From Monosiga brevicollis MX1 (lineage: Eukaryota > Opisthokonta > Choanoflagellata > Craspedida > Salpingoecidae), in the NCBI RefSeq assembly GCF_000002865.3, contig NW_001865084.1, positions 176,230 to 224,463 on the forward strand: DNA of 48,234 nt. Direction: 5' to 3'. A program made the position numbers and the translations under genes. The notes beneath the pieces were generated by a model that did not search any database, was not told where the DNA came from, and saw only the letters and a program-made list of their open reading frames with translations. Shown here piece by piece: positions 1 to 48,234 of the stretch. How positions within the stretch are numbered: the stretch's first letter is position 1; every line of letters starts with the position of its first letter.

Positions 1-207
1 TCTCCTCCTCCTTCTCCTCCTCCTTCACCTCCTCCTCCTTCTCTTCTTTTTTTTTTTCCCTAAAAGAGTTTTTTTACTTCTGGTCTTCTCGTCTTCCTCC
101 TTGTTTTCGAGCATGTTTTCTGCTTTCCGCCTGTTTTTTTTTTTCCTGATCAAAAGGCCTCGTGCTCATGCGCCTCCGCCTTGAATTTTGCGGCATAGAC
201 GGCCACC
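1..207. other. Pyrimidine-rich 5' flank of the OGDH gene
   Basis: The stretch starts with imperfect CTCCTC repeats (about 1-50), followed by several T runs. The last bases before the ATG at 208 read GGCCACC, a strong Kozak-type context. It is probably promoter and 5' UTR of the downstream gene. No other gene is visible here. Confidence 0.5.
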
Positions 208-3200
208 ATGTACAAGCACGTGACGCGGTTTAGCCGCGCCGTGGGCCAGTGGCTCAAGCCGGGCTCGGCATTGCCCAGCGGTTCGCGCCCCTTTTTGGCC
301 GCGTACAGCACTCAGCCCGCGCCCACGGAGCAGTTCATGTCCGGCACCTCCGTCGCATACTACGGTTTGTGTGCATTTGCCTTTTTTTCGCTCTCCATTT
401 TGCATGTGGCAACGCACCTTGTTTTCTCCTCCCTGTTCTCACTCCAAACTTGGCCTTGGCCCGTAATCCGGACCATTCCTTTCCCCTTTTGGACAGAGGC
501 CATGTACGAGGCCTGGCGTGAGGACCCGAAGAGCGTGCACGCCTCGTGGCGCGCGTTCTTTGACAACGAGGCCAGTGGTCTCGGCAAGGGCCAATCCTAC
601 ACTCCGCCGCCCGTCGCCGGCCATGCTGCCCCCAGCGCCTCTGGAGCTGCCCCCACCCTCTCGGCCACCCATTCGGAAATCCTCAACCACCTGAAGGTCG
701 AACGCCTCATCCGCGCCTACGAAACTCGCGGCCATAACATTGCCAACCTTGACCCCCTGAACATCATGAACGCCGATCTCGACGGCTCGGTGCGTTCCTT
801 TCCCGCTTGGAAAAAAAAAAGCTTGAAAGTCTCTTTCTGTCGTTGCCACTGCACGCTCACACCGTGTGTTACAGACTCCCTCAGAGCTGACGCTTGCCCA
901 CTACGGTTTCACCGAGGCCGACCTGGACAAGACTGTTGTCGTGCCCCCCCACGCCATCTTTGACACGCAACAGGAGAGCCATCTTCCCCTCCGCACTCTG
1001 ATCGAGCGCCTGAACAAGGTCTACTGCTCGACCGTGGGCTTTGAGTACATGTTCATTCAGGTTTGTCAAAGTTATGCGGTTGCTCCCCCTCTTACACTTT
1101 GAAAGAAAGAGAGAGGGAAAAAAAAAAAAAGAAGAAGAAAAACATGGGAAAACAAATCTTCATAGACCCGAGAATACCAGCTGCTTTCTTTCTTTTGGCC
1201 AATGCCGACTCTATCCTCACCCAAACACACACGACCCCGGACTCTTGCTTTGTGGAACGGTTTCTGTTGCGTAGGAGCGCGATCGCGTCAAGTGGATCCA
1301 AGACAAGGTGTCGGAGCTTCAGCAGCCCACTTCGGCTGACCTCAAGCAGAAGATCGCCAAGGACTTGGTTGATGCTCGTGTAAGCGCTTGAGCTGGGCTC
1401 TCACTTTGCTGCTTGACGCATGTCCTTGCTCTTCCTCACATTCTGTTTTGGAACCTTCAGGGCTTTGAGCTCTTCCTGCAAAAGAAGTTTGTGTCGGAGA
1501 AGCGCTTTGGTGTCGACGGTGGCGAGGCCCTCATCACGGGCATGCGCCAGCTTCTGCGCCGTGGATCCGAGCTGGGCGTCGAGTTTGCCGTTTTGGGCAT
1601 GCCCCACCGTGGCCGTCTCAATGTTCTGGCCAACGTCATGAACAAGCCCGTCGAGCAGATTTTCAACGAGTTCCAGAGCAATCTCGGTATCGATGATGAA
1701 GGCTCTGGTGACGTCAAGTACCATCTGGGCATGTCCTCTGACGTCGTCTTTGACGACACGGGTAACCGCATGCACCTCTCCCTCATGGCCAACCCTTCGC
1801 ACCTCGAAGCCGTCAACCCTGTCGTCCTTGGCAAAGCCCGCGCCGAACAGGATTACCGCGGCGACACCAAGCGCAAGCGCGTCGTCCCCATCCTTTTGCA
1901 CGGTGACGCCGCCTTTGCTGGCCAGGGCGTCGTGTACGAGTGCTTTGGCTTCACCCAACTCCCTGCCTACACGACCGGCGGTACCATCCATGTGGTCGTC
2001 AACAATCAGATTGGTTTCACCACCGACCCCCGCTTTGCCCGTTCAACTCCCTACTCGACCGATCTTGCCAAGATGGTCGGTGCCCCCATTTTCCATGTCA
2101 ACGGCGACGATCCCGAGGCCGTCGCCCGTGTCTGCCAGGTGGCCATGGAGTGGCGTCAGGAGTTTGGCAACGACGTTGTCGTTGACATTGTCTGCTACCG
2201 TCGTTTTGGTCACAACGAAGCCGATCAGCCCGCCTTTACCCAGCCCCTGATGTACGAGCGCATTGCCGAGCAAAAGCCCGTGGACCAGATTTATGAGGAG
2301 AAGGTTGCCGCCGAAGGCACCATCGACGGCCAGTGGTTCGAATCAGCCCGCAAGACCTACGAGGAGAACCTCAACGCCGCGTGGGATCGCGCCCCGACCT
2401 TCAAAAACACCCGCCCCGAGTACCTGGGCTCGTGGTGGTCCTCTCTCAAGTCTCAGCAAGTCGACGTGGCCCAAATCTACGACACGGGCGTTGACGAGGC
2501 TCTGCTCAAGGAAGTTGGCACGGTACGTGTTTGATCCTGGCTCGTGAAGAGCGCGTTGACCGCCCCGATCACCCCGCTGCCAACCTAAATGCATGTGTTT
2601 TGTTGCAGTTGGTTGTCCCGCCTCCATCCTCATTCGATCGCTTTGTGTGGTACCACAGATTTTCAGCCAGTATCCGGATGACTTTAACATTCACCGCTCT
2701 CTCAAGAAGATTCTGCAGTCGCGTCTGGATAGCATTGTCGAGGACACGGGCATGGACTGGGCTACCGCCGAGGGTCTGGCCTTTGGTACCCTTTTGATGG
2801 AGGGCAAGGCTGTCCGCCTGAGTGGCCAGGACGTCGAGCGCGGTACCTTCTCGCAGCGCCACCACGTGCTGCACGACCAGAAGGTTGATGGCAAGACTTA
2901 CGTGTCCCTGCAGGAGCTGGCGCCGGCCCAGACCAACTACTCCGTCTCCAACAGCCACCTGAGCGAGTACGGTGTGCTGGGCTTTGAGCTTGGCTACTCG
3001 ATGGTCAACCCCCACTCGCTCATTTGCTGGGAGGCCCAGTTCGGTGACTTTGCCAACACGGCCCAGTGCATCATCGATCAGTTTATCGCTGCCGGCGAGC
3101 ACAAGTGGCGCCGCATGACTGGCCTGACCATGCTCCTGCCGCACGGTTACGAGGGCATGGGCCCCGAGCACTCGAGCGGTCGCATCGAGCGCTTCCTGCA

Positions 3201-4010
3201 GCTGTGCAACGACAACGAGTCAGTCTATCCCGAGATGCGTGATGGCCAGCGCCGTCAGATCCAGGATTGCAACATTCAGGTTGTCAATGCCACCACCCCC
3301 GCCAACTACTTCCACGTTCTTCGTCGTCAAGTCCACCGCGATTTCCGCAAGCCTCTCGTTGTCTTCACCCCCAAGAGCCTCCTGCGCCACCCAATGTGCA
3401 AGTGCGTAGCGTTTGTCTTTCTTTGCTCATCTTTTCTCGCGCTTGCATGGCTCCATGTGTCAATGGTCGTGTCCATGGGGTAACCGGACATATCGAGCCC
3501 TTTTCAGGCAGTTCTCTCAACCATGGTCTTTTTCCTGCGTCTGCGCTTCCTAGGTCCACGCTGGCCGACATTGGTGCCGGCACTCGCTTCACTCGCTTCT
3601 ATTCTGAAACCGACGAGAGCATTTCCAGCAACCCTGATGGTGTCAAGCGTGTCGTGCTCTGCTCGGGCAAGGTCTACTACGACCTGCTGAAGCATCGCCA
3701 GGACAACAACATCACCGATGTGGCCATTGGCCGCGTGGAGCAGATCAGCCCCTTCCCCTTTGATCTTGTCCACAACATGATGGACCAGTACCCCAATGCC
3801 GAGGTGGTCTGGTGCCAGGAGGAGCCTCGTAACATGGGCGCCTGGTCTTACGTTGACTCGCGCATTGAGACGGCTCTCTCAAAGTCGGAGCACCACCAGG
3901 GTGCCCGCGCTCGCTACGTGGGTCGCAACGCCAGCGCCTCGGTTGCTGCTGGTGATAAGAAGCAGCACAACGCAGAGCAGCAGTCGCTCATCGAGCAAGC
4001 CCTCCAATAA
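208..4010 (+). CDS. OGDH: 2-oxoglutarate dehydrogenase E1 component, mitochondrial
   Basis: Thiamine-diphosphate-dependent E1 subunit of the 2-oxoglutarate dehydrogenase complex; it decarboxylates 2-oxoglutarate in the TCA cycle in the mitochondrial matrix. Exons by eye: 208-364, 497-789, 875-1060, 1275-1379, 1461-2522, 2659-3401, 3554-4010. Every junction is GT-AG and in frame, giving 1000 residues, normal for the family. The N-terminus ([17 protein letters not shown]) is basic with no early acidic residue, as expected of a matrix-targeting peptide. The short E1 N-terminal motif [13 protein letters not shown] lies near residue 55. The ThDP region includes PHRGRLN near 295, GDAAF at 395 and NNQIGF at 428. 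The C-terminal half carries [19 protein letters not shown] and GPEHSS, and it ends with the transketolase C-domain (WCQEEP). An AATAAA hexamer at 4006-4011 overlaps the stop codon. Identity is near certain; single splice sites are less so. Confidence 0.96.
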
Positions 4011-4011
4011 A
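4006..4011 (+). promoter_or_regulatory. AATAAA hexamer overlapping the OGDH stop codon
   Basis: AATAAA spans the last sense codon and the TAA stop (4008-4010) of the OGDH reading frame. It is a possible polyadenylation signal, but a match this short could be coincidental. Its use would imply a very short 3' UTR. Confidence 0.3.
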
Positions 4012-4540
4012 TTTACCCATCCGTCTTGGCGGTTCGGCCGCCATGTGCACCTTTGCCCTGTCATCTGTTTGCCTCTTGCCCCCTCTTGATCTTTTCTTCT
4101 CTTTCCTCTTCTCAGCAACTGTCCACGCAGCTCTACGAATTTGTTAGCCCTTGCGTTTTGCATCATTGTGCCGTTGATGTCTTTGTATAGTTCATGTCGA
4201 CAGCTCTGCGCTGTTCTGACAATTCGTGCTTCTTCCTCTGCCGCCCTTTGTTTTTTTGGCCAATGTAGAAGCGATGTTAGGCTGTTTGCTGGCCGACCTC
4301 GAAATCCCTTTTTTTTTCCCCGTTTTCTGGTTTGGTCAACTGGAAATTACGCTTCTCGTGCCAAAATCCATGAGGATATTATGACTCGCGTCTCGCTCAT
4401 ATATATCAATTCCATTAGGGTTAGGGTTAGGGAGATGTCGCGACAGAGGAGGGTGGCTATCCACATGGTATGCAACAAAGATGATTGGACTCTGGGCAAA
4501 AAAGAAAAATTGCAGGCGCAGGTGATGGCGCACCGCGTGG
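4011..4540. other. Convergent intergenic spacer
   Basis: This lies between the 3' ends of the OGDH gene (+) and the F-box/LRR gene (-). It is T-rich near 4300-4325 and holds three exact TTAGGG units at 4415-4432. No coding region is supported. Confidence 0.5.
4415..4432 (+). repeat. Three tandem TTAGGG units (interstitial telomere-type repeat)
   Basis: Positions 4415-4420, 4421-4426 and 4427-4432 each read TTAGGG, the telomere repeat of animals and many other opisthokonts. It sits in a gene-dense interior between two convergent genes, so it is not a chromosome end. It could be a scar of telomere-mediated break repair, a telobox-like protein-binding site, or chance. Confidence 0.75.
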
Positions 4541-6622
4541 TTATGATCGCCAAAAGAAGAGTAAAGAAAGACCACGGCGGTGCTTGGACCTGATCAGTTG
4601 ACCCTTGGCTGTCTTCTCCAGCTGTACTCGCTGGGCCAGTTCATTATGAAAGTAGCGGGCGACAGCTGGTGACGGGGCCATGCCAATGAGGGCCACGCGG
4701 CGCAGGGTGTGGTTGTTAGCCAGAGCCGAGGCAAAGTCACGAAGCGCCTGCTCGCTCACGGCATGTTCCGTGGCATGGTACAGCTGCGACAGGTCCAGAG
4801 CTTGTAGTTGCTTGTTGAGAACCATGGATTGGGCCAAGGCTCGCAGCCCACTATCACCAATGTTGTTGTTGCGGAGGCAGAGGCAACGCAAGCTGTGGTT
4901 GGCCCGCAGGGCACGAGCCAAGCTTTCCACACCAATGTAGGACATGCCAACCTCTTCCAAATCCAGTTCGCGCAGCGTGCTGTTGAGGCGAAGTGTTGAA
5001 GCAAAGGACACGGCACCGGCGTCTTGCAATGGGTTGTGCCGTAGCCCAAGCTTGCGCAAAGTTGTGTTGCGCTCCAAGGCCTCAGCCAAAGCTCGGGCAC
5101 CACCCACTGAGATGTGGTTGAAGCGAGCGTCCACTTCTTCAAGCGTGAGACTGCAAGCCAAGGCTTGGGCAAGCGCTATGGCGCCTGCGTTGCCCATGCG
5201 GTTGTCCCACAAAATCAGGCGCTTCAGGGTGGCGGCCGGCTGCGAGCCAGCGTGCAAATATCCATGAGCTTTGGCACTGGGTCGGCCCTGTCAGAGACGG
5301 GAAGCGCGCAGGTGATGGCTGTACCGTTTTGAGATGTAGCATCAGGGGCTGGAGCGCAGCGGCACCCAGCTCATTGCATTGCAGGTCGAGCGTCTCAATG
5401 GTCATGTGCTATCATGGAAAGGTGTCAACGCAGGACCAACCACAGGGCCGAGTATACGGTGATGAGGCCAAGTGAGGCCACGGAGCACGGAGCAAAACTT
5501 GACCAAGACCGGCATCAAATGCATCGGACCCCAGGTAACGGACCTTGATGGTATTGCACAACTCTGCAATGCCGTGGGCCGTGAGGCAATTGTCCCCGAG
5601 GTTGAGATGGCGCAGATACTTGAGCTGGGCAATGACAGGCAAAAGTGCCATCAAATCGTCATCATGGAGTTGGGTGGAAGCAAGGTGAAGCTCCTCAAGC
5701 CAAGGGCAGCGGAGGAGCCAAGTCGCGACGGCCGCAGCGTCAAGACGCTCCATTTTCATGTGTGAAATGTCCAGCCGGCGCAGGGCGCTCCAGCAGTCGG
5801 TTTCGGCAAAGTAGCGCATGACGGCTGCGTTAAAGCCGTTCTCACTGAGATCCAGTTCTCGGAGGTCGGGACACGCCAGCATCAGACGGACAATGTAGCG
5901 GGCATTGGCGGGGCTCAGATAGCAGTTGCTCAAGCGCAAGACGCTCAGATTCTAATTTGCAGGAGCAGGGTTTTTGGTGCGTGTCAGACACTAGCCTTGG
6001 GCACAACGGAACCGAGGGAGACGAGCTCAAATGGTCCAGCAACTCAAGGAACAGGCGGGTGGGGGCGAGGGCTGACCGATGATGTGCTGCGGACGAGGGC
6101 GAGGAGGTGGGCGTTGGCCACTTGAACATTGGAGAGGGTCAGCTCGCGTCCGAAGAACTGATCAAAGGGGGCAGCGGGGACGAGTCTATTGTGTGGTCGT
6201 GGCACCACGAGGATGCTGGGCTGCTTTTGGGTCAAGACGTAGGTTAACGTGGCACTGGAGACCTTGTCGTACACTGGCCGTAGGTCGACCTTGAGCCAGC
6301 GCGCACGGGCAAACTGGCGGCACACCTGTGCTGCACGACCCAGATCCTGGATATCCAAGTAGCTAGAAATAAGCAGAGGCATGCGGTGAGATGGCAACTT
6401 CACATGCCGGCTACGGCGGTGTAGTTGTGAAAGCTGGAGCCATTACCAGAAGATGCGTTCGATGAGTTCAAGGGGCAGGTGCTGGACTGCTGGATTGTCC
6501 TGGACCAAAGCGCTGCTGTCTGTGCTGCTGTTCAACATTTGACGCTTGCGGCGGCGGCCAGACTTTGGCCGACAATTGAGGCCAGCTCCACCAAACATGT
6601 TGGCCAGGCCAATGTGAAACAT
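4541..6622 (-). CDS. F-box and leucine-rich-repeat protein
   Basis: Exons on the minus strand: 6622-6447, 6362-6077, 5951-5544, 5408-5325, 5239-4541; about 550 residues. A 40-residue F-box is rebuilt across the first intron (residues about 44-85). It begins LPLELIERIF, continues C-YLDIQDLGRAAQVCRQF and ends in the usual tryptophan. After an unassigned stretch come leucine-rich repeats of 27-29 residues of the ribonuclease-inhibitor/FBXL type (xLxxLxLxxNxIG). Such proteins are substrate receptors of SCF (Skp1-Cul1-F-box) ubiquitin ligases: the F-box binds Skp1 and the LRRs bind the target. The start at 6622 is tentative (a second ATG is at 6598), and the last acceptor could be 5287 instead of 5239. 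I chose 5239 because it keeps the repeat spacing. No target can be inferred. Confidence 0.82.
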
Positions 6623-8010
6623 GGCTGCCAATGTCGAGGTCGTAGCACGTTCAAAATATTTGCCAGCGAGTTGTCGAAGCAGCGACGCAGGCGTGTCAAC
6701 GAGGCAACTAGGATCAGGACTATTTGACGCGCGAGCGCGAGCGTAGGTCTGGTTGGCAGCAGGGATAACCTTTTGACAGACGTGCAAGCGGACCAAGCCA
6801 AGAATGCCGAGCAAGCCAAAGTAACACGGGGCTGGCCAGGCAGGCGTTGTTGATGGGGCTAGGTACAGCTCTGTAAAGGCCACCACACACGCTTTGAGAA
6901 AGAAGGGCAAGAGGAAGAGGAAGAAGGAAAGGAAAAAAAAAACAAGGCACGGGCCACCGCGCCACAAAGTCAGAGTATGCTTGAATGGCGTCTGGAGTCC
7001 TTGTGGGCTGCTCGGAAGGAGGGTGGCTGAATGGCAGGAGGAGGAGGACGTTGTGGTCTCGCGGGCGCGAATGGCAGCGACACAGGGAGGGGCACCGGAG
7101 AAATGCGGTGGTCAACCGACCAGCCAGACTAACCACACGCTGGTGGTCGACATGGGCAGGGGCAACCACAAGGACCGTAATGGCAGTGCAACAGTGCTTG
7201 CACGTCCCCAACGCCGGCAGGATCAATCAAAACAAAACTGACATAAACAAAAAAAAAAGAAAAAAGGAAGACGAAGGCTCTGGCCTCTGGCTCGCGCGTG
7301 CAAGAGTGGGGGGGGAACGTAAGGGAGGCCAGGCACGAACAGATGGGAGAGATGACCGTTGTTGCGAGGCATGCCCGTGTCCAAGAAGGAGTTGGGAAGG
7401 GGACACAAACAACAAGGGGAGAACGGTGGGGGATGCGAGCAAGCGCTAAGAAACCACAAGTTTGGTCAGGGTGGGGGTTACTGTGGATGGTGGTTGGTGA
7501 CGGGGGTTTTTTTTGAGGGGTGGCTTGGCCGTGTGCTGGTAAACACTGCGAATCCGCGGAGCTGGTTGGTAGGGACCACTTTGCAGCACTACCAGCTGAA
7601 TCGTCCACACACCCAAACCTCTCACTGCCAAACTGCAACTGGCACAATTCCTGGGAACCAGATTCTCTTTCTCTCGACTTCTGACTCTCGCGAATTTGAG
7701 AGCTCAATGAGGTACCGATCAAGTAGATCGCAGGCAAGCTCCCGGCACGATCAAAGGATGAGACACTGATGCCACTCGCCGATAGTCCGCCGCAACAGTC
7801 GCGGATGACCGTGCGCTGCCATTTCTCTCGTTCTTTCGCGCCAGCGCCAAATTGTTGATTGTGCACTTGTAACCGAAAACGTCAGATTTTATGGACTGTT
7901 TGACTTTGACACACTTCAATTTGGAAAAGTGTGACATGTGCTACAATAAGAAATTTAGCGGCGTCCTTACACATGTAAGTCGGGTGGGTGCTTGGGAGGT
8001 TTGTGAGTGT

Positions 8011-8055
<45 letters not shown>

Positions 8056-8092
8056 AGAGAGGGAGAGAGAGAGGTAGAGAGTGGGTGAGATC
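8011..8092 (+). repeat. GA/AG microsatellite
   Basis: A purine-only tract dominated by (GA)n with a few GG interruptions, extending from about 8011 to 8092. It forms a pair with the tract at 8244-8341. Confidence 0.9.
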
Positions 8093-8243
8093 GGCGGGAA
8101 CGATGCAGAGAGCAACGATGCTTTGCTCAGTGCATTCAGAGATACGATATCATTGCGAAGCTTTTTGAGCAGTTGTCAGAGAGTAAGGCTTTCAATAGTC
8201 AAACGCTCAGAGATGGTAGTCCATGGTACGTGCGTGCTTTGAG

Positions 8244-8283
8244 AAAGAGAGAAGAGAGAGAGAGAAAGAGAGAGAGAGAAAAA

Positions 8284-8341
<58 letters not shown>
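8244..8341 (+). repeat. GA/AG microsatellite
   Basis: A second purine tract of (GA)n with AAAA and GGG interruptions, about 150 bp from the first. The two might derive from one expanded tract or from a local duplication. Confidence 0.9.
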
Positions 8342-8689
8342 CAGGCTCTTGCGCATGTGGTGTTTGGTCGCTGTTCTCACATGTCAGTGAAATGTGTGAG
8401 TGTGTGCGTATGGGCGTGTTGCAAATTCATGGCCAACATGCGCCAAGATGCAAAGGGCTGCATCACACGAAACATCGAAGAAGTACGCTTGGAGATGAAT
8501 TCGTGAGGGAAGGCGGGGCGGGGTAAAACTACTGGGAGGCAGTCTCTGCCTCCAGATACTCGACTGCCGACTTGCCATAGGGATCTAAGCAAAGACGAGG
8601 GGTGCAAACAAATTGCCATCAGATTTCGACTCGTTCACATCTGGTCTCTCAGAAAGGCGACTTCTTTCCTTTCGATATCCACACACGCG

Positions 8690-11600
8690 CTACTCACTCA
8701 AGAAAGCACGCTCGGCGTTGCCCGAAGAGACGTAGTGGCGTGAGGCACCCGTCATCATAATCGGCTGCCCCAGCAAGGTCTTGAGGCGTGCCTGTTTGAC
8801 CCAACACACCACGCAGATGAATTTCCACATTGACGCGGTTTGTGCTTCGAGGACAAACGCAACCAGTTGTCAGTATCCTGCTCACGCTTGCTCGCTCACC
8901 TTGCAGTCGGCCAACTGCTGCGCTGTCTTTTGAGAGGCTGCCGACTCCTCCTCCAAGAGATCGTCATCCAGTTCAATGTCCATCTCTCGCGCGGCCTTGG
9001 CAAACCAGTTGTTATTGTTCTTGGGCTATCAGCACCGCAAGCAGAGCCCCAATGGTGAGTGGTCAGGCCAACGGCCGCTCTCAGGTTCATGGCCTTGCTG
9101 CGCAAATGTGTACCTACCTTATTAGTTTGGCGCTGCAAACGCTCCACCTTGACGGCTGCGCCCAAGAGTGCCTTGATGCCCTTGAAAAAACCTAGTTCGA
9201 CAGGGAAAGCTTGCATGTCCGTAGTGCTACCGTGCGAATGTTGTGCACGGGGTGGGGTGTTGGGCGCGTGAGTCCATGTCGTGCAAACAAGGCAACGGCC
9301 TCCTGCTTGGGCACTTACCGGTTCAGCGTCTTGTGAATGTTGGCGTAAGCTTGCTGGTCCTCCGGGCTTTGCAACACGACGCTGAGACCCGCTGCCGTGC
9401 CACGTGCAGTTCGACCCGCACGATGCACGTAGCTGTCAGCATGCTTGGGGAGCTGATAGTGCACGACATACTGCACGTTCTGAATGTCCAAACCGCGCGC
9501 CGCCACGTCGGTAGCGAGCAGCACGCAGTTGTCCTGCTCCTTGAAGCGATCCAGGAACTTTAAGCGTTGCCTAAAGTTCAGCAAGCTGGTGAGGCGAAAA
9601 CCTGGCCCGATGCGCTGAACGGAAATTCGGCAACCAACGACTCACAACAGCCCCACTCACAACAGCCCTCCCCGTGTTTTTATAAAAAAAAAAAAAAAGA
9701 AGAAGAAGAGAGAAGATGCGCCGTACCGTTGCTGCATCTGCGCATGCAGGGCTTGTGGATTGAGTCCAACGAGGTCGAGGACGGTCTTGAGTCGCTTGAG
9801 AACGTCAATCGTGTTGACAAAGACCAAGGTGCGACCGGGAAAGCGCCGCAAAAAGTAGTACAAATACACTTCTTTGTCCGTGCTGGGACAGGTAATGCGC
9901 ACCTCCTGCAGCCCGCGAGCCAGACGCTGTTCCCCTGCCATGATTTGGGTGCTCAGGTCCAACTGGGCAAAGCTTTTGCGAAGACCACACGCCTGCACGA
10001 CACGACTCAAGGCACGCTCAATCGACGTGTCGGTGGCGCCCTTGCCGCCGGCCTGTCGCTGCCCCTTGCGTCCTCCCTTCTATACATGACAAAAATCAGC
10101 GTCAAGTTGGGTCAGATTGGCGCCTCCTGCCCTCAAGTCACAAAGCATGCCTGCGATACCCGCTCTGGGACGAAACGGAACTTTTGGGGACCCACCTGAA
10201 ACTGGGGCAAAAGCGTGGCAGAGAATAGAAACGTCTGACGCTTGACCTTGTTCTGCTCCAAAGCCAGCTGAGTCTCCACCTCGTCAGGACCTTGGGTCTT
10301 CTTGTCCTCCAACTGAGTGAGCGTCGAGTCGGCTGCTGGCGTTTTGCGTTGCGCACGGTCAGAGTCTTCCGTGGGCTGCTCATGATCATCCTCTGCCTCA
10401 GCCGCATCGCTCTCGTCGTCACTATCAGCGCCCTCGTCCGTCTCCACGGCTTCATCAGCGTCCTCGGCCTCATCTTCGCTGTCGTCGTGAGCCTGGTCCA
10501 TGGCCGTCGGGATGAAACTCATCCCATCACGCTACACACCAAAACACAAACATGCGGTTGAAAGGTTGAAATAAGCACAGAAGAAGGTAGGCAATCAAGT
10601 GATTCGACATTGAGCAATCGGATGTGGTAGACGCACGCGCAATTTCAACAGCATCTGGGTGATTCGATCATCGGCAGTCTCGGTGCCAAAGACGTCCATG
10701 AGAACTTCCTCTTCAAGCTTGTCTTTGGAGGAGCGCTTGCGACCATCAGATTGGGTGGCCGACGGCTCTTCTACATTCGATGGCACTTCTTGGACATTGG
10801 GCGTGCCATCACGCCGGGCGTTCTCGCGCACACGTTGCAAGTAAGCGTCTTCCTCTGTGGGAAAGGCAGGCCTGGTTTCAAAAGTGGGGATGGGCAGGGG
10901 GTCAGCGGTGAGATGGAAGCTGGCACACATATGTGACGGCCGAGGCGCTTCGCAAACGCACTGGGTTGGGCGGGGTAAGCGAGCCAAGATCTTGTCCAAC
11001 TCGGCAAAGTGTCCACGCTCGACCATACGATCTGCTTCGTCCAACACCAAAAACCGCAGGCTACACAGATATTCGCAAAACAGCCAAAGAGTCAGATCGT
11101 AGTAAAAGGAGATTGAACAAAAAGAATGGAAGAAGAGGAGCGGCGCCACAAACAATTTGCGAGAACACCAACCTGTCCAAATGAGCAAAGTGTACGTGGC
11201 CTGATTGAATGATTTCCCACAGACGGCCAGGGGTTCCGACCACAATCTCAGGTTTTGCCTTGAGCAGGCGCTCTTGCTTGACGAGCGCCATGCCACCCAC
11301 GATGGCGGTCACTCGCACAGAGAGTGGGGTGGCCAATGGTTTGAGGTGTTGTTGAATCTGCCAGAGGGATTGCTGCACGTGAGGAGCCAGCAGGGGTGTG
11401 CGAGGCAGAGGGAGCGTGCGGCTGCTTTGGCATCATACTTGTAGGGCCAGCTCTCGGGTCGGGGTAAGAATAAGGCATTGCAAGCCCGCGGTACTCCGTC
11501 CCTAAAGGGGATGCCGTGGGGGAAAGGAAAGAGGGTGCTCAAACTTGAGAAGAGGGCAAAGGCGCAGCGTCTTTGGACAACTATAAACGCGCTGTCTCTG

Positions 11601-13115
11601 GGCGAGCATTTGTGCTTGAAGCCGAAGCTCACCCTGGCACGGCGGTTGAGAATGTGTTGAAGCACAGGCAGGCCAAAGGCAAGGGTTTTGCCCGAGCCCG
11701 TTGGAGCAGCGGCAATGACATCGCGGTAGTCACGAACAGCAGGCACGATGGCGGCTTGCTATGAGCGGCCGGTTGGTGGTGGCGATGAGGCCAACAAGGG
11801 CTGATGAGAATGCACAAGCGTGCGCGTGCGCGTGCGGGTGGCAAGTGGCCCATACTGCTTTGAGCAAAGGGTCAGGCGCGTCAAATAAAGTGCATACCTG
11901 GATGGGAGTTGGGGCAGTAAAGCCGCGACGAACAACGGCCTCGGCCAGCTCGCGATCAAGCTGAAGCACGGTCCAAGCTACGCATATGCCATTCGACGAT
12001 ATGAAGCACATGTTTCAGCAAGTGTCATGTGGGCAGGAAGATGACATCAAACAGCAGCGCAGGGCCAGAGCTGATGGCGGGCGGGTACGCTAGCCTACCG
12101 GCCAGGTCTTCGTCGGCCAGTGGCTGAGAGGTTGTAACGTCTTCTGGTGTACACATGCCGACAACGGGCGTCAGGTCCATGAAACGACCAAGCTCGAGGT
12201 GGGGGGTGCGGTGGTGCTCGGTGGTGTCAGTCCTTTTCTTTTTGTCTGTAGATTCGCGGGTGGTCGACAGCTTACCTGAAGGCGCATCGTCGTGGTCGTC
12301 TTCGTCATCCATGTCGGATGGCTCGATGGACTTGCTTTTCTTGGCTGGACGAGAGTGAGCCTCTGATGGCTGCGCTTGGCCGTTGTCGGAAAGGTCAGAA
12401 GAGGCACCGGCACGCTTAGCCGCGGCCTTGCCTTTCTTGGTGCGGGTCTTCTGAGCAACCTGGTCCTTCAGGGTGTGGGCATCGACGACGTCAGCTTGAA
12501 TGACATTCAGTCCTTCAGGATCGGCCGATGCGTCCTCTTGAGCATCGACTTTCTTGCTCTTGGATTTGCGCTTCTTCTTCTTCTTCTTCTTCTCTGATGG
12601 ATCGGCTGCTTCGGGGTCGGCGGCAGACGGTTCGGTTGCGGGCGCTTCTGAGTTGATGGCAAGCACGCCATTCTGATACTCGTCAATCAGGTTGCCATCC
12701 AGTTCCTCCAACCGGCAAAAACCCTCTTGAGAGAAGTTCCACATGGTTTCTTCCGGCACGTCCACCTATCCCGCACAGATGATGAACACAAGATGATCAA
12801 TGCCAGCAACGCACACAGATGGTGATGCAGGTGGTCATAGGGGTCGCAGGAGTAGATGCAAAGCGCATGCCATGGACGCCATGGGAATCAAGAGCGATAT
12901 GCACAGACCAGGTTCCAGCCAGCACGGCGCACGCGTTGGGCGCCGCGACGCTTGTCGCGCTTGGTCAGTCGTCGTGGCGCTTCAAGCTTCGAGGTCTGCT
13001 CTTCGAGCTCTGCTTCGGCCTGCTGTAGCTGCTGCTGCTGCGCCCATTCCTCCTTGTTTACGACGGTCCAGTCGCTGGTGGCCGAGCGAGCCGTCTGCTT
13101 CTTGGACTTACCCAT
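8690..13115 (-). CDS. DDX24: DEAD-box RNA helicase, DDX24/Mak5 type
   Basis: Fourteen minus-strand exons: 13115-12909, 12765-12099, 11977-11898, 11758-11633, 11501-11439, 11372-11173, 11060-10962, 10871-10637, 10531-10196, 10079-9727, 9570-9319, 9226-9118, 9025-8900, 8791-8690. Together they give 984 residues with consistent phases. Motifs in order: Q motif GFTAPTPIQ (310-318), motif I APTGSGKT (336-343), Ia PTRELA (374-379), II VLDEAD (453-458), III SAT (663-665), V ATDVAARGLD (808-817), VI HRAGRTARG (838-846). A Lys- and acid-rich N-terminal region precedes the core. About 200 acidic residues separate motifs II and III, the hallmark of DDX24/Mak5. That family acts in the nucleolus on 60S ribosomal subunit assembly. 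The C-terminal motif NNWFAKAAREMDIE also fits it. The exon 1 donor is the least certain site. Confidence 0.93.
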
Positions 13116-13774
13116 GGCTTTGATCGAAATCAAGCAAGCACCAAGAGTAGGCACCTCAGTCCACAGATGAACCACCACCAAAAAAACCCCGGGGGCTTAC
13201 ACCCAGCCACACGCTCGCACACACTTCTCACTGCACCCCAGATCTGTGTCGCTCCCTGTGCCGTATCCAGTCGAGTCGAGTCAGTCGAAAAGTGAGAGAG
13301 AGCCAGAACGCGCGAGAGAGAGAGCACGCGGGTGCTGATAATCCGCCGAAAGCAAAACACGAAAGCGGTGACGATACTCAGAACATTCAACCGAATACAA
13401 TGACAATATAATCTGACATTCAGGGTCGAAATCAGTCAGAATAACAGGTTGTATCGGGTTGTCTGACAATTCGGTTGAGGGGATGAGTTGGGTACACCCG
13501 CTCGAGCTATCAAGCAAAACACGCTGGTAAAGCTGCATTAGGGTGTGAAAGTCGCTCGCGCGTTGTGTGACGTCAGGTTTCCCCCATTGTCCTGACTACC
13601 ACCATTGATGCCAGATTTTCACACCCTTTCACTCTTCCTAAGGAACTCCTTACCCATAACATACATGACGCACAGATGCATGATTCAAGGCATCTCGAAT
13701 GACTGACACCTTCTTCTCTGAGAAGTGCTGGCGCGTGTGTTGGTGGTGGTGGCGGGTGCTGGCTGGGTGACACG

Positions 13775-13790
13775 GCGCGCGCGCGCGCGC
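13775..13790. repeat. Alternating (CG)n run
   Basis: Sixteen bases of strict CG/GC alternation. Such tracts can adopt Z-DNA under negative supercoiling. It lies in the spacer upstream of the DDX24-like gene. Confidence 0.8.
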
Positions 13791-14077
13791 TCGACAGACA
13801 CAGCCTTGTTCGCCATGACGCACGCCCGGTACATGCTTGTGCGTGCTCCATGACAAAGCAACGCCGGTTGTGGCTTCATTTCATCTCTGCCTGAACCCAT
13901 CTCATCTCCATCTCATCTAAGTGGCAAAAGTGTGGGAAACGATTGATTGTGCCGACAGCGCCATCGATACCGCTCGTGCGTTATACATTGGGTTGGCAGG
14001 CTGGGGCAGAGTCAGAGCCAGCAGGAAGCAGCAGGAAAAAAAAAGCCAGCAGGCGCCACAACAGCCTGTTCAGTGTA

Positions 14078-14160
14078 GAGAGAGAGAGAGAGGGTGTGTG
14101 GTGGGGGAGGGGGGAAGAGAGAGAGAGATGGAGAGAGAGAGACGGAGAGAGACGGAGAGA
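14078..14160 (+). repeat. GA-rich purine tract
   Basis: Imperfect GAGAGA runs interrupted by a GT/GGGG patch, then GAGACGGAGAGA units. It is a purine-strand microsatellite like those at 8.0 and 8.3 kb. Confidence 0.8.
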
Positions 14161-15217
14161 GGATGCAAGACTTAAAAAGGGGGGCAGTGTCCTTCTCGCC
14201 TCGTCTAGCCTCGACAGAACCCCCAACGCGGCTAGCATCACGCCACCCAAACGCGTGAGGTCACCCTGTTTGAATTTCAAAGGGACACCCAAGGAGATGC
14301 TGGGTTGGTCCAGGCCTACAAAGGCTCTTCCAAGTCGTCCTTTCGCCAAGCGTCACTGTCAAGTGGGACCCTGGGGCACCCACAGCATACACACATACAC
14401 ACATACATACACGCATACAGGCATACGCGCCACGCACCCCTCTTTTTCCGCAACTCGTGCCACCAACGCTCAGGACAAACGGGACAGAAAGTGGGGTAAA
14501 AGCAAGACCGAGTGGCTTTGTGAAAAGGAAAAACAACAACTGGAAAGGTCCGCCTTGATCGGCAGGCTGGCAGGTGCGGCCTGGTCTGGACGGCTGCATC
14601 ATCGTCATACCCTGCGCACACCCCTGGGCATGTCGTTCCTCAAGGCCCTCATGAGCGAAAGATCATCATAATAATGTACCAAAACACAAACGCAAACGCG
14701 TGATGTCGTGAGTGCGGCAGTTGGCGTTGGCATGCGGTCGCAGAGAGTCGCGTTGAGCGTCAGTTAGATGGGTTGTTATGGCTGAAGGGTCTTGCGGGTT
14801 CCAACAAGCATGGCTTGATCTACGGGTCCTTGTCGCGCCCAATCACCCCATGTTGGCGTTGTTGCTGTTGTTGTTGACGTATGGGCCAATGTGGTGCTTG
14901 TGTGCCCAGCTTGTGTCGCTTGCCTGCAACGAGATAGGTATGGGGGGTATAAGGGCGTGCCTGTGCCTGCAGTTGAATTGAATTGCAGTGATCGCTTGCC
15001 TCAGGCCACATCAACCACCACCCCTGCCCCCTCTTTCTCACCATCCTCTACATCTGTGTAGGGCACGTCGTGTTGTGCGCGGGAGGGGGGATCGCCAGCG
15101 TTTATCTTTGCTAGCCGACATACGTCGACACGCCTACCAAGGTCGGGTTATTTTCTTGGGTTGGTGCTGGTGTTTGAATCACCCATCGAGGTGAGGCGCT
15201 GCCTGCCCTTCCCCGTG

Positions 15218-15262
15218 TATGTGTGTATGTGTGTATGTATGTGTGTATGTGTGCATGTGTGT
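15218..15262 (+). repeat. GTGTAT/GTGT microsatellite
   Basis: Alternating GTGTAT and GTGTGT units with the pattern tgtatgtgtg repeated. No coding role is evident. Confidence 0.75.
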
Positions 15263-16315
15263 GACTGCTTCAAGGAGAGGGAGGTGCTTTTTATTTTCCT
15301 CGACTTGGCCCCACCACTTTTGACTCTGAATCGGGCTCGCCGGGACTGCCAGCCAGCCGCTCATGCAGATTGGTGTGCTTGTGCGGGTGAATCTGGATTT
15401 GACATGGAACAGCTGCTTTGGTCGTTACAACAAGGCACGGCAGTTGCTCCCGGGAATCATAGCGGGGCGCCTTGACACGCCTGGTCACGATTCCTGCGAA
15501 GCATTGCCGACACATTGGCCATCCCTTTCACAACCGTGGGCATCTCGGGAATTGTGCCCTGTCCCGCTGCCTGGGCAAGAAACAGGTCAGTCTTTTCCAA
15601 AGCATTGGCGAGAGGCTAGCCTCTCGCCGCCGCTGGAATGGGTGTGCATTGCGACCGTCCTTTCCCCATTTCCCTGCCGCTCCTTTGCGCTGGTCCACCG
15701 CTACACAAAAATACCAGTCAATCAACATGCCGCCATACCTTCTCGATCATGTTGCTTGCCGTCCAAGAATGTCGCGCTGCGCTTGCTGGATCGTGATCGC
15801 ACATCGTTGTGGGAAGGTGTCTGCGCGGACACGTTTCTTCTTCGGTGGCTTCAAGCCATGCAAACATGGCGCGCATCGTTCTGACTGTCAGGGAGTTGGC
15901 AGAATCTTGTGTCCGCTCACACATTCCGCTCATGACGTCCCAAACCCAAAGCGTCCTTGCTCTCGCCTCTCTGGCCTGACATCGCCTCATCGCCTTTTTT
16001 TGCTGCTGACTGCGTGCAGAACGGTCACATTCCTTGCATTGTTGCCACTCGGTCGCACCAGCCCAGAGGTCTTTCCAGACCCATTCCCATCCCCCCAAAT
16101 CCGTGTCCTTTACCACGTCCTCTTTTGTCCCGTGCACGGTCAGCGGCGTGCCCGACGATCCCGAGTCTCCTCCAGCTGCACTGCCAGTGTGTCTGTATGT
16201 GAGCGTGCGTCACGAGCAAGGCACACGAGACCGCCAGCCAGCCAGCCACAAGTTCTACTCACACAGCGCAACTGGTTGCTTCTGTCTCTCTTTTGTTTCT
16301 TTTTTTTTTTTGTTT

Positions 16316-16316
<1 letters not shown>

Positions 16317-16400
<84 letters not shown>
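16317..16400 (+). repeat. (CT)n microsatellite ending at an assembly gap
   Basis: An uninterrupted CT dinucleotide run of about 84 bases that ends only because the sequence turns into N at 16401. True repeat length is unknown. It lies about 150-230 bp upstream of the kinase ATG, so it may be in its promoter or 5' UTR. Confidence 0.95.
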
Positions 16401-16482
16401 NNNNNNNNNNNNNNNNNNNNNNNNNNNNNNNNNNNNNNNNNNNNNNNNNNNNNNNNNNNNNNNNNNNNNNNNNNNNNNNNNN
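16401..16482. other. Assembly gap (82 N)
   Basis: Undetermined bases directly after the CT microsatellite. The gap probably reflects failure to sequence through the repeat. Confidence 1.
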
Positions 16483-16545
16483 GCCCGCAGAGCCTCGCTG
16501 CTGCGCTCGTGCGTAACCGCCATCATCGCCGACACACCCGACACA

Positions 16546-18071
16546 ATGAACAGCGCTGTGGACGGAAATACCAAAGCGCCCGAAGCCGGGGCTACCGCCG
16601 GTGGGCCCTCCATGATGAAGAAAATGTTCCGTGGCGTCAAGAAGATTACGGCTCGTCACGCCAAGAGCGATGTGGAACGCAGCTACAAACTTGGCGCCGA
16701 GCTTGGAACTGGCAACTTTGCCGTCGTTCGGCTCGCTGAGCACCGCCAGACCCGTCAGAAATACGCTTGCAAAATCATCAACAAAGCCCTCTGCGCCGGC
16801 AAGGAGGACATGATTGAGACTGAGGTCTCCGTTCTCAAGCGCATTCGCCACAAGTATGTTCCCCCCAATGCCCCACGCCCCTTTTCCCCCGATTTTCCCT
16901 TCTCGCCTTTGCATCCTTTCGTGCTTCTTCTTCCCTCCTTTGACTTTGAACGACATCTGCCAACCCTCACCCCCCCCGCGCGCGCCTCCTGCTTTGCCTC
17001 TTTGCCATGCTACTGCTAGGTATATTGTGGGTATGGACGAGTGCTTTGATACCCCCGACAAGTTGTATCTCATCCTGGACTACGTCAGCGGGGGTGAGCT
17101 CTTTGATCGGATTGTCGACGAGGGCAACTTTACAGAAGCCGACGGCAGCCGTATTACCAAGCAAATGACCGAGGCCATCCAATATCTTCACAGTCAAGGC
17201 ATTGTTCATCGCGACCTCAAGCCCGAAAACCTCCTGTTTCGGGACCGCTCCCCAAAGTCCGACATCCTGGTCACTGACTTTGGTCTTGCCAAGCTTCTCA
17301 ACGATAACGTCGCCCTCAAAACTGCCTGTGGTACCCCCAACTACGTGGCCCCCGAAATCCTCATGCAGCGAGGCTACGGCAAAATGTGCGACCTCTGGTC
17401 CATTGGTACGTGCTCGCTCCCTGTCTTCTCGGTGCTACTACGCACCGGCTTCTGCCTTGATCGGCCCTGCCCCTTGGCGTTTTATCCGCTTGCTCGAATC
17501 TGACTCGCCACCACATGGCCCGCTTGCCGCAGGTGTCATTTCTTTCATCATGCTCTGCGGCTACCCCCCCTTTTACGACGAGTCGGATGCCGTCCTCTTT
17601 GAGATTATCATGAAGGGTCGTTTCGAGTTTGATGAGCGCTACTGGCGGGACATTTCCGATGATGCCAAGGACCTCATCCGCAACATGCTCAAGGTCGACC
17701 CAATCAAGCGCTATGACACCTACCAGGTCCTCGAGCATCCTTGGATCTCGGGCAAGGTGAAGCTTCCCACCGTCAACCTTTCCAAGAGCGTCAGCATGAA
17801 CCTCAAGAAAACAGGTCTCGGCCACAGCCGCCCAGCCATTGAGACGGAGGAATCCTCTGCCAGTCGCGCCGTCGGGGCCCGGCCTCACGCCGAGTACACC
17901 TCGTCGCCAGCCTATACGTCGTCGGCGCCTGGCGTCCGGTCTCACATCGACTACGCCTCGCCTGCTGCCGCCTCGGCCGTCTCCTCATCTCGCCACACGG
18001 CGCCAAGCACCCCGCGCGCTGTCGTGGACCACCTGCGGAGCGTGCCTGACGCTCGCAAAACCATCGTCTGA
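16546..18071 (+). CDS. Ca2+/calmodulin-dependent-kinase-like Ser/Thr protein kinase
   Basis: Three exons (16546-16853, 17020-17405, 17533-18071) join in frame to 410 residues. All catalytic marks are present: glycine loop LGTGNFAVV (from G54), ATP lysine K76 (YACKIINK), HRDLKPEN (166-173), DFG (189-191), APE (213-215). GYPPFYDE, and HPWISG at about residue 300, are typical of the CaMK group (CaMKI, DCLK, related kinases). A basic 45-residue N-terminal segment precedes the domain. The roughly 105-residue tail is Ser/Ala/Pro-rich. Its first part (VNLSKSVSMNLKKTG) is basic and could be an autoinhibitory or calmodulin-binding helix, but that is inference. It should phosphorylate Ser/Thr in cytosolic Ca2+ signalling. 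The subfamily cannot be fixed by eye. Confidence 0.92.
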
Positions 18072-18883
18072 GACAAGCCCCAACTCGCACCCACACTCGC
18101 ACCCAGCCCTTTCTTTTTTTCATGCCACCTATATTCCTTCCCCATCGTTTTGACCGCGTATCAGTGCGGCCAGGCAGGCAAGAATCGATGAGCTCGCACA
18201 TGTGTACATAAAATGGGTTTCTGCTTGTCTCGTCGTTCTTTCCTCGTGCCCGTCGCTCTTCCTGAAGTTCAAGCCCGCCTCTTGGCCTCCATGAGCAGCG
18301 GAGCCAATCGCGGATCCATCGCCCGCAAGGGCGCGCGGCCGTCCTTGGTTCAAATAGAAGCGAGAGCCTCTGAATCGCAATTCATTTCAAACTGACGCTC
18401 CCCACGTCGATCAATCGCTGCCTTGTTTTTGAGCATAATTGTCAGACAAATGGCCGTCAAAGTGCGGAAAACCTCAATAACCCCGGCGCTAAAAGTGCTG
18501 ATCAAACAACACAAAAATTCGCATCTTGTTTCAAACTGTAACATCCAGCACACTTTCGCTGCACTCGCGCCAAAGTCAAAACGATCGTTAACGTCGTCGT
18601 GTACAGTCAAAAGCACTTTTTGTTGAATCTCTTGGTAAGCGAATGGGCAGCGCTGCTTCACTGGCGGGAAAGGGCAGCGTCCACTGACCGTGTCCGAGTG
18701 GAGCTCGTGGGCATCGGTGTGCATGTGGTCTCAGATTCATTCTGGTTTGGCGAGCGTCTTTGGTTGTCTGTGGGGTCATTGAAGGCACGGCACGGCTTCA
18801 TTCACGCTGAGTTGTTTGTTTGACTGGGGGCGTCTCGACTGTGTAGGCTTGTGACAGGATCTTCTTCCCATCAAGCGTTCATC
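18072..18883. other. Intergenic spacer between tandem genes
   Basis: About 0.8 kb between the kinase stop and the KH-protein ATG. It includes a 60-codon open frame (18213-18395) and otherwise no repeat or recognisable gene. The KH-protein promoter is expected in its right half. Confidence 0.45.
18213..18395 (+). CDS. Doubtful small ORF with an N-myristoylation-like start
   Basis: This 60-residue frame begins MGFCLSRRS. Gly-2, Cys-4, a small residue near position 6 and following basic residues resemble N-myristoylated and palmitoylated small proteins. The ATG has an A at -3. No homolog is recognised, and a frame this short can occur by chance or belong to the kinase 3' UTR. Treat it as a hypothesis. 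Confidence 0.15.
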   Translation: MGFCLSRRSFLVPVALPEVQARLLASMSSGANRGSIARKGARPSLVQIEARASESQFISN

Positions 18884-21800
18884 ATGGCTGAAACCGAGGC
18901 AACCCCTGCTCCCACTACGGAGCAGACCACCGTGGCCCCGACCGAGGTCGCTCCCAAGGCCGAGGAAACCGCAGCGCCGGCCGCGGCTGAGGAGACGGCC
19001 AAGCGCACGCATGATGAGGATGGCGAGCAGCCCGCCAAGCGCGCCGCCGCCGACAACAGCGAGGCCACGGCCACTACCGCCGCACCCGCCACCGAGACCG
19101 CCGCTGTGCCCACCACCAACGCTACCGCTGCACCCGCTGCCGAGGGTGAGGCGCAACCCGCTGCCGAGGAAGAAGGTGCGACAAATGTTTTTCATTCTCA
19201 GTAGATCTCGACCCCTCTGCCTGACTGGCTACCTCTTCAGGATGTTTCAGCATTGGTCTCACCCCTGTGATGCACGCCTGCTCCTGTAGATTCCTTCGAG
19301 CTGGCCAACAATCTGGTCGGCTATATCAATGGCCCACAAGGACAGAACATCAAGATTATTGCCGACTACTGTGGAGTGACCATTGATGTGCCCACCGCCT
19401 GTGAGCCCAACACTCAGCACCGTAAGGTCAAGATCAAGGGTATCCCCGAGGGCGTTGAGTTTGCCAAGGATATCCTTTTCCGCCGCACCACCGGTGACCT
19501 CAGCTGGCCTGCCCAGCCCCGCGCCGTTGCCGAAGCCATGGCACGTCGCCAGGCCGCCGCCCAGGCTCAGATGCAACAGCACACCGGCGCTGCACCGAGT
19601 GCTGCTGGTCCCACCGACTCAAAGGAGATGTTTGTCCTCGGTGAGCACACGGGCCGTATCATCGGCCGTGGTGGTGGCACCATCCGCTCCATCCAGGATC
19701 TTTCTGGCGCACACGTCGACGTGGACCGTGAGGATGGCCCTGATGGCCGCCGTCGCGTCTGCATCGTTGGTACGCCCGAGCAAATTGCCAAGTGCGAGGA
19801 ACTCATCACCGCCAAGATGAACGGTGATCCCCTTCCCATCCCGGCCAATGCCGGTCTCAACCCCAACGAGATGAAGGTCACCATCCCCAACAACATGGTC
19901 GGCCGGTAAGTATACACTTTTGAGTGACAACCACACAGCCGAACTCCCATCTTGTGAGTCTGTATGCCAAACAGTACCACTTGCATTACACGCACATCCA
20001 ATCCCCCACGCACCCTCACATACGCACAAACAAACACACCTGTTTTACGCACGCGTGCAAAACAATACACTCGCTCGTATGCACGCGATACGCGTGACCT
20101 TTGGGTTTTAGCCTGAACCGGTTATGTCTTGATCCGAATACTTCCGAGCACATCCGTTGGCGTTTGCTCTGTGCGCACAGCGAGTGTCTGCTGCGTCTCC
20201 GTACCCCTGTGCTGGCTGGAGGATTGATTGTCGCGACCCATTAGCGTTTTTACCGCTAAGACCAAAGCACATCCAGTGGGCTCGACACTTTTGTCTCTGG
20301 ATTTGGCCTTTGGTGACCTACTGCTGGACAGCAAGATCCAACTTGTCCTTGGAGTCAAGACCCCTCCCTCTGCACGTCTGGTCCCCAGCTCGCTCGTGGC
20401 CCGTGCCCCCGTGCTCGCCCGAGGCCTTTGATCTTTTCCCGCTTTTCCTCTCCTCCCCGCCCGTCCTTTTTGCTGACGTCGGCTTTTCGATCGCAATGTC
20501 AACTGCTATCGCCTGCATGGTCCCCACCTTGCCCCCCGCGCCGCTTCTTCACTTCCAGTTGCGCGATGGAACCGGCCTGTACCATCACCCCAAAGTGATT
20601 CATGGTGTGCGCAAGGTCACTCCCATCATCAACTTGAAGCCTGGGATTGCTGCTTCTCGCCATCCTTGGTTGTTGCAAGGCCACGGCACTCTTTTGTACT
20701 CTTCGAGTAAGCCCGCGGAACACCGCGCTATCCTATTTATTACTACCCCTCGGTTTTCGCCTTTGGACATCAAGACGTGGCAATCAGTGCCTGGCTTTGT
20801 CTTCCTCGAACAGCATGCCCAACAGCCTGCTTGTTGTCCGGCCCCTCTCTTGACCCATGCAACACCTCGCTCTTGCTGCATATGACCGTGCCCGTCTTGC
20901 CCTCGCTGATGATCAGCCCAATTGCTGTTACCGAGAGCAGCAGAGTCATCCAACCCCGTTGAACATACTGCACACATCCCACGCGCTGGGCTTCCCTTTT
21001 CCTGTGTTTCGAGTCATTTGGTTCTTGGGCATTTTCCCATGTGGACAACACTCACCCCTTCATTTGCATACAAATACACACACACATGCATCCACCACTC
21101 TCAAGGGCCACCTCAGAGTATACGGTGCTGACGCTAACGCATGGATGTGTCGTCCAATTGCCTTCACGCCTGCCCGGCCTTTTAGTGTCATTGGCAAGGG
21201 CGGACAGACCATTCGTGATATTCAACAAAATACAGGCTGTCATCTGGACGTCGCTAAGGTACGGGCATTTCAGTTCTCCGGGTTTTTTCCATATTTCTCC
21301 CAAAAAGTGTCATCTTCAAGCTTTCAGGCAAGAGGTTGGTAGTTCAAAGGTCAGCTCATTCGATACTGTTTTGTTATGCCATCCTCGGCTGGGTTCTTGT
21401 GTGCGTAGGACCCCAACGGCGAGACTGGTCAGCGTGATATTGTGATCAAGGGCAACCCGGCTCAGTGCATTCAGTGCTGCCATGTCATCAACGAGACGAT
21501 CGGTGGCATGACCGGCGACTTTGTGACAAACTACGTTACCCCGGCCTACGACTACGCTTCTTTCTGGGCATCGCAGGGTCTCGACCCGAACACTGGCTAT
21601 CCGGCAGGCTATGGTGCCCCCGCCGGCGGCTACGTACGTTTCCGTTGCTCATGCTTGACTTGCATGGGCGGCGCCCATCTGTTTGACCTGGCTCATTTTT
21701 GCCTTTCACCGCTGTGCATGATTTGAAGGGTGGATACGGCGGCTACGGCGGCGGCTACGGCCAGCAGGGTGGTTACGGCCAGCAGGGCTATGGCGGCTAT

Positions 21801-21994
21801 GGCCAACAGGGTGGCTATGGTGGTGGCTACGGTGGCCAGCAAGGCTATGTACGTTTTAGATTGCATGTCACTTTGCAAACGTGGGCAAGATATCTCCTCA
21901 CCATTCAATTGTGTGTTCTTTGTTTGCTTTGGACCTGATGTTGCAGGGCGGCGGTTATGGAGGCTATTACCAGCAGTCGCAATCGCAGCAGTAA
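18884..21994 (+). CDS. Triple KH-domain RNA-binding protein with Gly/Tyr/Gln tail
   Basis: Exons 18884-19175, 19290-19905, 21186-21258, 21409-21633, 21729-21848, 21947-21994 give 457 residues in frame. Residues 1-97 are Ala/Thr/Glu-rich and probably disordered, with a possible basic nuclear signal (PAKRAAA). Three KH domains follow, each with its RNA-contacting GxxG loop: GPQG (112-115), GRGG (223-226) and GKGG (306-309). The third loop lies directly after an intron. From about residue 385 the protein is a Gly-Tyr-Gln low-complexity tail, ending YYQQSQSQQ. KH plus GYQ-tail proteins of the FUBP/PCBP kind bind single-stranded RNA or DNA and can form condensates. The exact orthology is not clear. 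Intron 2 is unusually long (1280 nt). Confidence 0.9.
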
Positions 21995-22274
21995 AGCGAC
22001 CTGTGGTCGTACTTGGCCCTCCCTTTGCATGTTTGTCTTGTGTTTTGGCAACGCCGCTTGCTCTTCCCTCCTCACGTTACAACCCGTGGAAATTTGAAAA
22101 AAAAAACAACTTCGCCTTTTCTCCTCTGATTTCCCTTCTCTTGAAACATGTCGGTCCGGGACTTTGCTTCATCAACTATGGAACTCAATTGGACAGAGGG
22201 ATGAAAGGTGGCCAGATTCATGACAGGCCGTCAAGATGCCACGGTCTGCGTATCATAAACGTCTGCTGACACCT

Positions 22275-25202
22275 CTAGACAAAGAGATCGTGCTTTTTGT
22301 AATCGCCTTGCGATTCAAACTCGGTGGGATCCTCACCCAGTTCCCGAAGCCGGGTTTCTAGGCGCCGGACGTACTCCTAATTTGAATGATACAAAGTCAA
22401 GGTGCGATTTGGCTTGACATCTGGAGGTAAAAAAAAAAACCTCTCACAAGGCTGCAAAAGCAAAAAAACTTACGCGAGCATCCAAGCGGGTCATGAGCTT
22501 CTTATGGCGGATGTCAAGCGGATCATAGTCACGTGTTTGCTTGTCCTTGAAGTTGACCTGTCCCGCAGAAGCCAATGGGTAATGAAAAGGGTTGTTACGT
22601 GAAACATGCCAAAACTGCTAAGCGCCCGTGACGAGAGGACAGGCAGCAAGGATCAAAGCACAAGAAACATACGCGGTCAAACCACCACTCGCGCACATAG
22701 CTCATGTAAACGATGGGGCGAAAACTTGGCGAGCGATTGTGAGTGCCACGATGGTAAATAGAGACGTCAAACAGCACGGCAGAACCGGTGTCAGCGGCAA
22801 GGCGATGCAGCGGAGTGGGCGAGTTGGTCTCATCATAGTCCTTCCAGGTTTTACGCTGCTAGAGGCAGGTGACGACTTGTCAGAGTGACACAGGATGATG
22901 GCCGGAGAAACGGTAACCGATAAGAGTTTGTATTTGCGGCTGGACACCTCACCATTGGCCAGTGTGAACCGGTCATAAACTCGGTGGGACCCACTTCTTG
23001 CGTCATATTGACCAATGGCACGATATTGACAATACCCTGCGGCGTGGGACAGCAGGGCATCGGAAGTTGCATCAAAAGACAAGTACAACAGAGTCCGCGC
23101 GGTTGAAACAATCAGAGGGCAATGGAATACGTGCGAAACTAACATGGCAGGGCATTTGTCGACTCGGGTCAGTTTGCCACAACGGATATAGCATGCCGAC
23201 GTCCGCGTGCCAAGGCTGCCAACAGTGCAGGCATGTCAGAACAAAACTTTGTGGGTGTGGGGTTCAGCTGGGGAGGAAACTTACCTGATGTGGTGCCCCA
23301 GCCCGAGATGCCACATAGCTGAATGTGTCAATCTCAAACCTAGGACATGACGTGGTGGGGTAAGCACGAGGCAAAGATCTGGCGAGTGGCCTCAGCCGAG
23401 ATGGGTCAGTGTGACCTCACCTGGCACCAATGACCGTCTTGAGAAGGCCGAGCATGATCCGGTTTGCAATGAGGTCAGAGTCGATGAATGGGCTTTTCAG
23501 AGGAAACTTGACCTCGTAGCGATCGTCACTTCGGCTGGCAGCGTCGGTGTATTCTTGGAGAGTGTGGCCTTCCTTGGCCAAAGCGCGCAGTTTGGCATCC
23601 CATGCTTGCCAATGCGGCTGCGTAAAAAGAACAAGCCGCCATGTCAAGTGTTGGCAGGAGGGGTGGGTGTGTAAGGGTGCATCCTGTATTCACGCTGCAT
23701 GTGTGTGTGTGTGTGTTTGGTTGTTGCAACGGTGCAATGCCAACCTTGGTCTCGTTCAGGAGCTGGTTGATAAGTTTTTTCTTGTATACATCCTTGACGA
23801 CAGCTACGCCACAAACCTTCATAATGACATGAAAGCGGTGGGCCGTAGATGTGCGCAACGGACCGCGGCTAGAAAAACGAGGCAAGAGGGGGAAGATGTC
23901 AGCCACGACCCGGGCAGCCGGAAAGCGGGGAACAAATGCGCGTGACCCACTATTCACTGGGGTCGAGGGTGACGGTGAGGTTGTCGGGATGAGCGCAGAG
24001 AGTATGAGCAGCATCAAAAACTCGGCCCTCCTTGAGCTGTTTGAAGGCCCGTTTTTCAGCTTGATAGCGCGCACAGTCCACCCTGCATGGTGACATGGCC
24101 ACCAAAGACAAGCGAGAGACAGAGAGGGAGAGGAGGAAAAGGACATGAACTCCATGTGTTTTGTTAGTCAATGGCGGGCAAGGAGCTAGTCAAGAAGAAG
24201 CATACGCAAGACATTTGCGCGGAAACCGCCGACGAAAGGCTTGATGGAGGTCTGGCAAGAGTTTCAAAGCTTGCTGATCTCCTGAGGTACACGGGACAGT
24301 AGATATGATCAAGGGCAGAGGGCTTGCGGGCGACTGACTGAGCTAGGCCGGTCGCGGTAACGGCGACGGGTGCTGGGCCTCACCGAGCCAAGCGGCGAGC
24401 TCGAAAGCTTGCCGGGCTTCGCGATACAAGCGCATGCTCTAGAATCGCGCCAAACTGATGAGAGAAGAGCCTTGGCATCTCAAGCTAGAAATGGTGATTG
24501 AAGTAGCACGTAGGCTGCAAACCTTGCGCGTCTCGGCCGGGCCCATGCGGTCGGCCAGGTCCTTGGAAGCAATGGCAATGTTTGCCCATACGTCTTGGCG
24601 GTGGCCTTGGTGATAACTGGCAGCCCTGAGGATCGCGACATGTCATGTTGTTGCATAGCACCACAATTAAAAAAAAAAAAAAAACAGCCGCAGCAGACGA
24701 GCAGGGCTAGCCTGAGTTGCCTCAGCCCCCTTGGCCCCTTTCGGGCGGGGGGTGACCGTACGGGGAACGACTCGTACCTAAAGAGATCAAGTGCTTCTGC
24801 AATGTGCCCACGCTGGGCCGCTGCCACACCTTGAGAGTTGAGCTGCTCCACTGGGTTATAATCCTTGTATTCGTAATCATCAATCGTCTCTGCTGGATCA
24901 AGAGCCACCTCCTACGTGGTCACGAGCAGGTGAGCAGGCCTTTACGAGGCAGGAAGTAGTTGCAGCTGTGACACCACCTCAGATTGGCCCGGCTCAAGAT
25001 GAGCCACCGGGAGAGCAGTGTCAATGCAGTCCGGGTCATCTGCCATGCAGTATTCCGCAGCTCCAGCCTGAACTGGCACGGCACTGGGCATGAGGAACAG
25101 CAGCAACACTGCCAGTGCGCTGCACGGTAGCATCAGCCGATCCCGTGCCCCCAGCATCACGCTGGTCTTTCGTTGCAATGACAGTTTTACAGGTCGATTC
25201 AT
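22275..25202 (-). CDS. Phytanoyl-CoA-dioxygenase-like Fe(II)/2-oxoglutarate oxygenase with signal peptide
   Basis: Fourteen minus-strand exons: 25202-24978, 24911-24778, 24625-24523, 24438-24384, 24281-24206, 24082-23951, 23868-23745, 23617-23421, 23339-23285, 23215-23144, 23036-22953, 22858-22673, 22557-22474, 22376-22275; 542 residues in consistent phase. The N-terminus has basic residues, then a hydrophobic stretch (LMLPCSALAVLLLFLMPS) and small residues. This is a signal peptide or anchor, so the protein should enter the secretory pathway. Residues about 85-200 look helical and TPR-like (LNSQGVAAAQRGHIAEALDLF). The C-terminal half is a PhyH-type double-stranded beta-helix. It carries the iron motif HAD (370-372) and a distal motif YHRGTHNRS with H455. 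It should hydroxylate an unknown substrate using 2-oxoglutarate. The donor at 23951 was chosen to keep frame. The gene is head to head with ABCF3, 724 bp away. Confidence 0.85.
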
Positions 25203-25926
25203 CGCATGGACTTGGCACCTATCACATCAAGCCTCATCGGCACCAGCATTCGCTGCTGGTGCTGGTGGTGGTGTTGGTGCTAGTGCTGGTGGTGGTGGTG
25301 CTGCTGGTGCTGGTGCTGGTGCTGGTGCTAGTGCTGGTGGTGCTGCTTGTGCTTGTGCCGCTGCTGCTGCTGGTGCTAGGGCTGGGCTGCAAGATCGATC
25401 GGCAGCTCGGATGCTCGTCGTCCAGTGCCGCCCACCGCTCGCTCGGGCCAATGATGAAATAAAAAATCCAGACCAAACGTTCACTGCGTTCGCAGACCGC
25501 ATGCAACGTATGACCGTCACTGCATTCGCCCACTGCAATATTTTTTGTCTGACATTGACGACAGGTTTGGGCTGGATGAGCTCGAGTTGGCAGAGAGAGG
25601 TGCTCAGTGCGATAAACCTCCGAAGCAAATATGAACTGAAATGCAGAGGTTGCGACTCATTGCTGCTCAGCATCAGAGAAGAAGCTCTCTCGGGCAACGG
25701 TCAACACGAGCAACAGGAACCCTCGTGCAACCTGCATAACTTGAGTTATTGTTTTTTTTCTGCGCGCGCACGCAAAACGGCAGTCGAATCAACGTCCAAT
25801 TTGGACGGGGAACCAACCTGTTGGAATCTGGCTGGTAGCCTGTGTGCATATTTGTGTGCGTGTGTGTGTTTATCCTTTGGAGCGAACAGGTTGCGGTTGA
25901 GGGGTTGCCGGTGGACTGGCACCATC
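25203..25926. other. Divergent promoter region of the PhyH-like and ABCF3 genes
   Basis: Start codons of the two genes lie at 25202 (-) and 25927 (+), so both promoters must share this 724-bp spacer. It includes the GGTGCT-type repeat at 25250-25382. Open frames across the repeat encode only Ala/Gly/Ser runs and are not supported as genes. Confidence 0.5.
25250..25382 (+). repeat. GCTGGT/GGTGCT trinucleotide-type repeat
   Basis: About 130 bases built from GCT, GGT and GTG triplets with few interruptions (CTA, TGC). On the plus strand it would encode Ala/Gly and on the minus strand Ala/Pro or Ser/Thr. It has no flanking splice sites that would clearly make it coding. It sits 50-180 bp upstream of the PhyH-like ATG, probably in its 5' UTR or promoter. 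Confidence 0.85.
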
Positions 25927-28900
25927 ATGTCGCGCTTGAGCGAAGAGGAGACGCTGGCGGCGCTGCAGGAGCGTACGTAGAGGGCGTTGTGCAGTCTTCG
26001 ATGCTCGGCCCAGCCTGGCCTGTCTGGTGACAAAGCTTGACATGCGGGTGTGCCTTCTCTCTAGTCTTGCCCAACTTTGAGGATGAGGGCGTCCTAGAGT
26101 ATATTGTAGGCATGCTGATGGATTTTGATCCCAGCGAGACGCCCGATAGCATTGCCGAGTGTGTCTCTCTCTCTCTCTTTCGCGCGCGCGCACTCGCTCT
26201 CTCTTTCTACCGCCCGGCCCTAAGTATATCGACTCTTGCCCAGGCAGAGCCATACACAGTGTTCATGCTCAGTCATTGTCGACCCCCATGCAGGTTCTTG
26301 GACGGCTACGTCGACGATGACGAAATTCGACCCCTGGTCGATCGCATCACGTACGCTGTCATCATCTGCGCCTTTCTGGCCAAGCTCGTCAGTTTGAAAG
26401 CCGCTCATGCCTCATCATCTTTGTTCTTCCTTAGAGCCCGGGTTCTGGGCCAAGACACTGCTGACGGGGCCACTCCCAGTGCGTCCGCCTCGGCTGCTCA
26501 CAATGACCACGACGATGAGAGTACGCTCCGAAAGAGTTCAGCCGATTAGCGTCTGCCACACTTTCATTTTTCCCCTCTCACAATTGGTTGTGTTGCTTTT
26601 CCAGAACGCCTCTTGCTTGCAGCTCCCGTCATTATGGCTCAAAGTGCCCGTGACGACGAGGCCAAGCTGGCTGCTTCTCAAGACCTGATGACCAAGTCAG
26701 TGCTGCTGATCGCTTGCTTGTTACCAGCTCCTCCCTGGTGGTTGCTTGCCAAGGGCATCGCTCATCACCAACTCTCCTCGACCATCACCGTTAGAACTTA
26801 TATCAATACAAACGAGGCCATGCAGTCCTGGGCTGATGAGGACGATGTGGCTGACGTTGGTCTCTTGATCCCTCGCGATGTGGCCTCGCTTCACCATGCG
26901 CGACCGCATGCCCATCTGCACAACCCTCCTCTGGTGTCGCCTGCCTTGTTGTCATCCTCAATCAACCGTATCAACCCTGAATGTTTTAGAGTGTGGAGGC
27001 CATTGAAATGCGGGCCAAGCTCAAGAAAAAGACGGAGAAGCGTGAAAAGAAGCAGCTCAAGCGTGAACGCGTTGTGGCCCCGCGCCGCACCGCCATGCTC
27101 GAGGCTCTCACCACCCGTCCCGTCGTCATCCACACGTATGCCGCATGGCCCTGACAGCAGTCTTGGAGCTTTGGGAGCGGATCATATCTTCCAACTCAGA
27201 AGACTATTCTTTCGACTCACGCTCCTCCTGCCCTTGATGCTTGCTTTGTGCCTCACAGCGTCATTGGCGAAGATGGCAGCTACGGTGGTAGCCCCTGCGT
27301 GGATCTTCATCTAAACGACATCAATATTGATCTGGCTGGTCTGACCATTCTGGAGGACGCCAAAGTCACCCTGGCCTACGGTCGCAAATATGGCTTGGTT
27401 GGCCGCAACGGTGTCGGCAAGACCACCTTTCTCAAGCATCTGGCTGCCAAGGGTATGCCCCGGTTGTTGTTTCTGCAACTGCTGTATTAAGACAAGACAT
27501 ACATGCCTGCGAGTGCCATAACCGTACCCGATTTGTCGCTCTGGCAATTGGTAGCCCTGGATGGGATTCCTTGGTACCTGCAGGTGCTGCACATTGAGCA
27601 AGAGGTGCCAGCCTGTGATTTGAGCCCCCTTGAGCTGGTTTTGGAGTGCGACGAAGAGCGAGCTACGTGCGTGCATTTGATTTCACTCCGACTCTGCATT
27701 GTGATGACCTTTGTCCCAATCTTTGACCTCTCCCGTGGGAAAATGCTCTTTTCGCTGGCAGTCTTTTGAGGGAGCGGAACTGGATTGAGAAGGCGTTGAA
27801 TGACGACCCCAAGGTTGGTGTTTTGTTGGCTTGAGGTGCATGCGATGAACCTGAACGCCCACAACACCGGCAAACGTTGATAGGCAACCGCGCCAAAAGA
27901 AGAGACGCCCGACATTCCCGTGAAGCCTGGTGGGTTGCGGTTGAATGGACGTTGGTCAGTGGCACACAAGGTGTGCCCAGTTGCTCATGCTTGTGGCTGG
28001 ACAGGCGTGGACTTGCTCGACCGTTTGGGTGAAATTTACGAGCGTTTGGAAGAGGTGAGTTTGGTTTTGGTGCCACACGTTGCAAGCCAAGAGCAACATG
28101 CGGCCTTGTCTCCATGCTAACTAGGCTACAATTTCGTTGGGCACTTGGCTATAGATTGATGCTGACAAAGCCCCCTCCAAGGCCGCCACCATTCTTTCGG
28201 GTCTCTCTTTTACTCAAAGCATGATGCGCAAGCCCATCAAGGTCCGAAGGCCGCTCAACCTTGCTTGGCGGTTTGCACGGCACATTCATCTTACCATGGC
28301 CGCAGGAATTTTCTGGTGGTTGGCGCATGCGTGTATCGCTCGCCCGTGCGCTATTCATTGAGCCCGGTACGCATTTTTAGCACTTTAAACCGCCTAGCAT
28401 ACGGTGTTCTGCATGCATACGCACATGTTTCCTGTCATGCTTGGGTCGACTCACGCCTTGGTTTTGCGTGACTACCCGAATCCGTGCTCAGACATGCTTT
28501 TGCTTGACGAGCCGACCAACCATCTTGGTGCGTATTGCCTTGCATTACCAGAGTCCGTTTTTGCGACACTTGGCTCGGCCTGCTTATACCGGCTGTTTAT
28601 CTGGTACAGATCTTCATGCGGTGCTGTGGTTGGAAAACTACCTCCAAAACTATGAAAACACCGTTGTGATTGTGCGTGACACGCCTTTGCGTGTGTTCGT
28701 GCTTGGGCTCGAGTGGCTTCCTGCCTTTTGTGACACGCGAAATGGGGTTGATCATGGCCTTTTGCGTATTCCGTGCGATCAGCGCTTCCAGCCTTCACTT
28801 CCCCTTCATATTCGCTTGCTTGCAGGTGTCACACGCCAAAGGCTTTCTCAACTCTGTGTGCACAGGTCTGTGATCTTGCCGTTCTAGTCGTCTTTTCTTG

Positions 28901-30825
28901 TTCTGATGCCCTGTTTGGCCCTATTCTTGAGCAGGCTCGAGGCTAATTCTGTGATACTGCTTCTATACCGGCGCACCCTACCCTATTTGTTTCTTTGCCA
29001 GACATCTTGGAGATGCGAGACCGCCAGGTGCATCGCTTCAAGGGCAACTTCGATTCGTTTGAGGATCAAAAGTGAGTTTTGACAAAACACCCTTTGCTGT
29101 TAATCTATTTTGAGCATCCAAGACTGGCCCTCACGTTCGTGCGCTCAGGTCCCACAAGATGGTCCAGGACGAAAAAGCTCGCGAAGGCTTGGAGCGGAAG
29201 CGATCGCAGCTGCAAAGCTTTATCAACAAGAACATTGGCGGTGGCGCCAAGGGCGCCAGCATGGCCAAGTCGCGCCAGAAGATGCTCGAGAAGATGGCAT
29301 CCCTGCCCGACGATGTGTCCACCGATCCCACCGTTCGGTTCAAGATTCCCAACCCTGGTAGGTCTGGGTGGTGTGGTGGCGATGAGAGGCGGCAAGAAGC
29401 TGAATAGGCAGGAGTTGTTTGTGCTCAAGGGCGTCTCAATGCTGGGCCTTGACAATTGGCATTTCAATTATGGCGTAGGTCACGTCGCGGGTGGGTTTGG
29501 TATCCGCTTGGTGGGCGTGGGCTTTCACTACCCAGATGCACCAATGCTCTTTCGCAACGTGGAATTTTCCATCAACCAGGTAAGCGCTCCACGGCGCCAG
29601 GGAGAGGGCTGCATGCTTGTCATGTTGGAACTGCAAGCTCATCATCCTCGTGCGGGACATGACAGAATTCGCGAATTTGTCTGGTCGGACCCAACGGTGC
29701 GCTCGTTTTGTACTGCTTCTTCTCGCCCGGTCTATGACTCAAAGCCAGATGGCGCATCGCGTCATGCGGTTCTCTTGCCTTCGATGTGCTTGCTGCCGCT
29801 TGGGTGCTCTTATTTTCCTTCTGCGCCTTGACGTTATAACGCTTTTTTTTTTCTCCTTTACTGCTGCAGGTATTGGCAAGTCGACCTTGCTCAAGATTGT
29901 CTACCAGGAACTGGAACCCACTGAAGGCATGGTGACGCGCAACCAAAGGCTACGCGTGGGGCGTTTCAGCCAGCACCATGTCGACGAGCTCAAGGACAAG
30001 AAGTCGGCTTTGGAGAAGGTGGGTGGCTCGAGGAACTGTGGATATCGCGGCCGCAAACCCCGTGGCTCAGTGGGTTGCTTGCTTGCTTGCTGCTGCGTCG
30101 TTCTGGGTGTAGTTTCGCGACTTGTACCCTGCAGACCCGCCAAACAAGATTCGCAAGCACCTGGGATCAATGGGCATTCAAGGCGACATGCAGCTGCGGC
30201 CCATCAACACTTTGTCTGGTGGCCAGCGCTCGCGCGTGGCGCTGGCCCTCATCACGTTAGTTGTTCTTTTCCTGCTTCACCCAAGCAAAATTTCTTTTGA
30301 TGATCGCTCACACCTGCTTTTGTGTGATATGCATGTAGGTACGAGGAGCCCCATTTGCTCTTGCTTGATGAGGTGACCAACCATTTGGTGAGTTGCAGGG
30401 GAGACCACATGCGTGCTGCGGGGCGGGGCCCAGGGAAAAGCCAGTCATTGTTTGTGTGTTCAAGGGAGGCCCCTCACTCCGGATCTTTTTTATTTTTATT
30501 TTTCTTTTCCTCAAGGATCTGGACACAGTCCAAGCCCTGATCCACGCCCTAATGGAGTATCAGGGTGGCGTGATGATTGTGTCCCACGACGAGCACTTGA
30601 TTACAGCGGTGCGTCGCGGCGCGTCGCTGCCACAGAGAGTTTTGATGGGATGGCCTGGTGTTGGGCTGGTGTTTGTCTGACATGGCACGCGATGGACTGC
30701 TATAGGTGTGTGATGAACTGTGGATCATCCAAGATCAAAAGGTGGTCCTGTCCAAGGGTGACTTTGAGGACTATAAGAAGGGCATTGTTGCCCAGTTCAA
30801 CCATGGCAAGAAGAAGCGGGCTTGA
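25927..30825 (+). CDS. ABCF3: ABC-F family ATPase, ABCF3/Gcn20 type
   Basis: Twenty-five exons: 25927-25972, 26065-26158, 26294-26350, 26435-26520, 26605-26695, 26992-27135, 27259-27452, 27555-27666, 27762-27813, 27884-27929, 28005-28054, 28155-28241, 28306-28366, 28492-28527, 28610-28671, 28826-28865, 29002-29071, 29149-29357, 29479-29579, 29666-29696, 29870-30018, 30113-30255, 30339-30387, 30516-30608, 30706-30825. They total 740 residues. The Gcn20-like N-terminal region ([12 protein letters not shown]) should bind Gcn1; the family couples ribosome status to Gcn2 signalling. ABC1: Walker A GRNGVGKT (221-228), signature FSGGW (from 355), Walker [14 protein letters not shown]2: GPNGIGKST (554-562), LSGGQ (640-644), [11 protein letters not shown] (660-670), H-loop VSHD (692-695). 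There are no membrane segments, as usual for ABC-F. The 26695/26992 junction is the least certain. Confidence 0.94.
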
Positions 30826-31945
30826 TGTTTGTGCACATGGTAATCAATCGGATGAGCCTTTGGCATGTTGCTTCCGGTATCATGTGCAGATTTGCGCTGA
30901 CAACAGCAAGCACCTTTTGTTTGACAGAAAGAATGGGGTTTTTATACATTTCGTTGAAAAAGTGTGGGTTCAAGGATGCTCCTACGTAGACCAGGATGCC
31001 ATAGGGTCACGGATGATGGGCGCAGGAGTTTCATACGTGATGAACCCCCTTTGGAGTTTCTAAGTGCCGAAGCTTCGTGAGCAGCCAGAACCGAGCACTT
31101 GAAAGGTCTTTAGTTGATTCATGATGAGAGAACAACGAAATCCTGTAGTACAAATACGCAACCTTCAAATTGGCAGTGCGGGGTCAGCCCCACACGGAGT
31201 TGGGAGATGCTAGAGAAAGAGGAGAGGATCAAGAGAGGACGAAGTGGGAGAAGAGAGGAAGACGGAGGGAGGCGCATGAAGCACAGAGAAAGACTAAGGA
31301 CAGAGACGGTGAGAGAATCAGAGAGACGAGGGAGAGACGTAGAGATTCTGAGCGAGATGGCGAGAGAAAGAGAGCGTGAATCAGTGAATCACATGCCGCG
31401 AGTGGCGGCGCTCAGAGGTTTCATCCGGGTCTTCTTCACGAATTCTTCCTTGCAACGGGTCACATGAAACCGAGACCTCCTCGCATTTTTCATCCTCTCC
31501 CGGAAATGGTAATGGCATCGCATCCGACCGAAGCCGACCAAGATCTCGTCGGCGCGACCCCCCCGCTTTAGCTTTCTGCCGTCACAACACCCCACCTGCC
31601 TGTTTTTTATTCCTTCCTGTCATCTTCTCTCTGTCTGAGGGCTGTCATCGGCTCTCGTCGCCTTTTCCCCTCCCGCACTCTGCACTCCAGAACACACCGC
31701 CTCGCCACCGCCCTATCTCCTCGCTTGTATCCTCGCCCGTGGTACTTCAAGCCCTCTGGCAGCAACGGCTTTCCCAACTTTTGATCTTCTGCAGGTCTGT
31801 CTGCCCGTCTGTCTGCTGCCTGTCAAATCCGTCTCCTGTCGCTCTATCTGTCACCTGCCTGTCTCTATCTGTCTCTCCTCTGGCCATTTCTGTTGTTCCG
31901 TCCCTCGTCTGATTTTGCCTGCCCGCCTCTGCTCTGCGTGCGCGT

Positions 31946-31960
31946 CCCCCCCCCCCCCCC
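31946..31960 (+). repeat. Poly-C run next to an assembly gap
   Basis: Fifteen consecutive C residues, 13 bp before the N gap. G-quadruplex or i-motif potential may explain the sequencing failure. Confidence 0.85.
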
Positions 31961-31973
31961 ACGCAAAAAAATA

Positions 31974-32031
31974 NNNNNNNNNNNNNNNNNNNNNNNNNNN
32001 NNNNNNNNNNNNNNNNNNNNNNNNNNNNNNN
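31974..32031. other. Assembly gap (58 N)
   Basis: Undetermined bases in the spacer upstream of the bZIP gene. Confidence 1.
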
Positions 32032-33389
32032 CACTTGACTTGCCACACACAGACCTGTCAGGCCACGCGTCATTCTTCCCCCCACCCCCGCTTCGGCAAA
32101 GCCCATCCCCAACGCTCCCCCCTCTGCACGATTTTTTTTGTTCCCTTTCTCTCTGTTTTCTTTCCTTTTTTTGTTTTTGCCTTTCTTTTTCTGTGTGTCT
32201 TTTCCGTTTGTTCTTGTGTTCTGTTCGCCGACAACGTCCACCACCTGCACGGGGGTCATGCGCTGTGGGCTGGGTGGGTATGCACCATCCCATGGGCCAC
32301 CTGTCCTTGCGTCCTTCCGATATGCAATGTGGTGGTCGCACACGTGCACGGGAATGAGTCCTGTCCCGCTCTGATCCGGGCTGCTCATGTGCAAGCAGGC
32401 ACCCCATCCTGCTGGCTGACCTTGACTTCTTACCGCTGGCCATCCAAAGTTGTGCTCCCTCCCTTGTGTGTTGTTGGTGCTTGCCCGCTCGGTCTAATCA
32501 ATGTGAACCATGTGAACAAAGTTGTTTTTTTTTCTTCTTTTCTTGGTTGACCGTTGTTCCCGTTCCCACTGGCGCTTTGATCCCGGCTGACGACGTGCCC
32601 TGCCCGACTGACCCTTGTAGACAGAGCACTGATGGTGAAAGAACCAGGCGTTCTCAAAGTCAAGGAGCACCAACCTGGCCCAGCCCCAACACTCCTCTCC
32701 CTCTTCCTCTCCCTTCCCTCCCTTTTGCCTGCTTGTGTGCACCAAATCACCAAGGTGAGATATGATGAACTGAGCTGCCAGTGTTGGATTCGAGCGCATT
32801 GACTGCTTTGCCGCCCTTTGGGCATCCTCTTTCAATGAACATGTTCCCGATCACCCGTTTTCTCTCGCGCTTCTTGCGTGTTATCGGGCCGTGTCCTCGT
32901 GCATCAGGCTCGGTCTTTTCGTTCTTTGGTCATCTTTGTCCCCCTTCCCCCCCTCTCTTTATCCTTTGCTTTGGGTTTAACCTGCTTTCCTGCTATCATG
33001 TCGACTCGCTTCCCTTATCGCTCTCGGCATCTCTTCCATTATCCATCCTCGCTCGTGCGCTCTTTCTCATTTTATCCTGACCGCCCGTCCCACTTTGCAC
33101 TTTCAACGCCCAAATCTCATCGATTGCCTTTTGCACCGCCACTATCTATTAGCCCTTTCAAACGTCGGCTGCTTTGCCATCTGTGGACGGAAGAAACAAA
33201 CAGACCTGATCATCTCTGGCTCGCCCATGACAGCTTGACACCATGACCTGAGGATCGCGCTAAGTTCACCCTCTTCAACCGTCAAACCCTTTGCTCCATG
33301 AAAAACGCAGCCAGCAAGCTTGCTGTTTAGTTTGAACAACGAGCAAGACGCCCGGGGCGAGCAACGCGCCTAGCCTGCGCACCATTCTC

Positions 33390-35471
33390 ATGGAACGCAG
33401 CTCCTCCTCAGTGTCACCCATTCCGACGCGAAGGGAAAGGTCAACGGCGGTCGCCACTCATCCAGCCGGCCCAGGCATGCCTTCTTCCGATCACTCGGAA
33501 CCATCACATGCCCCAACCCAGCACAACGAGGCGACCGTGCCCGTTGACACCCAAAACCAAGACCCCGGTACGCAAGGGAGCAGCGGCAGCACCAGCAGCA
33601 ACAGCAGTATGCATTCAAGCAAAAGTATCAGCAGTGGTTCCGAGCATGACAGCGGCACTGGTACCGATGACACCAGCAGCGACGGCGTTAGTGAGTTACC
33701 TCTAGCAAGTGATGATGAAGCTCCCAAGTCTCGTCGACCGTCACCACTTTCACCGCCTACGCCACGACCCAGGCTATTGAAACATGCCCCAGCACAGGCT
33801 GTTCATGACGCGGGACAGTCTCGCACCCGTCAATCCGCACCGGCCGCACGTCTTTGCAGCCCAACTTCCTCCAAGGCAGGCGACCGCACAGCTGCTCCAA
33901 ACGGTGATCAAAGGGGCTGTTCTTCCTCTTCTGCAAAGGCAGCAACCCTACCTCCCGCTTCCTTCAAACGCTCAGCTGTCCAATCACTCGCTCGAGGCAA
34001 AGAATCCCCCGCCCCTTCCCCGGAAAGCAATACATCCCTGCCGACTGGCGCCCCCCCTGTTTCCAAGCGTGCTCGAGCTGATGGAGGCCTGGGCAAGCAG
34101 CAGAAGGAAACCTCACAGCCGTTGGCTCAACGTTCTGTGTCGCGCACCTTGGACGCCGTCAAGCGGCGCGACAAGGATGAAGTGGTGGAAGAGGAGGAGG
34201 GAGATATCGATAATCTCGATGAGGAGGATCATGAACCATCTCTGACTGCGCTGAAGGGGATCTCAGATCATACATTGCTGGGCCCGCGCCGCACTTTTAA
34301 CTTGCACCTGAAGCAAAACGCTTTGAGGCCTGATGAGGTGGCAGCTTTGAAGCGATTGCGACGACGCCGCCTAAACGCGCTCTATGCCCGCGGGAGTCGT
34401 CAGCGCAAAAAGCACCGAGCAAAACTGGCTGCCCGGGAGGCGGAAGATCAACAAGACGTGGCCACCATGCACGGGCCGGACAACGGGATGATTCAGCGCC
34501 AGATCAGACAACTGCGGGTTGCTTTGGCTGCGTGCTTGGCAGATCGTCAGTTTCTATTGCAGCGACTAGGCGCCGTGGGCATGGGTGTGGACCTATCTGA
34601 GATGCGCTATCAGCCCAACATGGAAGACTCGACCACCGTCACGGTTAAGGCGCCTTCCAAGCCAACGATACGCATTGGCAATGCTCAGTCCGCTATGCGC
34701 TCCTCTGATCGTGTGACGAGATTGTCGTCCACAGCCGTTCCAGACTCGGACAAGGAGCCCGGGCTCGCAAGCCGCGCGCACAGTCACGAACGTGCGTTCT
34801 TTGTGGATGACGAGGATGATCAGCCAGTTCGACAAAAGCAGAGTACCAAAGAGCGGGACGGGCATACTCAATCGTCACCAACAAGGCGAGCAAGCTCATC
34901 GCCGCAAGCAAAGAGCAGGAAGGGGGCATCCCAATCTGCCGCCTACGCAGGGCCGCAACCAATGACATGGAGTGATCATGGCCCGTCATCCCAGCTGGCA
35001 CGCATGCCATCCGTATCGATGGAGTTTGAAAGGTCTGACATCATGCCAGCGCCCCCGAATGGGTTTTCGACACCAGTGCCCCATCTCCAACTCGACGTGC
35101 GAGCTCAAATGAATGTCCAGGCTCATATGCAAGCTCAAGCTCAAGCCCAAGCCCAGGCCCAGGCTCAGGCCCAGGCCCAGGCTCAGACCTTCAACATGTG
35201 GCAAGCCCACAACATGTATCCATACGCGCCACCATCAACGCACTATGCAACAACGCCGGCCGTCGTGGCCCTGAATCCGCAGCCCCAAGCAAACATGATG
35301 ATGGGCGGCAATACAGGATACCCCGTGTATGCACCGTCCCCCGGCATGCCCGCGCAACTTCATAGACCCATGGGTGCTGTGCACCCGCTCTCTGCACTCG
35401 CACCGCGCATGTCTTGGACCCTTGGCGCTCCCGTCAATCACCCCTCCCGTACACAAACATCAAGCCCCTAA
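33390..35471 (+). CDS. Maf/CNC-like bZIP transcription factor, intronless
   Basis: One uninterrupted 693-codon frame, unlike its intron-rich neighbours. Residues 1-280 are Ser/Pro-rich with an acidic cluster (VVEEEEGDIDNLDEEDHE). Residues about 300-345 form a basic region: LRPDEVAALKRLRRRRLN, then ALYARGSRQRKKHR. Asn-329, Ala-333, Ser-336 and Arg-337 match the bZIP signature NxxxAxxSR. Tyr at the fourth place and the preceding TFNLHLK segment resemble the extended homology region of Maf and CNC proteins. A short leucine-rich helix (367-395, IRQLRVALAACLADRQFLL) could be the zipper, but a break (HGPDNG) separates it from the basic region. The C-terminal part has Gln-Ala dipeptide repeats. It is probably a nuclear DNA-binding regulator. 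The family call rests on motif reading only. Confidence 0.75.
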   Translation: MERSSSSVSPIPTRRERSTAVATHPAGPGMPSSDHSEPSHAPTQHNEATVPVDTQNQDPGTQGSSGSTSSNSSMHSSKSISSGSEHDSGTGTDDTSSDGVSELPLASDDEAPKSRRPSPLSPPTPRPRLLKHAPAQAVHDAGQSRTRQSAPAARLCSPTSSKAGDRTAAPNGDQRGCSSSSAKAATLPPASFKRSAVQSLARGKESPAPSPESNTSLPTGAPPVSKRARADGGLGKQQKETSQPLAQRSVSRTLDAVKRRDKDEVVEEEEGDIDNLDEEDHEPSLTALKGISDHTLLGPRRTFNLHLKQNALRPDEVAALKRLRRRRLNALYARGSRQRKKHRAKLAAREAEDQQDVATMHGPDNGMIQRQIRQLRVALAACLADRQFLLQRLGAVGMGVDLSEMRYQPNMEDSTTVTVKAPSKPTIRIGNAQSAMRSSDRVTRLSSTAVPDSDKEPGLASRAHSHERAFFVDDEDDQPVRQKQSTKERDGHTQSSPTRRASSSPQAKSRKGASQSAAYAGPQPMTWSDHGPSSQLARMPSVSMEFERSDIMPAPPNGFSTPVPHLQLDVRAQMNVQAHMQAQAQAQAQAQAQAQAQAQTFNMWQAHNMYPYAPPSTHYATTPAVVALNPQPQANMMMGGNTGYPVYAPSPGMPAQLHRPMGAVHPLSALAPRMSWTLGAPVNHPSRTQTSSP
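35098..35188 (+). repeat. Coding Gln-Ala dipeptide repeat
   Basis: Hexanucleotide units of the CAGGCC/CAAGCT kind encode about twelve Gln-Ala pairs in the C-terminal half of the bZIP protein. Synonymous variation (CAA/CAG, GCT/GCC) mixes the units, so the peptide repeat is older than the latest DNA slippage or is selected. Confidence 0.85.
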
Positions 35472-36137
35472 AGCCTGTTTTGCCACTCAGGAGCCCCTTG
35501 ACCCATGGGTGAAATGAAAAATTCAAGACTAGGACATATTTACGCTTGTCTTGCTGAATGACAAAGCGATTTGATTTTCCAGTTTTGAACGTTTGGCGGC
35601 CGAAGCCATCCCATTACTCGGCCTCGCCGGTCGATGAAGAAGGGAAACGCAAAGACAACAGGACAGCTGGAAAAAGACCACCGTCTCTTTGTTGCAACCT
35701 CATCCAACGGCACGGCAGGGATGAAATTATGTCCTTACTTGTGAAACCAGCAAATAGTCACGGTCTTTCAAAGTCCTTTTTGTGCTTGGCGGCTTGGTGT
35801 GTGACCTTTCTCGCTCAAAGGCTGCTTTCCTTAAACAAACAGACACACAGACCGACAGACAGACCGACAGACAGACAGACAGACCGACCGACAGACGGGC
35901 AAAGACACACACACACACACACGCACACACAAACTCACACAAACTCACACAAACACACACACACACACACATTAAATTTTGATTGTCAGATGTTTTCTAT
36001 GGTTCGAAGTTCCCTTTCTCTCTTTCTCTCTCTTTTTTATGTTTCGCCTTCTCTCTGTTGTCTTTCGCCTTCTCTCTGTTGTCTTTCTTTTGGTAATTTT
36101 TTTTTCCTTACATGTGAATGCCGCTTGTTCAGGGGTC
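35472..36137. other. Intergenic spacer with ACAG and CA microsatellites
   Basis: About 0.67 kb between the bZIP stop and the glycosyltransferase ATG. ACAGACAGACCG-type units (about 35845-35895) merge into a CA-rich tract (35907-35970). The final 120 bp are strongly pyrimidine-rich with repeated TTCTCTCTGTTGTCTTTC units. No gene is evident. Confidence 0.55.
35845..35970 (+). repeat. (ACAG)n/(CA)n compound microsatellite
   Basis: ACAGACAGACCG units followed by CACACA and ACAAACTCACAC units, continuous over about 125 bp. Confidence 0.9.
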
Positions 36138-37535
36138 ATGATGGTGCCATGCCTCGGCACGGTTGGATGGAGTGCTCCGGCCGTGGCCCTGCAATTGGTG
36201 CTGTTGTTGGCAAGTGCCGTTCATGTGGAAACGACCGTTACTCAGTTGCCTGATGCGCCCGTGTGGTATACGGCGTGCCCGACCTCGTCCTATCAGATTC
36301 GATACAGCCCGCCCACGGCAGAGTTGCTTCCTCAACTCGAGCTCGTCTTCAATAACGCGGTTGCCAAGGGCTTTGATGAGGTGCCAGCCGACCCGACCTT
36401 CTTTGCACTCATGATCACCGGCAAGGATGAGGCGCACGAGTACTTTGCACGCAAGTCAATGGAATCCTTTGTCCATCAGGCAGCCACGCGCAAGGTGCTC
36501 GTCATTATCAACGACTCCCCCAAGTACACGCTCACCGGCCCAGTCTCCGAATGGCTGGCTGACATGCAAACCTCCGTCATGGCCTCACCCCCGCCCTGCG
36601 TTGTCGAGATTCGCGTGGAGCCAAAGCGCTACGTGCTCGGTGACCTTCGCAACATTGGTATCAACGCGGTGCCGCTCGGCGGTGTTTGGGTACAATGGGA
36701 CGATGATGGTAAGGTTTGGCCCAAGTGTGCCCACTTTTGCAAGCGCACGCACACACACACACCAAAAAAAAAAAAAAAAAAAAAAAAAATGACACTTCAA
36801 GAGCACTGGTGGCGCGAGCTTGTGCTACACCACTTTGAATCCCCGTTGTATGCGCAAGCTCGCGCGAGCCGGTCGCAGGCGCGCGCCACATGCTCATTTG
36901 CGCCCCTCCGTGCTCCTCTTCGTGCACCTTCGTTGTGCTGTCACAGATTGGCATGACCGGCAGTACATGACCCTCAACGGCAAGGAAATGGTCACCTCAA
37001 ACACGCACGCGCTGACCATCAAATCGCAATACCGATATTTTTTCACCAAGAACAGCAGCTATATCCATCAACGTACGCCCCATCAGCGCGCCATCGCTGC
37101 TTCGTGCCCAGTGCCATTGGCGCACGCAAAAAGCCTCACCTGTGTCCCTTTCGCCTGTGGGCCCCTGCAGCTGCCATCGCCTTTGGCATTGAAGGCACGG
37201 TCATGGTCTTCAAGACGCCCACCGTGGCCCCCATCCAATACCGCGCCAAAGGCAGAGCAGAAGACACAATCTACCTTCGGATGCTTCGTCAAGCAGAGGT
37301 TCCCGCAGCTGCCTGGGACAACCCCACCTGGTTGTACTTTCGTTTCTATCACGGTATCAATACGTGGGACGCCAACCACTATCGCATCAACAAGCTCCCA
37401 GACGAAAATGCATGGTGCTGCCATCTACCCACTCATGCCTGCGGCTGTGCCGATGAAATGGCCAATGAGCTTCACGCCTTTGTCATTGAGGTTTACCAAG
37501 ACGTCGCCGCCGCTCTGGCCGCGGCGCCTAGCTAG
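36138..37535 (+). CDS. Secreted or luminal GT-A-fold glycosyltransferase-like protein
   Basis: Exons 36138-36708, 36947-37072 and 37171-37535 give 353 residues. After two possible Met starts comes a hydrophobic stretch (VALQLVLLLASA), a signal peptide or type II anchor. A Rossmann-like strand follows (VLVIINDSP). The pattern DLRNIGINAVPLGGVWVQW precedes an acidic run D188-D191 and WHD (192-194). This matches family-2-type transferases, where DxD/DDD binds the metal-sugar nucleotide and WHD-like residues sit at the start of the next helix. The C-terminal exon (GTVMVFKTP, then YHGINTWDANHYRI) also fits such enzymes. Donor and acceptor sugars are unknown. Intron 1 splits the acidic motif and holds a 27-A run. 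The family call is by motif only. Confidence 0.72.
36763..36789 (+). repeat. Poly-A run inside the glycosyltransferase intron
   Basis: About 27 consecutive A residues in intron 1, after a CACACA tract. It could be slippage or a relic of a retroposed poly-A tail, but no retroposed body or target-site duplication is visible beside it. Confidence 0.85.
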
Positions 37536-37792
37536 GATGTCAATGACTTGCCAAGGTTGCATCGGCCCCATTCCCGTTGCACCATTTGCACTCACAGCAA
37601 GTGATGTTTTTGTATTTATTATTTATTTTCCCAATCATGTTGGTTGACCAGCTTTACAAGGGTGAAAATTGAATGACAGCAAGAGCTGACCACCACGCTT
37701 CTCTTCCCGATCACGCGCATGCTCTCTTCAAACCACAACCGGGCCAATCCCCATGCCTGACTGCCTTGGCATGTCTGCGAGGCCAGGTAAGT

Positions 37793-39967
37793 TTAACTGC
37801 ACAGCGGGCACGAAGCATTCGCACTCAAGACTTGACAGTCACCCAAGCCGTCGAGCTCGCTCGCAGCCATTGTGAGGTTTAAGACAGGATTGTTGCAAAT
37901 CCGAATCGCGGTTCCCGTCGAAACGAGCGCGCCCAGACCACTGATACTAGACAGCTTGGCATTCTCCTGAACATGAAGAAAAAAAAAAACAAAAAAGGAG
38001 GTCGGCAAATCCAATGTTGAATCAGCAAAAAAAAAAAAAAAAAAAGGATAAAAAATTAGACTCGGCAAAGGTCACACGCTCTGGATCGTGGGAGAAGTGG
38101 AACGCGGGCTTTCCGAAACTTACGGCAATGTACAAGTTGCCTTCGATCGATTCGATTCGGCTCAAGCCGTTCAAATCAGAGAGCTCAGTGTTGTTCTACA
38201 CCAGAATGTATGATTGAGTTTTATTCGGAAACCAGGTGGACCTGATCCCACTCACAAGACATATACCACAGCCATCAATAGCGCCCGGTATAACTCAAAG
38301 TACCGCGCAATTTCATACATTGATGTGCAGGTTACCGCCAATGTGAGTCACGTTGCTCAGCCCGTCGATTGTTGTCAAGGCCTTGTTTTCCTAACGTGTG
38401 CACGGTGAGATCCATGCATTGCCTCGACACCCAGGCCAGCCAACCCGACGTTTGTACACTGGTGTGCCTGCCTCGAGACTGTGTGACCTCAAAGGGACAA
38501 GGGACCGCTCGATGGCACTCTTACGCGGATGAAGAGATAGCCTGGGATATCAGTGAGGTGTCCAAGCCCGCTCATATTTGACAATGCATCGTTGCCCTGC
38601 GCAGTTGATTCCGCGGAGTCAGCATGGAAGCACGTATGCTTGGGGGACAGTGGTGGACTGTGCTCGCAAACTTACATAAATGGATAGGTAACCGTTGAGA
38701 GTTGACAGCTGATGCAAGCCGCCAAGACTGGCAAGACGCGAATTGCCCTACAAAAATGAATGATATTAATCAGTGTTGTGACCACGATCTTACGCTACCA
38801 GGACGCACATCCCAACCTACAAAGATAAACAGGTCACCGCCAATTGCCTTCAGCATTCCCAAGCCGTCAATGTCCATCAGTGCCTTGTTAGCCTGAATGA
38901 GGTCAGCAACCAACACGCCGAGTTTCAGTGGCAACCAGAAACGCATTCGTAACGTAAGAGATGGAGCACCGGTATGTAACCAAGCGCTCAATGTCGATCT
39001 GCAGCATCACCCACAAAAATCGTCAACCCAGACCCCACGGAGCCCAGCTGCTCGAGCCCTGCGAGGCGACTTAAGGCATGATTGCCCTGTCGAAAAATAA
39101 ATCAAGGAGGTCGGATCCGTGAGAGAGGGCAAAGAATAATATGATGGATTTACCAGGGTCAGGTAAGAATCTCACGCACGTCAAGAGAGAAAGAGCCGCC
39201 TATCAACTGAAGGCGTCTCAGACCTTCAATGCTCGTCAAGCCTCCGTTGTTCTGACAGCAAGGAAGTTCTCAGGATCAGAGCGATGCCGCCGTCACAGTG
39301 CTCGTGCAACCAAGATACAATTCCGGAAAATCAAAGATGGCAAGCTTACTTGGATATAAAGAGACCCACCGACCGTGGTGAGGCGGCCAAACGCGTCAAG
39401 ATGAGCCAAGGCACCATTTTGCTATCACCGGGAAGAGGAACAGCCAAAGTGAACGATGAAGCTGGGCGAACTGAGCACGAAAGCAGGCCCAAAAGCGAAA
39501 CCTACAGCAATCCTCAAATCTTCATCAATGCGGACAAGGCGCTGAAAGACCTGCAGGTCTGATGCTTGCAGGGACGTGCAGGTGTTCAGGTCGACGCTGC
39601 CTTTGATGTGCGTCACATTGGTCGGCACGTCGATGAAATTGCAGCCAACGCTCTGATCATAGACGACCGGTGGATCCGTTGGAGAAAACGGGGTGGTTGA
39701 TGCTGGCGGTGTTGTCGCGCTTGGAGTCGACGCGGCGGAATCCTGACCATATTCCGCTCGCAGCTCGGCCAACTCGCCCAACACATCCACGCCGTTCAGG
39801 TAAATTCGTGAGTCACTCGACGAGCCACCACTGCTTATATGCAGGTGGCCATCGGCATCGACCTCAATGGTGGGATCACCAACAATTTCACCAGCCTTCA
39901 CGGACATTACCACCCCACACACCATGATCACCGCGGCGCTGGCGACACAGCCCAACAGCCGGGTCAT
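37793..39967 (-). CDS. Secreted L-domain-type leucine-rich-repeat protein, one exon per repeat
   Basis: Ten minus-strand exons: 39967-39506, 39421-39350, 39251-39180, 39086-39015, 38892-38821, 38747-38676, 38596-38525, 38390-38319, 38195-38124, 37966-37793; 403 residues. Exon 1 encodes a signal peptide (RLLGCVASAAVIMVCGVV), a segment ending RIYLNGVDVLGELAELRAE, a Thr/Pro/Ser linker and the start of the repeat region. Exons 2-9 are each exactly 72 nt, phase 0, and encode one 24-residue repeat of the form xNxxLxxLxGLxxLxxIGGxLxI. This is the receptor L-domain type of LRR. Exon 10 starts with a ninth repeat and ends in a Cys-containing cap (CQVLSANASCPLCS). There is no membrane anchor at the C-terminus, so it should be secreted. 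Its role could be adhesion or ligand binding. It is divergent to a related gene at 41.5 kb. Confidence 0.88.
37966..39421 (-). repeat. Array of eight 72-nt LRR exons plus a ninth repeat
   Basis: Internal exons 2-9 of the L-domain gene all measure 72 nt and have phase-0 borders. Introns between them are 73-134 nt, with 157 nt before exon 10. Most repeats start with Asn as second residue (NN, GN, AN, EN) and end with a beta-strand residue next to the donor. Confidence 0.9.
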
Positions 39968-40331
39968 CTCGACGTGTGTGAAGGACCACCACCACACCAC
40001 GCATGGAGTAGGCGATGATTCTTCAATATCTCCTTTATGAAATGCAAAATCTTGGCTTGGATTCGCGTTGAAAACGACGTTTTCTCCACAAAGTCCTTCT
40101 TTAGTTTTCGTCCTTGGTATATGGCAGCATCGTATGTCGTATCGCGTCGCGTGTGTGAGATGACGCGATCTTGATTTCAATTCTGATGCTAACTCTGCGA
40201 TCCGAGTGGATCAGATGAGGTCGGCTACCCTTTGCAGTTGGCTTAACGGAGGCCAGGGAGACTTCAAGGTGCCCGCAAATAAGCGTTTAACTTGAGTATG
40301 TTCATATACAAATCTTTTCCGATTCTTCATT
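39968..40331. other. Spacer between the L-domain gene start and the 5S rRNA gene
   Basis: Promoter side of the minus-strand L-domain gene and 5' flank of the 5S gene. The minus frame stays open upstream of the chosen ATG to 40180, but the signal peptide directly after 39967 supports the later start. Nothing else is recognised. Confidence 0.45.
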
Positions 40332-40710
40332 GCCAACGGTCATACCACATGGAATACACCGGCTCTCGTCCGATCGCCGCAGTTAAGCCATGTTGGGCCA
40401 TGCTAGTACTATCGTGGGTGACCAGATGGGAATACATGGTGTTGTTGGCCTCTTGATATTTTTTTCTTGCGACGATTTTAGCTTCTTCTTTTTCTTTAAC
40501 ATTTTCAGCAAAGGTTTCCTTACGCGAGATTATCACTTCTTCATCTGCTTGATATTCTTCGACATTAACTTTTGTGCCCTTGGTGTGTGGGCTAATTCGA
40601 TCATGCGCAAAACTTGATCCTGGTGCGAGCGATAATAAGGGGTCACTGGTTGAGGAGGAGAGCAGAGTGCCGGCGTAGAGACAGCAAGTCAAAAGCAGCA
40701 GGGTATACAT
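40327..40710 (-). CDS. Doubtful secreted-protein ORF antisense to the 5S gene
   Basis: An ATG at 40710 opens a 127-codon frame beginning MYTLLLLTCCLYAGTLLSSS, which looks like a signal peptide. A charged, possibly coiled segment follows (ETFAENVKEKEEAKIVARKK). The last 40 codons are the exact antisense of the 5S gene, so at least that part is a shadow. The first 85 codons could be a real exon spliced elsewhere or a gene remnant. No homolog is recognised. Confidence 0.22.
   Translation of the reverse strand: MYTLLLLTCCLYAGTLLSSSTSDPLLSLAPGSSFAHDRISPHTKGTKVNVEEYQADEEVIISRKETFAENVKEKEEAKIVARKKYQEANNTMYSHLVTHDSTSMAQHGLTAAIGREPVYSMWYDRWQ
40332..40450 (+). rRNA. 5S ribosomal RNA gene
   Basis: A stretch of about 119 nt begins GCCAACGGTCATACCAC and ends GTGTTGTTGGC, so the two ends pair to form helix I (GCCAAC with GTTGGC). 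Conserved 5S elements follow in order: CTCGTCCGATCGCCG, then AGTTAAGCCATGTTGGGCC (internal control region), TAGTACTATCGTGGGTGACC, and GATGGGAATACATGG. The length and element order match eukaryotic 5S rRNA. A run of seven T follows nine bases downstream, a Pol III terminator. Only one copy is in the window, not a tandem array. Confidence 0.93.
40459..40465 (+). terminator. Pol III T-run terminator of the 5S gene
   Basis: Seven consecutive T residues start nine bases after the 5S 3' end, the standard RNA polymerase III stop signal. Confidence 0.85.
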
Positions 40711-40756
40711 GGAGACTAGATAAGGTTGAGGACATGGCGAGGGCGTTGTCAGCATG

Positions 40757-40833
40757 GAGTCAGGGCAGAGTCAGGGCAGAGTCAGGGTAGAATCAGGGCA
40801 GAGTCAGCCTGGAATCAGCGGAGAGTCCGCGTA
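40757..40833 (+). repeat. 11-bp tandem repeat, seven units
   Basis: Seven consecutive 11-bp units of consensus GAGTCAGGGCA, exactly in register (7 x 11 = 77 bp). The first four units are nearly identical and the last three diverge at the right end. A partial eighth unit (GAGTCAAG) follows. Confidence 0.9.
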
Positions 40834-41130
40834 GAGTCAAGAAACTCGTGGTGACCCACCCCTGTAGCACCACCCAGACCCAAGCATGTCTCTTATCCTG
40901 CTTTCAGATGATAGCCACCTCCGCTTAAAATCACTTTTCTTCGACAGAAACACCTTAATCCGCTAGGGTTAAAATGGGCATAAAGTGCAACAACCTCAAA
41001 TTATTCGCCATAAACTTAAAAGCAACACCTGACACACTTTCGTCTATTTATAGGGGCTTCCTTACGAGAACAAAAGGGTATGTTCACGATATTTGTCAAG
41101 TATCGTACTACACTCCGCCACACCCGACCC

Positions 41131-41190
41131 CTCATAAGCAAATCTCATAAGCAAAATCTCATAAGCAAAACCATAAGCAACAGAAGCAAA
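41131..41190 (+). repeat. CTCATAAGCAAAAT tandem repeat
   Basis: Four to five imperfect units of 11-14 bp sharing the core CATAAGCAA, ending in degenerate AGAAGCAAAG. No function is evident. Confidence 0.75.
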
Positions 41191-41491
41191 GTCAGGTTTT
41201 CAAGCAGAACCCCAGGACCGAGGCTGCTGCCAGCAGCTCATATGAGCAGTTATGACCGTTGCCTCTTTCTTCTTATTCTCAGGAGATCACAATGACAGCA
41301 CCAGCCCAAAAGCCAAGGCCCTTGCATCTCGTCCTTGCCTCTTCACCTCTTCGCCTCTTCTTCAAGTGCAGGCGACTCGATGAGCTCGGCATTTTTCTAC
41401 TGGAGATCATCCACGACTGCATCCGAGCTCTAGGACCACACCCACAAACTCGCCGCCGTATCGCTGCGCCTGCAGACCGGCCACCAACTTG

Positions 41492-44072
41492 ATGCTGCGC
41501 CACATCGCCATTGTCGCCCTTGCGGCGCTACTCTCACTGCCTCCCTCGGCCTCGCAATCCATTGATTCCAATGCTGGTCAGAACTCAAACGCTGACTCTT
41601 CCCCACCTCTCTCGTTCTGCTGCTTCTGGATGCCATGCCGCGTCAGTGTCGTATGCTCACATCTGCCGAATTCTCTCGTTCCCATTTCTCCTGCCTCCCT
41701 GCCGCCCTGATAATAGTGCTTGAAGCCATCAAGGATCATTTGCATCCCATCTGCACCTCTCATGGTGTCAGCGTGATTGACAACGCAACCAATACCAAGA
41801 CGTGCCTGTGCGACAGCAGCTACGCGGGTGACTCTTGCGAGTAGGTTTTTTTATTTTTTATTTTTATTTTTTTTTTTTTGTCACGTTGCGCATTCTGCTC
41901 CGCCCACACCAAGCCCTTACCAATGGCCTATCTGCACTCTGTAGCGAGTTCGTGGGCGTGGGCATACTGCGCTGTGCGCTGGCGGGTGATGTGCCCCTGC
42001 TTCTCACCGTGCTTGAAGGCGTGACGACGCTCCGTGGCGACCTTGTCATGTCGGATGGCTGCGTGACGGCTGATGCCATCACCGCCGTGGGCAAGCTCAC
42101 CAAGATCGATGGCAACGCTTTCATCTATGACCCGACCACACCGACCCAGCTTGCCACGGACTGGCCCGAAAATCATTGGGAAACTGTGACCGGCTGCATC
42201 GCCCTGGCCAATCTGCCCGAAGCCGGCCTTGTTGGACGCACGCTCTTCCCTGATCTCACTGAGCTTGGTGCTTGTTCACTCGACGAGGTGGAGAGCAAAC
42301 TGCCCTCGGCCTACTGGGACACGTTTGTCAATCGAACCATCCCGCCTCAAATCTCGATGATGCTCAACCACATTGGAGCGGACCACGAGGCCTGTGTCAG
42401 CGGCTGTGACAACATTTCCCTTGCTTCTAAGCTGCGCACGATGCCCGGTGCCCTACTGCTAGATGACCTGCCCGCCCGAGACCTCAACGAAGGTCTCCTG
42501 GAACACGTGGGCGGCCTGCACGTCCGCAACTGCCCCCATGTTGAAATCTTGGGCACGTCCCATCTGGCGACCATTGGCGAGCACGGCCTGCTCCTTCGTG
42601 AAACCGGCCTGAAGAACCTTGACGACCTGGCAGGGGTTCAAGTTGTTCGACTTGGCTTTGTGGATATCACAAGCAACGACCACCTGGAGAATGTGCTGGG
42701 CTTCAACCCGACTGTTGTCGAGCGCAGCGGCACGGTCAGCACCTCTGTTGAATTTCAGCTCGTATGCCAGAACGGCTATCATTCAGGCTTTCCCGAGACC
42801 GAGTGTACTTGCGCCTCGCCCGAGTACTCGGGCAAGCTGTGCGACACCATCACCGGTGACTTTTTCTGCATGGACTTTGCCCAAGCCGAGACCCTCAACC
42901 AGACCCTAGCCAACGTGCGCCACGTGATTGGTAACATTCATCTGACTGACACGTGCATGGAGATGTCGTTCCTCAACTTCCCCTACCTCACGAGCATTGA
43001 AGGCAGCCTCATTGTCAACTCCTTTGGCATGCCCATTGTCGAGCCAGGCTTTCCGAGTTTGAAGTCTGTCTCGACCGTGCACATCGAGTCTGTACCCGCA
43101 ACCAGCATCGATTGGCTGCCCGAGCTCGAGACGGTGGGCTCGCTGAGCATCCAGAACAACGACCAGCTTACCAACCTGTCGGGACTCGCCGCGCTGACCA
43201 CCATCGACGAGGCACTCGAGATCTTTGCGTGCCCTGCGATGACCTCGTTTACCGGCCTCGAGAATGTGGCGCGCATTGGTTCGCTCTCCATCGTCTCCTC
43301 AAATTCGTTAACCAACTTTTCAGCCCTCAACGGTGCCGAGCCGGTGCTTCTGCTCGGTCAGAACTCTGCACCAGCTCTGAGCATTGATGCGTGCGCAGAT
43401 TGCGAAGCTCTTTGGTCGCACTTGGTGGAGACGGTCGAGATTGCTGACGGCGCCAGTGTCAGCGTGCCGTGGTCTACCTGTGGCGGCTTTGGCACGGTGC
43501 CGGCTGGTAGCCTGTCTTGCGCCTGTAACCCAGGCTACACAGACTACATGTGCACCGGCTACAACGGCGATGACTTGATCTGCAACGTGTCGACCGCCAG
43601 TGACATCAAGGCAATGCTTGCTGGCGTCACCCACCTCTACAGCCCTCTAGTCCTTCTCCTTTATTGTGGCGCTGGCTCCAGCTATGGACTTTTGGACACG
43701 GTGACATACGCAGCCGCTCTCTACTTTGAAGATGCCATCGATTATCAGGGCCAGATCCCGGCGGGACTGGGCTATGTGAGCATCTTTGAGACGCAATTAT
43801 CTGACATGTCGCTCTTTGGCGCAGTCACGCACATTGACAGCCTGGAGATTAACAGCAACGAATACATGACCACTTTGGATGGCCTCGAGAGCCTGGAGAC
43901 AGCGGGCCAGCTCGTGGTTTACAACAATCCCACGCTGACCAACGTGGATGCGCTCGGCAGCCTCCTCAGCGTCACCGGCGACCTCATCATCGTCAACAAC
44001 GATGTGGACGTCAACGCCATCGCCTTTGACGTCAACGCCATCTCCACCAACACCACCCTAGTCACCGGCTAA
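41492..44072 (+). CDS. Secreted L-domain LRR protein with EGF-like modules
   Basis: Exons 41492-41576, 41717-41840 and 41945-44072 give 778 residues. Exon 1 encodes a signal peptide (LRHIAIVALAALLSLPPSAS). Exon 2 encodes an EGF-like piece (CLCDSSYAGDSC). The 2128-nt exon 3 encodes at least three blocks of L-domain-type leucine-rich repeats of about 22-25 residues (for example LTNLSGLAALTTIDEALEI). Cys-rich EGF-like linkers separate them (CTCASPEYSGKLC and CACNPGYTDYMC). No transmembrane helix is visible, so secretion or wall/ECM attachment is expected. The arrangement resembles the ligand-binding half of EGF/insulin-receptor-like ectodomains but lacks a kinase. It is probably a paralog of the divergent gene at 37.8-40.0 kb, with the repeats in one exon here. 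Confidence 0.85.
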
Positions 44073-44773
44073 GCCGAGCCCGCTGTAACCCGTCTGTGTT
44101 CGTTTCTGTTTACATGCCCTTATCGATGGATATCTGTTGTGCCGTGTCGCCGCCATGCTTGAAGCGCTTTATACTTGGTGTAGTCTCGAGTCGTTCCGTT
44201 TTGCTGGACAAATTGAGTCATCAACATGCATGTTTGCTTTTTGCATACGAGATGCCTCGGACCGCATGCCCAAGCGAGGGTCGAAAGAGAGTCTGGTGAG
44301 GGGCCAATGGTGGATGATGCCAGCTGTGTGTAAAGGTAAGCGATGCTTCACAAGCACGCAGCAATAGTGCCGCGTTGAAAGACCAGCGGATGCTCGCACT
44401 CTGCCATATCTTTGCAAGATGATGGAGCAGATGAATCACTCTCAGCAGCTTTTTGCAGTCCTCACGACGTGAGCCCGACAGAACGACTTCATAGCTGCGT
44501 GTACTGGTTGTCCCAAGACAAAACCCTGTGCAAATGAACAATGTCATTAAGTGTGGCTTTCGTTACACATTCACTTACTTTTTTATTTTTTTTTATTTTG
44601 ACGTTCGAGTTGACTCGACCTTCGCTCTGAGCTGCTCGTGTTCACCCAAGATGTCACTGGTACAGGAAATGCTGTGCTGACAGTGCGATCAGGCATTCCA
44701 TAACCGTGCCGCAAGAGATCAACATGTTGCTCTGGTGTGTTGGCTCATCTCGCTTCTCGATCGCTGTTCAAGA
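44073..44773. other. Intergenic spacer
   Basis: About 0.7 kb between two tandem plus-strand genes. There is a T/A-rich stretch near 44575-44600. I see no repeat, RNA gene or supported coding region. Confidence 0.45.
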
Positions 44774-47700
44774 ATGAAAGGGGAAGAAAACATTGTCCTT
44801 GAACACGTCTCATCAGCCTCAAGGACGCACGCCTCGTCGTCCTTGTTTTCGTAGGTGCACCAGAAGAGCACGCGCATCACACTATATGGAACATCGCTGC
44901 TTCGATACCGAGAAGATGATGGCTGCTTTCATTGCCCCGTGGGAGGATGCCACTATCGCCATGGACTCTCAGCCAACCTAAAATCACACCTCCAGCATCT
45001 GCATGAGAAACAGACGACACCCAGAGCAGCAATACCGGCGGCTGTGACTTGCGACCGGCTGCCTGCTCGCCAAAAACCTACTCGGACGCGCATGAAAAAA
45101 CGTGTGGTCAAGCTTGATCAACAGCACGGCATAGCCGCGGCTCGAATCTTCATGGGCGAGATTGGTTGCCTTGTATCCCCTGTTTTTGAATCTCCAGTGT
45201 GCACGCAGTGCGGCCATGTCCTGAGAGGCAGGGCGACGCACCATCTGTTCAAAAAACACCATGTTCGGTGCAGCCAGGAAGACATTGATGCAGCTATGGC
45301 ACTCCTGCGCCCACTGCAGCCCGAAGAGCCGCTGCTTGACCTCGGAGTTGAATCTGGGCCCCATAAGCCTATTGAAGGCATTCCCGTTCTGGACGGCGTG
45401 GGTTGCCCCTTGTGTCAGGCTTGCTTCACCACAAAAGGCAGTCTGTGGCATCACATCGTAGCCGAGCATCCCGACGAATCAGAGGCCAAGCAGCCGCCTC
45501 GACGCGTCAAGCTGCAAAAGCCGTTGCGCGGTGCCGGAGCCCGCTGTATCGAGGTCATTGTCGAAGATGGCCACGATGCCTCGGCAGCCGACGTCAGCGA
45601 AAACGAGGAAGAGCTGGAGGAGCAGCAGCGGTTCAAGCAGCTGATCTCCAGCACCCAGGCCATGGCGTCAGAGGCCGAGGAGAAGCGCTGCCCGCACGGC
45701 GTTCACCAGATGCACCCGTTCTACGATAGTGTGGGCATGACGCTGATCCTGAGCGAGCTGACCCCAGAGCAAATTCTCAAGCTGGGCCACGACACCCCAC
45801 CCGCACCACTCGTGTCAGGCATGCACGAGCTCTTGTGGGAGGCCCACGGACAATTGTCCCAGCACGGCCTGGCGGCTGCTTCCGTGGCGTCCTTGTTCGA
45901 AGATGAAGAGTTGCAAGTTGAGCCACAAACTTTACCCCAAGTATCTCCTGGCACGATGAGCAGATACCTAAACATTGGAGCGCGGTTGGTGCATTTTATA
46001 CTGCTACTGGACGCACTGCCAGCCCCCGAGCCATCCAGCTTTTTGAGCCAGGTGCTCGCCAGTCGTGGGGAGGCCATAACTACAGCTGCTTTGGCCGTGC
46101 AAGACGCGCTGGATGCGGGACTGAGCGGGGAGGATCTTGTCGAGCCCTTGGCGGCACTGTGGCTGGCACTGGTGAATGCAGAGCTACATCTGTTTGACAA
46201 CGACAAGGTGCACTTTGTCAACGTGTTTTTGTTGTGCACGGCCGTGTCCAAGGGAAGCGGTGTCTTGCAAGACATCCGGCGCTGGACCACAACGCAGGCC
46301 GGTTTGATTTATATTTTCAAGCTGTTTTTGCTCCGGTTTGGCAAGGCACAGCGATGGGCCACTGCGGGTAAACTCAGGCCTTTTCTACAGTCTGGACGGC
46401 TGGTGCATTTTCTGAGCCAGCGCATGACGGCGGCTCGCTCTTCCAGCACGGCCGATGGGCAGGTTGGAGTGGATATTGACGTGCAAACGGACGGTGACAT
46501 GACGGACGAGGCGCTGCACACCATTGTTTGTCAGGGTACTGAACTCAACGTGAAAGAGATTGGGACCGCCCTGGTACAGATGCGCAACGATATGAAAGAA
46601 ATTTTAGACACCCACCTCTTGCTGGGATCGGATCTGCGAGAGCGACATGCTCTCGAGTATGTCCGGCTACGGTCGAAGGAGGATCGGACCAACAGGGTCA
46701 AGAATTGGTGGGTGGGCCATGACAGCCCAGCTGAGCGGGCCCTATTGGATCACATTGGCCAGACTCCGAGCTTGCGGCAAGAATTTATCTGCACGGAGCT
46801 TGGCCCAGAAGGAGCTGATGAAGAGCCGACCTTTCGAGAAGACCGCGTGCGGGAATGGCTTCTATTTGTGGGCAGGTTCAACCAGCTGGCGCTCACCTAC
46901 ACCCACATGGCTGGAGGTACGCTTGCGATCGAGCAAAGACTCTGTTTGAGAAGCTTGGCATGTTTATTGTACCACTCTTATCTGTTTGCATTGGCTTTGG
47001 CGTTTTGTTAGGTCTGCCACCTCAAGCAACCGTATATCAAGGGCTATCCTACAAAAATGGCGTGGGCCGGCAACGGGCCGTGTTTTTTGCTGGAAAGCAG
47101 CTCTCCATATTGACTCGTCTGGGTAAAACCCACGGGCTCTCTCTAGATGAGCAGCACGCCTTTCGGTACATGGACGAGGAAGTCAGCAAGCTGATTTTCA
47201 TGTATTTGCTCTTGTGCAAGCCTCTGGAGCAGATGCTAACCAGCTGGCTGGAGAAGCGGGGCGCTCTTCAAACCCCTCGCGATGGCGGGCGTGGAACCTA
47301 CGACAATGATCAGGAAGAGGAGGATTTATTGGAGGACGAGGGGGATGAAGACCACATGAGCCACGACGATGGCATGACCTTGCGACGCGAGGTACAGGAC
47401 GCTCAACGCCACTACAACAACAGCCACTTGCTCTTCAACATTGCGCCTCTGCAGACCATGCTCAGCCCAGCCTCTATCTACGCTGCCTTTCGTCGACAAA
47501 TGGCCACCTACCTGCATCAGCCTACGCTTGGAGTGGCAAAGTGGCGACACGCTGCTACCTTTTGGATGACAACATTTGTGACAAACCGGCTCTTTGCCGA
47601 CCCCGCGAGCACTTTGGGTAGCCTGATGCGCACCCAGGCACAGCCCTTGGGCAACATGGCCAAAGACTTCTTTGCTACCGCAACAAGCTACCAATTGCAA

Positions 47701-48234
47701 GCCAAAATGTCATCACGTCTGATGCATCAGCTGGCCTCACAAAGCTGGCATGCCTTTTTGGGTCTTGACCGCAAGCGCAGCGTGGCCGAGCTCACAGCCG
47801 CCAAGGAAGCTTTGGAAGTTCGCCACCCCATAAGCTGGAGCGGGTCATCAAAGCTTGAAGTAGGCGGGCGCGTCATCATGGATACGCAAGCTGAGCATGA
47901 TGTAGCCTACATGACCCAACTGGCCCAGCAGGCACGCATCTCGTGGGGCCACGGCTTTAAAAGCCAAGAACAATTGGACCTGGCAGCGGCCATTGACCAG
48001 CATCGGGCCGAGGACGGCTGGCTGATTGTCGTTGCACCGTCAGGCATGGACAAGACGCTTTGTACCATGCCCAAACTGGGTTGTCACCCGCATGCCGGCA
48101 CGGTGCTGTGGATTGTGCCTTTTGCGACCTCGGCAGACGATTTGTTGCGGCGTTTGCAGGCGGCTGGCCACAGTGCGCAAAGGTGGCTGGGCCCCTCGAC
48201 GCCGGTAGCAGCTGGCCTGGACGTGCTTATCATC
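44774..48234 (+). CDS. C2H2 zinc-finger / RecQ-like helicase protein, cut by the window end
   Basis: The large exon starts after an acceptor at 44854 and ends at 46916; the next (47012) runs open to the window edge. A tentative first exon is 44774-44806 (MKGEENIVLEH, 48-nt intron). Two C2H2-like fingers (CPVGGC...HLQHLH; CPLCQACF...HHIVAEH) and a CxxC/HH segment between them resemble the N-terminus of OrsD-type helicase-like proteins of fungi. A long helical middle follows. The part after 47012 (GLPPQATVYQGLSYKN, RYMDEEVSKLIFMYLLL) matches the same large-protein family. Near the end a Q-like motif (FKSQEQ) is followed by motif I as APSGMDKT, then a motif-Ia-like strand (VLWIVPF). RecQ enzymes have PTGxGKS here, so the P-loop looks degenerate. 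Such genes are often repeated or mobile in fungi. Function is unknown. Confidence 0.7.

Follow-up and report, generated by a model that had tools for sequence, protein, structure and literature searches.

The window analysed here, a stretch of 48,234 nucleotides of the Monosiga brevicollis MX1 genome (contig NW_001865084.1, C11:176230-224463), carries on its minus strand, at 37793-39967, a gene of ten exons. Its exons were spliced in frame from the sequence and give an open frame of 403 codons. The features of the gene are listed below in the order of transcription; exon 1 was assigned from the spliced frame and exons 2-9 from the frame and the repeat scan.

39506..39967, minus strand: exon 1, from the start codon to the first repeat
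39893-39967, minus strand: signal-peptide-like first 25 residues of exon 1, as judged by eye
Within 39506..39967, minus strand: conserved N-terminal module of exon 1, GHLHISS..RIYLNGVDVLGELAELR, with matches upstream of 29/30 array loci
39506..39967, minus strand: in the part of exon 1 after the module, a Ser/Thr/Pro-rich stalk, a two-Cys N-cap and then the first repeat
39350..39421, minus strand: exon 2, 72 nt, one 24-aa repeat, phase 0/0
39180..39251, minus strand: exon 3, 72 nt, one 24-aa repeat, phase 0/0
39015..39086, minus strand: exon 4, 72 nt, one 24-aa repeat, phase 0/0
38821..38892, minus strand: exon 5, 72 nt, one 24-aa repeat, phase 0/0
38676..38747, minus strand: exon 6, 72 nt, one 24-aa repeat, phase 0/0
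38525..38596, minus strand: exon 7, 72 nt, one 24-aa repeat, phase 0/0
38319..38390, minus strand: exon 8, 72 nt, one 24-aa repeat, phase 0/0
38124..38195, minus strand: exon 9, 72 nt, one 24-aa repeat, phase 0/0
37967..38123, minus strand: intron 9, 157 nt, T-rich (runs read in the sequence)
37793..37966, minus strand: exon 10, with the last repeat, a four-cysteine C-cap and the TAA stop; the cap is conserved in 22 aligned terminal exons

A preliminary description of the locus had proposed that exons 2-9 of an L-domain gene are all 72 nt long, of phase 0, and that each encodes one complete repeat of 24 residues. This structure was confirmed in 8/8 exons, with AG/GT flanks and phase 0 on both sides, and translation gave one complete repeat per exon in 8/8 cases. 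The range assigned to the array, 37966-39421, does cover exons 2-9, and it extends further, over intron 9 as far as the first base of exon 10. The L-domain identity was likewise upheld, the protein matching PF01030 (Recep_L_domain) with 57.4 bits (E 1.9e-15) against a Pfam cut-off of 21.8. This is the only Pfam domain above cut-off; in particular, no ROC-COR domain was found above it. The best sequence match to a solved structure, the insulin receptor-related protein, is weak (E 0.021).

The consensus of the eight repeats is xNxALxxLxGLxxLxxIGGxLxIx, and the seven repeats of exons 3-9 are 33-42% identical to the first, that of exon 2. The nine introns measure 73-157 nt and are all of phase 0. 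The repeat is cut at one and the same position by the end of exon 1 and by the start of exon 10, so all nine introns lie at one point of the repeat unit. Retention of an intron breaks the frame or introduces a stop in 8/8 introns counted, and no membrane segment was found after the C-cap in the frame of exon 10.

Downstream in window coordinates, on the plus strand at 41835-44072, there is an open frame of 745 aa with a Recep_L_domain match of 31.5 bits (cut-off 21.8). Its DNA has copies on C48 (93% identity), C45 (98%), C46 (99%) and C47, C23 and C33 (83-84%), and on C11, C47 and C33 the copy lies near an array gene. A segment of about 137 bases at 40332-40468 recurs at no fewer than 27 further short places with 90-99% identity and looks like a small dispersed mobile element. 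The open frame at 44855-47011 (plus strand), near the scaffold end, has OrsD as its best Pfam match (25.4 of 26.6 bits) together with C2H2 fingers, below cut-off, and the end DNA of C51 resembles the window at 47.7-48.2 kb by eye. The open frames at 1413-2534 (plus strand), matching dehydrogenase E1 with E 3.2e-54, and at 33390-35471 (plus strand), matching bZIP Maf with E 1.6e-6, are ordinary neighbours.

A Sec1 fragment encoded in the genome matches PDB 2xhe chain A (UNC18), described as M. brevicollis Munc18 in PMC3693963, at 39/39 residues; from this one protein fragment the genome reads as that of the choanoflagellate (taxid 81824). The M. brevicollis genome (39.47 Mb, 57 contigs) was searched for related loci by tblastn with the window protein and with repeats from C36 and C17; the loci were fetched and scanned with a repeat matrix blind to splice sites. 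An array locus was defined by at least two 72-nt exons. The matrix was built from exons of the array family itself, several loci were fetched in part, and tblastn matches outside the fetched set include C51:1392k and C33:47k, so that all counts of loci and repeats are lower bounds. The scan gave at least 30 array loci with 276 repeats, and 72-nt exons numbered from 2 to 19 per locus, some loci being partial. Exact AG-72-GT flanking was found for 235/276 repeats. The remainder consists of 22 terminal repeats that lack a donor, 4 repeats located in first exons and 15 irregular ones, six of which fit 69 nt while nine, all internal, fit neither 72 nor 69 nt with standard sites. Outside the arrays ten further groups were detected, with 27 repeats of which one has AG...GT flanks; a lone array-type terminal exon on C52 is one of these groups.

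Given how often AG and GT occur in the fetched DNA, a chance flanking pair is expected at 0.36% of positions. The donor position +5, which was unused for selection, is G in 224/229 array introns, as against 26.9% after GT generally, and retention breaks the frame or adds a stop in 218/229. The flanking count set against its chance expectation, the +5 G and the effects of retention rule out chance or a misread frame as the origin of the pattern. A column-shuffled scoring matrix gave zero hits in three tries, which, there being no hits, says nothing about flanks. At least 30 loci of M. brevicollis are arrays of symmetric phase-0 exon modules. No earlier description of this family was recognised in the literature at the level of titles and the opening parts of abstracts.

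Within 50 kb of a scaffold end lie 23 of 31 loci (the 30 arrays and the C52 terminal exon), for which uniform placement would give at most 14.4% (P 1e-13); when loci are merged into clusters the figure is 17/24 (P 6e-10). In a rough control, ten hand-picked other L-domain matches (C56:1784k, C36:452k, C45:254k, C45:798k, C27:138k, C35:166k, C22:50k, C38:81k, C54:829k and C48:393k) are all more than 50 kb from an end, that on C22 only just. The multicopy L-domain open frame without exon arrays, of which the frame at 41835-44072 is one copy, has 6/7 copies within 50 kb of a scaffold end, and the position is therefore not peculiar to exon arrays. Repeats of the TTAGGG/CCCTAA type were found at none of the 11 readable ends among the 19 fetched scaffold ends, the other 8 reading N. 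Assembly breaks may favour repeat-rich ends.

The architecture of the window protein recurs through the family. With window exon 1 as query, a same-strand upstream match was obtained at 29 of the 30 loci, C50 being the exception; two of these matches are weak (E 0.007 and 0.018). The first exons of 10 loci can be aligned and show a GNLxINSS...LNGVDVLxEL module, followed by a stalk rich in Ser/Thr and by a Cys N-cap. Several of the first exons begin with a hydrophobic stretch, as judged by eye at 16 loci, of which at least one, C36, was read in the wrong frame. At the other end, all 22 terminal exons read (of the 30 loci) carry a cysteine-rich C-cap followed by a stop, 54-60 residues past the acceptor. 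The cap has four cysteines, two invariant and two present in at least 90%. With the stop directly after the cap in 22/22, the membrane segment of a PF01030-type receptor architecture is probably lacking, though the transcripts may hold a further spliced exon. Two proteins gave nothing above cut-off in NCBIfam. The N-terminal module, the hydrophobic starts and the C-cap with its stop make the array proteins look secreted, and on these features the family is probably secreted.

The first exon of the gene at C10:196k (L045, C10:196216-196539 and upstream) contains several copies of the LNGVDVL module, which is also present in other long open frames, for example at C55:9031 (3170 aa); the first exon tested against Pfam gave nothing above cut-off. 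In the array gene at C18:109k (L031), the first exon has a mucin-like stalk with a tandem Ser/Thr-rich TSTTLA repeat.

Relatives of the repeat occur in bacteria. Bacterial and archaeal genomes were scanned with four repeats of C12A, used as exact peptides (C12A being the locus C12:45k and C12B the locus C12:84k), and this identified 26 bacterial loci in Saprospiraceae, Deltaproteobacteria, Flavobacterium, Planctomycetota and others; a single viral scan gave no relatives. The bacterial loci hold 218 repeats, of which 0/218 have AG...GT flanks, and 156 of 192 steps from neighbour to neighbour are multiples of 72. These intronless Receptor-L-type repeats share with the M. brevicollis arrays the unit of 24 aa and the most variable positions, and the one bacterial open frame tested matches Pfam Recep_L_domain; the ends of five frames differ by eye from those of the array proteins. 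The bacterial consensus NNDALTNVDGLSALTSVGGDLSIS is identical to the array consensus NNDALTNVDGLGSLTSVGGYLSIY at 20/24 places. Array exons compared with equal-sized bacterial sets gave a mean best identity of 0.543 (lowest of 200 draws 0.518), 36 of the 218 bacterial repeats being left out because they contain the search peptides. Identity to the 26 intronless repeats of the genome itself was lower, 0.49. Having been found by exact C12A peptides, the bacterial set leans towards similarity, and a possible transfer of the repeat from bacteria is to be taken as a lead, not a result.

The preliminary description had expected such exons to be an ideal substrate for repeat-number variation and had suggested that alignment of the eight exons and their introns would date the duplications. 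The first expectation is supported for the family, in which young arrays display tandem duplication of exon plus intron, and is not supported for the window gene, where no recent duplication was found. There the identity between neighbouring introns is 0.43-0.54, with a mean of 0.44 for shuffled sequence. Tandem Repeats Finder found nothing in the window array, and the window gene is not among the 9/30 arrays with within-gene intron matches at E 1e-4. The nearest-neighbour exon lies in the same gene for 92/235 exons, where 4% is expected, and for 0/8 exons of the window gene. Judged by its dissimilar introns, the missing tandem repeat and intron match and the lack of same-gene neighbours, the window array is old; other arrays are young.

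Adjacent introns are 0.74-1.0 identical in 6/6 pairs of C12A, 12/14 of C12B, 3/3 of C50 and 3/5 of C27:522k, and 0.50-0.62 identical in C36 and C37. The introns of C50 measure 122/122/122/122 nt and those of C12A 118/126/126/127/126/126/127 nt, their sequence being conserved, and L046 contains a 198-nt tandem repeat in 12.3 copies. Homology of introns within C12A, C12B, C50, C27:522k and C33:233k means that duplication of the unit is needed at least in these genes. The paralogues C12A and C12B are 94.6% identical in their 5' flank (737 columns), and their first array exon and intron differ at 1/72 and 0/118 positions. Their interior exons match out of order, and 8 repeats were detected in C12A and 16 in C12B, which has one further, frame-damaged copy. 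Gain and loss of whole repeats are thus seen in the young arrays. Two C12B exons are apparently one base short, at 71 nt (L050/L046: C12:84102 and near 84497); skipping, decay and assembly error are all possible readings of these.

Exon transfer between unrelated genes of the family was considered and rejected. Among the 235 exons the two C12 genes alone provide cross-gene pairs that differ at 9/72 positions or fewer. Between other genes, introns match over short stretches, the best match listed per gene pair being 28-44 nt long, and in four gene pairs that include the window gene the listed match falls in window intron 9, by eye an apparent T-rich run. What the family shows is duplication of exon units and, strictly, not the joining of modules from different genes.

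Variation of the predicted binding surface was compared with several yardsticks at codons 19, 20, 22, 24 and 1, which we take to be exposed from the LRR strand motif L21-x-I23-x-x-N2. Over all exons the most variable repeat positions are 24, 22, 3, 1 and 20. Relative to the introns of the same array, the first- and second-position diversity of exposed codons is 3.12-fold in C12A (P 0.0002), 2.73-fold in C12B (P 0.0002) and 2.62-fold in C50 (P 0.0022), and it fails to stand out in C27:522k (1.13-fold, P 0.32). Relative to fourfold sites, exposed codons are in excess in 4/26 arrays at a nominal per-array P<0.05, namely C27:522k (P 0.004), C12A (0.011), C12B (0.0006) and C33:233k (0.0022). These four are exactly the arrays with fourfold diversity below 0.2. 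In the other 22/26, with fourfold diversity of 0.30-0.78, there is no significant excess, as in C50 (P 0.29) and the window gene (P 0.93). Whole-exon pN/pS is below 1 in 7/7 arrays computed (0.50-0.76). Synonymous divergence is above that of introns in 7/7 (pS/pI 1.07-2.30), so that homogenisation or constraint may act on the introns, whose use as a neutral standard is doubtful. Bacterial repeats vary at the same positions, and part of the pattern could therefore be due to tolerance. The concave strand tests positive for diversification in the youngest arrays, with a mixed outcome overall; diversifying selection on the concave face is likely, though not proven, and in the window gene the age of the array would leave selection undecidable.

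We consider it probable that the window gene belongs to a secreted family of LRR proteins of the Receptor-L-domain type, with exchange of repeat units, diversification of the concave face, a role as extracellular variable binders and an origin of bacterial type. Each protein of the family opens with a signal-peptide-like start, followed by the N-terminal module and a stalk; after these, a row of 24-residue repeats lies between a cysteine N-cap and a C-cap with four cysteines. Almost all internal repeats form their own 72-nt phase-0 exon, cut just past the variable beta-strand (between LxIx and xN). Unequal crossing over or slippage between homologous exon-plus-intron units may then add or remove whole repeats, which the uniform length and phase of the units allow without loss of frame. 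Selection would subsequently diversify the residues predicted to line the concave face. The proteins are most likely variable ligand binders outside the cell, perhaps for bacteria or for other cells. As the same kind of repeat is intronless in bacteria, the family may descend from a repeat gene of bacterial type, in which an intron was presumably gained in one repeat and spread by unit duplication.

It is conceivable, if doubtful, that this is an ordinary secreted LRR or matrix family with no role in recognition, whose uniform exons are a relic of duplication and whose variable positions simply lack constraint. The whole-exon pN/pS values, below 1 in all seven arrays, the bacterial repeats with their equally variable positions and the absence of recent duplication from the window gene would all be compatible with such a family. 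Tolerance alone, however, would not predict what the youngest arrays show, in which exposed sites exceed fourfold sites or introns, and the change in repeat number and interior order after a gene duplication whose flank is still 94.6% identical also argues against it.

The preliminary description had also raised alternative splicing, and the exons might mainly serve exon skipping that alters the binding surface within an individual, as in the ROCO genes of brown algae. Leaving out a phase-0 exon of 72 nt keeps the frame, brown algae are reported to make alternative transcripts from arrays of this kind (PMC11378527), and the two frame-damaged exons of C12B would be harmless if skipped. The near-universal G at donor +5 (224/229) speaks against this as the main function, which we regard as unlikely. 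Repeated and independent insertion of introns at the same repeat site, with a uniform length that merely reflects the 24-aa repeat and with late unit duplication, could draw on the mostly uniform 72-nt intronless repeats of the bacterial relatives, on old arrays such as the window gene with unalignable introns of unequal length and on the 21/30 arrays that have no within-gene intron match, but the homologous introns within C12A, C12B, C50, C27:522k and C33:233k, and junction residues 24 and 1 that are among the most variable and leave no shared insertion sequence evident, make it quite improbable.

The secreted, unit-exchanging LRR family favoured here may be set beside several known systems. 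The variable lymphocyte receptors (VLRs) of lampreys and hagfish have a row of 24-aa LRR modules between cysteine caps and a variable concave face, and they are assembled somatically from cassettes; the M. brevicollis arrays stand complete in the one assembly. A VLR-like repertoire of secreted binders near the chromosome ends, with repeats acquired from bacteria, divided into single exons and varying between strains in number and surface through exchange of exon-intron units, would be a modular system for recognising non-self or prey; this reading seems rather improbable. Metazoan exon shuffling of class 1-1 uses phase 1-1 modules, unlike the 0-0 modules of the arrays. Gonadotrophin receptors are membrane receptors with introns of phase 2, as opposed to the phase 0 found here. 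In the vertebrate gonadotrophin receptors roughly one exon per LRR, with introns all of one phase, is described (PMC11378527).

A close parallel is offered by the LRR-ROCO genes of the brown algae Ectocarpus and Saccharina, for which one LRR per 72-nt exon in phase 2, tandem arrays, exon turnover and positive selection on the concave face are reported (PMC11378527, PMC4104024), as is alternative splicing (PMC11378527). The M. brevicollis arrays share with them, as there described, the one-LRR exons of 72 nt, their tandem arrangement and exon turnover; the brown-algal genes are phase 2 ROC-COR GTPases, whereas the present arrays are of phase 0 and of a secreted-looking L-domain type. In Tetrahymena, LRR genes with exons of 90 bp are described as uniform arrays with an extreme bias to phase 2, expansion by unequal crossing over has been proposed, and the youngest genes are placed in subtelomeric and pericentromeric regions (PMC6564038). 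That system comprises thousands of genes and is associated with a retrotransposon, as against at least 30 loci, 72 nt and phase 0 in M. brevicollis. One-LRR-per-exon arrays are already known from accounts of brown algae and Tetrahymena, and M. brevicollis adds phase 0, repeats of the L-domain type and a secreted-looking architecture. Taken with the brown-algal and ciliate cases, the family would be a further, differently phased origin of such arrays, for which the intronless bacterial counterpart offers a comparison. Two questions become testable, one being whether repeat turnover is promoted by introns, the other whether secreted recognition proteins are diversified in choanoflagellates. A review citing Franca et al. 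states that M. brevicollis gives no evidence of exon shuffling (PMC8001218); if the VLR-like reading were true, a modular recognition system would exist in a lineage reported to lack such shuffling.
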